From contig VGRF01000007.1 of NCBI GenBank assembly GCA_016875395.1, positions 62,001-126,000 of the forward strand: 64,000 nt of DNA, written 5' to 3'. The position numbers and the translations under genes were made by a program. This stretch comes from Deltaproteobacteria bacterium (GTDB lineage Bacteria > Myxococcota_A > UBA9160 > UBA6930). The notes beneath the pieces were generated by a model. That model did no database searches. It was given only the letters and a program-made list of their open reading frames with translations, and was not told where the DNA came from. Shown piece by piece: positions 1 to 64,000 of the stretch; position 1 is the first letter of the stretch; the number at the start of each line of letters is the position of its first letter.

Positions 1-41
1 CGGTAGTGCCCGCCCGAATCCCCGCGCGACGCAACTACGCA

Positions 42-53
42 GGGTCTGACCCC
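42..53. repeat. REP-like GGGTCTGACCCC palindrome, copy 1
   Basis: This short near-palindrome lies directly upstream of the first gene. The same core (GGGGTCTGACCCC, or its reverse complement) recurs at 22986-22998, 25250-25260, 27976-27986, 59549-59561 and 59589-59601, always between genes. The copies at 42 and 25250 also share a short left flank resembling GCAACT-GCA. Confidence 0.6.
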
Positions 54-67
54 TTCCGAGCGGCGGG

Positions 68-673
68 ATGCCCGTAACCGCGGTGCTTCTCGCTGCCGGC
101 GGCTCGCGGCGCCTCGGCGAGCCCAAGCAGCTGCTGCGGCTCGCGGGCCAGACGCTCATTCGACGCGCAGCGCTTGCGGCGCTGGGCTCGCGCGTAGGGC
201 GCGTGCTCGTCGTGACTGGTGCGCGCGCCGCCGAGGTGGAAGCGGCGCTCACCGGGCTCGCGGTGGAGTGCGTGGGCTGCGAGCGCTGGGAGGCGGGGCT
301 CGCCGCTTCGCTGCGCACGGGCGTCGAGGCCGCGCTCGCACGCGGCGACGAGAGCGTGCTCGTGATGCTCGCGGATCAGCCCGCAGTCGATGCTGCGCTG
401 CTCGACGCGTTGATTGCGCAGCACGCCGCGGGCGCCGAGATCGCGGCGTGCGAGTACGGCGGTGAGCCCGGCGTGCCCGCGCTGTTCTCGCCGCCCTATG
501 CGCGCAAGCTGCTCGCGCTCGAGGGCGACCGCGGGGCAAAGGCGCTGCTCGTGCGCGAACGCGCCCACCGCGCGCTCGTGCCGTTCCCGGACGGCGCGCT
601 CGACGTCGACACGCGCGACGACTGGGAGCGCGCGCGGCGGATTCTCGAAGCGCGAGCCGCGGATCGCGCGTGA
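68..673 (+). CDS. mocA: MocA-like molybdenum cofactor nucleotidyltransferase
   Basis: A 201-residue protein of the MobA-like NTP-transferase superfamily. The N-terminus carries the nucleotide-binding signature LLAAGGSRRLGEPKQLL (about residues 7-23). An ADQP motif near residue 103 fits the metal/substrate site of MocA enzymes. Family members transfer CMP from CTP to molybdopterin to make the cytosine dinucleotide cofactor of xanthine-dehydrogenase-type enzymes, in the cytoplasm. No molybdoenzyme gene is visible here, but the upstream side is cut by the window. The length matches the family (about 190-200 residues). A related nucleotidyltransferase with a different substrate cannot be excluded. 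Confidence 0.8.
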   Translation: MPVTAVLLAAGGSRRLGEPKQLLRLAGQTLIRRAALAALGSRVGRVLVVTGARAAEVEAALTGLAVECVGCERWEAGLAASLRTGVEAALARGDESVLVMLADQPAVDAALLDALIAQHAAGAEIAACEYGGEPGVPALFSPPYARKLLALEGDRGAKALLVRERAHRALVPFPDGALDVDTRDDWERARRILEARAADRA

Positions 674-746
674 CGCGCAGGCGCAGAGTCGAACGCTGGC
701 TTACGGATCGGTTGCGTTGGAAGCTGTGCTCCGCCCCGAGGTCGCG

Positions 747-1262
747 ATGACGCAGCGCAAGTCCTGGGATCTCTCGTTCGACTCGTGGATCGACGCGCAG
801 ATCCGCGAGGCGAAGTCGCGCGGGCTGTTCGACGAGTTATCGGGCGCGGGCAAGCCGCAGACGAATCTGCGCGACGCCGAAGACCCGATGTGGTGGGCGA
901 AGCAGTTCTTGCGTCGCAAAGAGGTGTCGTATCTACCGCCGGCGATCGAGGTGAAGGTGCGCGCGCAGAAACTGCGCGAGGTGCTCGCGGGCTTCCCGAG
1001 CGAGCGCGCCGTGCGCGAGGCGGTGGACGCGCTGAACGCCGACATTCGCCGCGTGAACCGCACCGCGACCGACGGGCCGATGACGACGCAAGCGCCGCTC
1101 GACGTCGAGGAGCTCGTGACGCGCTGGAGCGCAGCGCGCTCGGAAGCGAGCGGTGCCGCGGCGCCGGGCAGCGCCACGCTTCATCTCGAAGCGCGCGAGG
1201 GCGACGGCAGCACGCGCGCGAAGCGCCGCGCACTCTTCGAGATCAAGCCCACGAAGCGATGA
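747..1262 (+). CDS. DUF1992 (DnaJ-homologue subfamily C member 28-like) protein
   Basis: A 171-residue protein starting at ATG 747; the reading frame runs further upstream, but only this start fits the family. The conserved DUF1992 core is visible in the first 80 residues: a WDLSFDSWIDAQIREA-type helix, then GLFDELSGAGKP and DPMWWAKQFLRRKE. This domain is also found next to J-domains in eukaryotes, and its bacterial role is unknown. The last 60 residues are charged and probably disordered. It stands alone between mocA and a DsbA-fold gene. The family call is firm and no function is claimed. Confidence 0.75.
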   Translation: MTQRKSWDLSFDSWIDAQIREAKSRGLFDELSGAGKPQTNLRDAEDPMWWAKQFLRRKEVSYLPPAIEVKVRAQKLREVLAGFPSERAVREAVDALNADIRRVNRTATDGPMTTQAPLDVEELVTRWSAARSEASGAAAPGSATLHLEAREGDGSTRAKRRALFEIKPTKR

Positions 1263-1265
1263 TCC

Positions 1266-1330
1266 CGCAAGCGGAGCGCGCAGCGAAGCAAAGCCGAGCG
1301 GAGGCATCCCGACGGGAGCCGAGCGAAGAT
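1266..1330 (-). repeat. Dispersed G+C-rich intergenic repeat, degenerate copy
   Basis: Read on the minus strand, this spacer holds CTTCGCTCGGCTCC, a CCTCCGCTCGGC stretch and a GCTGCGCGCTCCGCTTGC stretch. These match the intergenic repeat family at 6315-6351, 14593-14638 and 26964-27009. It lies immediately after the DUF1992 stop codon. Confidence 0.45.
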
Positions 1331-1412
1331 CGAACAGTGGCTCGCGGTGCGTGGAGTCTCGTCGTCGGGTCTCCGCGCATCTCGAGTCGGTCTCCCAACA
1401 AGCGAGGCCGCG

Positions 1413-2018
1413 ATGGCGAAGCTCGAGTTCTTTTTCGACTGCAGCAGCCCGTGGACGTACCTCGCGTTCCACAAGATCGAGGGCGTCGCACGCGCGCACG
1501 CAGCGCAGCTCGTGTGGCGGCCGATCCTCGTGGGCGGCGTCTTCAACACGGTGAACGACACGGTCTACGCCGCGCGCGAGAAGCCGAACCCGCGCAAGGC
1601 GAAGTACAGCTCGAAGGACCTCCAAGACTGGGCGCGCCTCTACGGCCTGACGATCGCTTGGCCCAAGGTGTTCCCGGTGAACAGCGTGAAGGCGATGCGC
1701 GCGGCGATCGCGCTGGAGGAGCGCGGCAAGCTGCCGGCATGGTCGCGCGCCTGCTTCGAGAGTTATTGGGGGCGCGGCGAAGACCTCTCGCAGGACGCGG
1801 TGCTCGAAGCGATCGCGAAGCAGCAGGGCCTCGACGCGAGCTGGCTGTTCGCGCGCATCGCAGCGCCCGAAATCAAGGAGCAGCTGCGCAAGAACACCGA
1901 CGAGCTGATCGCGCGCGGTGGCTTCGGCTCGCCCACGATGTACGTGAACGAGTCCGACATGTTCTTCGGCAACGACCGGCTGCCGCTCGTCGAGGCGGCG
2001 CTGAAGCGAGCGGGGTGA
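1413..2018 (+). CDS. DsbA-fold 2-hydroxychromene-2-carboxylate isomerase-like protein
   Basis: A 201-residue protein from ATG 1413. The start MAKLEFFFDCSSPWTYLAF is typical of the HCCA isomerase/DsbA-kappa glutathione transferase branch of the thioredoxin fold, where the S-P-x-x-Y segment replaces a CxxC motif. The C-terminal GGFGSPTMYVNESDMFFGNDR contains the cis-Pro loop and the F-G-x-D-R signature. Relatives isomerise 2-hydroxychromene-2-carboxylate in naphthalene degradation using glutathione. No other naphthalene-pathway gene is nearby, so the substrate is open. The frame could extend to 1347, but those extra residues are not family-like. Confidence 0.75.
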   Translation: MAKLEFFFDCSSPWTYLAFHKIEGVARAHAAQLVWRPILVGGVFNTVNDTVYAAREKPNPRKAKYSSKDLQDWARLYGLTIAWPKVFPVNSVKAMRAAIALEERGKLPAWSRACFESYWGRGEDLSQDAVLEAIAKQQGLDASWLFARIAAPEIKEQLRKNTDELIARGGFGSPTMYVNESDMFFGNDRLPLVEAALKRAG

Positions 2019-2145
2019 CCCCGTGCACGGCGAGCTCTCTCCTCTCCGCGTCCGCGCGACTCGGCCCTCGAAATCGCGGCGCCTCCACCAGCGCGAAGCG
2101 CTGCAGGCCGCGCGCCGCGAGCCGTAGGCGAGCCAAGACAGCAAC

Positions 2146-3354
2146 ATGTGCGACACGTTCGTGCGCGTGCTTCCCGATCGCGTGCTGTTCGCGAAGAACA
2201 GCGACCGCGATCCGAACGAGGCGCAGCTGCTCGAGTGGCACGCGCGCCGCACGCACGAGAGCGGCGCGCGCGTGCGCTGCACGTGGATCGAGATCGACGA
2301 GGCGCGCGAGACGCACGCGGTGGTGCTCTCGCGCCCGTTCTGGATGTGGGGCGCCGAGATCGGCGCGAACGAGCACGGCGTCACGATCGGCAACGAGGCC
2401 GTGTTCACGGACCAGCCGTACGCGCCGAGCGGCCTCACGGGCATGGACTTGTTACGGCTCGCGCTCGAGCGCGCGGAGTCTGCCGAGCGCGCCGTCGCCG
2501 TGATCGGCGAGCTGCTCGAGACGCACGGCCAAGGCGGCGGCTGCGGGCACGAGAATCGCGCCTTCACCTACCACAACAGCTACCTCGTCGCGGACACTCG
2601 CGGCGCGTTCGTGCTCGAAACCGCGGACAAGAATTGGCGCGCGGTGCGCATCGGCGGCGCGTACGCGATCTCGAACGCGCTCACGCTGCCCGAGCTTGCG
2701 CGCGAGCACGCCGATCCCGTGCGCGGCCGCCTCACCGCTGCCGATACACGCCGCGCGTGCACGCTCGCCGCGGCGCAGCGCGCGGAGTCGCTCGCCGATC
2801 TCGCCGCCGCGCTGCGCTCGCACGGGCCCGATGCCGGCGACTCTCCTCGCTACCGCTGGCACAACGGCGGCCTGAACGCGCCGTGCGTCCACGCGGGCGG
2901 GCGGCTCGCCGCGTCGCAGACCACGGCCTCGTGGATCGCGGAGCTCTCGCCTCGAGGGGTTAGGCACTTCGCGACTGCGACCGCCGCGCCCTGCACCTCG
3001 CTGTTCAAGCCCGTGCGCGTGAGCGAGCCGCTCGATCTCGGCGCGGCGCCCGAGGATCGCTTCGATGCGAGCACGCTCTGGTGGCGGCACGAGCGCCTGC
3101 ATCGCGCCGTGTCGCGCGATCCGACGCGCCTGCTGCCGCTATTCGCAGACGAACGCGACGAGCTCGAAGCGGGATGGTTCGCGAGCGGCGCGAAGATCGA
3201 GCCGAGCGCGGCGTTCGCGGAGGGCGAACGGCACCTCGCGGCCTGGACGGCGCGCGTGCTCGACGCGGCGGCCACCGCGCCTCGCGACGCGCGGCCGGGC
3301 TTCGTGCAGCGCTATTGGGCGAAGCGCGATGCACGGGCGCGAATGCCGGCCTGA
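2146..3354 (+). CDS. Secernin-like peptidase C69 family N-terminal nucleophile hydrolase
   Basis: A 402-residue protein that begins Met-Cys-Asp-Thr. Cys2 becomes the N-terminal nucleophile once Met is removed, as in the C69 dipeptidase/secernin family. The following segment DRVLFAKNSDRDPNEAQLL is the family's conserved N-S/D-R motif. A central GGGCGHENRAFTYHNSYL block and the later WHNGGLNAPCVHAGG block fit Ntn-hydrolase strands. The length agrees with secernins (about 400 residues). Family members hydrolyse dipeptides or have secretion-related roles; the substrate here is unknown. No propeptide is seen, which is the secernin pattern. Confidence 0.75.
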   Translation: MCDTFVRVLPDRVLFAKNSDRDPNEAQLLEWHARRTHESGARVRCTWIEIDEARETHAVVLSRPFWMWGAEIGANEHGVTIGNEAVFTDQPYAPSGLTGMDLLRLALERAESAERAVAVIGELLETHGQGGGCGHENRAFTYHNSYLVADTRGAFVLETADKNWRAVRIGGAYAISNALTLPELAREHADPVRGRLTAADTRRACTLAAAQRAESLADLAAALRSHGPDAGDSPRYRWHNGGLNAPCVHAGGRLAASQTTASWIAELSPRGVRHFATATAAPCTSLFKPVRVSEPLDLGAAPEDRFDASTLWWRHERLHRAVSRDPTRLLPLFADERDELEAGWFASGAKIEPSAAFAEGERHLAAWTARVLDAAATAPRDARPGFVQRYWAKRDARARMPA

Positions 3355-3480
3355 GCGCGAGCGAGCCCCCGCGTCCTTCGCTCGGCTTCGCCTCGAGGCG
3401 GTTCGTGCATGTGCGCACTTCCTCGGCACCGCGCGCTTGGGACGCACGCGCCTCGCTCGCGCGCGCTAGAGAGTGGGTGC

Positions 3481-3879
3481 ATGCAGCGGGTTCCTTCGCG
3501 CGAGGCGCTTCTTCGGTACGCGGCGTTTCAGCTGCCGGGCATTGCACTGGCGGGTGCGCTCTCGTTCGCGGCTTGGGAGTGGTTCGCGGTGCCGGCGTGG
3601 GCGGTGAGCGCGGCGTTCGCGCTGTGGGTGGCGAAGGACGCCGTGCTCGCGCGGTTCGTGGCGCATGCGTACGAGCCGAGCGCGCGCGGCGGGCCGCACG
3701 ATCTTGTGGGGAAGCGCGGGGTGGCGGAGACGGAGCTCGGGCCGCACGGGACGGTGCGCATTCGTGCGGAGCGCTGGCGCGCGACGTGCGCGCTCGGCGT
3801 AGATCGCATCGAAGCGGGCGCAGCGGTGCGCGTGGTGGAGATCGAGGGGCTGACGGTGATCGTCGAGCCGGCGGGTTGA
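3481..3879 (+). CDS. NfeD-like membrane protein
   Basis: A 132-residue protein from ATG 3481. Two closely spaced hydrophobic helices (about residues 10-45) are followed by a soluble C-terminal domain. In that domain LVGKRGVAETELGPHGTVRIRAERW and the ending VVEIEGLTVIVEPAG are the hallmarks of the NfeD OB-fold. Such proteins pair with stomatin-like proteins in membrane quality control; no stomatin gene is present here. It is shorter than the full serine-protease-containing NfeD and belongs to the truncated NfeD1b-like class. Confidence 0.75.
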   Translation: MQRVPSREALLRYAAFQLPGIALAGALSFAAWEWFAVPAWAVSAAFALWVAKDAVLARFVAHAYEPSARGGPHDLVGKRGVAETELGPHGTVRIRAERWRATCALGVDRIEAGAAVRVVEIEGLTVIVEPAG

Positions 3880-3912
3880 ACTCGCTGCGGGCTTCGCCGA
3901 AGTTCCGGCGCC

Positions 3913-4761
3913 GTGCCTAACACCAAGCCGCGCCGCTCCCCACTCGACAAGCTGCTGAGGCTCTTCACGCTCGACCCGCTCGACCGCGATCTCTTTCTCG
4001 CCGAGACGCCGAAGGGCGAGGGGCGCCTGTTCGGCGGGCTCGTCGCCGCGCAGTCGGCGCTCGCGGCGAGCGCGACGGTGCCGGCGGATCGCGCGCTGCA
4101 CTCGCTGCACGCGTACTTCCTGCGCCCAGGGCGGCACGACGCGCCGATTCGCCTGCTCGTCGACCGCATCCGCGACGGGCGCTCGTTCACGACGCGCCGC
4201 GTGGTCGCGCATCAAGCGGGCGAGGCAATCTTCAACCTCGACGCGAGCTTCTGCGTGCACGAGCCGGGCGTCTCGCACCAAGATCCGAAGCCGGCTGCGC
4301 CGCCGCCCGAGGGCCTGCCCGATTGGGAGGATCTACGCGCGGAGATGCTGCACGACACGCGCGCGAAGCGGCGCCAGGCGGTCGAGGTGCGCGTGTGCGA
4401 CCCCGACGACCCGAGCGGCGCGAAGCAGCCGCCTAACAAGCGCGTCTGGCTGCGCACGATCGAGGCTCTGCCCGACGACCCGCGCATCCACGAAGCGATG
4501 TTCGTGTACGCGAGCGACCGCACGCTGCTCTCGACCGCCTCGCGACCGCACGGCCTGCCCTGGGGCAAGCGCAGCGTCGCGAGCCTCGACCACGCGGTGT
4601 GGCTGCACCGCCGCGCGCGCTTCGACGGCTGGATCCTCTACGCCTCGCACAGCCCCGTCGCCCACGACGCGCGCGGCCTCGTCTACGGCGCGATGTACGA
4701 CGCGAGCGGCGCGCGCGTCGCGTCGGTGGTGCAAGAAGGCTTGGTGCGCGTGCCGCGCTGA
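3913..4761 (+). CDS. tesB: Acyl-CoA thioesterase II (TesB family)
   Basis: A 282-residue double-hotdog thioesterase. The first hotdog includes GRLFGGLVAAQSALAAS and LHSLHAYFLRPGRHDAPI, and the second includes SVASLDHAVWLHRRARFDGWILYASHSP, which carries the catalytic Asp-His-region typical of TesB. It hydrolyses acyl-CoA to free acid and CoA in the cytoplasm. The start codon is GTG at 3913, reading Met-Pro-Asn-Thr. The length matches TesB (about 286 residues). It runs convergently with the PEP-CTERM gene only 4 bases downstream. Confidence 0.88.
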   Translation: MPNTKPRRSPLDKLLRLFTLDPLDRDLFLAETPKGEGRLFGGLVAAQSALAASATVPADRALHSLHAYFLRPGRHDAPIRLLVDRIRDGRSFTTRRVVAHQAGEAIFNLDASFCVHEPGVSHQDPKPAAPPPEGLPDWEDLRAEMLHDTRAKRRQAVEVRVCDPDDPSGAKQPPNKRVWLRTIEALPDDPRIHEAMFVYASDRTLLSTASRPHGLPWGKRSVASLDHAVWLHRRARFDGWILYASHSPVAHDARGLVYGAMYDASGARVASVVQEGLVRVPR

Positions 4762-4765
4762 GCCC

Positions 4766-5530
4766 TCAGGCGCGGCGCCGCACGAACAGCGCGGCGGCGG
4801 CAGCGCCCAGCATGGCGAGCGCCGCCGGCTCGGGCACGCTGTTCACGCTGACGCGCAGGTTGTCGATCGCCCACGACTCGTCGTCGAGGCTCTGGTTCCC
4901 CGGGCCTTGCATCAGGAACGTGATCGTCACGCTCGATGCGGTGTGGGGAATGTTCGAGAACACCGGGTCGGCCCCCATGTCGTACGCGGAGTCGGTGAAG
5001 AAGCCGCCGGGACCGCTGCAGCCGAGGTCGACGTGGCGCGCGAGCGTGACGCCCGGCGGCGGCACGTAGCTCTGGACTTGGGTCGGCAGCGCGTTCGCGA
5101 AGGACTCGTTGAAGATCTCGACGCCGTCGACGCTCACGACGAAAAAGTCACCGGACGGGAAGGAGCCGGTGCCGTCCAGCGAGTCGATCGCGGCGAACAG
5201 GAACGCGAGCGAGAGCGAGTCGTGCTGGGGAAGGTTGTTCAGCGTGAGGGTGATCGTGTTCGCAGGAATCGTTCGCAGGAAATTCCCACCGAACTGATTG
5301 CCGCTCGCACCGAGGCCGCCACTCAGCGCGACTGGCACGCCGTTCAGCGTGGCGGCGAGCGTGCCCGGCACCAATCCGGCGTCGGTCACGATCTGCACCG
5401 TGAAGCTCGGCGTCGTGACCGTGGCGTTCTTCGCGGGAGACACACTCACGATCCCGAAGAGCCCGCAGCCCCCGCTGAGGGAGCTGAGACCGAACAGGAC
5501 CGCCAGCAACAGCGAACGCAGCGAACGCAC
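4766..5530 (-). CDS. PEP-CTERM exported protein
   Basis: A 254-residue protein starting at GTG 5530, preceded by a GGAGGT ribosome-binding site. It has an N-terminal signal peptide with a Cys near residue 22 that could be a weak lipobox. The middle is a beta-sandwich-like region with a repeated pattern of surface-protein type (DSLSLAFLFAAIDSL). The C-terminal anchor has V-P-E-P, a hydrophobic helix and an Arg-rich tail (about residues 232-254). PEP-CTERM proteins are cut and processed by exosortase and displayed with exopolysaccharide. No exosortase lies in the window. The frame extends beyond the start but is not signal-like there. Confidence 0.8.
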   Translation of the reverse strand: MRSLRSLLLAVLFGLSSLSGGCGLFGIVSVSPAKNATVTTPSFTVQIVTDAGLVPGTLAATLNGVPVALSGGLGASGNQFGGNFLRTIPANTITLTLNNLPQHDSLSLAFLFAAIDSLDGTGSFPSGDFFVVSVDGVEIFNESFANALPTQVQSYVPPPGVTLARHVDLGCSGPGGFFTDSAYDMGADPVFSNIPHTASSVTITFLMQGPGNQSLDDESWAIDNLRVSVNSVPEPAALAMLGAAAAALFVRRRA

Positions 5531-5962
5531 AGGGGCACCTCCAAGACGCGAACGAACGGAAGCGCGCAGTATATGAGCGGTCGAGCCGAGTCTGGGCTCG
5601 TATTGGCGTAGGCGAATCCCGGCGGACGGGTCGATCCATTCCACACGAGAGTGCGAGCCCTTGCGAAACCATCGAGCCGCGCGGCCGCCTACAGGGAATG
5701 AGTCGCGCGACGGAGCGGGCCTGCGGGCCCCGGCAACCGGCGGGTCGAGCGAGGCGAAAGTGCTCGCGATCGCAGCGATGCGAACGCGTGGACGGATCCT
5801 CGGGCAGGACCGGCGCGCCCGAACCGTGCTCGCGGAGGCGGATGCGCGCCTCATTGCCGCGTGCGGAGTTTTCCGCCTCGGATCGCGCGAAGTGCGAACC
5901 CGCCGGGAAAGTGCGTCGTAGCCGCTTCGTTCGGGCTCGCCCGTCCCGACGTGGAGGCATCG
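5531..5962. other. Intergenic spacer between divergent genes
   Basis: About 430 bases separate the PEP-CTERM gene and the PspC gene, which diverge, so both promoters should lie here. Base composition is slightly less G+C-rich close to 5565-5600. I see no convincing gene, tRNA or hairpin, and the open frames through it lack family features. Confidence 0.5.
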
Positions 5963-6268
5963 ATGACGCACGGAACCGACGAAGCGCGCGAAACGCTGCG
6001 CAACCTGCACCGCAACCGCCCGGAGCGGCGCATCGCCGGCGTGTGCGCCGCGCTTGCCGATCACCTCGAGCTGCCGCTCGCGGTCCTGCGCGCCGCGTTC
6101 CTGATTGGCGCGCTGCTGCCCTCGATCAACGGGCTCGTGATCGCGCTCTACCTCGGCATCTGGTTCCTGACGCCGCCCGACTACGGCGCGCGCAGCGGCA
6201 TGGACCGCGTGCTCGACGCGCTGCGCGATCTCTTCGGCGGCGACGCGCCGAGCTCCTCGAGTCGCTGA
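5963..6268 (+). CDS. PspC-domain membrane protein
   Basis: A 101-residue protein from ATG 5963 with a GGAGG site five to six bases upstream. The sequence LHRNRPERRIAGVCAALADHLELPLAVLRAAFLI is the PspC signature, followed by one hydrophobic helix ending in WFLTPP. PspC-domain proteins sit in the inner membrane and take part in envelope-stress signalling. No pspA/pspF homologue is nearby, so a link to the phage-shock response is inferred from the domain only. Confidence 0.85.
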   Translation: MTHGTDEARETLRNLHRNRPERRIAGVCAALADHLELPLAVLRAAFLIGALLPSINGLVIALYLGIWFLTPPDYGARSGMDRVLDALRDLFGGDAPSSSSR

Positions 6269-6314
6269 CGATCGAGTCGGATGCGCGGGCTGCGCGCTCC
6301 GCTTGCCCGGTCGA

Positions 6315-6351
6315 CTCCGCTCGGCTCCGCCTCGCTGCGCGCTTCTCTTGC
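6315..6351 (+). repeat. Dispersed G+C-rich intergenic repeat, copy
   Basis: CTCCGCTCGGCTCCGCCTCG followed by CTGCGCGCTTCTCTTGC lies between the PspC and nitroreductase stop codons. It matches copies at 14593-14638 and 26964-27009 with a small central deletion. Confidence 0.6.
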
Positions 6352-7013
6352 TAGCTCCGGTGGTTGGCCCAGCGATCCCAGTGTGTGAGGCGCTTGCCGG
6401 GAATGCGCTGGGCGCGCTGGAACGTCTCGCCCTTGAACCACGCGACGGGCAGCAGCGCGACCTGCGTGAAGCGCTCGAACGGAATCCCTAACAGCTCCGC
6501 CGCCTCCTTCTCGAACGGGAGGTGCAGCGTCGTCCAGGCAGAGCCGAGCCCGCGCGCGCGGGCCGCGAGCATGAACGACCACACCGCAGGCAGGATCGAG
6601 CCGTACACCGAGGCCTGCGCGAACGCGGGCGCATTCTCGACACGCCCCTCGATCAGCGGGATGAAGTGCACGGGCACCTCGTGCAGGTGCTCCACGAGAT
6701 AGTGCGCGGAGTCGAGCACGCGCGGCCGCTGCGCGGCGCGCGGATCGCCCTCGCCGTACTGCGGCTGCTCCTTCCGGTTCACGTACGGGAGGAACGCCTT
6801 CTTGTAGAGATCGGCGAGCGCTTTCCGCTTCGCCGCGTCGGTCACGAACAGGAACTGCCAGCCCTGCGAGTTCGAGCCCGTCGGCGCCTGCAGCGCGATC
6901 TCGATGCACTCCTCCAGCAGCTCCGCCGGCACCGGGCGCGCGAGATCGAGGCGCTTGCGCACGGAGCGCGTCGTGGTGAGAAGCTCGTCTGCGGCTTTGA
7001 GATCGATCGGCAT
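6351..7013 (-). CDS. Nitroreductase family protein
   Basis: A 220-residue FMN-dependent nitroreductase-fold protein. The N-terminal TTRSVRKRLDLARPVP and ALQAPTGSNSQGWQFLFV motifs bind FMN. The C-terminal region GSAWTTLHLPFEKEAAELLGIP completes the family pattern. It would reduce nitro- or quinone-like substrates using NAD(P)H. A paralogue with the same motif layout is encoded at 34186-34809. It diverges from the large cyclase gene across a 234-base spacer. Confidence 0.85.
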   Translation of the reverse strand: MPIDLKAADELLTTTRSVRKRLDLARPVPAELLEECIEIALQAPTGSNSQGWQFLFVTDAAKRKALADLYKKAFLPYVNRKEQPQYGEGDPRAAQRPRVLDSAHYLVEHLHEVPVHFIPLIEGRVENAPAFAQASVYGSILPAVWSFMLAARARGLGSAWTTLHLPFEKEAAELLGIPFERFTQVALLPVAWFKGETFQRAQRIPGKRLTHWDRWANHRS

Positions 7014-7247
7014 GGTTCACTTCCGGATCGGGTGGGCGACGCGAGTCGGGCTCGTGGTCGCGCTGTTTCCGCGCGTTTACCACGAACGAGCCTGCTTCGC
7101 CGCGCGTGTGGCCGCGTTCGCGCTGCTGGAGGAAGGATCCAGCGTGTTCGCGAGCGGCGCTGCGTTCGCGTTGAACCGCGTCGACTCGGAGCCATTCGGA
7201 GTAACCTGAGCTCGCTGCTGCGATGTCGTCACGACGGAAGCGAAAGC

Positions 7248-10200
7248 GTGAACTGCACGAGCTGCGAACACCAGAACTCTCGGGGCGCTCGCTTCTGCGA
7301 GATCTGCGGAGCGCGCATGCCGCGCAGCTGCGCAGGCTGTGGCGCGGCGCTGTCGGGGGCCGCGCGTTTCTGCTCGCAGTGCGGGCTGCCCGACGAGTCG
7401 AACGTCCAGGGTGCGCCCGTTGCAGCACCCGCTCCGCGCGCGGAGCCCGCCCTCGCACAAGGGACCACCGGCGAGCGCCGGCAGCTCACCGCGATGTTCT
7501 GCGACATGGTCGGCTCGACCTCGCTCGGTCAACGGCTCGATCCCGAGGAGCTGGGCCGGGTCATCTCGGCCTATCAGGGCGTTTGCTTCGAGGCCGTCAG
7601 GCGCTTCGAGGGCCACGTCGCGCAGCTGCTCGGCGACGGCGTGCTGGTTTACTTCGGCTACCCGCAGGCGCATGAAGACGACGCGCAGCGCGCCGTCCGC
7701 GCCGCGCTCGAGATTCAGCGTGAGCTCGAAGCGCGCAGCGCCGAGCACAAGCAGCGCGGCGAGCCGGAGCTGCGCGCGCGCATCGGCATTCACACCGGCC
7801 CGGTGGTCGTCAGCCGGCTCGGCGGCGAAGCGCACCAAGAGACCCTCGCGCTCGGCGACACGGTGAACGTCGCGGCGCGGCTCCAGGCAATCGCCGAGCC
7901 GGGTTCAGTCGTCATCAGCGACGCCGCGCTGCGCCTCGTGGCCGGTCTGTTCGTGACGCGCGATCTCGGCGCGCCCGGCTTGAAGGACATCGCGCAGCCG
8001 ATTCGCGTGCACGCCGTGCTGCGCGTGGCAGGCGTGCGTGCGCGCGATGCCACTGCGCGGAGCGACTTGCCCCTGCTCGGCCGCGACCGCGAGGTCGACC
8101 TGCTGCTCGATCGCTGGGAACGAACGCGCGAGGGCTTCGGGCAGGTCGTCGCGATCACGGGCGAGCCGGGCATCGGCAAGTCGCGGCTCGTGCGCGAGTT
8201 CAGCGAGCGCATCGCCGCCGACGCGCACACCGCGCTCGATCTCGCGTGCTCGCCGTTCGCGACGGGCAGCGCCTTCCAGCCCGCGATCGAGCTGTTCGAG
8301 CGCGGCTTCGGCTTCGCCGAGACCGACGCGCCGGCGGAGCGGCTCGCGAAGCTCGAAGCCGCGCTCATGCAGATCCCGGGCGTCGAGCCGAAAGATGCGG
8401 TGCCGTATCTCGCAGCGCTGCTCGGGCTACCGCCTTCAGCGCGTTTCCCGCTCGAGCACATGAGCCCGGAGCTGCAGCGCGAGAAGACGTTGCAGGCGCT
8501 CTCGGCGCCAGCGCTCGCGATGCTGCGCATGCAGCCGCTCGTGATGTTCGTCGAGGATCTGCACTGGAGCGATTCATCGACGCTCGATCTGTTAGGGCGG
8601 CTGATCGAGCAGACCCCCGCACAGCGCCTCATGCTCGTGCTCACCTACCGGCCGAGCTTCGAGCCGCCTTGGTCGCTCGCGCGCTCGTACGTGACGCCGC
8701 TCGCGCTGTCGCGCCTCAACCATCGCGCGACGCTCGCGATGATCGAAGCCGCCGCGGGGCTGAAGCTGCCCGAGCGCGTGCTCGAGGATCTCGCGGAGCG
8801 CACGGACGGCGTGCCGCTGTTCGCCGAAGAGCTTGCGCGCACGCTCGTCGAGTCGGGCGTGGGCGTCGCGAGCGAGGGCCGCTTCGAGCTGCGCGGCCGG
8901 CTCGCGGAGCTCTCGATCCCGACCACGCTGCAAGGCTTGCTGATGGCGCGCCTCGATCGCCTCGCCGCCGGCAAGCCTGTTGCGCAGCTCGCGGCGACGC
9001 TCGGGCGCGAATTCTCCTACGCGCTGATCGAAGCCGTCGGCGAGGTCTCGCCGGTCGAGCTTCGCAGCGGACTCGAACAGCTCGTGAACTCCGAGATTCT
9101 CTTTCGCCGCGGCGACCCGCCCGACGCCACGTACAGCTTCAAGCACGCCCTGCTGCAGGACACGGCGTACGAGTCACAGCTGAGGAGCCGTCGGCGCGAG
9201 TTGCACGCTCGCATCGCTGACGCGCTCGACCAGCATTTCGCCGCGCGCGTCACGGCGGAGCCGCAACTCGCGGCGCATCACTGCGCAGAGGGCGGCCTCG
9301 TCGAGCGCGCGATCGGCCACTACGCGCAGGCGGCGCGCCAGGCGATCTCCCGCCTCGCAAACCCGGAGGCGATCGACTACTTCGGCCGCGCGCTCGATCT
9401 GCTCGCGACGGTGCCCGAAAGCGCAGCGCGCGACCAACAGGAGATCGCGCTGCGAATCGCGCTCGCGGGGCCGCTCTCGCCGCACGCCTATGCGCCGGAG
9501 ACGGTCGCGAACTTCACGCGCATCGAGGCACTGTGCGAAGCGCAGAGCCCCGGCCCAGCGCGGCTGCCCGCGCTGCTCGGCCTCGCGGTGCTTCACCAAA
9601 CGCGCGCCGACTCTCAGCGCTCGGCGCGCTGGGCGCAGGAGCTGTTAGGGGTCGCCGAGGCGCTCGGCATCGTTCCGCTGCGGGTCGCGAGCCACGCGAT
9701 GCTCGGGACCTCCGCTTCCACGCTAGTCGGCTGGGCCGAGTCGTGTCGGCACTTCGAAGAAATGACGCGGCTCGCAGCGGAAACGGAGATGCCGGCGCCA
9801 TCCGCCGCGTTCGACCTCGACGTCATGGGGGCGTTCGGCGGCGCGTACGCGATGAGCCTCGTACTCTTCGGCAAGCCCGATCGCGCGCTGGCCGTGCTCG
9901 CAGGTGCGATCGAGCGCACGCGCAAGCTCGGGCACGCCTTCTCGCACGCGTACGCCTGTGTGATGGGTGCCGGCACACACTATTTCCTCGACGACCCCGA
10001 GCGTGCGCTCGAAGTCGGGCGTGAGGGTCTCGGAGCCTCCCGCGGCCGCGGCTTCGCGATCCTCGACGCTACCTCCCACACGATCTGCGGGTGGGCGCGC
10101 GTCAAGCTCGGCGACGCGGACGGCGCGGACGAGGGCGAACGAGGCCTCGCGCTCCACGGCGGTGGCAGCAGCATCGCCGGCATCGAACACCTGCTGATCG

Positions 10201-10583
10201 TGGGTGCGGAGATCTCGCTCGAGCTCGGACGCTACGAACGTGTGACTGAGCAACTCGATCGGGCGTACGCGTTGAGCCGCCGCGTGGAGGGCAGAACGAA
10301 TGGGCCGAGAATCCCCTCGCTGCGCGCGGAGATGCTCTTGCAGACGGACGGCGACCTCGCTGAAGCGCAGCGCCTGCTGCTCGAAGCGATCGCGGGCTGG
10401 CGCGACATCACATGCCCATGGATGGAGGTACGCTCCGCGTGCCTGCTCGGAGAGATCGCGCTGCGCACGGGCGACCGCGCGCCCGCACGCGAGCGCCTCG
10501 CCGCGCTGCTCGCGACCCTCGACGAGGGCGCGAACACGCGGCGCATCCGCGGCGCGCGCGAGCTGCTCGCGAAGCTGAGCTAA
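7248..10583 (+). CDS. Zinc-ribbon/adenylate cyclase/AAA ATPase/TPR signalling protein
   Basis: A 1111-residue protein from GTG 7248. Residues 3-45 hold two four-Cys zinc ribbons (C3, C6, C17, C20 and C28, C31, C42, C45). Residues about 78-260 form a class III nucleotide cyclase domain: metal-binding Asp in FCDMVGS (D86) and LLGDGVLVYFG (D130), then ALGDTVNVAARL. A P-loop GEPGIGKS follows at 305-312, and a Walker B-like VMFVEDLHWSD occurs near 430. The rest is helical repeat of TPR/MalT type. Such proteins are thought to make cAMP under control of the ATPase/TPR sensor. The input signal is unknown. The upstream frame is open but has no family features. Confidence 0.85.
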   Translation: MNCTSCEHQNSRGARFCEICGARMPRSCAGCGAALSGAARFCSQCGLPDESNVQGAPVAAPAPRAEPALAQGTTGERRQLTAMFCDMVGSTSLGQRLDPEELGRVISAYQGVCFEAVRRFEGHVAQLLGDGVLVYFGYPQAHEDDAQRAVRAALEIQRELEARSAEHKQRGEPELRARIGIHTGPVVVSRLGGEAHQETLALGDTVNVAARLQAIAEPGSVVISDAALRLVAGLFVTRDLGAPGLKDIAQPIRVHAVLRVAGVRARDATARSDLPLLGRDREVDLLLDRWERTREGFGQVVAITGEPGIGKSRLVREFSERIAADAHTALDLACSPFATGSAFQPAIELFERGFGFAETDAPAERLAKLEAALMQIPGVEPKDAVPYLAALLGLPPSARFPLEHMSPELQREKTLQALSAPALAMLRMQPLVMFVEDLHWSDSSTLDLLGRLIEQTPAQRLMLVLTYRPSFEPPWSLARSYVTPLALSRLNHRATLAMIEAAAGLKLPERVLEDLAERTDGVPLFAEELARTLVESGVGVASEGRFELRGRLAELSIPTTLQGLLMARLDRLAAGKPVAQLAATLGREFSYALIEAVGEVSPVELRSGLEQLVNSEILFRRGDPPDATYSFKHALLQDTAYESQLRSRRRELHARIADALDQHFAARVTAEPQLAAHHCAEGGLVERAIGHYAQAARQAISRLANPEAIDYFGRALDLLATVPESAARDQQEIALRIALAGPLSPHAYAPETVANFTRIEALCEAQSPGPARLPALLGLAVLHQTRADSQRSARWAQELLGVAEALGIVPLRVASHAMLGTSASTLVGWAESCRHFEEMTRLAAETEMPAPSAAFDLDVMGAFGGAYAMSLVLFGKPDRALAVLAGAIERTRKLGHAFSHAYACVMGAGTHYFLDDPERALEVGREGLGASRGRGFAILDATSHTICGWARVKLGDADGADEGERGLALHGGGSSIAGIEHLLIVGAEISLELGRYERVTEQLDRAYALSRRVEGRTNGPRIPSLRAEMLLQTDGDLAEAQRLLLEAIAGWRDITCPWMEVRSACLLGEIALRTGDRAPARERLAALLATLDEGANTRRIRGARELLAKLS

Positions 10584-10593
10584 ACCCGCGCGA

Positions 10594-11442
10594 TTACGCC
10601 AGCTTGCGCACCAGCGGCTCGCACTGCTCGATGAAGCGCAGCGCCTCCGCCTCGCCGCGACCGGGCAGCATCAGGATCAGGCGGTCGACGCCGAGGTCGG
10701 CGAACGCGCGCGCGCCCGCCTCGTCGACGGGGCGCGGCGGCGTGATGCTGATCTCGAGCGCGCCGAGCGCCGCGGGCCGCTGCACTTCCGCGCGCGCTGC
10801 GGCGATGCCCGCGAGGTCACCCTTCGTCGCCGCGAGATCGCGCGCGAAGCCGTACCAGCCGTTGCCGCGCAGGAGCGCGCGCTTGAACGCGCTCGCGCTC
10901 ATGCCGCCCACGACGATCGGCGGATGCGGCTTCTGCACCGGCCGCGGCTGCGCGTCGACGCCGCTGAACTTCACGGTGCGCCCCGCGAACGCGGGCTTCT
11001 CCAGCGTCCAGATCGCGCGCATCGCGTCGATGTACTCGTCGGCGCGCGCGCCGCGGTCTTCGAAGCGCGCGCCGAGCGCGTCGAACTCGGGCTTCAGGTA
11101 GCCCGCGCCCAGCCCGAAGATCAGCCGCCCGTTCGAGAGCACGTCGACGCTCGCGAGCTCCTTCGCGAGCACGAGCGGATTGCGCTGCGGGAGGATGATG
11201 ATCCCGGTGCCGAGCTTCACGCGCTGCGTGTGCGCGGCGAGGAACGAGAGCGACGCCGCGGGATCGAGCATCGGATGCTGCGGCGGCGCGGGCGACGGCA
11301 GCGCCTGCGGATCCGGCAGCACGACGTGCTCGCCCGTCCATAATGACTCGAAGCCGGCGGCCTCTGCGGCGCGCGCCACCTTCGCCGAAGTCTCCGGCTG
11401 CGCACACGGGCCGGTGTTGATGCCGAACAAGCCGAAACGCAT
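10594..11442 (-). CDS. LLM-class (F420-type) flavin/deazaflavin oxidoreductase
   Basis: A 282-residue TIM-barrel protein of the luciferase-like monooxygenase family, starting MRFGLFGINTGPCAQPE at ATG 11442. GFESLWTGEHVVLPD, VKLGTGIIILPQRNP and GRLIFGLGAGYLKPEF are characteristic of the probable F420-dependent subgroup. Substrate and cofactor (F420 or FMN) cannot be decided from sequence. No F420 biosynthesis gene lies in the window. It is convergent with the cyclase gene 10 bases away. Confidence 0.8.
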   Translation of the reverse strand: MRFGLFGINTGPCAQPETSAKVARAAEAAGFESLWTGEHVVLPDPQALPSPAPPQHPMLDPAASLSFLAAHTQRVKLGTGIIILPQRNPLVLAKELASVDVLSNGRLIFGLGAGYLKPEFDALGARFEDRGARADEYIDAMRAIWTLEKPAFAGRTVKFSGVDAQPRPVQKPHPPIVVGGMSASAFKRALLRGNGWYGFARDLAATKGDLAGIAAARAEVQRPAALGALEISITPPRPVDEAGARAFADLGVDRLILMLPGRGEAEALRFIEQCEPLVRKLA

Positions 11443-11644
11443 GGGGGGTGCTCCTCGCGGGCCAAAGTACCGCGGCTCGGTGTGCGGGCGCGCGGGCGGG
11501 GACTGCGAGCGAGGGGTGCGGCTGGAGCCCGGTCGTCGCGAGCGGGAAGCGCAGCGGATGCAGCTGGCTGGCGCTGCGCGCCGCAGCTGATCCGCTCTGT
11601 GTGGCGCCGTGTCGAGCGCGGTTGCGCGTGGCACGCTGCGCGAG

Positions 11645-12403
11645 ATGTCGGCGGAATCCGAGGTGCTCGCGCTCGAGCGCGCGGCGTTCGAGGCGTGGCA
11701 GGCGGAAGAAGTCGCCGCGCTCGGGCCGTGGCGGCTGCGCTTCATGCACGGCGTCACGGGCCGCGCGAACTCGGTGTGGGCGGCGTCAGGCGAGCCGCCG
11801 CAGGGCTTCGCGCGCGCGACCGACGAGGTCGAGGCGTGGTACGCGGCGCGCGGTCTCGCGCCCACGTTCCAGCTCTCGCCGATCAGCGACGCGCGCCTCG
11901 ACGCGCTGCTCGAAGCGCGCGACTACGCGCGGCTGGATCCTGTGAGCGTGCAAGTCGCAGACGCGGCGCGCGTCGGAGAGCTACTCGCTGGGCGCGACGG
12001 AGTCCGCTGCGAGAGCGCGCTCGACGACGCGTGGTTCGAGCTCTCCGGAACGCGCGGGCGCTTTCACGGCGCCGAGATTCACGTGTACCGCGCGTTCCTC
12101 GAGCGCATCGCGCCGCGCGCCGGCTTCGCGCTCGCGCGCGACGAGCGCGGCGCCGCCGCAGCGGTGGGCCTCACGATCGTGGCGCCTCCGTACGCGGGCG
12201 TGTTCTCGATGCTCACGCTGCCCGAGCAGCGCCGGCGCGGGCTCGCCGCCGCGTTGTTAGGCGAGATCGCGCGCTTCGCGCTCGCCCGCGGTGCCACGCG
12301 CCTCTACCTGCAGGTCGAGATGCAGAACGCCGGCGCGCTGACGCTCTACGCGCGCGCCGGTTTCACCGAGTCGCATCGCTACTGGTATCGGCGCCGCGCC
12401 TAA
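11645..12403 (+). CDS. GNAT family N-acetyltransferase
   Basis: A 252-residue protein from ATG 11645; an in-frame GTG at 11609 is an alternative, but ALERAAFEAWQAEEV resembles the usual N-terminus of this subgroup. The C-terminal half is the GNAT domain, with LPEQRRRGLAAALLGEIARFA as acetyl-CoA-binding motif A and ALTLYARAGFTESHRYWYRR as motif B. The N-terminal 110 residues (WRLRFMHGVTGRANSVW) are the accessory domain of this branch. The acceptor is unknown. The coding sequence contains a TTG-TTA-GGC octamer site. Confidence 0.8.
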   Translation: MSAESEVLALERAAFEAWQAEEVAALGPWRLRFMHGVTGRANSVWAASGEPPQGFARATDEVEAWYAARGLAPTFQLSPISDARLDALLEARDYARLDPVSVQVADAARVGELLAGRDGVRCESALDDAWFELSGTRGRFHGAEIHVYRAFLERIAPRAGFALARDERGAAAAVGLTIVAPPYAGVFSMLTLPEQRRRGLAAALLGEIARFALARGATRLYLQVEMQNAGALTLYARAGFTESHRYWYRRRA

Positions 12404-12943
12404 CTACTTCTTCCCCGCCGCTTTCTTCTTTGCGCCCGCCTTCGCCTTCACGACACGCGCCTTCTTCGCGCGCGGCTTCGGCGGCGCCGACGTCTCGGGC
12501 CGCGCCGTCATGCTCGCCATCGCCGCGTTCATCTCCTCGAACGAGACGTCGCGAATGCGCGTGTGGAAGAACCACTGCTGCCCCTCGAGGTCGGTCGCGT
12601 TGTAGACGCGATCGCCATAGAACATGTCCGCCGGCTCGCTCGTGACCTTGGCGCCCGCCTCGCGCGCGCGAGCGCAGTGCGCGTCCACGTCGTCGACGTA
12701 CACGAGCACCGAGCCGTGCCGATCCTTCAGCGCGCGCCTCGGCTCGTACCCCTCGGGCGTGCCGAGGTAAATCACCGCGTCGCCCAGCGCGAGCTCCGCG
12801 TGCATCACGGCCTCGCCTGGACCAGGCAAGACGCTGCGGACCTCGAACCCGAACGCCTTCGCAAGAAAGTCGATCGCGCTCTTGCCCTTCTTGTACGAGA
12901 GATACGGAACGATCCGCTGCGTGTTCGGGGGAAGATTCGCCAT
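12404..12943 (-). CDS. Glyoxalase/VOC-fold protein with Lys/Ala-rich tail
   Basis: A 179-residue protein from ATG 12943. Residues 1-135 are a VOC-superfamily domain of the PhnB/YdhR-like type (RIVPYLSYKKGKSAIDFLAKAFGFE, GDAVIYLG, YGDRVYNATDLEGQQWFFHTR). From about residue 150 the chain becomes a Pro/Lys/Ala-rich tail ending AKAGAKKKAAGKK, resembling DNA- or RNA-binding histone H1-like tails. Such a tail is not a normal part of the fold. It is convergent with the GNAT gene; the stop codons are adjacent. Confidence 0.75.
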   Translation of the reverse strand: MANLPPNTQRIVPYLSYKKGKSAIDFLAKAFGFEVRSVLPGPGEAVMHAELALGDAVIYLGTPEGYEPRRALKDRHGSVLVYVDDVDAHCARAREAGAKVTSEPADMFYGDRVYNATDLEGQQWFFHTRIRDVSFEEMNAAMASMTARPETSAPPKPRAKKARVVKAKAGAKKKAAGKK

Positions 12944-13051
12944 GAGGCCTCCACTCGAGTTGTTACGAAATCGGGCGACCGCGTCGCGCCCGCCCAAGTA
13001 TCCGCGACCACCCTACACCCGCTCCGACGGCGCAAGGCAGCGATTCACACG

Positions 13052-13138
13052 GTGCACGTACGTCCCAGGTGCGCGATTTCGTGCACGTACGTCCCATGTG
13101 CGCGTTTTCGTGCACGTACGTCCCAGGTGCGCGCGGTG
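13052..13138 (+). repeat. Three tandem 29-base direct repeats
   Basis: Units at 13052-13080, 13081-13109 and 13110-13138 share GTGCACGTACGTCCCAGG (ATG in unit 2 in place of AGG), then TGCGCG. There is no spacer between units, so this is not a CRISPR array. The unit contains the palindromes GTGCAC and ACGT and resembles a REP sequence. Confidence 0.85.
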
Positions 13139-13153
13139 CGCAGGATGCCCGCC

Positions 13154-13190
13154 GCGAAGCTCGGGGGCCTCGATGGCCCCCGAGCTTCGC
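13154..13190. repeat. Perfect 16-bp inverted repeat (hairpin)
   Basis: The arms 13154-13169 and 13175-13190 are exact reverse complements around the loop TCGAT. No T-run follows in either direction, so an intrinsic terminator is not clear. It could be a structured repeat element or a transcript-protecting hairpin. Confidence 0.75.
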
Positions 13191-13259
13191 CATTCCCACG
13201 CAAAGCAAAGCTGTCGCGCCCGGGCGTCCACGATGCCCGCCGGCGCGAGTGGCGGGCGG

Positions 13260-13436
13260 GGCGGACGGGCGTCGGAGCGGAGCCCCGGGCCTTAGCGTCC
13301 AAACCGGCGCGCCTCGAACTCACTGCCAGTGGCGTGAGCGCGAAAGCACGCCCAGGTGCAGCGCGTTCGCGACACTCAACCCGGCGAACCAACCAAGCAA
13401 AGGGGCGGAGTCCCGACCCTCCGCCCCGCCCGCCAC
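13260..13436 (-). repeat. Dispersed ~175-base repeat, copy A
   Basis: Read on the minus strand, this segment aligns along its whole length with 51633-51806 on the plus strand, by eye at roughly three quarters identity. Shared blocks include GGCGGAGGGTCG, GCTTGGTTGG, GTGTCGCGAACGCGCTGC and GACGCCCGTCCGCC. Both copies can be read as an open frame with similar translations. I see no known domain in that translation. Confidence 0.75.
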
Positions 13437-13500
13437 TCGCGCCGCCTCGATACTCTGAGTCCTCGCGCGGCGAGTCCGCGACGCCGCGCGATCCGATCTC

Positions 13501-14571
13501 TTACTCCGAAAGCTCCGCCGCACTAAACCCGTACGCCGCCGCCATCTCGCCGTCACGCCGCGCGATCAGCTTCCCGAGCCCCACCATTACCTTGCACTGC
13601 TTCACCGTCGCGTCGTCCTGCATCTTGCCTTCGATCATCACGGTGCCGGAGCCGTCGCCCATCGCGGCGATCACCTTCTTCGCCCACAGCACCTCGTCCG
13701 GCGGCGGGCTGAACACGCGGCGCGCGATCTCGATCTGGCCGGGGTGCAGCGACCACGCGCCGACGCAGCCCATCAGGAACGCGTTGCGGAATTGGTCCTC
13801 GCACGCGACGGAGTCGGCGATGTCGCCGAAGGGGCCGTAGAACGGCAGGATGCCCGTCGCGACGCACGCATCGACCATGCGCGCCATCGTGTAGTGCCAG
13901 AGATCCTGCTGCGCCTTCGCGCGCGGCGCCTCGGGGTTGTTAGGGTTCGGATCCTCGCGCACGAGGTAGCCGGGATGGCCGCCGCCGACGCGCGTCGTCT
14001 TCATGCGCCGGGAGGCCGCGAGGTCCGCGGGGCCGAGACTCATGCCCTGCATGCGCGGCGACGCGAGCGCGATCTCCTCGACGTTGGCGACGCCGAGCGC
14101 GGTCTCGAGAATCGCGTGGATGAGAATCGGCCGCTTCAGCTGATGCTTCGCCTCGAGCTGCGCGAGCAGCTGATCGACGAAGTGGATGTCCCACGGTCCC
14201 TCGACCTTCGGGATCATCACCACGTCGAGCTTGTGCCCGGCTTCGCCGACGATCGTGAGCATGTCGTCGAGGAACCACGGCGAGTCGAGGCTGTTCACGC
14301 GCGACCAGAACTGCGTGTCACCGAAGTCCGTCGCTTGCGCGATCTTCACGAGGCCCTCGCGCGCGGCGAGCTTGTTCTTGGTCTCGATCGCGTCTTCGAG
14401 GTTCGCGAGCAGGATGTCGACCTTCTTAGCGATGTCCGGAACCTTCGACGCCATGCGCGGATTGCTCGGGTCGAAGAAGTGGATCATGCGCGACGGGCGT
14501 ACCGGAATCTCGAGCAGCGGCTTCGGCGCTCCGATCGCGAGCGGCTTCGTGATGCTTCGGGGATTGCGCAT
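13501..14571 (-). CDS. HpcH/HpaI (CitE/malyl-CoA lyase-type) CoA-ester lyase
   Basis: A 356-residue TIM-barrel enzyme. [16 protein letters not shown] holds the metal-binding acidic cluster, and [20 protein letters not shown] and [17 protein letters not shown] provide the catalytic region. [11 protein letters not shown] and [25 protein letters not shown] are signatures of citrate lyase beta and malyl-CoA lyase. The enzyme cleaves or condenses a (hydroxyacyl)-CoA such as malyl-CoA to glyoxylate and acetyl-CoA. It is somewhat longer than typical CitE. The exact substrate is not decidable; no partner CitF/CitD is nearby, which favours a malyl-CoA-type lyase. Confidence 0.75.
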
Positions 14572-14592
14572 GGGGACTCCTACCGGATTGAA

Positions 14593-14638
14593 CTTCGCTC
14601 GGCTCCGAAGACTCCGCCTCGCTGCGCGCTTCGCTTGC
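14593..14638 (+). repeat. Dispersed G+C-rich intergenic repeat, copy
   Basis: CTTCGCTCGGCTCCGAAGA followed by CTCCGCCTCG and CTGCGCGCTTCGCTTGC fills the spacer between the lyase start and the RND pump stop. Best matches are 26964-27009 and 6315-6351. Confidence 0.7.
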
Positions 14639-14681
14639 GTCGCGTTGGAGCGGTGCAGATTAGGCGAGTGATTCCGCCGGG

Positions 14682-17848
<3,167 letters not shown>

Positions 17849-17849
<1 letters not shown>

Positions 17850-18985
17850 CAGCGTGCGCTCCCGGCAGCCGCGGCGTCGCGCGCGATGCTCGCGCCGGGC
17901 GGATTGTTAGGGGCCGGCGCCTGCTGCCTGCGCGTGACCGCCGCACCGTCCACGAGGCCGGCCTGGCCGGCGATCACCACCTGGTCCTCGCCGGAGACTC
18001 CTTCGACGATTTCGATGCGGCCCTCGCGCTGCACGCCCGTCTTCACTACGACGCGCTTAGCGCGGTCGTCGGGGCCCACGATGAACAGCACCTCGCCGTC
18101 GGCGCGCTGCAGCACCGCCTCCGCGGGCACGAGCACGACGTTGCTGCGTTTCGCGACGCCGAGGTCCGTGCGCGCGAAGAGGCCCGGGCGCAGGCGGCCG
18201 TCCGCGTTCGGGATGCGCGCCTTCACGCGCATCGTGCGCGTGCGCGGATCGATCACCGGCGAGATCGCGTGCACCTCGCCCGCGAAGCGTTCGCCCGGAT
18301 ACGGCTCGACGGACACGCTCACGGGCTGACCGACGGCGACGCGCGCGGTGTCGCGCTCGGCGACGGCGAACTCCACCTCGATCGGATCGAGCGCGACGAC
18401 CTCGAGCAGTTGCTGGCCGGGGCGCACGTAGTCGCCGCGCGAGATCTCGCGCTTCGCGACGAGGCCCGCGAACGGCGCGCGGACGCTCGCGTCCCGTAAC
18501 AACTTCTCGGCCACGCCGCGCGCCGCGGCCGCGCTGTCGCGCCGCGCCTGCGCGCGCGAGAGCTCGGTGCCGCGCAGGTCGAGCACCGAGTCCGACGCGA
18601 TGCCCTGGTCGTGCAGCGCCTTCGCGCGCTCGTACTCGCGCTGCGCCACCTCGTAGGCGGCGTCCGCGTCGCGCGACTGCGCGCGCGCCGAGTCGGCATC
18701 GAGCTTGCGCTTCTCGGGGTCGATCGTGAGGAGCACGCTGCCGGACTGCACGCGCGCGCCTTCGTCCACGAGCACGTCGGTCACGCGGCCGTCCACCTCG
18801 GCGGCGATCAGCGCGCGATCGGGCGCGGCGAGCTCGCCGGTGCCCTCGATCTGCTCGACGAGATCGCCGACCTGCGCGGGCTCGACGATCACCGGCGTCG
18901 CGAGCGTGGCCACGGCCTGCTCCTCGCCACCGCAGGCGGCGAGCGCGAGCAAGCTGGTGAGGGCGAGCAGTGTGCGGCGGGTCAT
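17849..18985 (-). CDS. RND periplasmic adaptor (membrane fusion) lipoprotein
   Basis: A 378-residue protein from ATG 18985 with an AGGAGA site. The lipoprotein signal ends LLALAAC (Cys about residue 18). A lipoyl/hairpin region follows: the first lipoyl half around GRVTDVLVDEGARVQSGSVLLTIDPEK, an alpha-helical hairpin rich in Ala/Arg/Glu, and the second half VRAPFAGLVAKREISRGDYV. Then come the beta-barrel and membrane-proximal domains. It couples the RND pump to an outer-membrane channel. Its start overlaps the TetR stop by 4 bases (ATGA). Confidence 0.9.
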
Positions 18986-19611
18986 GGCTTCTCTCCTGCG
19001 GTGCAGGTCGCGGCGTCGTCGGGCGAGACGAGTCCGCGCAGCAGCGCGTCGATCGCGTCTTCGTTCAGCGTCTTGCCCCACGCGTAGTCGGGGCGCGAAA
19101 TGCGGCTCCACACGAGGCCCTGACAGAGCACCGAGAGCGCCTGGCCGGCGGTCTGCATTTCGCCGGTGCGCAGGCGACCCGTTTCCCAGAGCGCGCGGAA
19201 CGTCTCCTCGAGGAACTTGCGGGCTTCTTCGCTCGAGGTCGGTGGCTTCTGATCTCCGGCGCGCGGCGTGAACAGTACCCGGAAGTGCTCGGGATTCTTC
19301 AGGCCGAACTTCACGAACGCGATCGCGAGGCCGCGGATGTTCGCGACGGGGTCGTCGCCACGCGGCACGCGGCGCAGCTGCGCCATCAGCTTCGCGAAGC
19401 GCTCGTCGATCAGCGCGTCGAGCAGGCCGTCCTTGTCGCCGAAGTAGTGGTAGATGGAAGGGGCCGCGTAGCCGCAGCGCTCGACCAGGCGCCGGATCGA
19501 GAACGCGTCGAAGCCCTCTTCGAGCAACAGCTTGGCGGTCGCGTCCAGAATCGTGCGGCGCGCGGAGTCGCGCTGCGCCTCGCGGCGCTGCTCGTGGGTC
19601 TCGGAAGACAT
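18982..19611 (-). CDS. TetR/AcrR family repressor of the efflux operon
   Basis: A 209-residue regulator. Residues about 15-65 form the TetR helix-turn-helix (TILDATAKLLLEEGFDAFSIRRLVERCGYAAPSIYHYFGDKDGLLDALI). A variable ligand-binding C-terminus follows. It is the first gene of the TetR-adaptor-pump operon, with 4-base and 1-base overlaps, so it most likely autoregulates and represses the pump. Candidate operators lie directly upstream at 19639-19684. Confidence 0.9.
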   Translation of the reverse strand: MSSETHEQRREAQRDSARRTILDATAKLLLEEGFDAFSIRRLVERCGYAAPSIYHYFGDKDGLLDALIDERFAKLMAQLRRVPRGDDPVANIRGLAIAFVKFGLKNPEHFRVLFTPRAGDQKPPTSSEEARKFLEETFRALWETGRLRTGEMQTAGQALSVLCQGLVWSRISRPDYAWGKTLNEDAIDALLRGLVSPDDAATCTAGEKP

Positions 19612-19638
19612 CGGGGAGGGTTCTCGCGGCGTCTCGCT

Positions 19639-19684
19639 AACGCCGTGTAGGAGGATGAACGGCGTTCAGGTTAGTTAACGCCGT
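19639..19684. promoter_or_regulatory. Candidate TetR operator cluster (AACGCCGT half-sites)
   Basis: AACGCCGT occurs at 19639-19646 and 19677-19684, and its reverse complement ACGGCGTT at 19659-19666, all just upstream of the TetR gene. The stretch is clearly richer in A+T than its surroundings. Inverted spacing of the first two half-sites fits a dimeric repressor. Confidence 0.55.
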
Positions 19685-19716
19685 TACAACGGCAAGCCGC
19701 GGGCTGAGACTGAGGG

Positions 19717-19800
19717 GTGGCCATCCGTCCCAGGCACGGATGGCCACGGTTGCTTCAGTCCGGGCGCGGGATGGCCATCCGTGCCTGGCACCGATGGCCA
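19717..19800. repeat. Two REP-like hairpins of the TGGCCATCCGT family
   Basis: Hairpin 1 has 12-bp arms at 19717-19728 and 19736-19747 around CCCAGGC. Hairpin 2 (19772-19800) repeats the arm TGGCCATCCGT with one mismatch around GCCTGGC. They sit just beyond the asnS stop codon and may protect or end its transcript. Confidence 0.75.
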
Positions 19801-19814
19801 ACGCCAGCGGCGGC

Positions 19815-21155
19815 TCAGAACTCGCAGTAACCCGGTACGCGCGGGAACGGGATCACGTCGCGGATGTTGGCCATGCCGGTGGCGTATTGGACGAGCCGCT
19901 CGAAGCCGAGGCCGAAGCCGGCGTGCGGGACCGAGCCGAAGCGCCGCAGCTCGAGATACCACCACAGCTCTTCGCTGCTGACGCCCATCGCGGCAATGCG
20001 CGCGCGCAGGCGGTCCTCGCGATGCTCGCGCTGCGAGCCGCCCACGATCTCGCCGATGCCGGGCGCGAGCACGTCCATCGCGCGCACGGTCTTCCCGTCG
20101 TCGTTCTGGAACATGTAGAACGCCTTGATCGCAGCGGGGTAGTCCGTAACGACAAGCGGCCGCTTCACGTGCTCCTCGCACAGCCAGCGCTCGTGCTCGC
20201 TCTGCAAGTCGATGCCCCAGCGCACGGGGAACTCGAACGCGCGCCCGCTGCGCTCCAGCGCGAGGATCGCCTCCGTGTACGTCATGCGAGCGAACGGCTT
20301 GCTGACGACGTGCTCGAGGTTCTGCACCACGCCCTTCTGGATGCGCTCGTCGAAGAAGCGCATGTCTTCGGCGCCGCGCTCGAGCACGCGCTTCAGCACG
20401 AACTTCAGGAATTCCTCGGCGAGCGCCGCGTTCCCGTCGAGGTCGCAAAAGGCCATCTCGGGCTCGACCATCCAGAACTCCGCGAGATGGCGGCTCGTGT
20501 TCGAGTTCTCGGCGCGGAAGGTCGGCCCAAACGTGTAGATGTCGCGCAGCGCGAGCGCGCCGATCTCGCCTTCGAGCTGGCCCGAGACAGTCAGGCGCGC
20601 GGTGCGGCCGAAAAACTCCTGCGAGCCCGCGATCTCGAACATCTCGCCCGCGCCCTCGGCGTCGGCGGCCGTGAGAATCGGCGTGTGCAGCCACACGAAG
20701 CCGCGCTCTTGAAAGAAGTCGTGGATCGCGCGCGAGGCCTCGTTGCGCACGCGCAGCACCGCGCCGAGCGTGTTCGTGCGCGGGCGCAGGTGCGCGATCG
20801 TGCGCAGGTACTCGAACGAGTGCCGCTTCTTCTGCAGCGGGTAGTCGGCCGGCGCGTCGCCGACCACCTCGATCGCGGTCGCGCGCAGCTCCACGCGCTG
20901 ACCCTGCGCGGGCGAGGCGACGAGCTCGCCCTCCGCGCTGATCGCGGCGCCGGTGCCGAGCGCCTTCAGCTCGCGCTCGTAGTTCGCGAGCTCGGGCGCC
21001 ACGACGACCTGCAGGCCCGCCATGCACGAGCCGTCCGAGAGGTCGAAGAACGAGACGCCCTTCGAGTGGCGCGCGGATCGGAGCCAGCCCTGCACACGCA
21101 CGCGCGAGCCCACTGCCCCGTCGCCAAGGATGTCTCGAACGCGCGCGCTGCTCAT
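19815..21155 (-). CDS. asnS: Asparaginyl-tRNA synthetase
   Basis: A 446-residue class IIb synthetase from ATG 21155. The N-terminal OB-fold anticodon domain ([19 protein letters not shown]) precedes the class II catalytic domain. Motif 2 is [19 protein letters not shown] and motif 3 is [20 protein letters not shown]. The motif-2 H-L-x-E-F-W variant is typical of AsnRS rather than AspRS. It charges tRNA-Asn with asparagine. The reading frame extends 11 codons further, but the chosen Met matches the family start. Confidence 0.93.
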
Positions 21156-21263
21156 GTCCGGCCTCCCGACGCGGGCGGGAGATAGCAAGCACGCTCGGCC
21201 CGGCCGGCGGAAGCAAGAACCACGCGCGCGTGGCGCGGGCTCGTTGTTAGGAACTCTCGAGCG

Positions 21264-22181
21264 CTACGCGCTCTTGTAGATGTCCATGATGTCGTGAAGC
21301 AGCGCGATTCCGTCGGCCTTCGCGCGCTGGAACGAGTTGCGGCCCACGATCGAGCCGAAGCCGCCGCCGTCCGCGATGCCGCGGATCTCGTTCAGCACTT
21401 CGTCGCGGCCCTTCGCTTCACCGCCGGAGAAGATCACGATGCGGCGGCCGTTGAACGCGCTCTGCACGACGTGGCGGATGCGATCCGCGAGCGTCGCCAC
21501 CGGAATCTTCTCGCTCTCGTACACCTTGCGCGCGGCGTCCTGCTCGATGTGCTCGGTCGGCGGCTTCACCTTGATGAAGTGCGCGCCGAGCTGCGCCGCG
21601 ATCTGCGCGGCGTAAGCGACGACGTCGATCGCCGTCTCGCCCTTCTTCGAGATGCCCGAGCCGCGCGGGTACGACCACACCACGACCGCGAGGCCCTTGC
21701 GCTTCGCCTCTTCCGAGAGCGCGCGAATCTGCGCGTACATCGTGTCGCGCGCAGCCGAGGCGGGGTAGATCGTGAAGCCGATCGCGGAGCAGCCGAGGCG
21801 CAGCGCGTCGTCGACGCTGCCCGTGATCGCGGGGCACGGATCGCTCCCGCCGTAGAGCGAGTCCGAGTTGTTGAGCTTCAGGATGGTGGGGATGTCGCCC
21901 GCGAACTCGGCGGCCCCGGCCTCGAGGAAGCCGAGCGGCGCGGCGTAGGCGTTGCAGCCCGCCGCGATCGCGAGCTCGAAGTGGTAGCGGGGGTCGTAGC
22001 CGGCGGGGTTCTTCGCGAACGAGCGCGCGGGCCCGTGCTCGAAGCCTTGGTCGACGGGCAGGATCACGAGCTTGCCCGTTCCGCCGAGCCGCCCGTGGTT
22101 CAGCATGCGCGCGATGTTCGCCAGCGTGCCGGGCGAGTCGCTCGAGTACCAAGACAAGATCTCTTTGACGCGCTTGCTCAT
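21264..22181 (-). CDS. fbaB: Class I fructose-bisphosphate aldolase (archaeal/DhnA type)
   Basis: A 305-residue TIM-barrel aldolase of the FbaB/DhnA family. LVILPVDQGFEHGPARSF is the family signature, and the Schiff-base Lys is expected in GAHFIKVKPPTEH. The end GSIVGRNSFQRAKADGI binds phosphate. It cleaves fructose 1,6-bisphosphate, or condenses triose phosphates, in glycolysis or gluconeogenesis. No other glycolytic gene is adjacent. Confidence 0.85.
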   Translation of the reverse strand: MSKRVKEILSWYSSDSPGTLANIARMLNHGRLGGTGKLVILPVDQGFEHGPARSFAKNPAGYDPRYHFELAIAAGCNAYAAPLGFLEAGAAEFAGDIPTILKLNNSDSLYGGSDPCPAITGSVDDALRLGCSAIGFTIYPASAARDTMYAQIRALSEEAKRKGLAVVVWSYPRGSGISKKGETAIDVVAYAAQIAAQLGAHFIKVKPPTEHIEQDAARKVYESEKIPVATLADRIRHVVQSAFNGRRIVIFSGGEAKGRDEVLNEIRGIADGGGFGSIVGRNSFQRAKADGIALLHDIMDIYKSA

Positions 22182-22376
22182 GACCGACCGAACCTCCGTC
22201 GAAATTGACGCCCACCCTCATCGGACGGGCGGCGTTTTAGCCGGGCGAATATCCGTCCGCATCGGGCGCTCGAACTGCGCGTGAGTGTCCGTGGCGCCGG
22301 AAAAGGGGGAGCTTACGATGCCGCGCGCTTCGCGCAATCACGCGCGCTGCCAAGAAATGTCGCCAGGAGAGTCGGA

Positions 22377-22967
22377 GTGACGAATTCGCGCAGGTCGGTG
22401 TTGGTGCTTGCTCTCGCGTTGCCGCTGCTCTGCCTCGCCCCGAGCGACGCACGCGCCCAGAGCGCAGGAGCCAAACCCGTGGTCGTACTGACGACGACGC
22501 TCGGCGAGATCGAGATCGAGCTCGACGAGGCGAAAGCCCCCATCACCGTAAAGAACTTCCTCGCCTACGTGGACGAGGGCTTCTACGACGGGACGATTTT
22601 CCACCGCGTGATCCGCGACTTCATGATCCAAGGCGGCGGCTTCACGCCGCAGATGTCGCAGAAGAAGACGAAGGCGAACATCCAGAACGAGGCGGCGAAC
22701 GGCCTCAAGAACGTGAAGGGCTCGCTCGCGATGGCCCGCACCAGCGCGCCGCACAGCGCGTCGTCGCAGTTCTTCATCAACCACAAAGACAACGCGTTCC
22801 TCGATTACCCGGGCCAAGACGGCTGGGGCTACGCGGTGTTCGGCCGCGTGACGAAGGGCATCGAGGTGGTCGACAAGATCGCCGCCGTGCAGACCGGCGT
22901 GAAGGCGGGCATGAGCGACGTGCCCACGCAGACGGTCGCGATCGTGAGCGCGCGCAGGAAGAAGTGA
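22377..22967 (+). CDS. Periplasmic peptidyl-prolyl cis-trans isomerase (cyclophilin)
   Basis: A 196-residue protein from GTG 22377, with AGGAGA upstream. An N-terminal signal peptide ends near APSDARAQS, indicating export. The cyclophilin domain contains the active-site blocks FYDGTIFHRVIRDFMIQGG, MARTSAPHSASSQFFIN and the Trp-containing GQDGWGYAVFGRV. It catalyses prolyl isomerisation of folding envelope proteins. It is convergent with groEL, separated by a strong bidirectional hairpin. Confidence 0.9.
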   Translation: MTNSRRSVLVLALALPLLCLAPSDARAQSAGAKPVVVLTTTLGEIEIELDEAKAPITVKNFLAYVDEGFYDGTIFHRVIRDFMIQGGGFTPQMSQKKTKANIQNEAANGLKNVKGSLAMARTSAPHSASSQFFINHKDNAFLDYPGQDGWGYAVFGRVTKGIEVVDKIAAVQTGVKAGMSDVPTQTVAIVSARRKK

Positions 22968-22980
22968 GGCGCGACGTCGT

Positions 22981-23003
22981 CGCTCGGGGTCAGACCCCGA
23001 GCG
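22981..23003. repeat. REP-like GGGGTCAGACCCC hairpin, copy
   Basis: The palindrome core is extended to a 9-bp stem, arms 22981-22989 and 22995-23003 around TCAGA. It lies between the cyclophilin stop and the main terminator hairpin. Confidence 0.6.
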
Positions 23004-23022
23004 CGACAGCGAGCTGAAACGA

Positions 23023-23056
23023 GAACGCCCCGGAGCCTCGCAGCTCCGGGGCGTTC
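23023..23056. terminator. Bidirectional intrinsic-type terminator hairpin
   Basis: A perfect 14-bp G+C-rich stem (23023-23036 with 23043-23056, loop CTCGCA) lies between the convergent cyclophilin and groEL genes. It is followed on the plus strand by GTGTTTG and on the minus strand by GTTTC. The U-run is weak but the location is convincing. Confidence 0.75.
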
Positions 23057-23106
23057 GTGTTTGCGGAGATGCGCGCGCTCGCGCGCGGCGTCTCAGCGGA
23101 CGCGCA

Positions 23107-24759
<1,653 letters not shown>

Positions 24760-24783
24760 GTTCGTTCTCTCCTGGTTCCGGAA

Positions 24784-25074
24784 TTACTTGCCGAGCACCG
24801 CGAGGACGTCTTCCTCGCGGATGATCAGGTGCTCTTCGCCGTCGAGGGTGATCTCGCTGCCCGAGTACTTGCCGAACAGGATGCGATCGCCGACGGCGAC
24901 CTCGAGCGGGATCAGCTTGCCCTCGTCCGTGACCTTGCCGTTCCCGACGGCGATCACGCGCCCCTCTTGGGGCTTCTCCTTGGCGGTGTCGGGGATGATG
25001 ATTCCGCCCGACGTCTTCTGTTCCTCGTCGACCCGCTTGATCAGAATGCGGTCGTGGAGGGGACGAACCTTCAT
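24784..25074 (-). CDS. groS: Co-chaperonin GroES (Hsp10)
   Basis: A 96-residue protein starting [19 protein letters not shown], the universal GroES N-terminus. The mobile loop ([20 protein letters not shown]) and the C-terminal [29 protein letters not shown] are complete. It caps the GroEL cavity. The CIRCE element 66 bases upstream of the ATG indicates HrcA repression. Confidence 0.97.
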
Positions 25075-25139
25075 GGAGCCTCCTGCGGTGGTTGCGTTGA
25101 GCTGAGCGCGCCGCCCGAAACCGAGAAGTCCACTCGGAC

Positions 25140-25166
25140 TTGGCAGTCGAGGGGCGCGAGTGCCAA
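25140..25166 (-). promoter_or_regulatory. CIRCE operator (HrcA binding site) of groES-groEL
   Basis: TTGGCAGTC, nine bases (25149-25157), then GAGTGCCAA. This matches the CIRCE consensus TTAGCACTC-N9-GAGTGCTAA in arm length and spacing. G/C substitutions preserve symmetry in all but one position. It is upstream of groES, where HrcA normally represses heat-shock transcription. Confidence 0.85.
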
Positions 25167-25249
25167 AACGGCGGCGGCACCTTGGGGACGAGGCGGGGAG
25201 AGGTCAAGCGCAGCGAGAGAGAAAAATCGCTCGCAGCGCAACTTTGCAC

Positions 25250-25260
25250 GGTCTGACCCC
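25250..25260. repeat. REP-like GGTCTGACCCC palindrome, copy
   Basis: This copy sits between the groES promoter region and the aminotransferase stop codon. Its left flank CGCAACTTTGCAC resembles the flank of the copy at 42-53. Confidence 0.55.
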
Positions 25261-25265
25261 GCGGC

Positions 25266-26417
25266 TCAGCCCCGGAGCAGCTTCGCGAGCCGCCGGGCCG
25301 CCTCGATGGCTTGGTCGGGCGGCACCACCGTGAAGCACAGGCGAATCCACGTGCCGTAGGCCTCGCCCGCGCTGCTGCCTGGCGCCACGACGACGCCCGC
25401 GCCGAACGCGTCTTCGAGGAAGCCGTGCAGTCCTCGCGCGTCCAGGCGATGCGCGGCGTTGGCGAAGAGGAAGCAGCCGCCCGCCGGCGCAGGCACCCCG
25501 AGCTCCGCGGCAACGGCCGCGCCCGCGCGTTCGTACTGGGCACGCGCGTTCGCGACCCAGGCGGCGCCGCCCTCGAGCGCGCGCAGGCCGGCGAGCTGCG
25601 CCGCGGTCGGGGCGTGGTAGGCGCTGTGCACCGAGACCTTGTGCGCCTCGGCGATCGACTCGGCCGGGCCGACCAGATAGCCGGCGCGGTTTCCCGCCAT
25701 CCCGTACGCCTTCGAGAACGAGAACGCGGTGATCGTCCGCTCCGGTGCGAAGCGCGCAGTCGAGACGTGCTCCCCCTGGTAGACGTAGTCCTCGTAGACC
25801 TCGTCCGAGAGCAGCCACAAGTCGCGCCGGCGCGCCCAGGCCGCGATCGCCTCGAGCCATTCGCCCGGGAGCACGCGGCCGGTCGGGTTCGAGGGCGTCG
25901 CGAAGTAGAGGGCCACCGTGCGCGGGGTGAGCTTCGCTTCGAGCGCGGCGATGGCGTCCGCGATCGAGTGCACGCGATCGAAGAACGGCACCTCCACCGG
26001 GACCGCCCTGAGCGAGCGCGTGATGCCGCGAATCAGCGGCCAGAACGGAGCGAGGATCAGCACCTCCTCGCCCGGATCCGCGAGCGCGGAGATGGCGCAG
26101 GAGAGGCCCGAGGTCGCGCCCGCTGTCACCAGCACGTTCGAGCGCTCGCACGAAAGGCGATTGCGTTCGCGTACTTTCAGGGCGATCGCATCGAGCAGCG
26201 CCGGGATGCCGCGCGTCTCGACATAGCGGTGCATGCCTGGGTGGTCGCGCTCGGAGAGATCCTCCATGCGCGCGCCGGCGAACGGCTCCATCCAGGTGTC
26301 GCCGACGTGCAGCGCGATCACGGGCCGCGCCGTCTTCGTGAGATCGAAGGGCGTGTAGACCGCGCCGGGCATGGCGGCGACCGCGGCGGCGGCCCGCTGA
26401 ACGGACGGCTTCGGCAT
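25266..26417 (-). CDS. PLP-dependent class I/II aminotransferase
   Basis: A 383-residue fold-type I enzyme. VLVTAGATSGLSCAISALADPGEEVLI is the cofactor-phosphate region. FATPSNPTGRVLP and WLLSDEVYEDYVYQG bind the ring, and SFSKAYGMAGNRAGYLVG holds the Schiff-base Lys. WIRLCFTV near the C-terminus carries the substrate-carboxylate Arg. It resembles aspartate/methionine-type aminotransferases; the donor is undetermined. The Nudix gene is 3 bases upstream in the same direction, so the two form an operon. Confidence 0.88.
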   Translation of the reverse strand: MPKPSVQRAAAAVAAMPGAVYTPFDLTKTARPVIALHVGDTWMEPFAGARMEDLSERDHPGMHRYVETRGIPALLDAIALKVRERNRLSCERSNVLVTAGATSGLSCAISALADPGEEVLILAPFWPLIRGITRSLRAVPVEVPFFDRVHSIADAIAALEAKLTPRTVALYFATPSNPTGRVLPGEWLEAIAAWARRRDLWLLSDEVYEDYVYQGEHVSTARFAPERTITAFSFSKAYGMAGNRAGYLVGPAESIAEAHKVSVHSAYHAPTAAQLAGLRALEGGAAWVANARAQYERAGAAVAAELGVPAPAGGCFLFANAAHRLDARGLHGFLEDAFGAGVVVAPGSSAGEAYGTWIRLCFTVVPPDQAIEAARRLAKLLRG

Positions 26418-26420
26418 CGC

Positions 26421-26900
26421 CTACTCCGCGACCACGGGCGACGATGGCAGGCCCTGCTCGAACAGCGTCCGGAGCAGCGCGCCGATCTTCCGCGGCGCGA
26501 AACGCTCGCTCGACGCCTCGATCTCTTCGAGCCGCCACCAGCGGTACGCCTCGATCTCGCGCCGTTCCGCCTCGGTGGGAATCGCGGCGGCGCTCGGCTC
26601 GAAGCGCGGCGTCGGCGTCCAGAAGTAGGTCTCGCGCTGCACGAAGGGCGGCTCCGCCCACGGGATGGGCACCGAGCGCGTCCACACCGCGGGCCCGATC
26701 GTCGCGCTCGCGAGCCCGGTCTCCTCCGCCACCTCACGCACCGCTGCCTCGCGCTCGCTCTCGCCCGCCTCGATCCCGCCGCCGGGGGTGATCCAGTACG
26801 CGCGCCCGATCGCGTGCGCGAAGTAACGCACGAGCAGGATCTCGCGCTCGGGCGTCACCAGCAGCGCGCGCGCGGTGCTGCGAACTCGGGTGATCTCCAT
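26421..26900 (-). CDS. Nudix hydrolase
   Basis: A 159-residue protein from ATG 26900. GGGIEAGESEREAAVREVAEETGL (about residues 40-63) matches the Nudix box GX5EX7REUXEEXGU fully. The preceding TPEREILLVRYFAHAIG is a typical strand. Nudix enzymes hydrolyse nucleoside-diphosphate-X substrates; the target here is unknown. It is the first gene of a pair with the aminotransferase. Confidence 0.88.
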   Translation of the reverse strand: MEITRVRSTARALLVTPEREILLVRYFAHAIGRAYWITPGGGIEAGESEREAAVREVAEETGLASATIGPAVWTRSVPIPWAEPPFVQRETYFWTPTPRFEPSAAAIPTEAERREIEAYRWWRLEEIEASSERFAPRKIGALLRTLFEQGLPSSPVVAE

Positions 26901-26963
26901 CGTGGCAAGGATGCCCAAACGAGAGACTCGAAGGCAGACCCACCTCCGAGGCCACCGCAAGAT

Positions 26964-27009
26964 CTCCGCTCGGCTCCGAGGGCTCCGCCTCGCTGCGCGC
27001 TTCGCTTGC
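26964..27009 (+). repeat. Dispersed G+C-rich intergenic repeat, copy
   Basis: CTCCGCTCGGCTCCGAGGG, CTCCGCCTCG and CTGCGCGCTTCGCTTGC occur in the divergent spacer between the Nudix and hydratase genes. It is nearly identical to 14593-14638. Confidence 0.7.
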
Positions 27010-27048
27010 CGTGGCACACTCGCACGCCTCGCAAAGGAGAACGCGGCC

Positions 27049-27849
27049 ATGGCCTTCACGACGCTCGACATCAAGCGCGACGGTCCCGTCACCTGGTGCA
27101 CGCTGAACCGTCCCGACTCGCTGAACGCGCTCTCGCGCCAGCTCGTCGAGGACCTGCACGGCTTCTACGACGAGCTCGCGCGCGACACCGAGACGCGCGT
27201 CGTCGTGCTGCGCGGCGCTGGGCGCGCGTTCTGCGCCGGGCTCGACCTGAAGGAGAGCGGCCAGCCGGGCGAGCGCGGCGACATCGGCGCGCAGCTGCGC
27301 GGCCAGCACCGCATCGCGGAGCTCTCGATCAAGATGCGCCGGCTCGCGCAGGTGTTCATCGCGCTGGTGCACGGCCCCGCCTGCGGCGGCGGCTTCATGC
27401 TCGCGCTCGCCTCGGACATCCGAATCGCCGGCGAGTCGACGCGCATGAACGCAGCCTTCATCAAGCTCGGTCTCTCGGGCTGCGACGTCGGCGTCTCCTA
27501 CCTGCTGCCGCGCCTCACCAACGCTTCGGTCGCTTCCGAGCTGATCCTCACCGGCCGCTTCATCCAAGCCGATCGCGCGCGCGAGCTCGGCCTCGTCTCG
27601 CAGGTGGTCCCCGACGACCAGCTCGAATCGACGGGGCGGCTCCTGATCGAGGACCTGCTGCTCACCTCTCCGCTCGGCCTGCGCCTCAGCAAGGAGGCCC
27701 TCAACGCGAGCCTCGACATGAACAGCATCGAGTCCGTCGTCTCGATGGAGGACCGCAACCAGATCCTGTGCGCCCAGAGCAGCGACTTCCGCGAGGGCAT
27801 CCGCGCATTCCTCGAGAAGCGCAAGCCGGTGTGGGGCAAGAAGGCGTAA
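27049..27849 (+). CDS. Enoyl-CoA hydratase/isomerase (crotonase) family protein
   Basis: A 266-residue crotonase-fold protein from ATG 27049, with AAAGGAGA upstream. The two oxyanion-hole loops are present: GAGRAFCAGLDL and VHGPACGGGFMLALASDI. At the position of the first catalytic Glu of hydratases (E144 in the rat enzyme) the sequence reads AAFIKLG, with Phe by my alignment. The second Glu seems kept in NASVASE, and an Asp appears in SGCDVGVSYLL. The reaction therefore may not be canonical hydration. Confidence 0.82.
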   Translation: MAFTTLDIKRDGPVTWCTLNRPDSLNALSRQLVEDLHGFYDELARDTETRVVVLRGAGRAFCAGLDLKESGQPGERGDIGAQLRGQHRIAELSIKMRRLAQVFIALVHGPACGGGFMLALASDIRIAGESTRMNAAFIKLGLSGCDVGVSYLLPRLTNASVASELILTGRFIQADRARELGLVSQVVPDDQLESTGRLLIEDLLLTSPLGLRLSKEALNASLDMNSIESVVSMEDRNQILCAQSSDFREGIRAFLEKRKPVWGKKA

Positions 27850-27975
27850 CGCGCGGTCGTCGCGTGACGTAGCTCTCAAGCCCGCGGGGCTGGGGGGGGG
27901 ACGATTCCCAGGAGCGGCGGGCGATCATTCTGGCCGGGCCGAAATGCTCGGGTTGGAACGGCCCCGCAGAGTGCA

Positions 27976-27986
27976 GGGTCTGACCC
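27976..27986. repeat. REP-like GGGTCTGACCC palindrome, copy
   Basis: This copy lies in the 160-base spacer between the hydratase and the glutaredoxin-like gene. It is preceded by a run of G residues at 27887-27900. Confidence 0.5.
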
Positions 27987-28008
27987 AGGAAGGGCTCAGG
28001 AGCTTCGG

Positions 28009-28653
28009 ATGCGTTCGTTCGCGATCGCGGTGGTGATGACGGGACTCGTGGCAGGTGCGGGCTATCTGCTCGCGCCGGCGCCGCGCGCAGCCTCGGTGCC
28101 CGCCGCCGATTTCGACGCGCGCGTTCCCGACGCCGACGCGCCGCTGCCGGATCCGAGCCTGCTCGCCGCGGCGGACGAGGCTCCGTCGCGAAGTGACGCC
28201 GCGAAGCCGAGCGCTGCGGCGCGCACCTACTACCAATGGACCGACGAGCGCGGCGTCGTGCGCTTCGCGCAGTCGCTCGACGCCGTGCCCGCTCAGTGGC
28301 GCGAGCGCGCGGGCAAGATCGAGGTCGACGCGGGCGCATACCTCCCGCAGCCCACGCGCGCTCCGGCACGCGGGCGCAGCGCGCCGCCTGCCGCGATCTC
28401 GGGCGCGGAGAGGGGCTCGCGCTTCGCGGACGTCACGGTCTACACCGCGCCCTGGTGCGGCTGGTGCCGCAAGACGCTCGCGTGGCTCGACGAGCGCGAC
28501 ATCGACTACACGAACAAGGACATCGACGCGGACGCGGACTACGCCGCGGAGCTGCAGGAGAAGACCGGCGGTCGCTCGATCCCGCTCGTCGAGATCGATG
28601 GCACGATGATTCGCGGATACAACCCGCACGAGATGGCCGCGCTGCTCGAGTAG
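28009..28653 (+). CDS. Membrane-anchored or exported glutaredoxin-like protein with DUF4124 segment
   Basis: A 214-residue protein with an N-terminal hydrophobic segment (residues 5-22) that is either a signal peptide or an anchor. A linker and a DUF4124-like stretch ([21 protein letters not shown]) follow. The C-terminal 75 residues are a glutaredoxin fold: [26 protein letters not shown], with C-G-W-C as redox site, and [22 protein letters not shown] as the TVP/GG-type region. It probably acts as a periplasmic thiol-disulfide protein. Confidence 0.8.
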
Positions 28654-28711
28654 TCGCCTAACAATTCCGCGCGGCTACGTTGCGCCGCGCTTCCCCTCGA
28701 GAGGAATCGCT

Positions 28712-30010
28712 TTGCAGATCGGGGCCGGGGACCGCTTCGTCGTCGAAGGCGGCCGCAGCGTCGGCGGCGTGATCACACCCGCGGGCAACAAGAACGAAGC
28801 GCTGCCCGTGCTCGCGGCGGCGCTGCTCGCCCCGGGCACGTCGCGCATCGGCAACCTCCCGCGCATCCGCGACGTCTCGACGCAGCTGGAGATTCTCGGC
28901 GAGCTCGGCGTGCGCGCCGTGCGCGATCCCGAAACGTACGAGACCGTGCTTGACACGAGCGACCTCGGCGCGCGCGACGCGAGCACCGAGCTCGCGCGCA
29001 CGATCCGCGGCTCCTTCCTGCTCGCGCCGGGCCTCCTGCACCGCACGCGCCGCGCCGTGCTGCCGCGCCCCGGTGGCGACCGCATCGGCCGCCGCCGCGT
29101 CGACACGCACCTGACGGCGCTGCGCATGCTCGGCGCCGAGATCGAGACGCGCGAGCGCCACTACCACCTCTCGCTCGCAGGCCGCTTCCGCGGCGCGGAC
29201 ATCTTCCTCGACGAAGCCAGCGTGATGGCGACCGAGAACGCCGTGATGGCCGCGAGCGTCGCCGAAGGCGCGACGCGCATCGCGAACGCCGCCTGCGAGC
29301 CTCACGTGCGCGGGCTCTGCAACTACCTCGTCGCGATGGGCGCGCAGATCCGCGGCATCGGTACCAACGTGCTCGAGATCGAGGGCGTGCCGGAGCTGCG
29401 GCCCGCGCGCCACCGCGTCGGCCCCGACCACATCGAGCTCGGCTCGTTCGTCGCGATCGCCGCGATGACCGGCGGCGAGCTCACCGTGAACGGCGTCGTC
29501 GCGGACGACCTGCGCATGATCCGCATGGTGTTCCGCCGCCTCGGCGTCGAGACGCGCCTCGGGAACGGCGCGCTGTTCGTGCCCGCGAAGCAAGAGCTCG
29601 TCGTCCAGGACGACCTCGACGGCGCGATCCCGAAGGTCGACGACGCGCCGTGGCCGGGCTTTCCGAGCGATCTCACCTCGATCGCGCTCGTACTCGCGAC
29701 GCAGTCGCGCGGCACGGTGCTGATCCACGAGAAGATGTTCGAGAACCGCCTCTTCTTCGTGGACCGCCTGATCGCGATGGGCGCGCGCATCGTGCTGTGC
29801 GACCCGCACCGCGCACTCGTGACGGGCCCCGCGCGCCTGTACGGCGAGACGATCACGTCGCCCGACATCCGCGCCGGCATGGCGCTGATCGCCGCCGCAA
29901 TCTGCGCCGAAGGCCGCAGCGTGATCATGAACGCGCATCAGGTGGATCGGGGGTATGAGAGGGTCGACGAGCGCTTGCAGCGGCTTGGCGCGTCGATTTC
30001 GAGGAGTTAG
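28712..30010 (+). CDS. murA: UDP-N-acetylglucosamine 1-carboxyvinyltransferase, Asp-type active site
   Basis: A 432-residue EPT-fold enzyme starting at TTG 28712 behind GAGGAAT. The conserved Lys is in [13 protein letters not shown] (residue 27). The catalytic loop reads [14 protein letters not shown], so Asp123 stands where most MurA enzymes have Cys. [16 protein letters not shown] carries the catalytic Asp and [12 protein letters not shown] the C-terminal Arg. It transfers enolpyruvate from PEP to UDP-GlcNAc, the first committed peptidoglycan step. The Cys-to-Asp change is known in mycobacterial and chlamydial MurA and causes intrinsic fosfomycin resistance. A non-peptidoglycan paralogue is possible. 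Confidence 0.85.
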
Positions 30011-30068
30011 GGGCGCGGGGGGGGGGGTGCGGGGCGCTGAGGTGTTAGGCGCGCTCGGCACCGAGGGG

Positions 30069-30152
30069 CGCGTTTTTCCTTGTTTACTTCGCATTCGCCT
30101 CCGAGGACTCCGGCGAATGCTGCGCGCTTCGCTTGCGGCCTCGGCCGACATG
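30069..30152 (+). repeat. ~85-base dispersed repeat, copy 1
   Basis: GTTTACTTCGCAT, CTCGAGGACT-like and CTGCGCGCTTCGCTTGC blocks, ending GGCCTCGG, align over about 85 bases with the minus strand of 46898-46982. It is an extended member of the dispersed intergenic repeat family and lies between murA and the phosphatase stop codon. A run of eleven G residues precedes it near 30016-30026. Confidence 0.7.
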
Positions 30153-30221
30153 CTTGGGAGCGGCGTTCGTCTTCGAGGATGTTCGGGCGTTCTCTCGGCG
30201 CGTCAGCCTTGGTTGCCTTGC

Positions 30222-31211
30222 CTACTCGAGCAGCCAATCGCGCAGGGTGCTGATTTCTCGTTCCGACAGGTTTGCTCTCTCGCGGGCGAAGGCTGCGGCT
30301 CCGCCGTGGTTGGCTTCGAGGTGATCGAGCGCTTCCTCCATCGCTTCGCGGCGCGAGGAGAGAACGTGCGCGGCGCGTTCGGGATCGATGCCGCGTTCGG
30401 CGAACCATTGGTCCGCGGCGGGGATGCGGTTGCCGGTGTAGAGGGCGGTGAGGGAGTAGTCGCCGACCACCACGTCGCGCGGAACGCCTAACAAGAGCAG
30501 CAGCAGCGCGGAGATCACGCCCGTGCGGTCCTTGCCCGCGGTGCAGTGGAAGACGGCCGGCGCCGGCGCGGCCGCGAGCTCCTTCAACACCGCGCCGACT
30601 TTGTGCGGGCGTTCGTCGAGCGTGCGCAGGTAGCCGCGCACGAGCCAGCTCGCGTCGATCTCGCCGAACTCGCCGGCCTCGAAGCGGCGCGCCCACTCGC
30701 GCGGCGTGAGGCCCTCGTCCCCCGTGGGCCGGCGCAGGTACGTGAAGCCGGCGCGGCCGGCGAGGCGATTCGGGTACTCGCGCACTTCTTCGTCGCCGCG
30801 CAGATCGATCACGCGGGAGAGGCCGAGGCGCTCGAGGTACGCGATATCGGCGTCGGTGAGGTCCGCGAGCGAGTCCGCGCGGAAGACTTGACCCCATCGC
30901 ACACGGCGGCCATCGCGCGTGGGGTAGCCGCCGAGGTCGCGGAAGTTGCGCGGGCCCGCGAGCGGCAGCTTGCGCTCGGAAATCTCGATGCGGCGCCCCG
31001 CCTCGTCTTCGAGCGCGAGCACGTGGCGGAAGCGCGCGTCGAACGGACCGAGCACGGCGTGCGCACCTTCGCGAATCACCGCGACCGTGCGCTCGCCGGC
31101 GCGCACCGTGAGCGGCGCAGCGACAGGCCGCGCGAGGTGCAGCACGAGCGCATCGCCGTCGCGTTCGAGGTGCCACTCGCTGCGCGTCGCATCGAGGAAT
31201 TGCTTCGCCAT
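30222..31211 (-). CDS. Tyrosine-protein phosphatase (Y_phosphatase3/LipA-like)
   Basis: A 329-residue protein from ATG 31211. The N-terminal 90 residues form a beta-rich domain. The phosphatase part begins PLAGPRNFRDLGGYPTRDGR, a hallmark of the PtpB/LipA-like branch. The catalytic P-loop HCTAGKDRTG (C-x5-R) is at about residue 230. It dephosphorylates phosphotyrosine and possibly phosphoinositides. The N-terminal extension resembles that of large bacterial members. The reading frame is open beyond the start, but the extra region is Arg-rich antisense-like sequence. Confidence 0.85.
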   Translation of the reverse strand: MAKQFLDATRSEWHLERDGDALVLHLARPVAAPLTVRAGERTVAVIREGAHAVLGPFDARFRHVLALEDEAGRRIEISERKLPLAGPRNFRDLGGYPTRDGRRVRWGQVFRADSLADLTDADIAYLERLGLSRVIDLRGDEEVREYPNRLAGRAGFTYLRRPTGDEGLTPREWARRFEAGEFGEIDASWLVRGYLRTLDERPHKVGAVLKELAAAPAPAVFHCTAGKDRTGVISALLLLLLGVPRDVVVGDYSLTALYTGNRIPAADQWFAERGIDPERAAHVLSSRREAMEEALDHLEANHGGAAAFARERANLSEREISTLRDWLLE

Positions 31212-31304
31212 GCGCGCAGGTTCGCGCGGCGCGCACTGCTTCGCTCGGACCCTGCGCCCAGGTTCTCGCGAAACTCGGGCCGCGCTCGTACTGTGCTTCG
31301 CCCC

Positions 31305-32510
31305 ATGAGCTCGCTGCGCAACATCGTGATCGTCGGCGCTTCGCTCGGCGGCCTGCGCGCGGCGCAGGCGCTGCGGCGGCTCGGCTACGACGGGCGGCTC
31401 GTCGCGCTCGGCGACGAGCGGCACCTGCCCTACGACCGCCCGCCGCTGTCGAAGGAGCTGCTCGCGGGGAAGTGGGACGCGCCGCGCACGCACTTGTTAC
31501 GGCCGGAGGACGACGCGCTCGGGGTGGAGTGGAAGCTCGGCCACGCGGCGAGCGCACTCGATCTCGCCGCGCGCGAGGTCGTGCTCGCCTCGGGCGAGCG
31601 CGTCGCGTACGACGCGCTCGTGATCGCGACGGGCTCCGGGGCGCGGCGCATCCCGAACACGCCCGCGCTCGCGGGCATTCACGTGCTGCGCACGCTCGAC
31701 CACGCGCTCGCGCTGCGCGCCGAGCTGGAGCGCGCGCCGCGCGTCGCGGTGATCGGCGCGGGCTTCATCGGCATGGAAGTCGCCGCGACCTGCCGCGCGC
31801 GCGGGCTCGAGGTGTCGGTGATCGAAGCGCTGCCCGCACCGCTCGAGCGCGGGCTCGGCCGCGAGCTCGGCGCGTACGTGGGCGAGGTGCACCGCGCGAA
31901 CGGCGTCGACCTGCGCTGCGGCATCGGCGTCGCGCGTTTCCTCGGCAGCGAGCGCGTCGCGGGCCTCGAGCTCGCGGACGGCTCGCGCGTGGCGGCGGAC
32001 GTCGTGCTCGTCGGCATCGGCTCGGTCCCCAACACCTCGTGGCTCGCGAGCTCGGGCCTCGAGCTCGCGGATGGCGTTGTGTGCGACGCCGCGTGTCGCA
32101 CGACGCGCGCGAAGAACGTCGTCGCGGTGGGCGACGTCGCGCGCTGGCCCAACGCGCTGTTCGGCGGCGAGAGCATGCGCATTGAGCACTGGACCAACGC
32201 GACCGAGCAGGCCGACCACGCCGCCGCCGCGCTGCTCGCGGGCGACGCGGAAGTCGCGCCGTTCGCGCCAGTGCCGTTCGTGTGGTCCGACCAGTTCGAC
32301 TGCAAGATCCAGATCGCGGGCCGCATCGCGCCTGGCGACGAAGCGAGGCTCGTCGACGGCTCGCTCAGCGAGCGCAAGTTCGTGATGGCTTTCGGAAGCA
32401 AAGGCCGCCTCACCGGCGTGATCGGCATCAGCCGCCCGCGCGTGGTGCTGAAGCTGCGCGGCCAGATTCGCGAGCTCCGCGCGTTCGCGGATGCCAGCGC
32501 GGCGGGCTGA
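31305..32510 (+). CDS. FAD-dependent ferredoxin/rubredoxin reductase-like oxidoreductase
   Basis: A 401-residue two-dinucleotide-domain flavoprotein. IVIVGASLGGLRAAQALRR binds FAD, and RVAVIGAGFIGMEVAATC binds NAD(P)H. YDRPPLSKELLAG and TTRAKNVVAVGDVARWPN are signatures of ferredoxin reductases of oxygenase systems (BphA4/PdR type). It would pass electrons from NADH to a small iron-sulfur protein; no ferredoxin gene is adjacent. A Rieske oxygenase is encoded 31 kb away, and any link to it is speculative. Confidence 0.88.
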   Translation: MSSLRNIVIVGASLGGLRAAQALRRLGYDGRLVALGDERHLPYDRPPLSKELLAGKWDAPRTHLLRPEDDALGVEWKLGHAASALDLAAREVVLASGERVAYDALVIATGSGARRIPNTPALAGIHVLRTLDHALALRAELERAPRVAVIGAGFIGMEVAATCRARGLEVSVIEALPAPLERGLGRELGAYVGEVHRANGVDLRCGIGVARFLGSERVAGLELADGSRVAADVVLVGIGSVPNTSWLASSGLELADGVVCDAACRTTRAKNVVAVGDVARWPNALFGGESMRIEHWTNATEQADHAAAALLAGDAEVAPFAPVPFVWSDQFDCKIQIAGRIAPGDEARLVDGSLSERKFVMAFGSKGRLTGVIGISRPRVVLKLRGQIRELRAFADASAAG

Positions 32511-32562
32511 AGCCTCAAGCGCCTGCTTCGCGCGGTCGATTCGCTCAGCGGAGGGCGCGGCC

Positions 32563-32877
32563 GTGATTCTCACCAACACCGAAGAAGTCCCCGGCAAGCA
32601 GATCCGAGAGTTCTACGGCGTCGTGAGCGGCAGCACCGTGCGCGCCAAGCACTTCGGCAAGGACTTTCTCGCGGGCCTGAAGAACATCGTGGGCGGCGAG
32701 CTCACGGGTTACACCGAGCTGCTGAACGAGGCGCGCAAGGAAGCCATGTCGCGCATGGTCGAGGAGGCGCGCGGCCTCGGTGCGAACGCCGTCGTGAACG
32801 TGCGCTTCGCGACGAGCTCGGTGGCGCAGGGCGCGGCCGAAATCTTCGCGTACGGCACCGCCGTGCGCGTCGACTGA
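32563..32877 (+). CDS. YbjQ/UPF0145 (heavy-metal-binding fold) protein
   Basis: A 104-residue protein from GTG 32563 with GGAGGG upstream. TEEVPGKQIREFYGVVSGSTVRAKHFGKDF and EARGLGANAVVNVRFATS are the UPF0145 core. The family forms pentamers and has no settled function. A second, membrane-anchored homologue follows 12 bases downstream. Confidence 0.85.
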   Translation: MILTNTEEVPGKQIREFYGVVSGSTVRAKHFGKDFLAGLKNIVGGELTGYTELLNEARKEAMSRMVEEARGLGANAVVNVRFATSSVAQGAAEIFAYGTAVRVD

Positions 32878-32889
32878 CGCGCTCGCCGC

Positions 32890-33342
32890 ATGGAGCTGAT
32901 CATCATGCTCGTGCTGCTCGTGGTGGGCTTCACCTCGGGCAAGATCATCGAGCACCTGCACTACGAGGACCTCGCGAAGCGCGAGCGGCGGCTGCGGCGC
33001 GTCCCCGCGCTCACGACGAGCCGCATCCCCGCCGACTGGCGGGTCGAAGACGCGATGCTGCTCACGGGCACGGTCGTCATCTCACTCGACTACTGGAAGC
33101 GCTTCGCCGCCGGCTTCCGCCAGTTCTTCGGCGGCAACGTGCGCTCCTACGAAACGCTCTTCGAGCGCTCGCGGCGCGAAGCGATGCTGCGCCTCAAGGA
33201 AGCCGCCGCGGCGAAGGGCTGCGACGCGCTCGTGGGCGTGCGCCTCGAATCTGCCGAGCTCGCGAACATGGGGAGCAACGGCAAAGGCACCGCGGGCGTC
33301 GAGCTGATGGCGGTGGGAACGGCGCTGCGCACGAAGCGCTGA
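32890..33342 (+). CDS. Membrane-anchored YbjQ-like protein
   Basis: A 150-residue protein with an N-terminal transmembrane helix (residues 2-17). A divergent UPF0145 domain follows (TTSRIPADWRVEDAMLLTGTVVISLDYWKRF, then KGCDALVGVRLES). It is a paralogue of the gene just upstream, with the same strand layout plus an anchor. The pair likely forms an operon and could form a membrane-tethered oligomer. Confidence 0.75.
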   Translation: MELIIMLVLLVVGFTSGKIIEHLHYEDLAKRERRLRRVPALTTSRIPADWRVEDAMLLTGTVVISLDYWKRFAAGFRQFFGGNVRSYETLFERSRREAMLRLKEAAAAKGCDALVGVRLESAELANMGSNGKGTAGVELMAVGTALRTKR

Positions 33343-33473
33343 GCCGATGCCCGAGCTGCCGGAAGACCCCACTTCGGGGGGCGCAACCGTGCTTGCCCGT
33401 GAAATACGTAGACGATCACCCCTAACGTGAGTGCGATTCGCGGTGCGTTGACCACGAACGCAGAGGCCACGCG

Positions 33474-34163
33474 ATGGAAGATCGTAAGCGGGTGCTGTCC
33501 AAGCTCGACCTGTTCGCGGGGCTCAGCGATCGCGAGCTCTCCGAGGTCGCGCTGATCACGCGCAGGAAGTCGCTGCACGACGGCGACTTGTTATTCCACA
33601 AGGGCGACGAAGGCGGCGATCTGTACGTCATCGTCAGCTGGCGCCTGAAAGCGTTCGCGACGGGCCCCGGCGGCGACGAGATCCTCTTCCGCTTCATGGG
33701 CCCCGGCGAAGTCACCGGTGACCTCGGCGCGTTCGCGGAAGGCAAGCGCACCGCCAGCAACATGGCGGTCGGTGACTGCGAGCTGCTGATGATTCACCGC
33801 CGAGAGCTCGTGCCGCTGCTGCGCCGCATGCCGGACATCGCGGTCCGCCTCGTGGCGGCGCTCGCGACGCGCATGATCAAGCTCTCCGAGGCGCTCGAGG
33901 ACAACAACTTCCGCTCCGTGAACCAGCGCCTCGCGAAGTGCCTGCTCCTCTACGCCGACCGCTGGGGCAAGCCCGTTCCGGGCGGCGTCGAGATCGACCT
34001 GCGCCTCTCCCAAAGCGAGCTCGGAGACCTCGTCGGCGCCACGCGCGAGAGCGTGAACAAGGCGATCCGCGACTGGAGGAACGCCGGCGCGCTCGACATG
34101 CACGAGCGCACGGTCACGATCCGGAATCGCGCGGTGCTGGAGAAGCTGATCGAAGTGGAGTGA
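33474..34163 (+). CDS. Crp/Fnr family transcriptional regulator
   Basis: A 229-residue regulator. The cyclic-nucleotide-binding-like beta roll covers residues 10-125 (LHDGDLLFHKGDEGGDLYVIVSW, ending with the helix that dimerises). The winged helix carries LRLSQSELGDLVGATRESVNKAIRDWRNAGAL. Residues equivalent to the cAMP-binding PxGEhG and RT-S block read GPGEVTGDLGAF and RTASNMA, close to Crp-like sensors. No FNR-type Cys cluster is seen. A class III cyclase is encoded at 7248-10583, so cAMP is a reasonable ligand guess. Confidence 0.88.
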   Translation: MEDRKRVLSKLDLFAGLSDRELSEVALITRRKSLHDGDLLFHKGDEGGDLYVIVSWRLKAFATGPGGDEILFRFMGPGEVTGDLGAFAEGKRTASNMAVGDCELLMIHRRELVPLLRRMPDIAVRLVAALATRMIKLSEALEDNNFRSVNQRLAKCLLLYADRWGKPVPGGVEIDLRLSQSELGDLVGATRESVNKAIRDWRNAGALDMHERTVTIRNRAVLEKLIEVE

Positions 34164-34185
34164 GCGCTGGCATCAGCCTACGCAC

Positions 34186-34809
34186 TCACTCGCGCCGCTC
34201 CCCCCAGCGATTCCAGTACGTCACCTCGCGCGCCGGCTTCCTCGCCGCCGGCTTCAGCACCGCGCCCTGCATGTAGCCGACGGGCAAAAGCACGGTCTGC
34301 GTGACGCCGCTCGGAATGCCGAGCGCAGCGGCGGCTTCTTCTTCGTGCGCCGTGAGCAGCGTCGTCCAGGTCGCGCCGAGGCCGCGGGCGCGCAGCGCGA
34401 CCATCAGCGACCACGCCGCGGGAAGGACGGACGCGAAGAACGCGACCTGCATGGCGCGGTTGTCAGGGTCCGGCACGCCCTCGCTGCACACGAGGATGAG
34501 CGCGGGCATCTCGTGCAGGCGCTCGGCGAGCTCGTTCACGCTGGGCTTTTGCGCGGCCTCACTGCGCGTGGTGCGGAAGCGCGCGAGCGCGCGGCGATAG
34601 AGCTCGGCGACGGCGAGCTTCGGCGCGGGGTCGGTCATCACGAGAAAGCGCCACGCCTCGGCGTTCGCGCCCGTGGGCGCCTGCACCGCGACGTCGATCG
34701 CGGCTTCGAGCACTTCGGGCTCGACCGGGCGCTGCCAGTCGATCTTTCGCCGGATCGAGCGCGTGGTGGAGAGCGCGAGATCGACTGCGGCTCTGCTCGC
34801 GTCATCCAT
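34186..34809 (-). CDS. Nitroreductase family protein
   Basis: A 207-residue paralogue of the nitroreductase at 6351-7013. It has STTRSIRRKIDWQRPVEPE and AVQAPTGANAEAWRFLVMT for FMN binding, and GATWTTLLTAHEEEAAAALGIP in the second half. It overlaps the start of the upstream MFS gene by 8 bases, forming a transporter-reductase operon that suggests handling of a nitro- or quinone-type xenobiotic. Confidence 0.85.
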   Translation of the reverse strand: MDDASRAAVDLALSTTRSIRRKIDWQRPVEPEVLEAAIDVAVQAPTGANAEAWRFLVMTDPAPKLAVAELYRRALARFRTTRSEAAQKPSVNELAERLHEMPALILVCSEGVPDPDNRAMQVAFFASVLPAAWSLMVALRARGLGATWTTLLTAHEEEAAAALGIPSGVTQTVLLPVGYMQGAVLKPAARKPAREVTYWNRWGERRE

Positions 34810-36130
34810 TCGATTCGGTCCTCTCGTTGCGGTCGGCCACGATCTGGCGATGCAGCGCGGCGAAACCGAGCGTCGCGGTCGCGCTGAGCGCTGCGGCGAG
34901 GATCATCATCCAGCCGCCGATCGCCGGCAGCGCGGGCAGCGAGATGCCGCCAGGCAGCTCGCTCGCGCTCACGCCCGCGTAGAGCGCGATGCCGACGAAC
35001 GGCGCGATCGCCCCGCGCAGGCCGGTGAGCGTGGCGTGGAGGCCCATGTACGCGCCGGCGCGCTCCGGCTTCGCGAAGTCGTTGTGGCCGATGTTCCACG
35101 CGAGCGTGCCGCCGCCCCGCGCGATGCCGAGGATGATGCGACCCACGGCGACCCACGCGAGCGAGCCGAGCAGCGCGCCGATGCCCGTCGCGGCCTGCGA
35201 GGCCCCCCACAGCCAGCTGTGCTTCGCACGGAACTCCGCGACGTGCATGCGGTCCACGAGCGCGGCCCAAAGCGGCAGTAACAACACCCCGAGGCCGACG
35301 GGAATCGCGGTGACCAGCGCGACGCTCGTGGCGGTGCTCGCGGCGAGCTCGCGCGAGACGAGCACCACGACCGCAGGCTCGATCATCATGTTCGAAGCGC
35401 CGAGGATCGACTGCCACACGAGGTAGCGCGCGTAGTGCGGGTCCTCGCGCAGCACCGCGAACACGGAGCCGCGCGGGCCGCGCTCGCGATGCGAGCCGAG
35501 CGGCGGCGCGCTGCGCACTTCCTCGCCGCGCATCGCGATGCCGGAGAACGCGAGCGCGCCGGCGCCGCCGAGCAGCGCGCCCAACAAGTACGGCTCGCGG
35601 AACGAGAGCCCGCTGCGGTCGAGCCACTCGCCGGCGGCGAGCGCCGCGAGCGCGAGCACGCCTTGCCCGAGGAAGGTGAGCCGTGCGGTGACGCGCGCGC
35701 GCACGCCACCGTCGTAGTTCTGCGTCCAAATCACGCTGCGCAGCGTGACGATGCCGCCGCGCACGATGTGCGTGGCGATCAGCGCCGCGATGAACAGCTG
35801 CCCGCCGGCGCTCGTCGCCGGAATCAGCGCGATCGCCGCGCACAGCGCCGCCACGGCGAACTGGAGCGCGTTGATGAGCGGCACTTTGCGCGTGCGCTCG
35901 CCGAGCCACGCCCAGCCCGCGCTCGCGAGATTCCCGAACAGCTGCGACGCGCTGATCAGCGCGATGCCGAACGGGCCGAGGTGAAAGACCTTGTCCGCGA
36001 CGACGCCGACGAAGCCGCCTTCGAGCAGCGCATAACAAGCGGGCAGCAGCGCCTCCGCGCCGAGCTCGCGGCGGTAGCTCGCGAGCGAGAACGCGGAGAT
36101 GTCGGGCCTGCGCAGCCAGCCGTTCGCCAC
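34802..36130 (-). CDS. MFS transporter
   Basis: A 442-residue protein with about 12 hydrophobic segments. WLGERTRKVPLINALQF between TM2 and TM3 resembles the MFS GxxxDRxGRR loop, and the second half repeats the pattern (WAALVDRMHVAEFRAKHS). Conserved GxxxG patterns suggest an exporter-type MFS, but substrate is unknown. It is the promoter-proximal gene of the pair with the nitroreductase. It starts 133 bases from the divergent small membrane protein gene. Confidence 0.82.
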   Translation of the reverse strand: MANGWLRRPDISAFSLASYRRELGAEALLPACYALLEGGFVGVVADKVFHLGPFGIALISASQLFGNLASAGWAWLGERTRKVPLINALQFAVAALCAAIALIPATSAGGQLFIAALIATHIVRGGIVTLRSVIWTQNYDGGVRARVTARLTFLGQGVLALAALAAGEWLDRSGLSFREPYLLGALLGGAGALAFSGIAMRGEEVRSAPPLGSHRERGPRGSVFAVLREDPHYARYLVWQSILGASNMMIEPAVVVLVSRELAASTATSVALVTAIPVGLGVLLLPLWAALVDRMHVAEFRAKHSWLWGASQAATGIGALLGSLAWVAVGRIILGIARGGGTLAWNIGHNDFAKPERAGAYMGLHATLTGLRGAIAPFVGIALYAGVSASELPGGISLPALPAIGGWMMILAAALSATATLGFAALHRQIVADRNERTESNG

Positions 36131-36262
36131 GCTCCGAGGCTATCCGCCGACTGCGAAGAAATCTCTTCTCCGGCGAGCACTTAGGCCGCGCGATCACATC
36201 GCCGCGAAAGTTCCTTGCGCGTTCGACCGAGCACTTAGGGGTACGCGGGAAGGAGATGCGTC

Positions 36263-36628
36263 ATGCAGCTCGTCCTCGGACTCCGAAGCTGGCTCGGGCT
36301 CGCGCCCGCGAGCGGAGCCCCGCTGCCGGCGCCGCCTGAGCGCTTCCGGCTCAGCGAGCGCGCGAAGCGAATCCTTCGCCGCATCGTGTGGGCGATCGCG
36401 TTCGTGCTGCTCGGCGCGCTCGGAGCGCTGCACGGCGCGAGCGTCGCGATCGGCGCGGACGGCGTGAGCTCGCTCGCTGCCGGCGAGAGCGACGCGCAGG
36501 CGATCGCGCTGCCGAGCGGGCGCCGCGAGCGCGAGCTGCACGGCGAGTTCTGGCGCCCGGCCGGCTCGGACGCGGAGCGACCGCCCGCGAGGATCGGCCC
36601 GCGCGAGTGGCAGCCCGAGCCGCAGTAA
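36263..36628 (+). CDS. Single-pass membrane protein of unknown function
   Basis: A 121-residue protein that I do not recognise. A Pro/Ala-rich N-terminus precedes one transmembrane helix (about residues 39-58, IVWAIAFVLLGALGALHGAS). The C-terminal 60 residues are hydrophilic and Arg/Glu/Pro-rich. GGAGATGCGTC upstream of ATG supports translation. Two GAGCACTTAGG direct repeats lie in its upstream spacer (36176 and 36230). Confidence 0.5.
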   Translation: MQLVLGLRSWLGLAPASGAPLPAPPERFRLSERAKRILRRIVWAIAFVLLGALGALHGASVAIGADGVSSLAAGESDAQAIALPSGRRERELHGEFWRPAGSDAERPPARIGPREWQPEPQ

Positions 36629-36657
36629 CAACTCGCCGCGCGTGAAGCGCGCCGGGG

Positions 36658-37386
36658 CTACAGCTCATAGGCGCGACTTCGCTCGCGCACGAACTTGGCG
36701 ATGCGCGCTGCGGCCTCGGGTGCGCCCGGCGCGAACTTCACGCCCATGCCGAGCGGCGCATTCGGGCGCTGTAGGTTGCCCGGTACGTTTGCGAACACGA
36801 CGCTCGCCGGAATCGCGATCGCTCCGTCGACGAACTCGATCGAGAGCGTGATGCGCCCGCCGGGCATGCCCGCGCGCTGTGTCTCGATGAACGCGCCGGT
36901 CGCGGAGAGGTTGGAGATCATCCCGGCCTTCTCGCCGGCGCCCGACTTCACGCGCACCACCACGTTTGCGGGCACGCGCGTCGCAGGGCGGTGCTGGCCG
37001 CGCGTCTCGTCATACAGCGCGGCGTTGAGCACGAAGCCCAGCTCCGCGTCGTTGAAGCCCTTCCACAAGCAGTACTTCACGCCGTCGCGCTTCAGTGCGG
37101 CGATCTCTGCGGGCTCGGGCTGCGCGCCCGACACGATCGCGCGCAGTCCGAGCGCGCCTGCGCGCTCCGACATCGTGCGCAGATCCTGCGCGCGGCTCTT
37201 GAACGGAGCGTTCGTGGCGAACATCAGCACGCGCACCGGCTGCAGTTGGCGACCGATCAGCTCGAGCGCGTCCTCGACCTCGGCCGCGCGCAGCGTGCGG
37301 TAGCCGAGCACGACGACCCGGCCCGCGAGCTCGTCGTGTGCCCGTCCGAATCCGAACAGCAGAATCTGGCTGCGCTCATTCCGCAC
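36658..37386 (-). CDS. PilZ-domain protein with degenerate receiver-like N-terminus
   Basis: A 242-residue protein. Residues 1-125 have the alternating strand/helix pattern of a receiver fold (QILLFGFGRAHDELAGRVVVLGY, VRVLMFATNAPF, LGLRAIVSG), but I find no clear phospho-acceptor Asp context. Residues about 130-235 are a PilZ domain: RPATRVPANVVVRV followed by NLSATGAFIET, matching the RxxxR and [D/N]xSxxG c-di-GMP-binding motifs. It probably binds c-di-GMP. It runs toward the end of the upstream small gene and shares the strand of the helicase. Confidence 0.8.
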   Translation of the reverse strand: MRNERSQILLFGFGRAHDELAGRVVVLGYRTLRAAEVEDALELIGRQLQPVRVLMFATNAPFKSRAQDLRTMSERAGALGLRAIVSGAQPEPAEIAALKRDGVKYCLWKGFNDAELGFVLNAALYDETRGQHRPATRVPANVVVRVKSGAGEKAGMISNLSATGAFIETQRAGMPGGRITLSIEFVDGAIAIPASVVFANVPGNLQRPNAPLGMGVKFAPGAPEAAARIAKFVRERSRAYEL

Positions 37387-37428
37387 GCGAGTTGCATCGG
37401 CAGGACGCCTTGCAGACTGAGACGCTGA

Positions 37429-40002
37429 TCAGGGCTGAATCGCGACGACGCGAACCAACGGCCCCTCGGGAATGGCGCCCTCGCGCAGGTCGACCTCCCC
37501 ATCGATCCAGCCCTGCGCCACCCCGTGCTCGCCGAGCAGGGTGTGCTGGGCGCGATACAGGCGGGGCGCGAACTGCTTCACGCTCGTGTGATGGCCGCGT
37601 CCGGCCGCCGGGTCGAAGCGCAGCTCGCCGTGCGCCTCGAGGTATGGGCGCAGCTCCGCAGCGAGGCGGACTCCGTCCCAAGGGTCCGCCTCGTCCTGGC
37701 GGATGTGCTTCGCCGCCTCGTCGTAATCGCCCTCCGCGAGCGCGCGTACGAACGCGCGCAGCTCGGCGTGCACCCGCGCGCGCAGCGCCTTGGCATCGTG
37801 CGCGAGATCGCGCCGCGGCCTCCTGCGCTCGCGCCCGGGCGCGGCCGCGCTGGCAGGCGCGGGCGCCGCTGGCGCGCTCGCCGCCGTCGGCGTTCCGAGG
37901 CCCTCCCACGCGGCGAGCAGGCTCGAGTCGGTGCCGCGCACGATCTCGCGCAGATACGCGATCGCGTCTTCGAGCGCCTCGGTCTTGGCGGCGTCCGGCA
38001 CGGACTGATCGAGCGTCGCGTGCACTTGCGAGAGGTAGCGCAGCAAGACGCCCTCGCTGCGCTGGAGCCCGTAGCGCCTGACGACCCCGTCGAACGTCGC
38101 GTCGTGCTCCACGATCTCGCGCGCGATCGACTTCGGGTGCACGCCCTCCTCTGCGACCCACGGGTGATGCTCCGCGAACACGCGGAACGTGGCGTAGATG
38201 AAGTCGGCCTCGGGCGCTGGCAGCGTCACCTCGTCGAGCTTCGCGATGCGCTCCTCGAACGGAACGCGGTCCGCCTTGAGCTGATCCATCAGCTCGTTCC
38301 TCACCACCTTGAGCTGCTGCTGGAGGATCGCGTTCGGGTTCTCGATCACCGCCTCGGCGACGCCGATCACCTGCAGGTGGTAATCCGCGGCCTCGCGATC
38401 GAGCGCCGTGATCGCATCGACGAAGTAGAGCGAGAGCGACTGGTGCAGCGAGAAGTCGGCCTGCAGGTTCGGATCGACGCGCGCTTCGTGATTCGCGATC
38501 TGCACGATGCCGGCACGGCGCAGCGCGCGGAACAGCACCGCGGCATCGCGGGTGAGGCGGCGCCGGCGCGACGCGCCCTCGTGCGAGCGCGCGATCAGCT
38601 CGATCAGTGCGCCGTAGCCGCCGCGCCTCCCGGTCTCGGCGCGCGTGCGCTGCAGCAGCGAGACCATCATGCCGTGCGAGACGCGGAACTCCGAGCTCAG
38701 CGCTTCCGGCTGCCGCTTCACGAGCTGATCGAACGTGTCCTTCGTCCAGCTCACGAAGCCCGGCGGGGGCCGGCGCTTGTGCGGCGCCGACTTCTCGCGC
38801 CTGCCGTGCTTTTGTGCGCGCTTCGCGAGGATCAAGTGCTCCGGCGCCTGGCACACCACGCTGCCCCGAGTATCGAAGCCGCGCCGGCCCGCGCGCCCCG
38901 CGATCTGCTTGAAGTCGCGCGCGCTGAGGATGCGCACCTTCTCGCCGTCGTACTTGCTGAGCTTCGTGAACAGCACGGTGCGGATGGGGATGTTCACGCC
39001 CACGCCGAGCGTATCGGTCCCCGAGATCACCCGTAACAACCCCTCCTGCGCGAGCTGCTCCACGAGCAGCCTGTACTTCGGCAGGAGGCCCGCATGGTGC
39101 AGCCCGATGCCGTGCGAGACGATGCGCTTCATCTCCTTCCCGAACGGCGTGTCGAAGCGCACGAGGCTCGTCAGCTCCGCGATGCGCTGTCGCATCTCGC
39201 GCGTCGCGATCTTCGCGCTGGTGAGCGCCGAGGCGACCTCCACCGCTTCGCGTTGCGTGAAGTTCACGACGTAGATCGGCGCGCGCTTCTCGTCGAGCAG
39301 GTCCTCCACCGTCTCGTGCAGCGGAGTCTCGTGATAAGCGAAGTCGAGCGGCACGGGCCGGTCCTCGCTCCACACGTGCGAGACCTTGCGGCCGGTGAAC
39401 GCCTCGAGCCGCTCCTCGATCGGCGCGGTGTTGCCGAGCGTCGCCGACATCAAGAGGAACGTGCTGTTCTTCAGAGTGATTAGGGGCAGTTGCCACGCCC
39501 AACCGCGGTCGCGGTCGCCGTAGAAGTGGAACTCGTCCACCACGACGTAGGGCGCGTCGAGCCGCTCGCCCTGCCGCAGCGCCATGTTCGCGAGCACTTC
39601 CTGCGTGCAGCAGATCACCGGCGCCGCCCAGTTGATCGACGCGTCGCCCGTCATCATCCCCACGTTCTCGCGCCCGAGCGTCTCGCACAGCGCGAAGAAC
39701 TTCTCGTTCACGAGCGCCTTGATCGGCGCGGTGTAGAACGAGCGCTTGCCCTCGCACAGCGCCTTGAAGTGAAGGCCGAGCGCGACGAGCGACTTCCCCG
39801 ACCCCGTCGGCGTCGCGAGCACCACGTGCCGACCCGCCGCGAGCTCGAGCAGCGCCTCCTCCTGGTGCGCATAAGGTGTTAGGCCCGTGTCCGCGACCCA
39901 GCGCACGAAGCGATCGAGGATCGCGCCCGCGTCCGTGATCGATGCGCCGAGCGGCACGCGATCGATCAGGCGCGAATTCCCGCTGCGAGCTTCATCCACC
40001 AC
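37429..40002 (-). CDS. Ski2-like DEAD/DEAH-box helicase with DUF3516 C-terminus
   Basis: An 857-residue superfamily 2 helicase. Walker A is ATPTGSGKS (residues 63-71), the Walker B/DExH box is VVDEFHFYGDRDRGW, and motif III is LLMSATLGN. The second RecA domain has SGTDTLGVGVNIPIRTVLFTKLSK and motif VI QIAGRAGRRGFDTRG. The C-terminal third matches the DUF3516 extension of bacterial Ski2-like RNA helicases, with an Ala/Pro linker near residue 720 (ASAPAAPAPASAAAPGRERR). It likely unwinds RNA. No nuclease partner is adjacent. Confidence 0.9.
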   Translation of the reverse strand: MVDEARSGNSRLIDRVPLGASITDAGAILDRFVRWVADTGLTPYAHQEEALLELAAGRHVVLATPTGSGKSLVALGLHFKALCEGKRSFYTAPIKALVNEKFFALCETLGRENVGMMTGDASINWAAPVICCTQEVLANMALRQGERLDAPYVVVDEFHFYGDRDRGWAWQLPLITLKNSTFLLMSATLGNTAPIEERLEAFTGRKVSHVWSEDRPVPLDFAYHETPLHETVEDLLDEKRAPIYVVNFTQREAVEVASALTSAKIATREMRQRIAELTSLVRFDTPFGKEMKRIVSHGIGLHHAGLLPKYRLLVEQLAQEGLLRVISGTDTLGVGVNIPIRTVLFTKLSKYDGEKVRILSARDFKQIAGRAGRRGFDTRGSVVCQAPEHLILAKRAQKHGRREKSAPHKRRPPPGFVSWTKDTFDQLVKRQPEALSSEFRVSHGMMVSLLQRTRAETGRRGGYGALIELIARSHEGASRRRRLTRDAAVLFRALRRAGIVQIANHEARVDPNLQADFSLHQSLSLYFVDAITALDREAADYHLQVIGVAEAVIENPNAILQQQLKVVRNELMDQLKADRVPFEERIAKLDEVTLPAPEADFIYATFRVFAEHHPWVAEEGVHPKSIAREIVEHDATFDGVVRRYGLQRSEGVLLRYLSQVHATLDQSVPDAAKTEALEDAIAYLREIVRGTDSSLLAAWEGLGTPTAASAPAAPAPASAAAPGRERRRPRRDLAHDAKALRARVHAELRAFVRALAEGDYDEAAKHIRQDEADPWDGVRLAAELRPYLEAHGELRFDPAAGRGHHTSVKQFAPRLYRAQHTLLGEHGVAQGWIDGEVDLREGAIPEGPLVRVVAIQP

Positions 40003-40384
40003 GACCGCACCTTAGGCGCAAACGACCTCGAAGCCCGCTGCAAGAGGCGCGAGCGAAGCGATGCGCCGCTCCGAAGAGTGCGGAGAGCGCGGGTCAACCC
40101 CGCGCGATCCGCAGCCAACTCCCAAATCCCGCGGCGCGAGTCCTCGAAGCGCCCACTCAGTGCCGCCTCCCGGCTCCTCTCGAGCGCGGCGAGGAGCGGC
40201 CGGGCGGGGTGGGGACCGCGCCGCCGAGGTAAACCGCAGGCGGGGCCGCAGAGAATGCGCGCCTTCAGAAGATGCGCGCATCCGCCCGAACGGTGATCCC
40301 CACCAAAGGCCCCGACGAGGCACGAGGCGCCGCGGCCCCCACCCCGCCCGAACGCGGCGCAACGACGAAGCTGTTACGCCCGCG
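40003..40384. other. Intergenic spacer
   Basis: About 380 bases between the helicase start and the serC stop codon. A short hairpin GCGCGGGTCAACCCCGCGC is visible near 40088-40107. Fragments of the dispersed repeat (GCGAGCGAAGCGATGCG) occur near 40047. I could not fold a tRNA from it and see no gene. Confidence 0.5.
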
Positions 40385-41482
40385 TCACCCGTTCTTCTTC
40401 GCGAAATCTCGAAGGAACGCAGCGAGAGCCTCGCAACCAGCCAGCGGGAACGCGTTGTAGATGCTCGCGCGCATGCCCCCGACGGAGCGGTGGCCCTTGA
40501 GCCCGGACATCGCCGCCGCTTCCGACTCCTTCACGAACTTCGCGTCCAGCTCCGGCGACGGCGTGCGGAACGTGATGTTCATCAGCGAGCGCGAGCCCTC
40601 GCCGGCGTGGCACTCGTAGAAACCGCCCGCGGCTTCGAGCGCCTGATAGATCACCTCGGCCTTGCGCCGATTGTGCTTCTCCATCGCCGCGAGCCCGCCC
40701 TGGCGCTGGATCCACTTCAACACGAGGCCCATCAGGTAGATCGCGAAGGTCGGCGGCGTGTTGTAGAGCGAGCCCTCCTTCGCGTGCGTGTCGTAACGCA
40801 GCATCGTCGGCAGCTCGCGCGCGCGGCGCTCCACGAGATCGCGGCGCATCGCAACGAGCGTCACGCCCGAAGGCCCGAGGTTCTTCTGTGCGCCGGCGTA
40901 GATCACGCCGTAGCGCTTCACGTCGAGCGGGCGCGAGAAGATGTCGCTCGACGCATCGCAAACGAGGAACGCTCCCGCGGGTGGAGCCGGCGGCTCGCTC
41001 GCCCACTGCGTGCCGAAGATCGTGTTGTTCGAAGTGAAGTGCGCGTAGACGGGCGACGCGCTGTAACGAATTTCCTCCGCGCGCGGGATGCGGCGGTAGT
41101 TGCCCTCGGCCGTCGTCGCCGCGACGTGCGTCTTGCCGTAGAGCTTCGCCTCTTTCAGCGCCTTCTCGCTCCACGCGCCGGTGAGGAGGTAGTCCGCGGT
41201 CTGCTCCGCGCCTAACAAGTTCGCCGGCAGCTGGAAGAACTGCGTCGAGGCGCCGCCCTGCAGGAAGAGCACGGCGTAGTCGTCGGGGATGCCCGCGAGC
41301 GCGCGACAGTCGGCCTCGGCCTGTTGGATCACGCGCTCGAAGGGACCGCCGCGGTGGCTGTGCTCGGCGATGCCGATGCCCGTGTTCGCGAAGTTGGTGA
41401 GCGCGCCCTTCGCCTCCTCGAGCACCTCGAGGGGCATCACCGCAGGACCCGCAGAAAAATTGAAGATGCGCTCGCTCGGCAC
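40385..41482 (-). CDS. serC: Phosphoserine aminotransferase
   Basis: A 365-residue fold-type I aminotransferase from GTG 41482, preceded by AGAGAGG. It begins IFNFSAGPAVMPLEVLEEA, the SerC signature. FLQGGASTQFFQLPANLL binds the cofactor phosphate, and VIYAGAQKNLGPSGVTLV holds the Schiff-base Lys. The C-terminal GLKGHRSVGGMRASIYNAFP binds phosphate of the substrate. It converts 3-phosphohydroxypyruvate to phosphoserine. serA/serB are not adjacent. A long upstream open extension is antisense to the carboxylesterase and is rejected. Confidence 0.95.
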   Translation of the reverse strand: MPSERIFNFSAGPAVMPLEVLEEAKGALTNFANTGIGIAEHSHRGGPFERVIQQAEADCRALAGIPDDYAVLFLQGGASTQFFQLPANLLGAEQTADYLLTGAWSEKALKEAKLYGKTHVAATTAEGNYRRIPRAEEIRYSASPVYAHFTSNNTIFGTQWASEPPAPPAGAFLVCDASSDIFSRPLDVKRYGVIYAGAQKNLGPSGVTLVAMRRDLVERRARELPTMLRYDTHAKEGSLYNTPPTFAIYLMGLVLKWIQRQGGLAAMEKHNRRKAEVIYQALEAAGGFYECHAGEGSRSLMNITFRTPSPELDAKFVKESEAAAMSGLKGHRSVGGMRASIYNAFPLAGCEALAAFLRDFAKKNG

Positions 41483-41557
41483 GGCAGCCTCTCTAAGTTG
41501 GGCCGGGCACGCCGAACCCGGCTCGCACAAGATCGGGCTCTTTAGCGGACGCGAAAC

Positions 41558-43063
41558 ATGGATGCAGTCGTCGAAACTCGAAGCGGTCGCGTGCGCGGGC
41601 GCGCGCGCCGCGGCGTGCTCGCCTTCCTCGGCGTTCCGTATGCGCGCGCGGCCGCGGGGCGGCTGCGCTTTCTCGCGCCGCAATTGCCCGAGGCGTGGCC
41701 GGGCGTGCGCGACTGCTTCGAGGCCGGCCAAGGGGCGCCCCAGCGCAGCGCGCTTCCGACGTGGCTGCAGGGGCTCGCCGGGAACCCGCGCGGCACGGGC
41801 GAGGACTGCCTGCGCGTGCACGTCTTCACGCCCGCGTGCGACGGCGCGAAGCGGCCCGTGCTGGTGTGGATCCACGGCGGCGGCTTCGTGTTCGGCTCGG
41901 GCAGCGCGCCCGTCTACGACGGCAGTGCGCTCGCGCGCGAGCACGACGTCGTGGTGATCACGCTGAACTACCGGCTCGGCGCGCTCGGCTTCGCGCACCT
42001 CGACAGCGTCGCGCGCGGCGGCCCCTTCGCCTCGAACGTGGGCCTGCGCGATCAGCTCGCCGCGCTCGCGTGGGTGAAGGAGCACGCCGCCGCTTTCGGC
42101 GGCGACCCCGCGAACGTCACGGTGTTCGGCGAGAGCGCCGGCGCGATGAGCATCGGCGCGCTGCTCGGAAGCCCCCTCGCGCGCGGGCTGTTCCAGCGCG
42201 CGATCTGTCAGAGCGGCGCTGCGCATCACGTCTCGTCGCGCGACGGCGCCGCGCGCATGGCGCACGCGCTGCTCGGCGCGCTGGGCCTAACGAGCGCGAA
42301 CGCCGAGAAGCTGTGCGACGTGCCGCTCGGCGCGCTCGTCGACGCGCAGCTGCGCGCCACGGCGAGCCTGCCCGCGCCGTGGGGTCTGCTCCCGTGGCAG
42401 CCGTGCCAGGACGACGACGTCCTGCCGCGCATGCCGCTCGACGCGATCGCGGCCGGGAGCGCGCGCGACATCTCGCTGCTGCTGGGCACCAACCGCGACG
42501 AGTACAACTTGTTTCTGTTGGGCGGCGCCGTTCGCGCGATGGACGAGGTGCGACTGCGCAGCGTGATCGCGCGCGTGCTCGGCTCCGCGCGCGCCGCCGA
42601 CGCCGACGCGCTCTACCGCGAGCTGCTGCCGCGCGCGCTCCCGATCGAGCGCTGGAGCCTCCTGCAGACGCACCGCGTCTTCCGCGCGCCCGCCGAGCGC
42701 CTCGCCTCGGTCGCCTCCGCGCACAACCCCGAGACGTACGCGTATCTCTTCACCTGGTCGCCGCCCCTGACGCCTGCCGCGGTCGGATCCTGTCACGCGA
42801 TCGAGATCCCGCTCGTGTTCGGCACCTACCGCCAGCCGCCGATGCGCCTGCTCTACGCCACGGCCGGCGCGCTCTCGCGCGAGATGCAACGCAACTGGAT
42901 CGCGTTCGCGCACGGCGGCTCGCCCGACGACCCCGAGTGGCTCCCACACACAGCCGCGACCGCACCCTACGTGTTAGGCACTCGCGACGAGCGCGCGCAG
43001 GAGCGCTGGAAGAAAGCGCGCGCGTTCTGGGCGGAGGCGGGTTGGGGGCCGCGGGAGACGTGA
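41558..43063 (+). CDS. Type B carboxylesterase
   Basis: A 501-residue alpha/beta hydrolase of the carboxylesterase/lipase B family. VLVWIHGGGFVFGSGS forms the oxyanion hole. The nucleophile elbow GESAG (VTVFGESAGAMSIGALL) gives the catalytic Ser. The acidic residue is expected in LLLGTNRDEYNLFL, and the His in VGSCHAIEIPLVFG. No signal peptide is seen, so it is cytoplasmic. The substrate is an ester of unknown type. Confidence 0.9.
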   Translation: MDAVVETRSGRVRGRARRGVLAFLGVPYARAAAGRLRFLAPQLPEAWPGVRDCFEAGQGAPQRSALPTWLQGLAGNPRGTGEDCLRVHVFTPACDGAKRPVLVWIHGGGFVFGSGSAPVYDGSALAREHDVVVITLNYRLGALGFAHLDSVARGGPFASNVGLRDQLAALAWVKEHAAAFGGDPANVTVFGESAGAMSIGALLGSPLARGLFQRAICQSGAAHHVSSRDGAARMAHALLGALGLTSANAEKLCDVPLGALVDAQLRATASLPAPWGLLPWQPCQDDDVLPRMPLDAIAAGSARDISLLLGTNRDEYNLFLLGGAVRAMDEVRLRSVIARVLGSARAADADALYRELLPRALPIERWSLLQTHRVFRAPAERLASVASAHNPETYAYLFTWSPPLTPAAVGSCHAIEIPLVFGTYRQPPMRLLYATAGALSREMQRNWIAFAHGGSPDDPEWLPHTAATAPYVLGTRDERAQERWKKARAFWAEAGWGPRET

Positions 43064-43101
43064 CAGGTACGTCCTCGGGCCAGGCTGAGAAAGGAGAGGC
43101 G

Positions 43102-43419
43102 ATGCTGGCGTTCTGGATCGTGTTCGGTCTGCTCGCACTCAACACCATCGCAAGCCTCCACTGGATCTCGAAAGCGCTCGCGATCTTGCGAGAGCGCTAT
43201 GAACCCGTCTGGAGCGAGCTTGGAAGGCCGTCTCTCTTTTGGAACAACAGCCCGCAGAATGTCGTCGCGCTTCAGGGCTTCCTGTGGTCCGAACGCGCGG
43301 CGGCGCTCGGCGACTCGGAGCTCGATGCGCTCGCACGCCGAGTTCGCGCCGCAACGGTGCTTCAAGTGCTGCTGCTGCCGGTAGCCGCGCTGTCGATGTT
43401 CGTCGGAGCGTCGTTCTAG
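43102..43419 (+). CDS. Small two-helix membrane protein, UspB-like
   Basis: A 105-residue protein from ATG 43102 with an AAGGAGAGG site. It has an N-terminal helix (LAFWIVFGLLALNTIASLHW), a charged middle, and a C-terminal helix (VLQVLLLPVAALSMFVG). The arrangement, and AILRERYEPVWSEL in particular, resemble universal stress protein B, which E. coli makes in stationary phase. The similarity is by eye only. Confidence 0.6.
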   Translation: MLAFWIVFGLLALNTIASLHWISKALAILRERYEPVWSELGRPSLFWNNSPQNVVALQGFLWSERAAALGDSELDALARRVRAATVLQVLLLPVAALSMFVGASF

Positions 43420-43471
43420 AGCCTGCTTCGCCCTCGTCCCGCTGGCCGCGCCCGCGCGCGTGGGGCGGCCT

Positions 43472-46357
43472 TCACGCGCCCCGCACCACCTCGTCGTACA
43501 CGCGCCGAATCGCTTCCGTGTGCCGCGCGTAGTCGTCGAGTAGCGGCACGCGCGACGTGCCGGTTCGAGCGCTCGGCGCGTAGCCGAGCGAGCGCGCGAC
43601 GCTGTCGAGGTCGGCGCGGTCGGCGCCGAGGTCGGCGATCGAGCGGTTCTCGACGATGCGCAGGCGGCTCGCGAGGCGCGCGAGGAAGGACCAGCCGTCC
43701 CGCAACGACTTCGCCTGCTCGGCGGTGAGCAAGCTGCGCGCGGCGCAGCGCTCGATGACTGCCGCGGTGGTCGCGACTTCGTGGAGGTCGCCGCCGTGCT
43801 GCAATGCGAGCAGCTGCACGATCGTCTCGACGTCGAAGATCGAGCCGCGGCCGAGCTTCAGGTTGCGCTTCTGTGCGTTCTCGTTCGCGAGCTCGCTCTC
43901 GACGCGGCGGCGCACGCGGTCGATCTCGCTCGCCGCGTTCGCGGGGAGCTCGCGCGCGAGCAGGCGCGCACGCAGCGCCTCGAAGCGCGCGGCGAGCGCG
44001 GTGCTGCCGCCGACGGGCCGCGCGCGCAACAGCGCCTGGCGCTCCCACAGCTGCGCCTGCGTCTCGTGGTGGCGCGCGAAGCCGGCGAGCGAGGTGACGA
44101 GCACGCCTTGGTTTCCGGACGGGCGCAGCTGCGCGTCGACCTCGTAACAGATGCCCTCGCCGGTGCGCTTCTGCAGCGCCCAGCTGAACTTTTGCGCGAG
44201 GCGCACGAACGCTTCCTGTGCGAGCACCGCCTCGTCGTCGGGGGCGCCGGGCAAGTCGAACAGGAAGATCACGTCGAGATCGCTGCCGTAGCCGAGCTCG
44301 CGGCTGCCGAGCTTGCCCATGCCCACGACGAGAAACTCGCCGCGTTCGATCTGGGCGTGCGCGCGGGCCACCCGCGCGAGCTGCGCGCGCGCCACCTCGA
44401 GCGCGGCGCCGATGCACACCTCGGCGACGTCCGTGAGGGCGCGCTCGACTTCGGCCTGCGGGATTTTCCCTGATAAGTCGAGCAAGCCGATGTTCACGAG
44501 CTGGCGCTGCTGGAAGAGGCGCATCGCCGCGAGCGCGGCTTCCTCGTTCGCAGCATCTCCGCGCGACTGCTGCTCGCGCAGCTCGGCGAGCTCGACCGCG
44601 AGCTGCTCGCGCGTCGAGAGGAAACGCGTCGGATCGCTGAAGATCGGCTCGATCAGGCCGGGCACGCGCGCGATCACGTCGGAGAGGAAGCGCGACATCG
44701 CGAACATCGAGACGAGCCGCGCCACGAGCTCGGGCCGATCGAGCAAGAGCCCGAAGTAGAAGCTGCGCCCGCCGATGCCTTCGACGAAGCGCATCCAGTT
44801 GTTCGTGGCGCGGGGAGGATCTGGCGACGCCGCGATCTCCGCGGCAACGCGATCGGCGAGTGCGCTCAGCTGATCCGCCATGCGCGGTGCGGCAAACAAG
44901 CGCGGCGCCTTCTCGCGCAGGTGACCCAGCAGGTGCGCGCCGCCGCCCGGCCGCTGCACGAGCGCCTCGAAGCGCGCGCGCACGGCGCTGCGCACGGCGT
45001 CGAGGCGCGCGTCGAACTGCGCGAGCGCCGCGTCGCCGCTGTACAGCGTGCGCGCGAGGCGCTCGCGCGCCGCGCTCCCCGCTGGCAGCGTGTGGGTCTG
45101 GCGCTCGTCCTCCATCTGCAGCCGATTCTCGACGCGACGCAGGAAGCGATACGCGTCGAGCAACTCGTCGCGCATCGCCTCCGGAATGCACTTCGCCTCG
45201 GCGAGCGAGACGAGCGCGCGCGGCGCGGAGCGGCCGCGAACTTGCGGCGCGCGCGCGCCGTGCAGCAGCTGTAGCGCCTGCGCGACGAACTCGACGTCGC
45301 GAATGCCGCCCGCGCCGAGCTTGATGTCGGCCTCGGCGTTCGCGTGCTCGCGCTCGATGCGCGTCTTCATCTCGCGGATCGAGTCGACGCCCGCGAAGTC
45401 GATCTTCGACTGGTAGATCATGGGATCGATCTGCCGGGCGAGGCTCCAGCCGAACGCGAGATCCCCCGCGACGGGCCGCGCCTTCATGAACGCCGCGCGC
45501 TCCCAGGTCGCCGCGTAGCCGTCGTAGTAGAGCAGCAGGCGACCGGAGGACGGCACGAGCGGACTCATCGTGCCTTCGGGCCGCAGATCGAGGTCGACGC
45601 GATAGAGGAAGCCCTCGGGTCCGCGCTCGGCCATCAGCTTCCCGAAGCGGCGCGCGAGCTGCGCGTAGTAGTCGGCGGGAGCGAGCTCGCGCGGGCCGCC
45701 CGAGAGCGGCTCCGCCTCGGGAGGCGGGCTCTCGTACACGTAGATCAAATCCACGTCGGACGAGTAGTTGAGCTCTTCGCCGCCGAGCTTGCCGAGCCCC
45801 AACACCACGAAGCGCGGCGCGATCTCGCCGCCCTGAGCGGTGCGCCAACGCGGCGCGCCCAGCTCGGCCGCGAAGTCTGCGGCGACGCGCGCGAACGCGC
45901 GCGACAGCACCGACTCCGCGAGCGCCGACAGCTCGCGCAGCGGCTCCTCCACGCGCGCTTCGGGCACGAGCGCGGGCTCGGCGTCGCGCACCGTGATCCG
46001 CGCGAGCTCCGCGTACTTGAAGCGGCGCAGAATCGCGCCGACCTCTGCGCTTGCTGCGCCCGCGAGCGCGGCGTCGAGCGCAGCGCACATCTCGTCGAAC
46101 GTGCGCGGCTGCGCGAGGTCGCCCTCGGCCAGCGCGAATAACAACTCGGGCTCACGCACGAGCGTCGCCGCGAAAAACGGCGCGGTCGCGCAGAGCGCGC
46201 GCAGAACGCGCGCGAGCCCCTCGGGCCGCTCGGCGCGTTGGCGCGCAAGTCGCGCTGCATCCGCGCGCTGCGCCGACTCGATCACGCGCTCGGCACGCGC
46301 AGCACTGCGCTCGGGCTCAGGGCCGGCAGCGAACAGATGCGCGAGACCGCTCGTCAC
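43472..46357 (-). CDS. glnE: Bifunctional glutamine synthetase adenylyltransferase/adenylyl-removing enzyme
   Basis: A 961-residue protein from GTG 46357. Two nucleotidyltransferase cores are visible: GLGKLGGEELNYSSDVDLIYVYE in the N-terminal half (adenylyl removal) and GMGKLGSRELGYGSDLDVIFLFD in the C-terminal half (adenylylation). Each has the G-x-D-x-D metal pair. A helical linker joins them. GlnE controls glutamine synthetase in response to PII and glutamine. Length fits the E. coli protein (946). The start is uncertain: no good ribosome-binding site, and the frame is open upstream. Confidence 0.93.
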   Translation of the reverse strand: MTSGLAHLFAAGPEPERSAARAERVIESAQRADAARLARQRAERPEGLARVLRALCATAPFFAATLVREPELLFALAEGDLAQPRTFDEMCAALDAALAGAASAEVGAILRRFKYAELARITVRDAEPALVPEARVEEPLRELSALAESVLSRAFARVAADFAAELGAPRWRTAQGGEIAPRFVVLGLGKLGGEELNYSSDVDLIYVYESPPPEAEPLSGGPRELAPADYYAQLARRFGKLMAERGPEGFLYRVDLDLRPEGTMSPLVPSSGRLLLYYDGYAATWERAAFMKARPVAGDLAFGWSLARQIDPMIYQSKIDFAGVDSIREMKTRIEREHANAEADIKLGAGGIRDVEFVAQALQLLHGARAPQVRGRSAPRALVSLAEAKCIPEAMRDELLDAYRFLRRVENRLQMEDERQTHTLPAGSAARERLARTLYSGDAALAQFDARLDAVRSAVRARFEALVQRPGGGAHLLGHLREKAPRLFAAPRMADQLSALADRVAAEIAASPDPPRATNNWMRFVEGIGGRSFYFGLLLDRPELVARLVSMFAMSRFLSDVIARVPGLIEPIFSDPTRFLSTREQLAVELAELREQQSRGDAANEEAALAAMRLFQQRQLVNIGLLDLSGKIPQAEVERALTDVAEVCIGAALEVARAQLARVARAHAQIERGEFLVVGMGKLGSRELGYGSDLDVIFLFDLPGAPDDEAVLAQEAFVRLAQKFSWALQKRTGEGICYEVDAQLRPSGNQGVLVTSLAGFARHHETQAQLWERQALLRARPVGGSTALAARFEALRARLLARELPANAASEIDRVRRRVESELANENAQKRNLKLGRGSIFDVETIVQLLALQHGGDLHEVATTAAVIERCAARSLLTAEQAKSLRDGWSFLARLASRLRIVENRSIADLGADRADLDSVARSLGYAPSARTGTSRVPLLDDYARHTEAIRRVYDEVVRGA

Positions 46358-46384
46358 ACGCGCATGATGAAAGGGGGCCACCCC

Positions 46385-46768
46385 ATGAGCAACGCGGCCA
46401 CGGCTTTCACGATTTCGGATTCGACGACAATGCCGACGCTTCGCGGCGAGAGCTGCGCGTGGGTTGCCGCCGCGCGAGGCGCTTGGAGCGACACCTGCTC
46501 CGTGCTGCGAGGTACTACCGGAATCATGAGCCACATCCTCCCGAAGCGTCGCAGCCTGATTCCCAGCTCGTTCGTCGTGCGTGCGTTGACCGCGCAAGGT
46601 CGGCGCTTCGCGTGCACGAACTGCGGTGAGCAGATGTTCGTGCGCTACGAGTCGGGCCTCTGCCCGCACTGCTACAACGGCCGCCGCCCACTGCGCGGCA
46701 CCGAAGCAGTCCGCGAGGTGCCCGTGAACCTCGCGCTGGCCGGGATCGACGACTGCTACGAGCTCTGA
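46385..46768 (+). CDS. Small zinc-ribbon protein of unknown function
   Basis: A 127-residue protein; ATG 46385 follows AAAGGGGGCCACCCC. An in-frame ATG at 46526 would give 80 residues and is also plausible. The C-terminal half has a four-Cys zinc ribbon CTNCGEQMFVRYESGLCPHC. The N-terminal 45 residues are low-complexity and may not be translated. It diverges from glnE. I do not recognise a family. Confidence 0.55.
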   Translation: MSNAATAFTISDSTTMPTLRGESCAWVAAARGAWSDTCSVLRGTTGIMSHILPKRRSLIPSSFVVRALTAQGRRFACTNCGEQMFVRYESGLCPHCYNGRRPLRGTEAVREVPVNLALAGIDDCYEL

Positions 46769-46897
46769 TCCGGCCGAGCCCCGCGGCAGAGGATCCCCGC
46801 AGCCGCGCGCCAGCCCACGTGCGCGCCGCGGCTCGATGACTGACGCGCAGCCTGCGCGCTGGAACGACCTCGCTGACGAACGCTACTCACTGCGTGT

Positions 46898-46982
46898 CGT
46901 CCGAGGCCGCAAGCGAAGCGCGCAGCAGCGGGCGAGTCCTCGAGCCCGATGCGAAGTAAACGTGGAGAAAGCGCGCGCCTCC
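46898..46982 (-). repeat. ~85-base dispersed repeat, copy 2
   Basis: The minus strand of this spacer aligns with 30069-30152 over about 85 bases, with shared GTTTACTTCGCAT, GAGGACT, GCTGCGCGCTTCGCTTGC and GGCCTCGG blocks. It lies just upstream of the histidine phosphatase. Confidence 0.7.
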
Positions 46983-47001
46983 CCATCCCCGAAAGAAGCT
47001 C

Positions 47002-47607
47002 GTGTCACCGATCTACCTCATCCGCCACGGCGAAACCGCGCTCAACGCGAACCGCACGCTTCAGCCCCCCGCGACGCCGCTCTCCGAACGCGGCCTCGCG
47101 CAGGCGGAGCGACTCGGAGCGCGCATGGCGCCGCTCGGCATCGCGCGCATTCTCGCGAGTGATCTCGCGCGCGCGGCGATGACGGCGGAGGCGGTGCGCA
47201 AGACGACGGGTGCGCCGCTCGAGCTCGACGCGGAGCTGCACGAGCGCAACTTCGGCGACTGGCGCGGCACGCCCTACGAACAGCTCGGCTTCGACCCGTT
47301 CGCTCCGGGCATGAGTCCGCCGAACGGCGAGACCTGGGAGGTGTTTCACGAGCGCGTCGTGCGCGCGTGGCGAAACGTGCTCTCCGTCGCGGCGCGCACC
47401 GACGGGCCGCTCGTGGTCGTCACGCACGGCCTCGTGTGCCGCGGCGTGATCGCCTTCCACGCGCCGCCCGCCCCCGGCCTCGCGCAGCCGGCCGGCTTCC
47501 GAAACACCTCGGTCAGCGTGCTGGAGCGCGCGCCGAGCGAATGGCGCGCGACGCTGATCGACTGCGTCGCGCACCTCGACGATGCGCGGGAGACGGGCGC
47601 GGCGTAG
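47002..47607 (+). CDS. Histidine phosphatase family (phosphoglycerate mutase-like) protein
   Basis: A 201-residue protein from GTG 47002. IYLIRHGETALNANRTLQ carries the catalytic R-H-G, and LHERNFGDWRGTPYEQLG the acidic partner. VVVTHGLVCRGVIAFHA provides the second His. Likely substrates are small phosphorylated metabolites; members include alpha-ribazole and broad phosphatases. Its last 60 codons are duplicated immediately downstream (47711-47906). Confidence 0.88.
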   Translation: MSPIYLIRHGETALNANRTLQPPATPLSERGLAQAERLGARMAPLGIARILASDLARAAMTAEAVRKTTGAPLELDAELHERNFGDWRGTPYEQLGFDPFAPGMSPPNGETWEVFHERVVRAWRNVLSVAARTDGPLVVVTHGLVCRGVIAFHAPPAPGLAQPAGFRNTSVSVLERAPSEWRATLIDCVAHLDDARETGAA

Positions 47608-47640
47608 CGGGTTGCCCGAAGACCGGGGGACGCGAAAACC

Positions 47641-47698
47641 GGGGACGTTCCGCAAGTAGGTAAAGGACGACTTTCTTTACTTACTTGCGGAACGTCCC
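47641..47698. repeat. REP-like hairpin GGGGACGTTCCGCAAG, copy 1
   Basis: Arms 47641-47665 and 47675-47698 form a stem with one G-T mismatch around GACGACTTT. It lies 34 bases after the histidine phosphatase stop codon. A second, perfect copy is at 47925-47983. Confidence 0.85.
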
Positions 47699-47710
47699 AG
47701 AATCCCCGCG

Positions 47711-47906
47711 CGGCCTCGTACGCCGCGGCGTGATCGCCTTCCACGCGCCACCCGCCCCCGGCCTCGCGCAGCCGGCCGGCTCCCCCGCAACACCTCGGTC
47801 AGCGTGCTGGAGCGCGTGCCGAGCGGGTGGCGCGCGACGCTGATCGACTGCGTCGCGCACCTCGACGATGCGCGGGAGACGGGCGCGGCGTGCACGTTGC
47901 CCGAAG
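47711..47906 (+). pseudogene. Duplicated 3' fragment of the histidine phosphatase gene
   Basis: This segment repeats 47428-47620 with few changes, including CCGCGGCGTGATCGCCTTCCA and GACGCTGATCGACTGCGTCG. A 2-base expansion in the CTTCC-to-CTCCCCC tract shifts the frame, and the original stop codon TAG is altered to TGC. It has no start and cannot encode a phosphatase. Confidence 0.85.
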
Positions 47907-47924
47907 ACCGGGGACGCGAAGACC

Positions 47925-47983
47925 GGGGACGTTCCGCAAGTAAGTAAAGGACGACTTTCTTTACTTACTTGCGGAACGTCCCC
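47925..47983. repeat. REP-like hairpin GGGGACGTTCCGCAAG, copy 2
   Basis: Arms 47925-47949 and 47959-47983 are perfectly complementary over 25 bases around GACGACTTT. The element ends 28 bases before the racemase stop codon. Confidence 0.88.
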
Positions 47984-48011
47984 GATTCCGGCTGCATCCG
48001 CTCCCGTCCGC

Positions 48012-49154
48012 CTACGCCAGCGCCTTCGCGTTGCGCAGCTTCGCGACGTCCTCGTTCGCGATGCCCCACTCGCGCAGCGCTTCGTCGCCGAGCTGCCCGG
48101 GGTGCGGCGGCGGGCGCTTGATCTCGCCCGGCGTGCGGCTGAAGCGCGGCGAGGGGCCGGGCTGCGTCACGCCGCCCACCTCAACGAACGTCTTGCGCGC
48201 GATGTTGTGCGGGTGCTTGTACGCCTCGGGGATCGTCAGCACCGGCGCGAAGCACACGTCGCTGCCTTCCATCAGCGCGCACCACTCGTCGCGCGTCTTG
48301 GTCTTGAAGAGCGCGGTCAGGCGCTGCTTCATCGCGCGCCACTGCGTGCGGTCCATCTGATTCGGCAGCGTCTCCTTGTCGAGCCCCGTCTTCTCGAGCA
48401 GCTCCGCATAGAACTGCGGCTCGATCGAGCCGAGCGAGACGTACTTCCCGTCCTTCGTCTCGTACGTGTCGTAGAAGTGGGCGCCGGTATCGAGCAGGTT
48501 CGTGCCGCGCTCGCCCCAACCGCCGGCGGCGTAGAAGCCGTGGATGAACGCCATCAGCGTGGCGGCGCCGTCGACCATCGCGGCGTCGACGACCTGCCCC
48601 TTCCCCGAGCGGCCGCGCTCGACCAGCGCCGCGCAGATGCCGAGGGCGAGCAGCATGCCGCCGCCGCCGAAGTCGCCGACGAGGTTGAGCGGCGGCAGAG
48701 GCTTGTCGCCCTCGCGGCCGATGTGGGCGAGCGCGCCGGCGAGCGCGATGTAGTTGATGTCGTGGCCCGCGGCCTGAGCCATCGGGCCCTCTTGGCCGAA
48801 GCCCGTCATGCGCCCGTACACGAGCTTCGGATTGCGCTTCAAGCAGACTTCGGGCCCGAGGCCAAGCCGCTCCATCACGCCGGGCCGGAAGCCTTCGGTG
48901 AGCACGTCGGCCTTATCGATCAGCTTCAGCACTAGCTCGACGCCCTCGGGATTCTTCAGATCGACGCCGACGCTGCGCCGGCCGCGCGCGAGCACGTCGT
49001 TCGAGGGCTTCTCGGGGAGCGGCGAGCGCACGGTCACGGAGCGGTCGATGCGCAGTACGTCGGCGCCGAGGTCGGCGAGCATCATCGCGCAGAACGGGCC
49101 CGGCCCGATGCCGGTGATCTCGACGACCTTGATGCCTGAGAGCGGTCCTGCCAT
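48012..49154 (-). CDS. CaiB/BaiF family CoA transferase, alpha-methylacyl-CoA racemase-like
   Basis: A 380-residue class III CoA-transferase-fold protein. [23 protein letters not shown] is the family N-terminus. Residues matching the His126, Asp156 and Glu241 catalytic set of mycobacterial MCR are present in [28 protein letters not shown] and [12 protein letters not shown]. This favours racemisation of 2-methylacyl-CoA thioesters over CoA transfer. It would take part in branched fatty acid or sterol side-chain breakdown. Confidence 0.87.
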
Positions 49155-49492
49155 CTGCGTGTCTCCTGTGCGTCGCGTGCGCGTCGCGTGCGCGTCGGCT
49201 GTTAGGGCCGCGCAGGATACTTCAGCAGCGCGCTCGGCCGCGGCCGAGTCTCCGCGCGACGCGCGTCACCAAGCGCTCGGAAGGACGGCCCGATGCGCCG
49301 GACATGCACGAGACGCCACCGGACACGTCGGAGACGCGCGAGGAGCGCGCTCGCTGCGTCGGCAAGCGAGACGCAACGAGCGGAGAACTCCGCGGAATCG
49401 CAAAGGTTTTCCCGGCGTTCGCCGAAAACTGGGCGTCACTCGGAGTTCGTGATGGCCGACACACGAGCGTCCGGCTGCGCTCGATAGCGTCC
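49155..49492. other. Intergenic spacer
   Basis: About 340 bases between the racemase start and the YhbY stop codon. A small tandem CGTCGCGTGCG repeat occurs at 49170-49198, followed by a TGTTAGGG motif site at 49201. I see no gene or RNA structure that I can support. Confidence 0.45.
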
Positions 49493-49798
49493 CTATCGCT
49501 CAGGGATTCGGATGCGAGGCCGCTCCGGGTTTCGACGAAACAGGATCACGGTATGGCCCACGACCCCACACAGCTCGGCCCCGGAGCGCTCGGCGAGAGC
49601 CTCGGCCAGCCCATGCTTGTCCTCGGGCTGGTGCATTCGCACCTTGATCAGCTCGTGGTCGCGCAGCGCGGCGTCGATGGCGCGAATCACGGCTTCGGTC
49701 GCGCCGCTGTCGCCGACCTGCACCAGCGCGTTCAGGGGATTGGCGAGCGCGCGCAGATGGCGGCGCTGGAAGCCCTGCAGTCCCGTCTCGGTGCTCAT
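49493..49798 (-). CDS. YhbY/CRS1 (CRM-domain) RNA-binding protein
   Basis: A 101-residue CRM-domain protein from ATG 49798. LQGFQRRHLRALANPLNALVQVGDSGATEAVIRAID and LRDHELIKVRMHQ match E. coli YhbY, and the G-x-x-G-like AELCGVVGHTVILFRRNPE loop is complete. YhbY binds pre-50S ribosomal particles and 23S rRNA. Its start overlaps, on the opposite strand, the proposed start of the transglycosylase. Confidence 0.88.
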   Translation of the reverse strand: MSTETGLQGFQRRHLRALANPLNALVQVGDSGATEAVIRAIDAALRDHELIKVRMHQPEDKHGLAEALAERSGAELCGVVGHTVILFRRNPERPRIRIPER

Positions 49799-50524
49799 CG
49801 CACGCACTCTACGAGTCGCCGGACGCCGCTGCTCGGCCTGCTGACCGCGTTCGTGCTTTGGTTCAGCGTCTCGTGCGCGACGACAGCGCCAATCGAGCCC
49901 GCGCCTTTCGCGCCGGTACCGCGCGCGGCCGAAGCGCCCAGCGCGCACCCGCCGGTTGCGATCGACGAGGTGGAGAACACCGACCCCGCTTCGCTGCTGG
50001 GCCGCGCGGTGCCCGAGAGCCCGAGCCTCCTTTTCGCGCGCGACGTGCTCGATCGCAGGGCGGCGAAGCTGAGCGCCGTGGAGCGCGAGGGCGTGGCGCG
50101 CGAGCTGGTCGTGGCCGAGGCCGAGCACGGGATCTCCGTGCTGTTCTCGCTCGCGCTGATCGAGCAAGAGAGCCGCTTCGATCCGCGCGCGAAGGGCCCG
50201 ACGGGCTCGATTGGGCTGATGCAGCTTCAGCCGCTGACTGCGCGCGAGGTCGCCCGCAAACACGGCCTCGCTTGGCAGAGCGAACGCACGCTCCACGATC
50301 CCGTGCAGAACGTGCGGCTCGGCCTCGCCTACCTCGCAGAGCTGCGCGCGAAGTTCGGCAGCACCGACCACGCGATGGCCGCCTACAACATCGGCCCGAA
50401 CGCGCTGCGCCGGCTGCTCGACAAGCGCCCGCTGCGCCACGGCCCGTACCTGAAGAAGGTGCACGCCAAAGCCGAGGCGATGCGCGGCGAGTTCACGGTG
50501 CCCGAGATCGCAATCGGTGGTTGA
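49757..50524 (+). CDS. Lytic transglycosylase (SLT domain), probable lipoprotein
   Basis: A protein of up to 255 residues. The N-terminal signal LLGLLTAFVLWFSVSC suggests a lipoprotein. The SLT fold has the catalytic Glu in LIEQESRFDPRAKGPTGS, then IGLMQLQP and AMAAYNIGPNALRRLLD. It cleaves murein with 1,6-anhydro product. The start is unclear: ATG 49757 overlaps yhbY by 42 bases on the other strand, and no later ATG or GTG precedes the signal peptide core. Confidence 0.78.
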   Translation: MAALEALQSRLGAHRTHSTSRRTPLLGLLTAFVLWFSVSCATTAPIEPAPFAPVPRAAEAPSAHPPVAIDEVENTDPASLLGRAVPESPSLLFARDVLDRRAAKLSAVEREGVARELVVAEAEHGISVLFSLALIEQESRFDPRAKGPTGSIGLMQLQPLTAREVARKHGLAWQSERTLHDPVQNVRLGLAYLAELRAKFGSTDHAMAAYNIGPNALRRLLDKRPLRHGPYLKKVHAKAEAMRGEFTVPEIAIGG

Positions 50525-50553
50525 TCCGAGCTGAGCGCGCGAACTTGCGCGCC

Positions 50554-51228
50554 ATGCCGCGCGCCGCGCTTCGCGAGAAAGCTGCCCGCATCCAGCACGT
50601 GCTCGATGCGCTCTACCCCGCGGCGCCGATTCCGCTCGAGCACGAGGATCCGTTTCAGCTGCTCGTCGCGGTCGTGCTCTCGGCGCAGTGCACCGACGCG
50701 CGCGTCAACCTCGTGACGCCCGCGCTCTTCGCCGAGGCGCCGAATGCTCCGGCGCTCGCGCAGCTCCCGGCTCCGCGCATCCTGCGCCTGATTCGCACCT
50801 GCGGCCTCGCGCCGACGAAGGCGCGCAATCTGAAGGCGCTCGCGCAGCGACTCGTCGCCGAGCACGGCGGCGCGGTGCCGAAGACGTTCGCGGAGCTCGA
50901 GGCGCTGCCCGGCGTCGGGCACAAGACCGCGAGCGTCGTGCTCTCCCAGGGCTTCGGGATTCCTGCCTTCGCGGTCGACACGCACATCCACCGGCTCGCC
51001 ACGCGCTGGGGATTGACGAGCGGGCGCAACGTGGCGGAGACCGAGCGCGACCTGAAGAGGCTGTTCGCGGAAGAGAGCTGGGGCCGCGTGCATCTCCAGA
51101 TCATCTACTTCGGCCGCGAGCACTGCCCCGCGCTGCGCCACGATGCGAGCGCGTGCCCGATCTGCGCGTGGGCTGCGGTGAAGCGGCGCGCACGCGTTAC
51201 CGTGAATCGCGCGCGCAAACGCGCCTAA
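50554..51228 (+). CDS. nth: Endonuclease III (DNA glycosylase/AP lyase), altered iron-sulfur loop
   Basis: A 224-residue HhH-GPD protein from ATG 50554. The helix-hairpin-helix LEALPGVGHKTASVVL contains the catalytic Lys, and FAVDTHIHRLATRWG the catalytic Asp. It removes oxidised pyrimidines. The C-terminal loop reads HCPALRHDASACPICAW: three Cys in C-x9-C-x2-C spacing, rather than the four-Cys C-x6-C-x2-C-x5-C cluster. The iron-sulfur cluster may be lost or changed. The stop TAA lies in a CCTAACAA motif and is 18 bases from the TGA-containing gene. Confidence 0.88.
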   Translation: MPRAALREKAARIQHVLDALYPAAPIPLEHEDPFQLLVAVVLSAQCTDARVNLVTPALFAEAPNAPALAQLPAPRILRLIRTCGLAPTKARNLKALAQRLVAEHGGAVPKTFAELEALPGVGHKTASVVLSQGFGIPAFAVDTHIHRLATRWGLTSGRNVAETERDLKRLFAEESWGRVHLQIIYFGREHCPALRHDASACPICAWAAVKRRARVTVNRARKRA

Positions 51229-51246
51229 CAAGTCGAGGAGACCGCG

Positions 51247-51588
51247 ATGCCGAAGAAGGTCGAGTGGTACTACCACCGCATCGGTTGAACGAGCTGCACG
51301 CGAGCGTCCAAGTTCATGGACGCCAAGAAGGTCGAGCCCGCCGAGACGGTGAGCGCGTCGAAGAAGCTCTCGCGCAAGGACGCGGAGGAGATCGCAAAGA
51401 GCGCGAGCCGCGTGGTGGTGGCGAATGGCAAGAAGGTCGAGGAGTTCGAGACCGCCGGACGCGCCGCGAAGGCGGTCGTCGACGCGATGCTCGGGCCGAC
51501 TGGGAATCTGCGGGCGCCGGTGGTGCGATCGGGGAAGACGGTGCTCGTCGGGTTCAACGACGAGGCTTGGACGAAGAACTTGGCGTGA
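51247..51588 (+). CDS. Putative ArsC/Spx-like selenoprotein with in-frame TGA (Sec14)
   Basis: A 113-residue frame from ATG 51247, with GAGGAG upstream. Codon 14 is TGA (51286-51288), in Y-Y-H-R-I-G-[TGA]-T-S-C; read as selenocysteine it gives U-x-x-C. The region after it looks like an ArsC/Spx-type thioredoxin fold: KAVVDAMLGPTGNLRAPVV followed by LVGFNDEAW. Starting instead at internal ATG 51316 gives 90 residues, loses the first beta strand and redox motif, and has no ribosome-binding site. A SECIS-like hairpin is at 51304-51323. It follows nth closely and is probably co-transcribed. No selA/B/C/D lies in the window. Confidence 0.75.
51304..51323 (+). promoter_or_regulatory. Candidate bacterial SECIS hairpin
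   Basis: GCGTCCA (51304-51310) pairs perfectly with TGGACGC (51317-51323) around the loop AGTTCA. The loop starts 22 bases after TGA 51286-51288, within the 16-37 base window reported for bacterial SECIS elements. It has a G among its first two bases, as required, with GU at loop positions 2-3, as in the E. coli fdhF loop. Confidence 0.7.
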
Positions 51589-51940
51589 GGCCTTGGTTCG
51601 TTCTCGTTCGTGACTCCGAGCGCGCGCGGGCGCCGGGGGCGGAGGGTCGCGACTCCGGCCCTTCGCTTGGTTGGTGTGCGCCTTTGGGTGTCGCGAACGC
51701 GCTGCTCCTGGGCGCGCTTTAGCGCCCACGCCGCTGGCAGATGACGCGAGGCGCGCCGACATGGTTGCGAAGGACCGGGCCTTCGCTGCGACGCCCGTCC
51801 GCCCCCCGGCGCCCGCGCGCGCTCTCGTGCTGGATTCGTCGCGGCTCGCGCCGGTTTGGGAGGAGTTGGCGCGGCTCGGGCCGCATCGAGCGGCCCGAGC
51901 CGCGCTCTCCTGAATTGCCGAGATCGCTGCGGTCGAGTTG
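51589..51940. other. Intergenic spacer with dispersed repeat
   Basis: About 350 bases without a convincing gene, between the putative selenoprotein and the methyltransferase stop codon. It contains the second copy of the ~175-base dispersed repeat and little else that I can recognise. Confidence 0.55.
51633..51806 (+). repeat. Dispersed ~175-base repeat, copy B
   Basis: This is the partner of 13260-13436 in inverted orientation, 38 kb away. An 80-codon open frame (51671-51913) inside it shares its N-terminal pattern (CRERAAPGRA, RRAD/RRAG, TPVRP) with the copy-A translation. It does not look like a known protein. Confidence 0.75.
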
Positions 51941-52564
51941 TTACTGCCGCGCCGCCGTCACGATCCAGAGCGGGTCGGCGCCTTCCGGCGAGCGATCGAG
52001 CTGTTCCGCGGGAGCGAAGCCGCCGGCTTCGGCGAAGTATCGAGCGATCGCGTCGAGGCGCTGCCGCGGTGCGAGGACGTGCCAGGCGCGGATCGCCTTG
52101 GTCGGGAAGCAGCGATGCGAGGTGGCGATCACGGCGCGGCCGCCGGGGCGCAGCACGCGGGCGAGCTCGGCGAAGACTTCGATGGGGCGCGTCAGGTACT
52201 GGATCGAGACAGCGCACAGCGCGAAGTCGAAGCTGGCGTCTTCGAGCGGAAGGCGCGGATCGTCGTTGAGGTCGCGCACGTGACACTGCGAGAGCCGCGG
52301 GTTCTTTGCGAGCTCGTCGGCGTTCATGCCGATTCCGACGACGCGCCCGAGCGGGAGCGCGCTCGCGGGCGGCAGGTGCGAGACCCAGCTCGACATCAGA
52401 TCGAGCACGTCCGCGCCGGGGCGCAGGATCTCGCCGTAATGACTCGTGAGCGCCGCGATGGTGGCGTCGTCGATGTGCGTGACGAAGCGCGGAAACGCGT
52501 AGAACTGCGCGTCGGGCGTCTCGTCGAGGCGATCGAAGAAGCCGGGCGGGAAGGCCGTGCTCAT
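51941..52564 (-). CDS. SAM-dependent methyltransferase
   Basis: A 207-residue class I methyltransferase-fold protein from ATG 52564. GADVLDLMSSWVSHLPPA replaces the usual Gly-rich motif I, with Leu-Met-Ser-Ser-Trp where DxGxGxG is normal. FDFALCAVSIQYLTRPIEVFAELARVLRPGGRAVIAT is a canonical Methyltransf_11 motif IV-VI stretch. The altered motif I is a family feature of this subgroup (DUF-like methyltransferases). The acceptor is unknown. Confidence 0.78.
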   Translation of the reverse strand: MSTAFPPGFFDRLDETPDAQFYAFPRFVTHIDDATIAALTSHYGEILRPGADVLDLMSSWVSHLPPASALPLGRVVGIGMNADELAKNPRLSQCHVRDLNDDPRLPLEDASFDFALCAVSIQYLTRPIEVFAELARVLRPGGRAVIATSHRCFPTKAIRAWHVLAPRQRLDAIARYFAEAGGFAPAEQLDRSPEGADPLWIVTAARQ

Positions 52565-52704
52565 CGGCAAGAGAGGTAGCTCGCTCCCTCGCGCGAAGGC
52601 CCGAGCGGCAAGCGATCGCGTGCGCGCGCTAATCACGCGTGATGACGAGAACCCATCTAAGAATTCCGGACCGAGCCCGGCCCGGCGACGGGAGAAATCT
52701 CGAG

Positions 52705-53268
52705 ATGGGCTCTAGTGCGCCCAATCCGTACGCGCCGCCCACCGCATCGCTCGACGAACCGCAGGCCGAGGCGCCGCCGCTGTTCGCCGTCAGTGCGGCG
52801 AAGCTCCTCCTGTTGTCGTTGTTCACCTTCGGCCTCTACACGACGTGGTGGTCGTACAAGAACTGGCGCGCATTCGACGGGCGAGACGGCGAGCGACTCA
52901 TGCCGATCCCACGCGCGATCTTCTCGGGCTTCACGAACTTCTCGCTCTTTTCGCGCACTCAACGCTGGGCCACGAGCAAGGGGACTCACACCCGCGTCCC
53001 GCACGAGCTCTTCGCGATCGCTTCCCTCGTCATGAGCGTCGCCGTGGGACAGTCCCCATTTGGGACCCTCTGGCCGATCCTTTTCATCATGGGCATGGGC
53101 GCTGCCCATCTCCCGTCCAACGCGCTCGCGGCGCGCGTGAACCTCGCAGTCGCCCCGAATGCCGCACCGACCGTGGGCTGGACGACGATCAACATCGTCG
53201 GCGTCGTACTCGTTGGGATTCTCGTCGCACTCGTGGGCTTTCTCGTACCGCGCGGGGACGCTCAATGA
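52705..53268 (+). CDS. DUF4234-like multi-pass membrane protein
   Basis: A 187-residue protein from ATG 52705. A Pro-rich leader (NPYAPPTASLDEPQ) precedes four hydrophobic segments. KLLLLSLFTFGLYTTWWSYKNWRAFD resembles DUF4234 proteins. It is the first gene of a long co-directional run; its stop overlaps the next ATG (ATGA). The frame extends to 52639, but MGSSAPNPYAPP is the family-like start. Function unknown. Confidence 0.7.
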   Translation: MGSSAPNPYAPPTASLDEPQAEAPPLFAVSAAKLLLLSLFTFGLYTTWWSYKNWRAFDGRDGERLMPIPRAIFSGFTNFSLFSRTQRWATSKGTHTRVPHELFAIASLVMSVAVGQSPFGTLWPILFIMGMGAAHLPSNALAARVNLAVAPNAAPTVGWTTINIVGVVLVGILVALVGFLVPRGDAQ

Positions 53269-53663
53269 CGGCGCTGCTCGGGCTCGGCCCGCTCCAACAA
53301 GTCGCCCTGCCCTGCACCGACCTCGCTCGCGCGGTCGCGTTCTATCGAGACTCGTTGGGTCTGCGCTTCATCGCGCAGTACGACCCGCCCGGGCTCGCAT
53401 TCTTCGCGCTCGGCGATGTGCGGCTCCTGCTCGATCGCTCGGACGAGGCAAAGCCTGGCGGCGGCGTGCTGTACTTCCGCGTCGCGAACATCGCGGCAAC
53501 GCACGCAGAGCTCGCGGCGCGCGGCGTCGCCTTCGATCAGCCGCCGCACGCGATCTTCCCTGACGACGCGGGCACGTTCGGGCCTGCGGGCGAGACGGAG
53601 TGGATGGCGTTCTTTCGCGATCCCGACGGAAACACGCTCGCGCTGGCGTCGCGCCAGCGATGA
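53265..53663 (+). CDS. Glyoxalase/bleomycin-resistance (VOC) family protein
   Basis: A 132-residue VOC-fold protein: LQQVALPCTDLARAVAFYRDSLGLRF, then GDVRLLLDR and MAFFRDPDGNTLALASR with the terminal metal-binding Glu/His region. It could be a lyase, isomerase or dioxygenase subunit. It overlaps both neighbours by 4 bases, so it is translationally coupled. Confidence 0.85.
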   Translation: MTALLGLGPLQQVALPCTDLARAVAFYRDSLGLRFIAQYDPPGLAFFALGDVRLLLDRSDEAKPGGGVLYFRVANIAATHAELAARGVAFDQPPHAIFPDDAGTFGPAGETEWMAFFRDPDGNTLALASRQR

Positions 53664-54088
53664 CGCGGCGCACGCTCCTCCTCGCGCTCTGCACCCTTGC
53701 GCTCGCGTGCGCGCCGAGCGGCGATGCGGGCGACGTCGATGCCGCGACCGACGTCGCGACCGAGTTCTTGCGCGCGCTCGACGCGGAGCCCGCGACTACG
53801 TGGCGCGCGCTCGCCTCGCCGCTGCGCGCGAGCGTGCCCGAGGCGCAGTGGCCCGCGCAGATCGCCTCGATGCGCGCGCCGCTCGGCGACGCCGGCACGC
53901 GCGACCTCGCGAGCGCGCTCTTCACCGAGACGCTCGAAGGTGCGCCGCCGGGCAAGTACTTCGTGGTCGAGTTCGAGTCGCGCTTCCCGAAGGCGACCTG
54001 CGGCGAGCGCGTGACGCTGATGTTCGAGAAAGGCGCGTGGCGCGTCGCTGGCTACTTCGTGCGCAACACGCGAACGCACGCGCCGTGA
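53660..54088 (+). CDS. DUF4019-like small lipoprotein
   Basis: A 142-residue protein from ATG 53660. The signal LLLALCTLALAC ends in a lipobox with Cys about 17. The mature part resembles DUF4019/SnoaL-type proteins (DVATEFLRALDAEPATTWRALASPLRASV, GKYFVVEFESRFP, GAWRVAGYFV). It is probably an outer- or inner-membrane-attached periplasmic protein. Function unknown. Confidence 0.75.
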   Translation: MTRRTLLLALCTLALACAPSGDAGDVDAATDVATEFLRALDAEPATTWRALASPLRASVPEAQWPAQIASMRAPLGDAGTRDLASALFTETLEGAPPGKYFVVEFESRFPKATCGERVTLMFEKGAWRVAGYFVRNTRTHAP

Positions 54089-54366
54089 CCGGCGTCTCGC
54101 TACGCCCCGCGCTCGCGAGCGACGCAAAGTTTCTGTTCGCGCTGATGAAGGCGGCACTCGGGCCGTACCTGGTCGCCACGTTCGGTCCGTGGGACGAGGG
54201 GGCGCAGCGCCAGAGGTTCTTCTCCACGCTGAAGCTCGAGCATCACCAGATCATCGAGCACGCCGGCGAACGCATCGGCTGCCTCGACTGCGAGCGCCTC
54301 GGCTTCGTGGTCGTTGGCGAGATCGAAACGCACTTTCTGATGGAGCGCGCTGCCTCGCCTCGCTAG
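54085..54366 (+). pseudogene. GNAT acetyltransferase with internal deletion of the CoA-binding core
   Basis: A 93-residue frame from GTG 54085. The N-terminal part is a normal GNAT start (VSLRPALASDAKFLFALMKAALGPYLVATFG, ... GERIGCLDC). It continues directly into the usual C-terminal end ERLGFVVVGEIETHFLMER. The middle, which in relatives holds the beta4 strand, R/Q-x-x-G-x-G loop and NPAR-LY segment (roughly 45-50 residues), is absent. It cannot bind acetyl-CoA normally. The frame stays open, so the deletion was in phase. Confidence 0.75.
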
Positions 54367-54375
54367 AACGCCGCG

Positions 54376-55020
54376 ATGCGCGCGCTCTTCTTCGACCTCG
54401 ACGGCACGCTCACCGACTCCGCGCCGGGCATCACGCGCTGCCTCGCGCATGCGTTCGCGGAGCTGGGTGCGCACGTCCCTGATGACTCCGAGCTGCGCCG
54501 CTGCATCGGGCCGCCGCTCGATCACACGTTTCGGCGGCTGCTGCCCGAGCTCGGCGACGCGGAGATCGCGCGCGCGATCGCGCTCTATCGCGAGCGCTTC
54601 GTCGCGCACGGCATGTACGAGAACGCGGTGTACGACGGCATTCCCGAATGCCTCGCGGCGCTGCGAGACGAGGGGCTGCGGCTGTTCGTCGTGACCGCGA
54701 AGCCCGAGCGCTTCGCGAAGGAGATCGTGCGGCACTTCGCGCTCGGCGGGTTCTTCGAAGCGGTGTACGGGCCGAGCGAAGACGGAGTCCTCCACGACAA
54801 GGGTGTGCTGGTGGCGCACGTGCTGCGCAGCGAAGGCATCGCAGCCGAGCGCGCGACGATGATCGGCGACCGCGCCCACGACGTGCTCGGTGCGCGCAAG
54901 AACGGCGTGCGCGCACTCGGGGCGCTCTGGGGCTACGGCTCGCGGACGGAGCTCGAAGGCGCCGGCGCGCACGCGCTCGTCGCGCATCCCGCGGAGATCG
55001 CTCGCGCGCTGGCGCGTTGA
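54376..55020 (+). CDS. HAD-family phosphatase (phosphoglycolate phosphatase-like)
   Basis: A 214-residue HAD hydrolase. Motif I is FFDLDGTLTDS, motif II is LFVVTAKPERF, motif III Lys is in HDKGVLVAHVL, and motif IV is MIGDRAHDVLGARKNG. The cap is of Gph/PgmB type. It removes phosphate from small metabolites such as phosphoglycolate. It lies 9 bases after the truncated GNAT in the co-directional run. Confidence 0.9.
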   Translation: MRALFFDLDGTLTDSAPGITRCLAHAFAELGAHVPDDSELRRCIGPPLDHTFRRLLPELGDAEIARAIALYRERFVAHGMYENAVYDGIPECLAALRDEGLRLFVVTAKPERFAKEIVRHFALGGFFEAVYGPSEDGVLHDKGVLVAHVLRSEGIAAERATMIGDRAHDVLGARKNGVRALGALWGYGSRTELEGAGAHALVAHPAEIARALAR

Positions 55021-55044
55021 CGCGCGCGCCGCGACGCTCGCGCG

Positions 55045-55563
55045 ATGACGACGCCCACGCACGACCGCTCCCGACGCGCCGCCGCGCTCGTGTTCCTTGC
55101 GTTGGCGCTCGTCACGGCGGGCTGCGATCAGGCGGCGAAGCACATCGCGCGCGAGGCGCTCGGTGACGGCGCCGTGCACGAGTTCCTCGGCGGCGTCGCA
55201 CGCTTCCAGCTCGCGCACAACCCGGGTGGCTTCCTCAGCCTCGGCGCGCGCCTCGACCCCGAGCTGCGCCACGCGATCTTCGTGTTCGGCGCGCCCGCGC
55301 TGATCGCGCTCTTCCTCGCGGTGTCGTACCGCGCGGCGCTCGCGAGTCGCCTCGCGCTCGCGGGCCTCGCGCTCGTCGCCGGCGGCGGGCTTGCGAACTG
55401 GGCCGATCGGCTGATCCACGCCGGCACGGTCACGGACTTCGTCAGCCTCGGCGTCGGTGCGCTGCGCACGGGCATCTTCAACGTCGCCGACGTCGCGATC
55501 ATGCTGGGTGCGGCGCTGTTGTTACTGCCCGCACGTCAGCGCGAGGAAGCGCGCGATGGCTGA
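55045..55563 (+). CDS. lspA: Lipoprotein signal peptidase II
   Basis: A 172-residue inner-membrane aspartic peptidase with four helices. VTAGCDQAAKHIA starts helix 1, and AHNPGGFLSLGAR lies in the first periplasmic region. The catalytic Asp residues are in TVTDFVSL and FNVADVAIMLGAAL. It removes signal peptides from lipoproteins, several of which are encoded in this window (adaptor 17849, DUF4019 53660). It overlaps the next gene by 8 bases. Confidence 0.92.
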   Translation: MTTPTHDRSRRAAALVFLALALVTAGCDQAAKHIAREALGDGAVHEFLGGVARFQLAHNPGGFLSLGARLDPELRHAIFVFGAPALIALFLAVSYRAALASRLALAGLALVAGGGLANWADRLIHAGTVTDFVSLGVGALRTGIFNVADVAIMLGAALLLLPARQREEARDG

Positions 55564-56044
55564 CGCCGCGCTGTGCGCTCACCTCGCGTCGCTCGCGCCC
55601 GGCGCGGGGATGCCGGAGATCGCGCACGCGTTCTTGTTCCAGAGCGGCGCGATCGACGCGGTCGTGCGCTGCCCGGAGTGCGGCGCCCACGCGCTGCTGC
55701 GCATGCTCGACTGGGCGCCGCCCGCGTACACCGCGCGCGTCTACTCGCTGGCCGCGCTGCGCGAGGCCGACGTCGCGCTCTACCTGCGCAACCTCGCGCG
55801 CGGCAGCTGCCAGGTCTCGCGCGCGAGTGCGGAGCTCGACGCGCTGGTCGCGTCCGCGGGCGCGTGCGAGCGCCTCGTCGCGCTCGACGTCGCGAGCGAG
55901 CGCCTGATCGCGAGCGCGCCGCTGCCGCAGGGCCTGTCCGGCGAACCCGCCTTGTTCCCCGCGCGTCTCCCGCGAGCAAACGACGAGCGCTGGTTCGCAG
56001 CGCTCGGGCTCACGAAGAGCGAGGTGAGATCCGCCGCACGATGA
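55556..56044 (+). CDS. Unrecognised protein with CPEC zinc-knuckle
   Basis: A 162-residue protein that I do not recognise. VVRCPECGAHALLRMLDWAPPAYTARVYSLAALREADVALYLRNLARG resembles a Cys2-containing recognition segment, and a second Cys pair is not obvious. The remainder is Ala/Leu-rich. It overlaps lspA by 8 bases and the following GNAT by 4 bases, so it belongs to the operon. Confidence 0.6.
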   Translation: MADAALCAHLASLAPGAGMPEIAHAFLFQSGAIDAVVRCPECGAHALLRMLDWAPPAYTARVYSLAALREADVALYLRNLARGSCQVSRASAELDALVASAGACERLVALDVASERLIASAPLPQGLSGEPALFPARLPRANDERWFAALGLTKSEVRSAAR

Positions 56045-56532
56045 AGCTCGAGATCACCGCGGTCGACCTGACGAGCAGCTCCGACGTCGCGGCGCTGCTC
56101 ATGCTGCTCGATGCCTACGCGCGCGACCCGATGGGCGGCGAGAAGCCGCTACCCGACGAAGTGAAGGCACGCCTCGTGCCCGACCTGCGCGAGCGCATCG
56201 CGCGCGGCGCCGCGGTCGTGCTGATCGCTCGCCGCGAAAGCGCGCCCGTGGGCGTGGCGGTGTGCTTCGCCGGCTACTCGACCTTCGCCGCGCGCCCGCT
56301 CCTGAATCTCCACGATCTCGCGGTCGTGCCGGCAGCGCGCGGCGCCGGTGTGGGGCAGGCACTGCTCACCGCCGTCGACGCGCAGGCCCGCGCGCGCGGC
56401 TGCGGCAAGGTCACGCTCGAGGTGCGCGAGGACAATGCGCGCGCGCGGCGGCTCTACGAGCACACCGGCTTCGTCGACTACTCGCCTGGCGGCGAGCGCA
56501 CGCGCACGCTGTTTCTCGAGAAGAAGCTTTGA
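56041..56532 (+). CDS. GNAT family N-acetyltransferase
   Basis: A 163-residue GNAT. The acetyl-CoA loop is LAVVPAARGAGVGQALLTAVD, and VTLEVREDNARARRLYEHTGF follows. Position and completeness contrast with the deleted GNAT at 54085. The acceptor is unknown. Overlaps both neighbours by 4 bases. Confidence 0.88.
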   Translation: MKLEITAVDLTSSSDVAALLMLLDAYARDPMGGEKPLPDEVKARLVPDLRERIARGAAVVLIARRESAPVGVAVCFAGYSTFAARPLLNLHDLAVVPAARGAGVGQALLTAVDAQARARGCGKVTLEVREDNARARRLYEHTGFVDYSPGGERTRTLFLEKKL

Positions 56533-57026
56533 GCGCCGATCTCGCGCTGTTCGTGGTCGCGGCGCTGCTCGTCGCGCTCGGGGTCGCGGGGTTGTTGCTG
56601 CCGGGACTGCCCGGTGCGCCGCTGGTATTCGCGGGCCTCGTCGTCGCCGCTTGGGCGGAGGGTTTCGCGTACGTCGGCTTCTGGTGGCTCGCGCTGCTCG
56701 CAGCGCTTGCGGCACTCACGTACGCCGTCGACTTCGCGGCCAGCGCGCTCGGCGCGAAAAAATTCGGCGCCTCGCCACGCGCAGTCGTCGGCGCGGTGCT
56801 CGGCGGCTTCGCAGGGCTCTTCTTCGCCCCCCGCGGCCTCTTGTTAGGCCCGTTCGCCGGTGCGCTCGCCGCCGAGTACAGCCTGCACCGCGACTGGGAA
56901 ACGGCGCAGCGCGCGGGCTTCGGCGCCACGCTCGGCCTCGTGCTCGGCGGCGCTGCGAAAATTGCGCTGGTCAGCGTGATGATCGGCATCTTCGTCGCGG
57001 TGCGTTTCTTCGGCGGTCCGGAGTGA
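56529..57026 (+). CDS. DUF456 membrane protein
   Basis: A 165-residue protein from TTG 56529, overlapping the preceding TGA. LVALGVAGLLLPGLPGAPLVFAGLVVAAWAEGF and GAVLGGFAGLFFAPRGLLLGPFAGALAAEY are the DUF456 repeats (Gly-rich, G-x-x-x-P-x-x-P). It has about five helices. Function unknown. The TTG start is by coupling; a later start would truncate helix 1. Confidence 0.85.
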   Translation: MSADLALFVVAALLVALGVAGLLLPGLPGAPLVFAGLVVAAWAEGFAYVGFWWLALLAALAALTYAVDFAASALGAKKFGASPRAVVGAVLGGFAGLFFAPRGLLLGPFAGALAAEYSLHRDWETAQRAGFGATLGLVLGGAAKIALVSVMIGIFVAVRFFGGPE

Positions 57027-57084
57027 GCGCGCCGCTCGGGAAGTAGCGCTGCGCGTCTGCGCCCCCGCGGCGTAGGATGCGCGC

Positions 57085-57528
57085 ATGCGCATCCTCCTCC
57101 CCGCCGCGTTGTCTCTGCTGATCACGCTCGCCGCAGCCGCCGAGTCGAGCGACTCGCCTGGCGCCGTCGTCGAGGCCTATCACGCCGCGCTCGCTGCCGG
57201 CGACGCGGCCGCCGCGGAAGCGCTGCTCGCACCCGACGCGATCGTGCTCGAGAGCGGCTACGCGGAGACGCGCAGCGAGTACCTCTCGCACCACCTCGCC
57301 GCCGACATCGAGTTCTCGCGCGCGATCGCGCAGCGGCGCAGCAACGTGCGCGTCGTCCGCGAAGGTGACGTGGCGTGGGTGAGCTCGACCTCGCGCGCCG
57401 AGGGCGAATTCCGCGGCAAGCCGGTGAAGAGCGAGGGTGCGGAGCTGATCGTTCTGTCGCACACCGAGGGGCGCTGGCGGATTCGCGCGATCCACTGGTC
57501 GTCGCACGCGGTGAAAGCCGCGGAGTGA
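57085..57528 (+). CDS. Exported SnoaL-like (DUF4440) protein
   Basis: A 147-residue protein with a cleavable signal peptide (LLPAALSLLITLAAAAES). The mature part is a NTF2-like fold: VVEAYHAALAAGDAAAAEALLAPDAIVLE, then GDVAWVSSTSRAEGEF and GRWRIRAIHWSSH. Such proteins often act as small ligand binders. It overlaps the next gene by 4 bases. Confidence 0.82.
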   Translation: MRILLPAALSLLITLAAAAESSDSPGAVVEAYHAALAAGDAAAAEALLAPDAIVLESGYAETRSEYLSHHLAADIEFSRAIAQRRSNVRVVREGDVAWVSSTSRAEGEFRGKPVKSEGAELIVLSHTEGRWRIRAIHWSSHAVKAAE

Positions 57529-58145
57529 GCGCACGCCGCGGCTTCGCGATCGCGTGCGCCGCGAGCCTCGCCGCGACCCTCGGCGATTTCGCGATGCTGC
57601 TCGTCTCGACGGCTGGCCACTTCGCCCGCAGCGTGGAGGCGCCCGAGGCGCTCGTCTGGCTCGGAGGCGCGCTCGGGGTGATTTGCTTGCCGCTCCATAC
57701 GCTCGGCTACGCCGCCGCGGCGCGCAGCGTGTTTGCGGGCGCGCCGATCGCAGCGCGTGTGACGCGCATCGCTGGGATCGCGGCATCGCTGCTCGGCGCC
57801 GTGATCCACGGACTCACGGCGCTCGCGATCCAGGCGCAGCTCGAAGCCGGCCCGGGCGCAGCGCCCGCGATGGCGCCGCTCGATGCAGTCGCGCTCTCGC
57901 CCGAGCTCGTCGCGCTCTGGAGCGCGGCAGGCCTGTGCGCCCTCGCGGCGTGCGGAGCGATCACGCTCTGCGCGGCCAGAGGCCATAACAAGTGGGCGCT
58001 CGCCACGCCACTCGCGCTGAGCCTCGCGCTCGCTGCGCTCGGCAGTGCGACTGAGCTCGGGAAGTGGCTCCTGCTGCCGGCCGCTCCCAACCTCGCGCAC
58101 CTCGGATTCTTCGCGCTCGGCTGGTCGCGCACGCGCGGCTCCTGA
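57525..58145 (+). CDS. Multi-pass membrane protein of unknown function
   Basis: A 206-residue protein from GTG 57525 with about six hydrophobic segments. Helices include GFAIACAASLAATLGDFAMLLV, ALVWLGGALGVICLPLHTLGYAAAARSVF and LWSAAGLCALAACGAITLC. Small-residue packing motifs and two conserved-looking His are present. It resembles DUF6796-type proteins by eye; no function is offered. Confidence 0.6.
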   Translation: MSARRGFAIACAASLAATLGDFAMLLVSTAGHFARSVEAPEALVWLGGALGVICLPLHTLGYAAAARSVFAGAPIAARVTRIAGIAASLLGAVIHGLTALAIQAQLEAGPGAAPAMAPLDAVALSPELVALWSAAGLCALAACGAITLCAARGHNKWALATPLALSLALAALGSATELGKWLLLPAAPNLAHLGFFALGWSRTRGS

Positions 58146-58195
58146 GCGGCGCGCGGCTCTGCGCGACCCGTTAGGTTGCGCGGGAAGGAGCCGCG

Positions 58196-58759
58196 ATGTT
58201 CAAGACCTGCCCGAGCTGCGGAGACGAGTTCGTTCCGCACGTCGAGCTGTGCCCCGATTGCCGCGTGCCGCTGCGCGCGCCGGGCGAGAGCACGCCGGCC
58301 GCGAGCGCTGCGCCCGCAGGTGAGCTGCGCGAAGCCGTGATGCTCCGCGCTGGCGACGTGAGCGAGCTGCGCGAGCTCGCCGAGCGCCTGACGACTGCGG
58401 GCATCGAGTGCGCGATCGACACGGATCCGCCGGGCCAGAACCTGGGCGCTGCGACGTCGCGACGCGCCGCGGTGGGCGCGCCCGCGCGCCTCGCGCTCTA
58501 CGTCGATGCGAACGACGCGCAGGCTGCGGTCCGGGTGCATCAAGCGTGGATCGCCGACGTGGTTCCCGACTCCGGCAGCGCCGGCGAGGTCGGCATCATC
58601 GAGGCGTGTCCGGGCTGCAGCGAGCCGGTCGCGGTCGGCGCAGCGGCGTGCGCCTCGTGCGGGCTCGAGTTCCCGGAGCTGCAGGTCGCGTGTCCGCAGT
58701 GCGGCCAGGGCGTCGAGCCGGCGGCCGATCACTGCGGGCACTGCGGATATCGCCCGTGA
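58196..58759 (+). CDS. Double zinc-ribbon protein with DUF2007-like middle domain
   Basis: A 187-residue protein. An N-terminal four-Cys ribbon (CPSCGDEFVPHVELCPDC, residues 5-22) and two C-terminal four-Cys ribbons (ACPGCSEPVAVGAAACASCG, ACPQCGQGVEPAADHCGHCG) flank a middle domain. In that domain GDVSELRELAERLTTAGIECAIDTD resembles the DUF2007 ligand-binding fold. A role in signalling or metal handling is possible but unproven. The lipase-like gene overlaps its stop. Confidence 0.72.
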   Translation: MFKTCPSCGDEFVPHVELCPDCRVPLRAPGESTPAASAAPAGELREAVMLRAGDVSELRELAERLTTAGIECAIDTDPPGQNLGAATSRRAAVGAPARLALYVDANDAQAAVRVHQAWIADVVPDSGSAGEVGIIEACPGCSEPVAVGAAACASCGLEFPELQVACPQCGQGVEPAADHCGHCGYRP

Positions 58760-59541
58760 GGCAGACGCTCGGCGCCGCGTTCATCTCGTTCGCAGCGCTC
58801 ATCGGTCTGCTCGCGCTCCTCAGGGAACCTCCCGCGCCCCCGCCGCCGGGCGCGCGCGGCGTCGAGGACGTGGTGCTGCTGCACGGCCTCGGCCGCACGG
58901 ATCGCGCGATGCGTCCGCTCGAAGACGCGCTCACGGGCGCGGGCTACCGCGTGCACAACCTCGCGTACCCGTCGCTCGCGAAGGCGCCGGCCGAGCTTGT
59001 TACGGACATCGCGGCGCAGGTGGACGCCTGCTGCGCGCGCGCCGAGAAGCTGCACTTCGTGACGCACTCGCTCGGCGGCCTGCTCGTGCGCGCGCTGCTC
59101 GCGGAGCGCGCGCTGCCGAACCTCGGGCGCGTGGTGATGCTCGCGCCGCCCAACAACGGCAGCGAGTACGGCGACCTCGCGCGCGAAGCGAGCGCGAGCG
59201 CCGCCGAGCTCGTGCCTGCGATCGCGGCGCTCGGCACCGACCCCGAGGGCTTCGCACGCACCCTGCCGCCGCCGCACTACGAGGTGGGCGTGATCGCGGG
59301 CACGCGTAGCGTCAACCCGCTCGACGTGAGCCTCGTGGCTGGCGAGAGCGACGGCGCCGTGTCCGTGGCGAGCACGCAGCTGCCGGGCATGGCCGACTTC
59401 ATCGCGCTCGACGCCACCCATTCCTCGATCCGCCGCAAACCCGATGTGCACGCGCAGGTGATCGCGTTCCTGCGCGAAGGCCGATTCGCGAGCGAGCCGC
59501 AGCCGGTGAGCGCAGGCGTGCTCGGAACCAGCCCGCGCTGA
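58756..59541 (+). CDS. Alpha/beta hydrolase (triacylglycerol lipase-like)
   Basis: A 261-residue protein from GTG 58756. One N-terminal hydrophobic helix (LGAAFISFAALIGLLALL) anchors or exports it. VVLLHGLGRTDRAMRPLEDAL is the oxyanion-hole segment, and FVTHSLGGLLVRALL has the nucleophile Ser in G/T-H-S-L-G-G. SDGAVSVASTQLPG and the final ATHSSI provide the Asp/His pair. It fits lipases or esterases of the cell envelope. The following segment holds two REP palindromes. Confidence 0.82.
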   Translation: MRQTLGAAFISFAALIGLLALLREPPAPPPPGARGVEDVVLLHGLGRTDRAMRPLEDALTGAGYRVHNLAYPSLAKAPAELVTDIAAQVDACCARAEKLHFVTHSLGGLLVRALLAERALPNLGRVVMLAPPNNGSEYGDLAREASASAAELVPAIAALGTDPEGFARTLPPPHYEVGVIAGTRSVNPLDVSLVAGESDGAVSVASTQLPGMADFIALDATHSSIRRKPDVHAQVIAFLREGRFASEPQPVSAGVLGTSPR

Positions 59542-59548
59542 CGCGCGC

Positions 59549-59601
59549 GGGGTCTGACCCCATTTCGTTGCACCGCGATCGGCCACTTGGGGTCTGACCC
59601 C
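59549..59601. repeat. Two REP-like GGGGTCTGACCCC palindromes
   Basis: Copies at 59549-59561 and 59589-59601 are direct repeats in the short spacer before the glutathione transferase gene. Such closely paired REP copies can cause hairpins or act as REP doublets. Confidence 0.7.
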
Positions 59602-59694
59602 TTTGTGCCATCGCGACGGTTTCGGGGCCGCCGTTTGCGTTCGCTCGCGTCCGCTCGTGGCATGATGCGTCCGCTTGCGCCCGCCGAGGTCTCG

Positions 59695-60462
59695 ATGACG
59701 AACGCCCCCGCGCTCGTTCTGCACATGTTTCCGTCGTCGCACTACAACGAGAAGGCGCGCTGGGCGCTCGATTGGAAGGGGCTCGCGCACACGCGCATTC
59801 CGTACCTGCCCGGCCCGCACGCGCCGCAGATTCAGCGACTCTCGCGCCAGCAGGCGACACCGGTGCTCCAGATGGGCGCGCGCGTGATTCCCGGCTCTGC
59901 CGCGATCATCGATGCGCTCGAGCGCGAGTTCCCGCAGCGCGCGCTCTACCCCGCGGATCCCGTGCAGCGCGAGCGCGCGCTCGAGCTGCAGCGCGAGCTC
60001 GACGAGGAAGTCGGCCCCGCGGTGCGCACGGTCGTCTTCTCGGCGCTCGTCCCCGAGCTCGACTACTTGTGCGCGATGTTCACCAAGGGGCAACCGCGCT
60101 GGAAACGCGGCGTCTACCGCGCACTTCTTCCCCTCGTGAGCCCCGTGATCGCGAGAGCCAACGGCGTGACGGCAGAGAACGTGCCGCGCGCATTCGAGCG
60201 CACGCAGCGAGCGCTCGACGACGTAGCGCGGCTCGTGGGCCCGAGCGGGCAGATCGTGGGCGACGCGTTCAGCGTGGCGGACCTAACAACCGCCGCGCTG
60301 CTCGCGCCGATCGTGCGCCTCGAGCATCCCGACATGAAGCAGCCGCAGCCGATCCCCGCGCGCGTCGCGGAGCTCCTCGCTCGCTTCGAGAAGCACGCCG
60401 CGGTGCAGTGGGTGCAGCAGCAATACGCGAAGCACCGGCCCGCCTCGTGCGCGGTGGCGTAG
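59695..60462 (+). CDS. Glutathione S-transferase-like protein
   Basis: A 255-residue protein from ATG 59695. The N-terminal thioredoxin fold shows LVLHMFPSSHYNEKARWALDWKGLAHTRIPYLPG and VLQMGARVIPGSAAIIDALEREFP, whose P-G-S-A segment binds glutathione. The C-terminal helical domain ends in VGDAFSVADLTTAALLAP. It resembles the TauE/zeta-like bacterial GSTs used in xenobiotic detoxification. The coding sequence includes one CCTAACAA motif site. Confidence 0.82.
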   Translation: MTNAPALVLHMFPSSHYNEKARWALDWKGLAHTRIPYLPGPHAPQIQRLSRQQATPVLQMGARVIPGSAAIIDALEREFPQRALYPADPVQRERALELQRELDEEVGPAVRTVVFSALVPELDYLCAMFTKGQPRWKRGVYRALLPLVSPVIARANGVTAENVPRAFERTQRALDDVARLVGPSGQIVGDAFSVADLTTAALLAPIVRLEHPDMKQPQPIPARVAELLARFEKHAAVQWVQQQYAKHRPASCAVA

Positions 60463-60467
60463 CGCGC

Positions 60468-60875
60468 ATGAAGGGTCTGCACCGCTTGCTGCTGATCCTC
60501 GCGCTCGCTCTTCCGGCGCTCGTGCTCGCGACGTACGTGCTCGGCGAGATCGTCCCGCTCGGCACGCTCTACACGCGCGACGCCACCGGCGAGCTGCACG
60601 CGACGGAGCTTTGGGTCGTACAGCACCGCGGCTCGCTCTGGGTGCGCGCCGCCCGCCCCGGGCGCAGCTGGTTCGAGCACATCGAGGCGAACCCCGAGGT
60701 CGACCTCGAGCGAAGCCGCGTGCGCGCGTCGTTCCGCGCGGTGCCGCACCGCGACGACGCGACACGGGCGGCCGTCGACCACGCGTTCCGCGAGCAGAAC
60801 GGCGCGATCGATTGGTGGTACGGCGTGCTGCTGCGCAGCGACGCGATTCCGATCGAGCTCGTCCCGAAGCGCTGA
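60468..60875 (+). CDS. Membrane-anchored split-barrel (deazaflavin/PNPOx-like) protein
   Basis: A 135-residue protein from ATG 60468. One N-terminal helix (HRLLLILALALPALVLATYVL) precedes a small beta-rich domain. LWVVQHRGSLWVRAARPGRSWFEHIEANPEVDLERSRVRASFRAVP resembles the F420-dependent/PNPOx split-barrel family by eye. A cofactor cannot be assigned. It starts 5 bases after the glutathione transferase gene. Confidence 0.6.
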   Translation: MKGLHRLLLILALALPALVLATYVLGEIVPLGTLYTRDATGELHATELWVVQHRGSLWVRAARPGRSWFEHIEANPEVDLERSRVRASFRAVPHRDDATRAAVDHAFREQNGAIDWWYGVLLRSDAIPIELVPKR

Positions 60876-60942
60876 CGCGCAAACTTCACCGGCGACGCGC
60901 CGCAAGCCGTGGAAGCTTCCGCATCGCACGCGCGGAGGCGGG

Positions 60943-61605
60943 ATGCAGAAGTACGTGGCCGAAGCGGTCGGCACCTTCGCGTTGGTGTTCGCGGGGACCG
61001 GCGCGATCGTGATCGATGACGTGACCGGCGCGGTGACACATCCCGGTGTCGCCGCCGTGTTCGGGCTCGTGGTCGCAGCCATGATCTACGCCGTCGGCGA
61101 CGTCTCGGGCGCGCACTTCAACCCCGCCGTGACGTTCGGCTTCTGGCTCGCGCGAAGGCTGCCCGCGCGCGAGGTCGCGCCGTACGTCGCGAGCCAGCTG
61201 GTGGGCGCGTTCACCGCGAGCTTCGCGCTGCGCCTCCTGTTCGCGTCGCACGAGACGCTCGGCGCGACGTTGCCGGCGGGCAGCGAGCTGCAGAGCTTCG
61301 CGCTCGAAGTGGTGATCACGTTCGTCCTGATGTTCGTGATCCTCGGAGTCACCGCGGGCCCGCGCGAGAACCCGCTCGCGGGCGTTGCGATCGGCGCCGC
61401 GGTGTGGCTGTGCGCGCTCTTCGCGGGACCGATCTGCGGTGCGTCGATGAACCCCGCGCGTTCGCTCGCGCCGGCGCTCGTGTCGGGAACGCTCGCGAGC
61501 CTCTGGCTGTACGTCGCCGCGCCGCTGCTCGGCGCCGCGCTCGCGGTCGCCGCGACGCGCCTTGTCAGGGGAACCAGCGAGGCTCAGCCCGGGCTCCACT
61601 CGTAG
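60943..61605 (+). CDS. Aquaporin (MIP family channel)
   Basis: A 220-residue six-helix channel. Both NPA boxes are present: SGAHFNPAVTFG near residue 59 and GASMNPARSLAPA near residue 168. The aromatic/arginine filter Arg follows the second NPA. It conducts water or small neutral solutes across the inner membrane. The C-terminal end overlaps the convergent GNAT gene by 22 bases. Confidence 0.92.
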   Translation: MQKYVAEAVGTFALVFAGTGAIVIDDVTGAVTHPGVAAVFGLVVAAMIYAVGDVSGAHFNPAVTFGFWLARRLPAREVAPYVASQLVGAFTASFALRLLFASHETLGATLPAGSELQSFALEVVITFVLMFVILGVTAGPRENPLAGVAIGAAVWLCALFAGPICGASMNPARSLAPALVSGTLASLWLYVAAPLLGAALAVAATRLVRGTSEAQPGLHS

Positions 61606-62048
61606 CGCACGTCGGGCTCGCTCTCGGGCGGCGGGCTCACGCCGAACGCGACGGCGCGGAAGCCACGCGCCTCGTAGAACGCGCGGGCGCGCTCGTTGCG
61701 TTGGTGCGTAAAGAGCCAAACGCCGCCGGCGTGAAGACGCTTCGCGTGATCGAGCAGCGCGGAGCCCGCGCCGCGGCCTTGCGCATCCGGGTCGATGAAC
61801 AGCTGGTCCACGTGATCGCCCTGAAGCGCCATGAGCCCGACGACTCTGCCCGCGCGCTCGGCCAGCCAGATCTCACCGCGCGCGCACAGCACGTCGCGGA
61901 AGAACGCGAGGTCTTCCTCGGGCGTGTGCGCCTGCTCGACCGCGATCCACCAGAGCGCGCGCTTCTTGCCGCGCGTCCACATCGCCACCACGAGCTCGAG
62001 CTCGTCCGCGCGCATGAGCCTCAGCGTGTACGAAGTCTCGTCAGCCAT
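61584..62048 (-). CDS. GNAT family N-acetyltransferase
   Basis: A 154-residue GNAT starting MADETSYTLRLMRADELELV. LFIDPDAQGRGAGSALLDHAK is the acetyl-CoA loop, and WLFTHQRNERARAFYEARGFRAV the second half. The length is normal. It overlaps the aquaporin gene end convergently. The acceptor is unknown. Confidence 0.88.
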   Translation of the reverse strand: MADETSYTLRLMRADELELVVAMWTRGKKRALWWIAVEQAHTPEEDLAFFRDVLCARGEIWLAERAGRVVGLMALQGDHVDQLFIDPDAQGRGAGSALLDHAKRLHAGGVWLFTHQRNERARAFYEARGFRAVAFGVSPPPESEPDVRYEWSPG

Positions 62049-62093
62049 CGCGGCGCGGGTGATAGCGTGCGCCGGGTCCGCGAGGAGGCGCGC

Positions 62094-62534
62094 ATGGCCG
62101 ACGAGATCCGCGTGGAAACCTGGACGCCGGAGCTCGCGCTACGCGGCGAGGACTTGATCTACGAATTCAACGTGGCCGCGACGGGCATCACCGACGGCGG
62201 AATGTTCGCGTTCACGGTAAGAGGCGAGGAAGGTCGTCTACTCGGCTGTGCGCTCGGCCACACTTGGGGCGGCATGTGCGAGCTGAAGACGCTGTGGGTG
62301 GAGCAAGCGCTGCGCCACCGCGGCCTCGGCCGCGCGCTCGTGCTGCGCGTGATCGACGAAGGCGAGGCGCACGCGTGCACGCAGCTGCTGCTCTCGACGC
62401 ACTCCTTCCAAGCACCGTCCTTCTATGCGCGGCTCGGCTTCAGCGAGCTGTTCCGCGTGAACGACTACCCGCGCGGCCATGCCATGGTTTTCATGCTGCG
62501 CCATCTTTCGCCGCGCCCTAATCACTCGCAGTGA
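62094..62534 (+). CDS. GNAT family N-acetyltransferase
   Basis: A 146-residue GNAT from ATG 62094 with CGAGGAGGCG upstream. LWVEQALRHRGLGRALVLRVID is the CoA loop, and LLLSTHSFQAPSFYARLGFSELFRVNDYPRGHAM is a well-known ending of this subgroup. It diverges from the other GNAT by 45 bases and overlaps the StyC-like gene end by 17 bases. Confidence 0.88.
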   Translation: MADEIRVETWTPELALRGEDLIYEFNVAATGITDGGMFAFTVRGEEGRLLGCALGHTWGGMCELKTLWVEQALRHRGLGRALVLRVIDEGEAHACTQLLLSTHSFQAPSFYARLGFSELFRVNDYPRGHAMVFMLRHLSPRPNHSQ

Positions 62535-62952
62535 GCGCTCGCCTCGCCGCTCGCGCGCCGAAGATCACGGCCGCGAGCACGCCGACCACCGCGATGGTGA
62601 AGAGCGCGTAGACGAGCCAGTTCGCCGCGGGTCCGCCGGGCGCGAGACCGCGCACCTGCGCCGCCGCCGCGAGAGTCGCGGCGAGGATGTTCCCGTAGCC
62701 CGTCGCGAGCGCGCCGAGACGGAACCAGCGCTCCTCGCTGCCAGCGAAGCGCAGCAGCGGCGTCGCGGCGCCGAGCAGCACGACGAGCATGCCGTTCAAC
62801 AGGCCCTCGAGGTGCGCCGTGCGCCACGCGCGCTCGGCCTCGGCGCCCCAGCTCTCGTTGATCGCGCTCGCGTAGGGGAAACCGACGAGCAGCCCGAGAA
62901 AGATCACGACGAGCCCATGCATCACGAGCGTCGCGGCGGTTCGCTTCTGCAT
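62518..62952 (-). CDS. Four-helix membrane protein, styrene-oxide isomerase (StyC)-like
   Basis: A 144-residue protein from ATG 62952 with four hydrophobic helices. HGLVVIFLGLLVGFPYASAI and RTAHLEGLLNGMLVVLLGAATP, containing His residues, recall the StyC family, in which a His coordinates haem. It may isomerise an epoxide. It follows the Rieske oxygenase by only 17 bases on the same strand, so the two may form an operon. The family call is by eye. Confidence 0.65.
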   Translation of the reverse strand: MQKRTAATLVMHGLVVIFLGLLVGFPYASAINESWGAEAERAWRTAHLEGLLNGMLVVLLGAATPLLRFAGSEERWFRLGALATGYGNILAATLAAAAQVRGLAPGGPAANWLVYALFTIAVVGVLAAVIFGARAARRALTASD

Positions 62953-62969
62953 CGCGCCCCCCAGAATTG

Positions 62970-64000
62970 TTAGGTAATCCGAGCTTCGAGCCAGCGGTGG
63001 AACTGCCAGTTGCAGCGCTCGAGGTGCGAGAGACGCCCGCGCGTCGCGAGCGTGCTGCGCAGCCCCTGCTGCACGCTCTCGCAGGCGCGGACGTCTTCGC
63101 GATGAATCGCCTCGAGCGCGCTGCGGAGACCCATGCGCTGCTCCTCCGTCGCCTCCGGCGGCGCGAGCGGGTGAATGCGCAGCGTGAAGCGGTCGGCGCT
63201 GTGAGGAAGGAGCTCGTACCAAACCGCCGAGTCCGGCGTTACCGCGAAGAGCTGCAGCGGGAACGCGCAGCACACGAGGAAGTCGGCGAGCTGCGCGTGG
63301 CTCAGTCCGGGAGTCACCGGGAGGAACGCGGCGCCCGGCTCGCCCGTGCGCGTCGGGTTGTGCAGCACGGCCCACGGGCCGCCGCCGTTCTCCTCGCCCC
63401 ACGTCACCGCCCCCGGAAAACCAGGCTCGAGCGTCTCGGGGTGGATGCTCGTGACGTGATAGCTCTCCATGAAATTCTCGATCATCAACTTCCAGTTCCA
63501 CGGCGAGTCGAGCTCGAGCGGCGGTAGCGAGCGCATGCGCCCGGGCTGATAAGGCGCCACGAGCTTCTCCATCCCCGACAGCTGAGGCGCGAGCGGCGCC
63601 GCGCTCGCGTCGAAGCTCAGGTAGAGCCAGCCGAGCCAGCTCTCGACGCGCAGCTCGGGGAGGCGGCAGCTCGCGCGATCGAAGCCCTCCGCGCGGTCCA
63701 TCTGCGGCGCCCCTAACAAGCGGCCGTCGAGCGCGAACGTCCAGAGGTGGTACTTGCACTGAAGCGCGCGCGCGTTGCCGCGGCCCTCGGCGACGCGGTG
63801 CCAGCGGTGGCGGCAGACGTTCGAGAGCACGCGAACGCGGCGCTCGTCGTCGCGCACCGCGACCAGCGGCTCGCCGAAACGCTCGAACGCGAAGTAGTCC
63901 CCCGCGTCGGGCAGCCAATCCTCGCGCCCGAAGCAGATCCAGCCGCGCCGGAAGACGCGCTCGACATCGCGCGCGTAGTGCGCGGGGTCCGTGTAACACG
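62970..64000 (-). CDS. Rieske (2Fe-2S) aromatic ring-hydroxylating oxygenase alpha subunit, 5' end cut
   Basis: At least 342 residues; the frame runs off the window edge, so the first part is missing. The Rieske cluster is C-R-H in VCRHRWHRVAEG and C-x2-H in LQCKYHLWTF. The catalytic mononuclear iron site has two His in ENFMESYHVTSIHPE and the acidic residue in HREDVRACESVQQGL. Members dihydroxylate or monooxygenate aromatic or quaternary-ammonium substrates with a reductase and ferredoxin. No partner is adjacent. The stop TAA is part of a CCTAACAA motif. Confidence 0.88.
   Translation of the reverse strand, partial: CYTDPAHYARDVERVFRRGWICFGREDWLPDAGDYFAFERFGEPLVAVRDDERRVRVLSNVCRHRWHRVAEGRGNARALQCKYHLWTFALDGRLLGAPQMDRAEGFDRASCRLPELRVESWLGWLYLSFDASAAPLAPQLSGMEKLVAPYQPGRMRSLPPLELDSPWNWKLMIENFMESYHVTSIHPETLEPGFPGAVTWGEENGGGPWAVLHNPTRTGEPGAAFLPVTPGLSHAQLADFLVCCAFPLQLFAVTPDSAVWYELLPHSADRFTLRIHPLAPPEATEEQRMGLRSALEAIHREDVRACESVQQGLRSTLATRGRLSHLERCNWQFHRWLEARIT

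Follow-up and report, generated by a model that had tools for sequence, protein, structure and literature searches.

The window, the 64,000-nucleotide stretch of DNA analysed here, carries an intact histidine phosphatase gene whose 3´ end is present twice in direct tandem order. Each copy ends with a hairpin, and a convergent gene follows the second copy. The locus comprises the following features.

47002-47607, plus strand: histidine phosphatase gene (branch 1), 201 aa, intact, with its tail in copy 1 (PF00300, E 3.4e-38)
47423-47705, plus strand: copy 1 of the tandem duplication, comprising the last ~61 phosphatase codons, the stop and hairpin 1
47642-47698, no strand assigned: hairpin element 1, 57 bp, with a 24-bp stem (47642-47665/47675-47698) and one G-T pair at 47659
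47707-47989, plus strand: copy 2 of the tandem duplication, comprising hairpin 2 and, before it, a phosphatase tail that has decayed through a 2-base insertion and loss of the stop
47926-47982, no strand assigned: hairpin element 2, 57 bp, with a perfect 26-bp stem (47924-47949/47959-47984)
48012-49154, minus strand: convergent neighbour gene, an ORF of 380 aa, with 27 nt between its stop and the end of the hairpin 2 stem

The two copies are contiguous, with a period of 284 bp. They are 93.3% identical over 285 aligned columns (bit score 419) and differ by 16 substitutions and 4 gap columns; the duplication is far beyond chance. The original prediction placed near copies at 47428-47698 and 47711-47983, and the true limits prove to be slightly wider. 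The 219 bp upstream of the hairpin match at 93%, and the longest exact run common to the copies is 64 bp. The phosphatase is complete with the tail provided by copy 1: its best homologues in relatives align to residues ~3-200 of 201, and among the homologues in 39 other genomes the best are 55-62% identical. In copy 2, the frame is shifted by a 2-base insertion at 47782-47783 and the stop is removed by a 1-base deletion opposite 47606, in agreement with the expansion and stop loss that had been proposed. The nine substitutions in the coding part are distributed 1/4/4 over codon positions 1, 2 and 3, as would be predicted for a pair of which one copy drifts freely. The convergent ORF resembles a CaiB-type CoA transferase.

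Folding as single-stranded DNA yields -32.3 kcal/mol (z -12.6) for hairpin 2 and -26.5 kcal/mol (z -11.2) for hairpin 1. The stem of hairpin 2 is perfect and that of hairpin 1 is interrupted by a single G-T pair, as originally described. The accompanying suggestion that the hairpins are repaired toward identity did not hold. One of 57 hairpin positions is substituted between the copies compared with 15 of 227 in the remainder, a difference that is not significant (Fisher p = 0.21), and the stem of copy 1 carries one substitution; homogenisation of the hairpin was accordingly rejected.

A dispersed hairpin family and a transposase between two of its copies

The genome of the window comprises 4.51 Mb in 96 contigs. 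A 15-base arm of the hairpin, allowing up to two mismatches, has 97 matches in this genome compared with 29 for a reversed-pattern control; most of the two-mismatch matches fall outside the 35 regions that were fetched. These 35 regions contain 34 full hairpins at 27 loci, a locus count in which the hairpins at the start of contig C2 and the end of contig C39 (127 identical bases) may be one site counted twice. In each hairpin, a pair of terminal inverted repeats face each other, with the sequence GGGGACGTTCCGCAAGNAAGTAAAG in most copies. The arms consist of GGGACGTTCCGCAAG followed, in most copies, by NAAGTAAAG, and enclose a loop of 8-10 nt in most cases (about 9 nt). The loops show the hairpin element to be oriented. 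Many dispersed copies of an inverted repeat pair in one genome are what characterises a REPIN or miniature element, and the expectation that the hairpin is REP-like and repeated elsewhere in the genome is supported. No GTAG tag marks the hairpin foot: of the 76 arms for which flank was available, 72 have C at position -2 and 63 have G at position -1. None of the 96 other genomes in the relatives sample contains the strict, longer version of the arm. A scan of a genome-contig collection, in which the genome of the window itself may not be included, gave no match to the both-arm pattern. On contig C53 (L063:1038-1118), a related arm, GGGACGTTCCGCAACGAAAGCAACCA, forms a direct repeat with 40 bp spacing, possibly a sister family.

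Contig C30 carries two hairpins (L037:1012-1069 and 2072-2129), one on each side of a transposase gene.

L037:1112-1948, minus strand: REP-associated (HUH, Y1-type) transposase gene on contig C30, an open 278-aa frame

In the encoded protein, His60 and His62 of the HUH motif and the single Tyr119 are invariant in 6/6 aligned sequences; in this family, these are the catalytic residues. The protein matches NF047646 (REP_Tyr_transpos; E 7.4e-7, 29.1 bits) below the cut-off of 80 and PF01797 (Y1_Tnp; E 0.0047, 17.5 bits) below the cut-off of 23, and its family membership consequently rests on motifs, similarity and flanking repeats. The gene emerged from an all-against-all comparison of the fetched loci, by its kinship to the Y1 transposase on contig C6; a Pfam search of the same genome returned the C6 transposase only and missed the C30 gene. 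Three such genes are present in this genome (C30, C6 and C25), and 23 of 94 searched genomes, this one included, have a transposase match. The C6 gene (L051:1859-2940) has repeats of its own, namely a short tandem array of the TGGGACGTACGTGCAC type upstream and a GGGGACGTACGT hairpin downstream.

The transposase has a flanking inverted repeat scoring 30 bits or more at 13 of 16 loci (C30 and 12 of 15 in relatives), whereas none of 13 phosphatase loci given the same treatment does. Among the best 80 of 432 relatives, 64 have enough flank and 47 of these have a flanking repeat, a count made with a wider downstream limit than 13/16 and without a control of its own; the two counts share some contigs and are not independent. 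GGGGAC lies in or beside the upstream arm at 32 of the 47 repeat-flanked loci. The best 80 of the 432 relatives belong mostly to Deltaproteobacteria and Chlorobi, with single genomes of Planctomycetes, Chloroflexi and Methylomirabilota type. In the Deltaproteobacteria and Chlorobi, the flanking inverted repeats often have a GGGGACG foot, and their body varies between genomes. A search for a Y1 transposase (RAYT) had been recommended as a check, and the C30 gene, with the same hairpin on both sides, answers it. Since the hairpins bracket an intact transposase gene, they point to a REPtron/TIRtron-type family in which two terminal repeats in inverted arrangement make up the small unit. Its position suggests that the C30 transposase is the likely mobiliser of the hairpin.

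Paired hairpins and local duplications

Paired hairpins, separated by 131-284 bp, are present at six of the 27 hairpin loci (C1, C7, which is the window, C10, C18, C26 and C35), and the loops give the members of a pair one orientation in all six. Flank similarity was scored outward from the hairpin edges, with 1108 cross-locus comparisons as background. The summed scores of the window (181), C18 (87), C35 (30) and C1 (29) exceed all cross-locus comparisons except two. The highest cross-locus scores are 70 (the common contig end of C2 and C39), 44.5 and 26 (both C10 vs C26) and then 22. The pairs at C26 (16) and C10 (4.5) are not distinct from the cross-locus scores; at C10, the 64 aligned bases contain little beyond the hairpin itself. 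Four of the six paired loci have clear flank homology. At C18, the upstream flank match is similar to that of the window, and at C5, a single hairpin lies between two copies of a 96-bp flank (92%). The idea that hairpins are duplicated together with flanking DNA is therefore borne out at several loci.

Local direct duplications, defined by an offset of 60-450 and a score of at least 75 bits, were counted in a 1.664-Mb control sample made up of the window and 80 further stretches. This sample contains 10 hairpin loci and 14 duplications, of which 4 include the hairpin and 10 do not; the hairpin is thus not required. Since the window was chosen for its duplication and the C10 match is approximately the hairpin alone, a fair count is two duplications at nine hairpin loci. 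Six of the 10 duplications without this hairpin carry a G+C-rich repeat of the CGGCTTCGCCTCGC type (CGGCTTCGCCTCGCTGCGCGC / GCAAGCGAAGCGCGCAGC type).

L117:18504, L130:18315, L142:16861, L169:6247, L149:11106 and L117:3402: local duplications with the G+C-rich repeat

A stretch related to the CGGCTTCGCCTCGCTGCGCGC / GCAAGCGAAGCGCGCAGC repeat is also present in the window near 46910. The hairpins are one of several seats of local duplication in this genome. On contig C6, a 322-bp tandem duplication (L181:15157-15791, 96% identity) has a unit that ends in another, perfect 16-bp hairpin, so that flank and hairpin are once more repeated together. The broader proposition that a strong hairpin is present in almost every tandem duplication was tested and dropped: 6 of the 14 duplications have a best stem of at least 14, compared with a 99th percentile of 12 for 400 random windows, and in 4 of the 6 the stem is that of the hairpin studied here.

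A composite block common to two loci

A hairpin-spacer-hairpin block is common to C10 (L033) and C26 (L035), which are otherwise unrelated loci. The C26 locus has a UspA-like gene whose 3´ end abuts the second hairpin, and the spacer there contains a decayed copy of the tail of this gene. The C10 block is flanked by phosphoglycerate-mutase-like and phosphoribosyltransferase-like genes (all three names were read from the sequence), and a UspA-like gene is absent within the 2.3 kb examined. Inside the block, next to the hairpins, 48 of 60 and 16 of 19 bases agree between C10 and C26, compared with 12 of 30 and 10 of 30 outside, and the similarity ends at the outer hairpin ends. When the C10 spacer was compared with its own genome (40 of 227 candidates scored), the matches were the spacer itself, two in C26 (82 and 65 bases) and five of at most 33 bases.

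This one case, ~20% diverged, is a hint that hairpin-bounded gene ends may move. In the simplest view, the hairpins served as the ends of a moving block, as they would for the C30 gene; an excised circle recombining into a hairpin already at C10 would give the same product. It is conceivable, if rather doubtful, that tandem duplication of a hairpin and a gene tail creates a composite mobile unit, able to move as one piece and to distribute gene ends through the genome. On this view, the window locus would itself be a hairpin-tail-hairpin unit; scoring 40 of 330 candidates revealed no second place in the genome for its block. The literature searched contained no description of a gene tail that moves between hairpin ends, which is not proof of its absence in print.

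Origin of the duplication and relation to known systems

The explanation that we favour, and regard as probable when taken as a whole, combines a miniature element, the C30 mobiliser and a local replication error. The hairpin would be a non-autonomous miniature element of two terminal inverted repeats, and its likely mobiliser would be the REP-associated tyrosine transposase of C30, placed between two hairpin copies. The element would have arrived in the space that separates two convergent genes, directly behind the phosphatase. Later, an error of local replication at the hairpin, possibly with a nick by the transposase, would have copied the 219 bp before the hairpin and the hairpin itself in tandem; we infer that strand slippage or template switching at this point was responsible. 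The gene would have retained copy 1 as its tail, and copy 2 would be drifting as a pseudogene.

A related but unlikely account assigns the duplication to the transposase itself, which would nick at the hairpin foot such that replication or ligation copies the neighbouring DNA, transposition and flank duplication being one process. The duplicated unit of the window ends 7 nt past the hairpin foot and the BLAST match at C35 ends 4 nt past it, and TnpREP enzymes are described as cutting single-stranded DNA 5´ or 3´ of the REP structure (PMC8266576). However, the homology extends 24 and 20 nt past the hairpin at C1 and C18, respectively, and weakly to 21 nt at C35. Tandem duplications with other strong hairpins also occur in the same genome (L117:15971 and L181:15157), and these point to a more general replication cause. 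Selection for a second hairpin is improbable. In this case, the hairpins would be kept for a job, such as transcription end or 3´ protection of the convergent genes, with one hairpin per gene; their placement fits, as hairpin 1 begins 34 nt after the phosphatase stop and 27 nt separate the stem of hairpin 2 from the stop of the neighbour. Against such a role, no T run follows either hairpin, no Rfam family matched within 46500-49000, and the same hairpin flanks the transposase and is present at many other loci.

An assembly artefact is very improbable. Hairpins are located no more than 300 bp from five contig ends (C2, C5, C23, C30 and C39), and C2 (L123:1-127) and the end of C39 (L061) share an identical 127-bp end containing the hairpin, suggesting that the assembly probably breaks at this repeat. 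The window copies, however, differ at 16 positions and 4 gap columns, and a joining error would not give diverged copies; their exact runs of at most 64 bp are shorter than the 127-bp contig overlap, so the assembler could separate them. Least probable of all are two separate hairpin insertions without duplication of the flanking DNA. The C10 hairpins, which share little beyond themselves (64 aligned bases, score 4.5), would fit such insertions, but all six pairs have one orientation, C18 has an upstream match similar to that of the window, and at the window itself the 93% match of the 219 bp before the hairpin already refutes them.

Tandem repetition of hairpin units together with flanking DNA, as in the window, has a precedent. 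In Pseudomonas fluorescens SBW25, Bertels and Rainey (2011) described 16 clusters of REPINs in tandem repeats 'including the flanking sequences', and the legend of their Figure S7 gives the unit as the REPIN together with a 5´ flank and another, shorter one (PMC3116915). The SBW25 REPINs are described as pairs of REP palindromes (20-40 bp repeats), whereas the window has a single stem of 24-26 bp; duplicated gene tails, present in the window, are unmentioned in the parts of that report compared here (PMC3116915). In the TIRtrons, or TIRYT genes, described by Di Nocera et al. (2013), a RAYT-type tyrosine transposase lies between terminal inverted repeats, and inverted repeats are likewise found on both sides of the C30 gene (PMC3733652). 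Some TIRtron repeats are described as dimeric and genome-repeated, and some contain a GGGGWSAS motif that does not define all of them; the hairpin foot GGGGACGT fits GGGGWS but not the last two letters, and, unlike TIRtrons as described, a complete hairpin is located on each side of the C30 gene (PMC3733652). The TnpREP/REPtron systems similarly tie an HUH, single-tyrosine transposase to palindromes, but their REPs are described as GTAG-tagged and the foot of the present hairpin is without GTAG (PMC8266576).

Since tandem REPIN clusters of Pseudomonas were reported in 2011, the pattern in the window was already known, and the window duplication is a new example of it in a new repeat family; the composite C10/C26 block is the only part without precedent in the literature searched. 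Tandem clusters of transposon-derived hairpins with their flanks, known from Pseudomonas, are present as well in a lineage that is uncultured and probably Myxococcota-like and whose repeat is another one, suggesting that the process may be general. If gene tails bounded by hairpins do travel as composite units, REP-type elements would offer a way for pieces of genes to be scattered.

Follow-up and report, generated by a model that had tools for sequence, protein, structure and literature searches.

A probable selenocysteine-containing oxidoreductase of the ArsC/Spx branch in a deltaproteobacterial genome

Introduction

A TGA triplet within an otherwise open frame may end a gene or encode selenocysteine (Sec). 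Which of the two applies, and what kind of protein results, is the question raised by a locus in the 64,000-nucleotide stretch of deltaproteobacterial DNA analysed here (the window; features are listed in Table 1). In our reading the gene encodes, with a probability of about 0.95, a small thiol-selenol oxidoreductase that belongs to the ArsC/Spx branch of thioredoxin-fold proteins and in which UGA is decoded as Sec; the protein is probably cytosolic.

Table 1. Positions of the gene and its features in the window
Feature	Position	Strand	Remarks
Shine-Dalgarno-like GAGGAG	51235..51240	+	Direct reading; precedes ATG 51247
ArsC/Spx-like selenoprotein gene (predicted)	51247..51588	+	113 residues, Sec as residue 14; full-length homologue alignment
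In-frame TGA, codon 14	51286..51288	+	U14 of U-T-S-C; TGA in relatives
Cys17, partner thiol in UxxC	51295..51297	+	Column invariant in alignment A1
Bacterial SECIS hairpin (putative)	51304..51323	+	Stem 51304-51310/51317-51323, loop AGTTCA 51311-51316
90-codon frame expected from a conventional gene caller	51316..51588	+	ATG at stem-loop edge
Terminal stop of the selenoprotein gene	TGA 51586-51588	+	

Results

The gene and its hairpin in the window

A preliminary description made from the sequence alone had reported the start codon with its GAGGAG site, the TGA at codon 14 and the frame open to the terminal stop, and direct reading of the window bore out all of these; the shortened frame of 90 codons that an ordinary annotator was predicted to call is likewise present. 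Read with Sec, the product of 113 residues begins MPKKVEWYYHRIGUTSCTRASKFMDAKK... The hairpin, too, exists as described, with an exact stem of 7 bp (GCGTCCA/TGGACGC) that starts 15 bases downstream of the TGA and a distance of 22 bases from the TGA to the loop, and ViennaRNA folds exactly 51304-51323 at -11.7 kcal/mol. According to a published model, bacterial SECIS elements have a loop of 3-9 nt with G in its first two bases, a stem of 4-16 bp, a distance of 16-37 nt from the UGA, and a minimum free energy of -7.5 kcal/mol or lower (PMC13188914). The hairpin found here, with its 6-nt loop AGUUCA, 7 bp, 22 nt and -11.7 kcal/mol, lies within all of these bounds.

The preliminary description had also taken hairpin and spacing as evidence, and this part needs correction, as such arrangements are by themselves common in GC-rich DNA of this kind. 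The SECIS constraints are fitted by 231 of 400 sampled TGAs of the window (58%), and at least 99 open codons follow 233 of its 1074 TGAs in all six frames. All 68 family members fit the published criteria, yet so do 38% of synonymous shuffles, and we rejected these criteria as evidence because they are too permissive. Synonymous re-coding of this single gene gave P = 0.088 for the retention of all 7 pairs, and a search of 51000-51800 against Rfam with an E limit of 10 returned chance matches only and no bacterial SECIS family. Given how frequent hairpins and open frames are in the window, the case has to rest on relatives.

The Sec codon across relatives

The family was found above cut-off in 77 of 379 genomes drawn from the phylum, and in 76 of these 77 the gene carries one in-frame TGA. 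The motif could be read in 69 loci, 68 of which have TGA and one (L039) TGC. A second scan, of GTDB species genomes and with a single relative (L022) as query, yielded 43 loci, some of them from genomes already in the phylum sample, whose titles name Deltaproteobacteria/Myxococcota, Planctomycetota, Acidobacteria, Krumholzibacteria and others; TGA occupies the Sec position in all 39 readable loci from these several phyla. The homologue comparison that had been suggested as a check came out in favour of the gene as first described: the reading frames of homologues begin before the TGA and include the first strand, and residue 14 is TGA nearly throughout, with Cys in L039. Judged from these sequences, members of the family clearly carry Sec as a rule, and the in-frame TGA almost certainly encodes selenocysteine.

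Several loci depart from the common pattern. The Cys form at L039 1989-2324 reads RSCETC, with TGC at the Sec position, and its genome still has selA. In genomes G006 and G350 the N-terminal part of the gene (L045 and L047, respectively) is missing or out of frame, perhaps owing to frameshifts in draft contigs or to gene decay. Genome G227 (87% complete) has two Sec-encoding copies on different contigs (L031 1489-1827 and L062 1989-2327), which may stem from duplication or from a mixture of strains.

Conservation of the hairpin

The hairpin was compared in 50 close relatives with Ala-Ser at codons 6-7 after the TGA. All 7 pairs are kept in 49 of the 50, far more than chance would give, since shuffling of synonymous codons at the pooled codon usage predicts about 4; these relatives are akin to each other, so that they do not represent 50 independent events. 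The pair formed by two third-codon positions is G-C in 39 cases, G-T in 6, A-T in 3 and C-G in 1, with one mismatch, so that this wobble-wobble pair shows compensatory changes (G-C to A-T and to C-G). The Ser codon of the stem is TCC in 50 of 50 sequences, whereas elsewhere in the same genes TCC accounts for 48 of 253 Ser codons, and the fifth codon of the stem-loop, where it encodes Leu, is always CTG or TTG. More distant members keep a hairpin in a slightly different register. These observations show that an RNA structure is under selection in addition to the protein.

Decoding machinery

The genes selA, selB, selD and that for tRNA-Sec, whose presence had been proposed as a further check, were all found in the host genome (96% complete). 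The first three score 514.9, 282 and 261.7 bits, respectively, each over its curated cut-off; the tRNA-Sec lies at C4:178685-178779 (71.3 bits) and is classified by ARAGORN as SeC with anticodon tca and a long variable arm. Among the 379 genomes, selA occurs in 75 of the 76 with a TGA-bearing gene and in 165 of the 303 without (Fisher P 3e-16, not corrected for relatedness). In genome G187 (85% complete), which carries the gene, no selA was detected.

Family membership

The Sec-read protein matches NCBIfam NF041106 (ArsC_rel_Se_1, 'ArsC family (seleno)protein') over residues 5-107 with 109.9 bits (E 8.9e-32), above the curated cut-off of 85 bits, and has the U/C-x-x-C motif of that family, with TGA at codon 14 and an invariant C17. 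Pfam ArsC is slightly below its cut-off (23 vs 24), and TIGR00014 arsC (cut-off 106.05 bits) gave no match within an E limit of 1. A selenoprotein group with a UxxC motif was described in 2008 by the GOS survey as 'Arsenate reductase 2' (cd03032, 42 sequences; PMC2398784); reviews citing that survey list an 'Arsenate reductase-like protein' with UxxC (PMC9312934), for which NF041106 is given (PMC13188914). We take the identity of 'Arsenate reductase 2' with NF041106 from these reviews, not from a sequence comparison of our own. Since the family is in the catalogues already, the protein studied here is an ordinary new member: the selenoprotein and its likeness to ArsC and Spx stand as first proposed, and the family itself is not new.

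Four genomes of the phylum contain a FYGR-x-U-TGC subfamily (L040 1962-2297, L041 1983-2321, L042 1986-2327 and L043 1983-2309) with in-frame TGA and hairpin. The two members tested score 60-69 bits, below the NF041106 cut-off of 85, and the subfamily may be a sister selenoprotein family that is not yet listed.

Fold and active site

The AlphaFold2 model (mean pLDDT 88.6) has its best solved matches among ArsC-related and Spx proteins (Z 9.4-8 at about 2.5-3 A over 85-87 residues); those with Z 9.4-8.9 at 2.5-2.7 A are Spx, YffB, SACOL0876 and an ArsC-related protein. Foldseek TM-scores were only about 0.55. When the structure list was realigned, ArsC-related and Spx proteins came first and glutaredoxins close behind, E. 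coli ArsC also being placed below, and a profile search retrieved the same families as the structure matches (E about 2e-9). In the predicted structure U14 lies directly before helix 1 (15-26), which is the place of the nucleophile in thioredoxin-fold proteins. Alignment A1 (39 sequences) is invariant at C/U14, C17, G61, G83, G86, R89, A90, P91 and G102. The invariant C17 and the profile and fold matches uphold the U-x-x-C motif and the ArsC/Spx likeness noted at the outset, and an ArsC/Spx thioredoxin fold with U14-x-x-C17 is predicted.

Genomic context

Immediately upstream, the window carries nth (endonuclease III), an arrangement shared by only two loci of the same taxonomic family (L035 and L075). 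When flanking genes were compared across loci no neighbour recurred widely; where flanking ORFs form large clusters, these consist for the most part of antisense or out-of-frame readings around the selenoprotein gene itself. Thus, the gene seems to stand alone, and we rejected gene neighbours as a clue to function, as no conserved one helps.

Discussion

A raw-sequence reading has caught a true selenoprotein where a standard gene caller would report a frame of 90 residues that misses the active site. Decoding of UGA at codon 14 would be carried out by SelB and tRNA-Sec under the direction of the downstream hairpin. Fold and motif suggest that U14, placed where helix 1 starts, is the attacking nucleophile and forms a selenenylsulfide with Cys17, and that the oxidised protein may be recycled by glutathione/glutaredoxin or by thioredoxin. 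We infer a redox function from the motif and the predicted fold, and as candidate substrates a small oxidant, a disulfide or a protein in S-glutathionylated form are more likely than arsenate.

Among other functions that such a protein could have, that of an Spx-like regulator which binds RNA polymerase and senses the redox state through U14-C17 is improbable to our minds, even though Spx ranks among the top matches by fold and by profile and carries CxxC at the corresponding site: the score to TIGR01617 (Spx/MgsR) is 23.9 bits, where the cut-off is 75.05, and our protein, with 113 residues vs about 131, lacks the tail that Spx has at its C-terminus.

Still less credible is the view that the protein truly serves as an arsenate reductase, with Sec in place of the catalytic Cys of ArsC. 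Fold and sequence are those of the ArsC family by profile and structure matches, the name in the literature is 'arsenate reductase-like', and in an alignment with an ordinary glutaredoxin-type ArsC encoded in the same genome (L079 1468-1830, contig C11) U14 falls on the catalytic Cys. However, this separate enzyme already provides the genome with an ArsC (TIGR00014, 106.9 vs cut-off 106.05 bits), and the two proteins differ in sequence: L079 reads NPRCSKSR...LLERPVLV...GRPPE and the selenoprotein UTSC...LRAPVV...GFNDE. Where L079 has Arg in front of the cis-Pro (ERP), the family has Ala (RAP, with A90 and P91 both invariant in A1), and GRPPE is replaced by GFNDE. Arg residues of this kind bind arsenate in E. 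coli ArsC. As no recurring neighbour genes were found, there is no ars context either. The selenoprotein is probably not an arsenate reductase, and the missing arsenate-site Arg suggests that this name is misleading.

If the TGA simply ended translation, as a normal stop or through a nonsense mutation, it would leave a pseudogene or the 90-codon frame that a gene caller would output, in a window where TGAs are commonly followed by hairpins and long open frames. This reading is refuted by the relatives and hardly deserves further thought: TGA stands at the same codon in several phyla, between two stretches of conserved protein sequence and ahead of a conserved hairpin, and the 90-codon frame has neither strand 1 nor the active site and starts with a Met for which most relatives have Leu.

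The oxidoreductase reading leaves room for a broader proposal to which we give even odds, namely that NF041106 is a functional class apart from arsenate reductase and Spx, comprising stand-alone Sec-dependent oxidoreductases or redox sensors. The class would be marked by the signature U14-x-x-C17, G61, G83, G86, R89-A90-P91 and G102 and by a substrate not yet recognised, and would have retained Sec in Myxococcota, Planctomycetota and their neighbours. Nearly all selenoprotein families of this kind are still uncharacterised (PMC13188914), and NF041106 is a case in point, being widespread, nearly always Sec-keeping and functionally uncharacterised.

With glutaredoxin-dependent ArsC (TIGR00014) the selenoprotein shares the fold and the position of the catalytic residue; by contrast, it has a second active-site thiol, Cys17, and lacks the arsenate-site Arg residues. 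Spx, YffB and the ArsC-related proteins (TIGR01617, cd03032) have the same fold, CxxC position and C-terminal 'RP...VG(F/Y)' pattern; our protein differs from them by Ala instead of Arg before the cis-Pro, by Sec instead of Cys and by the lack of the Spx tail. Compared with NF041106, it has Ile at residue 12 where most relatives have Lys, with nothing else of note to set it apart; it matches the family over its full length, carries Sec in the same UxxC motif and has the hairpin after the Sec codon.
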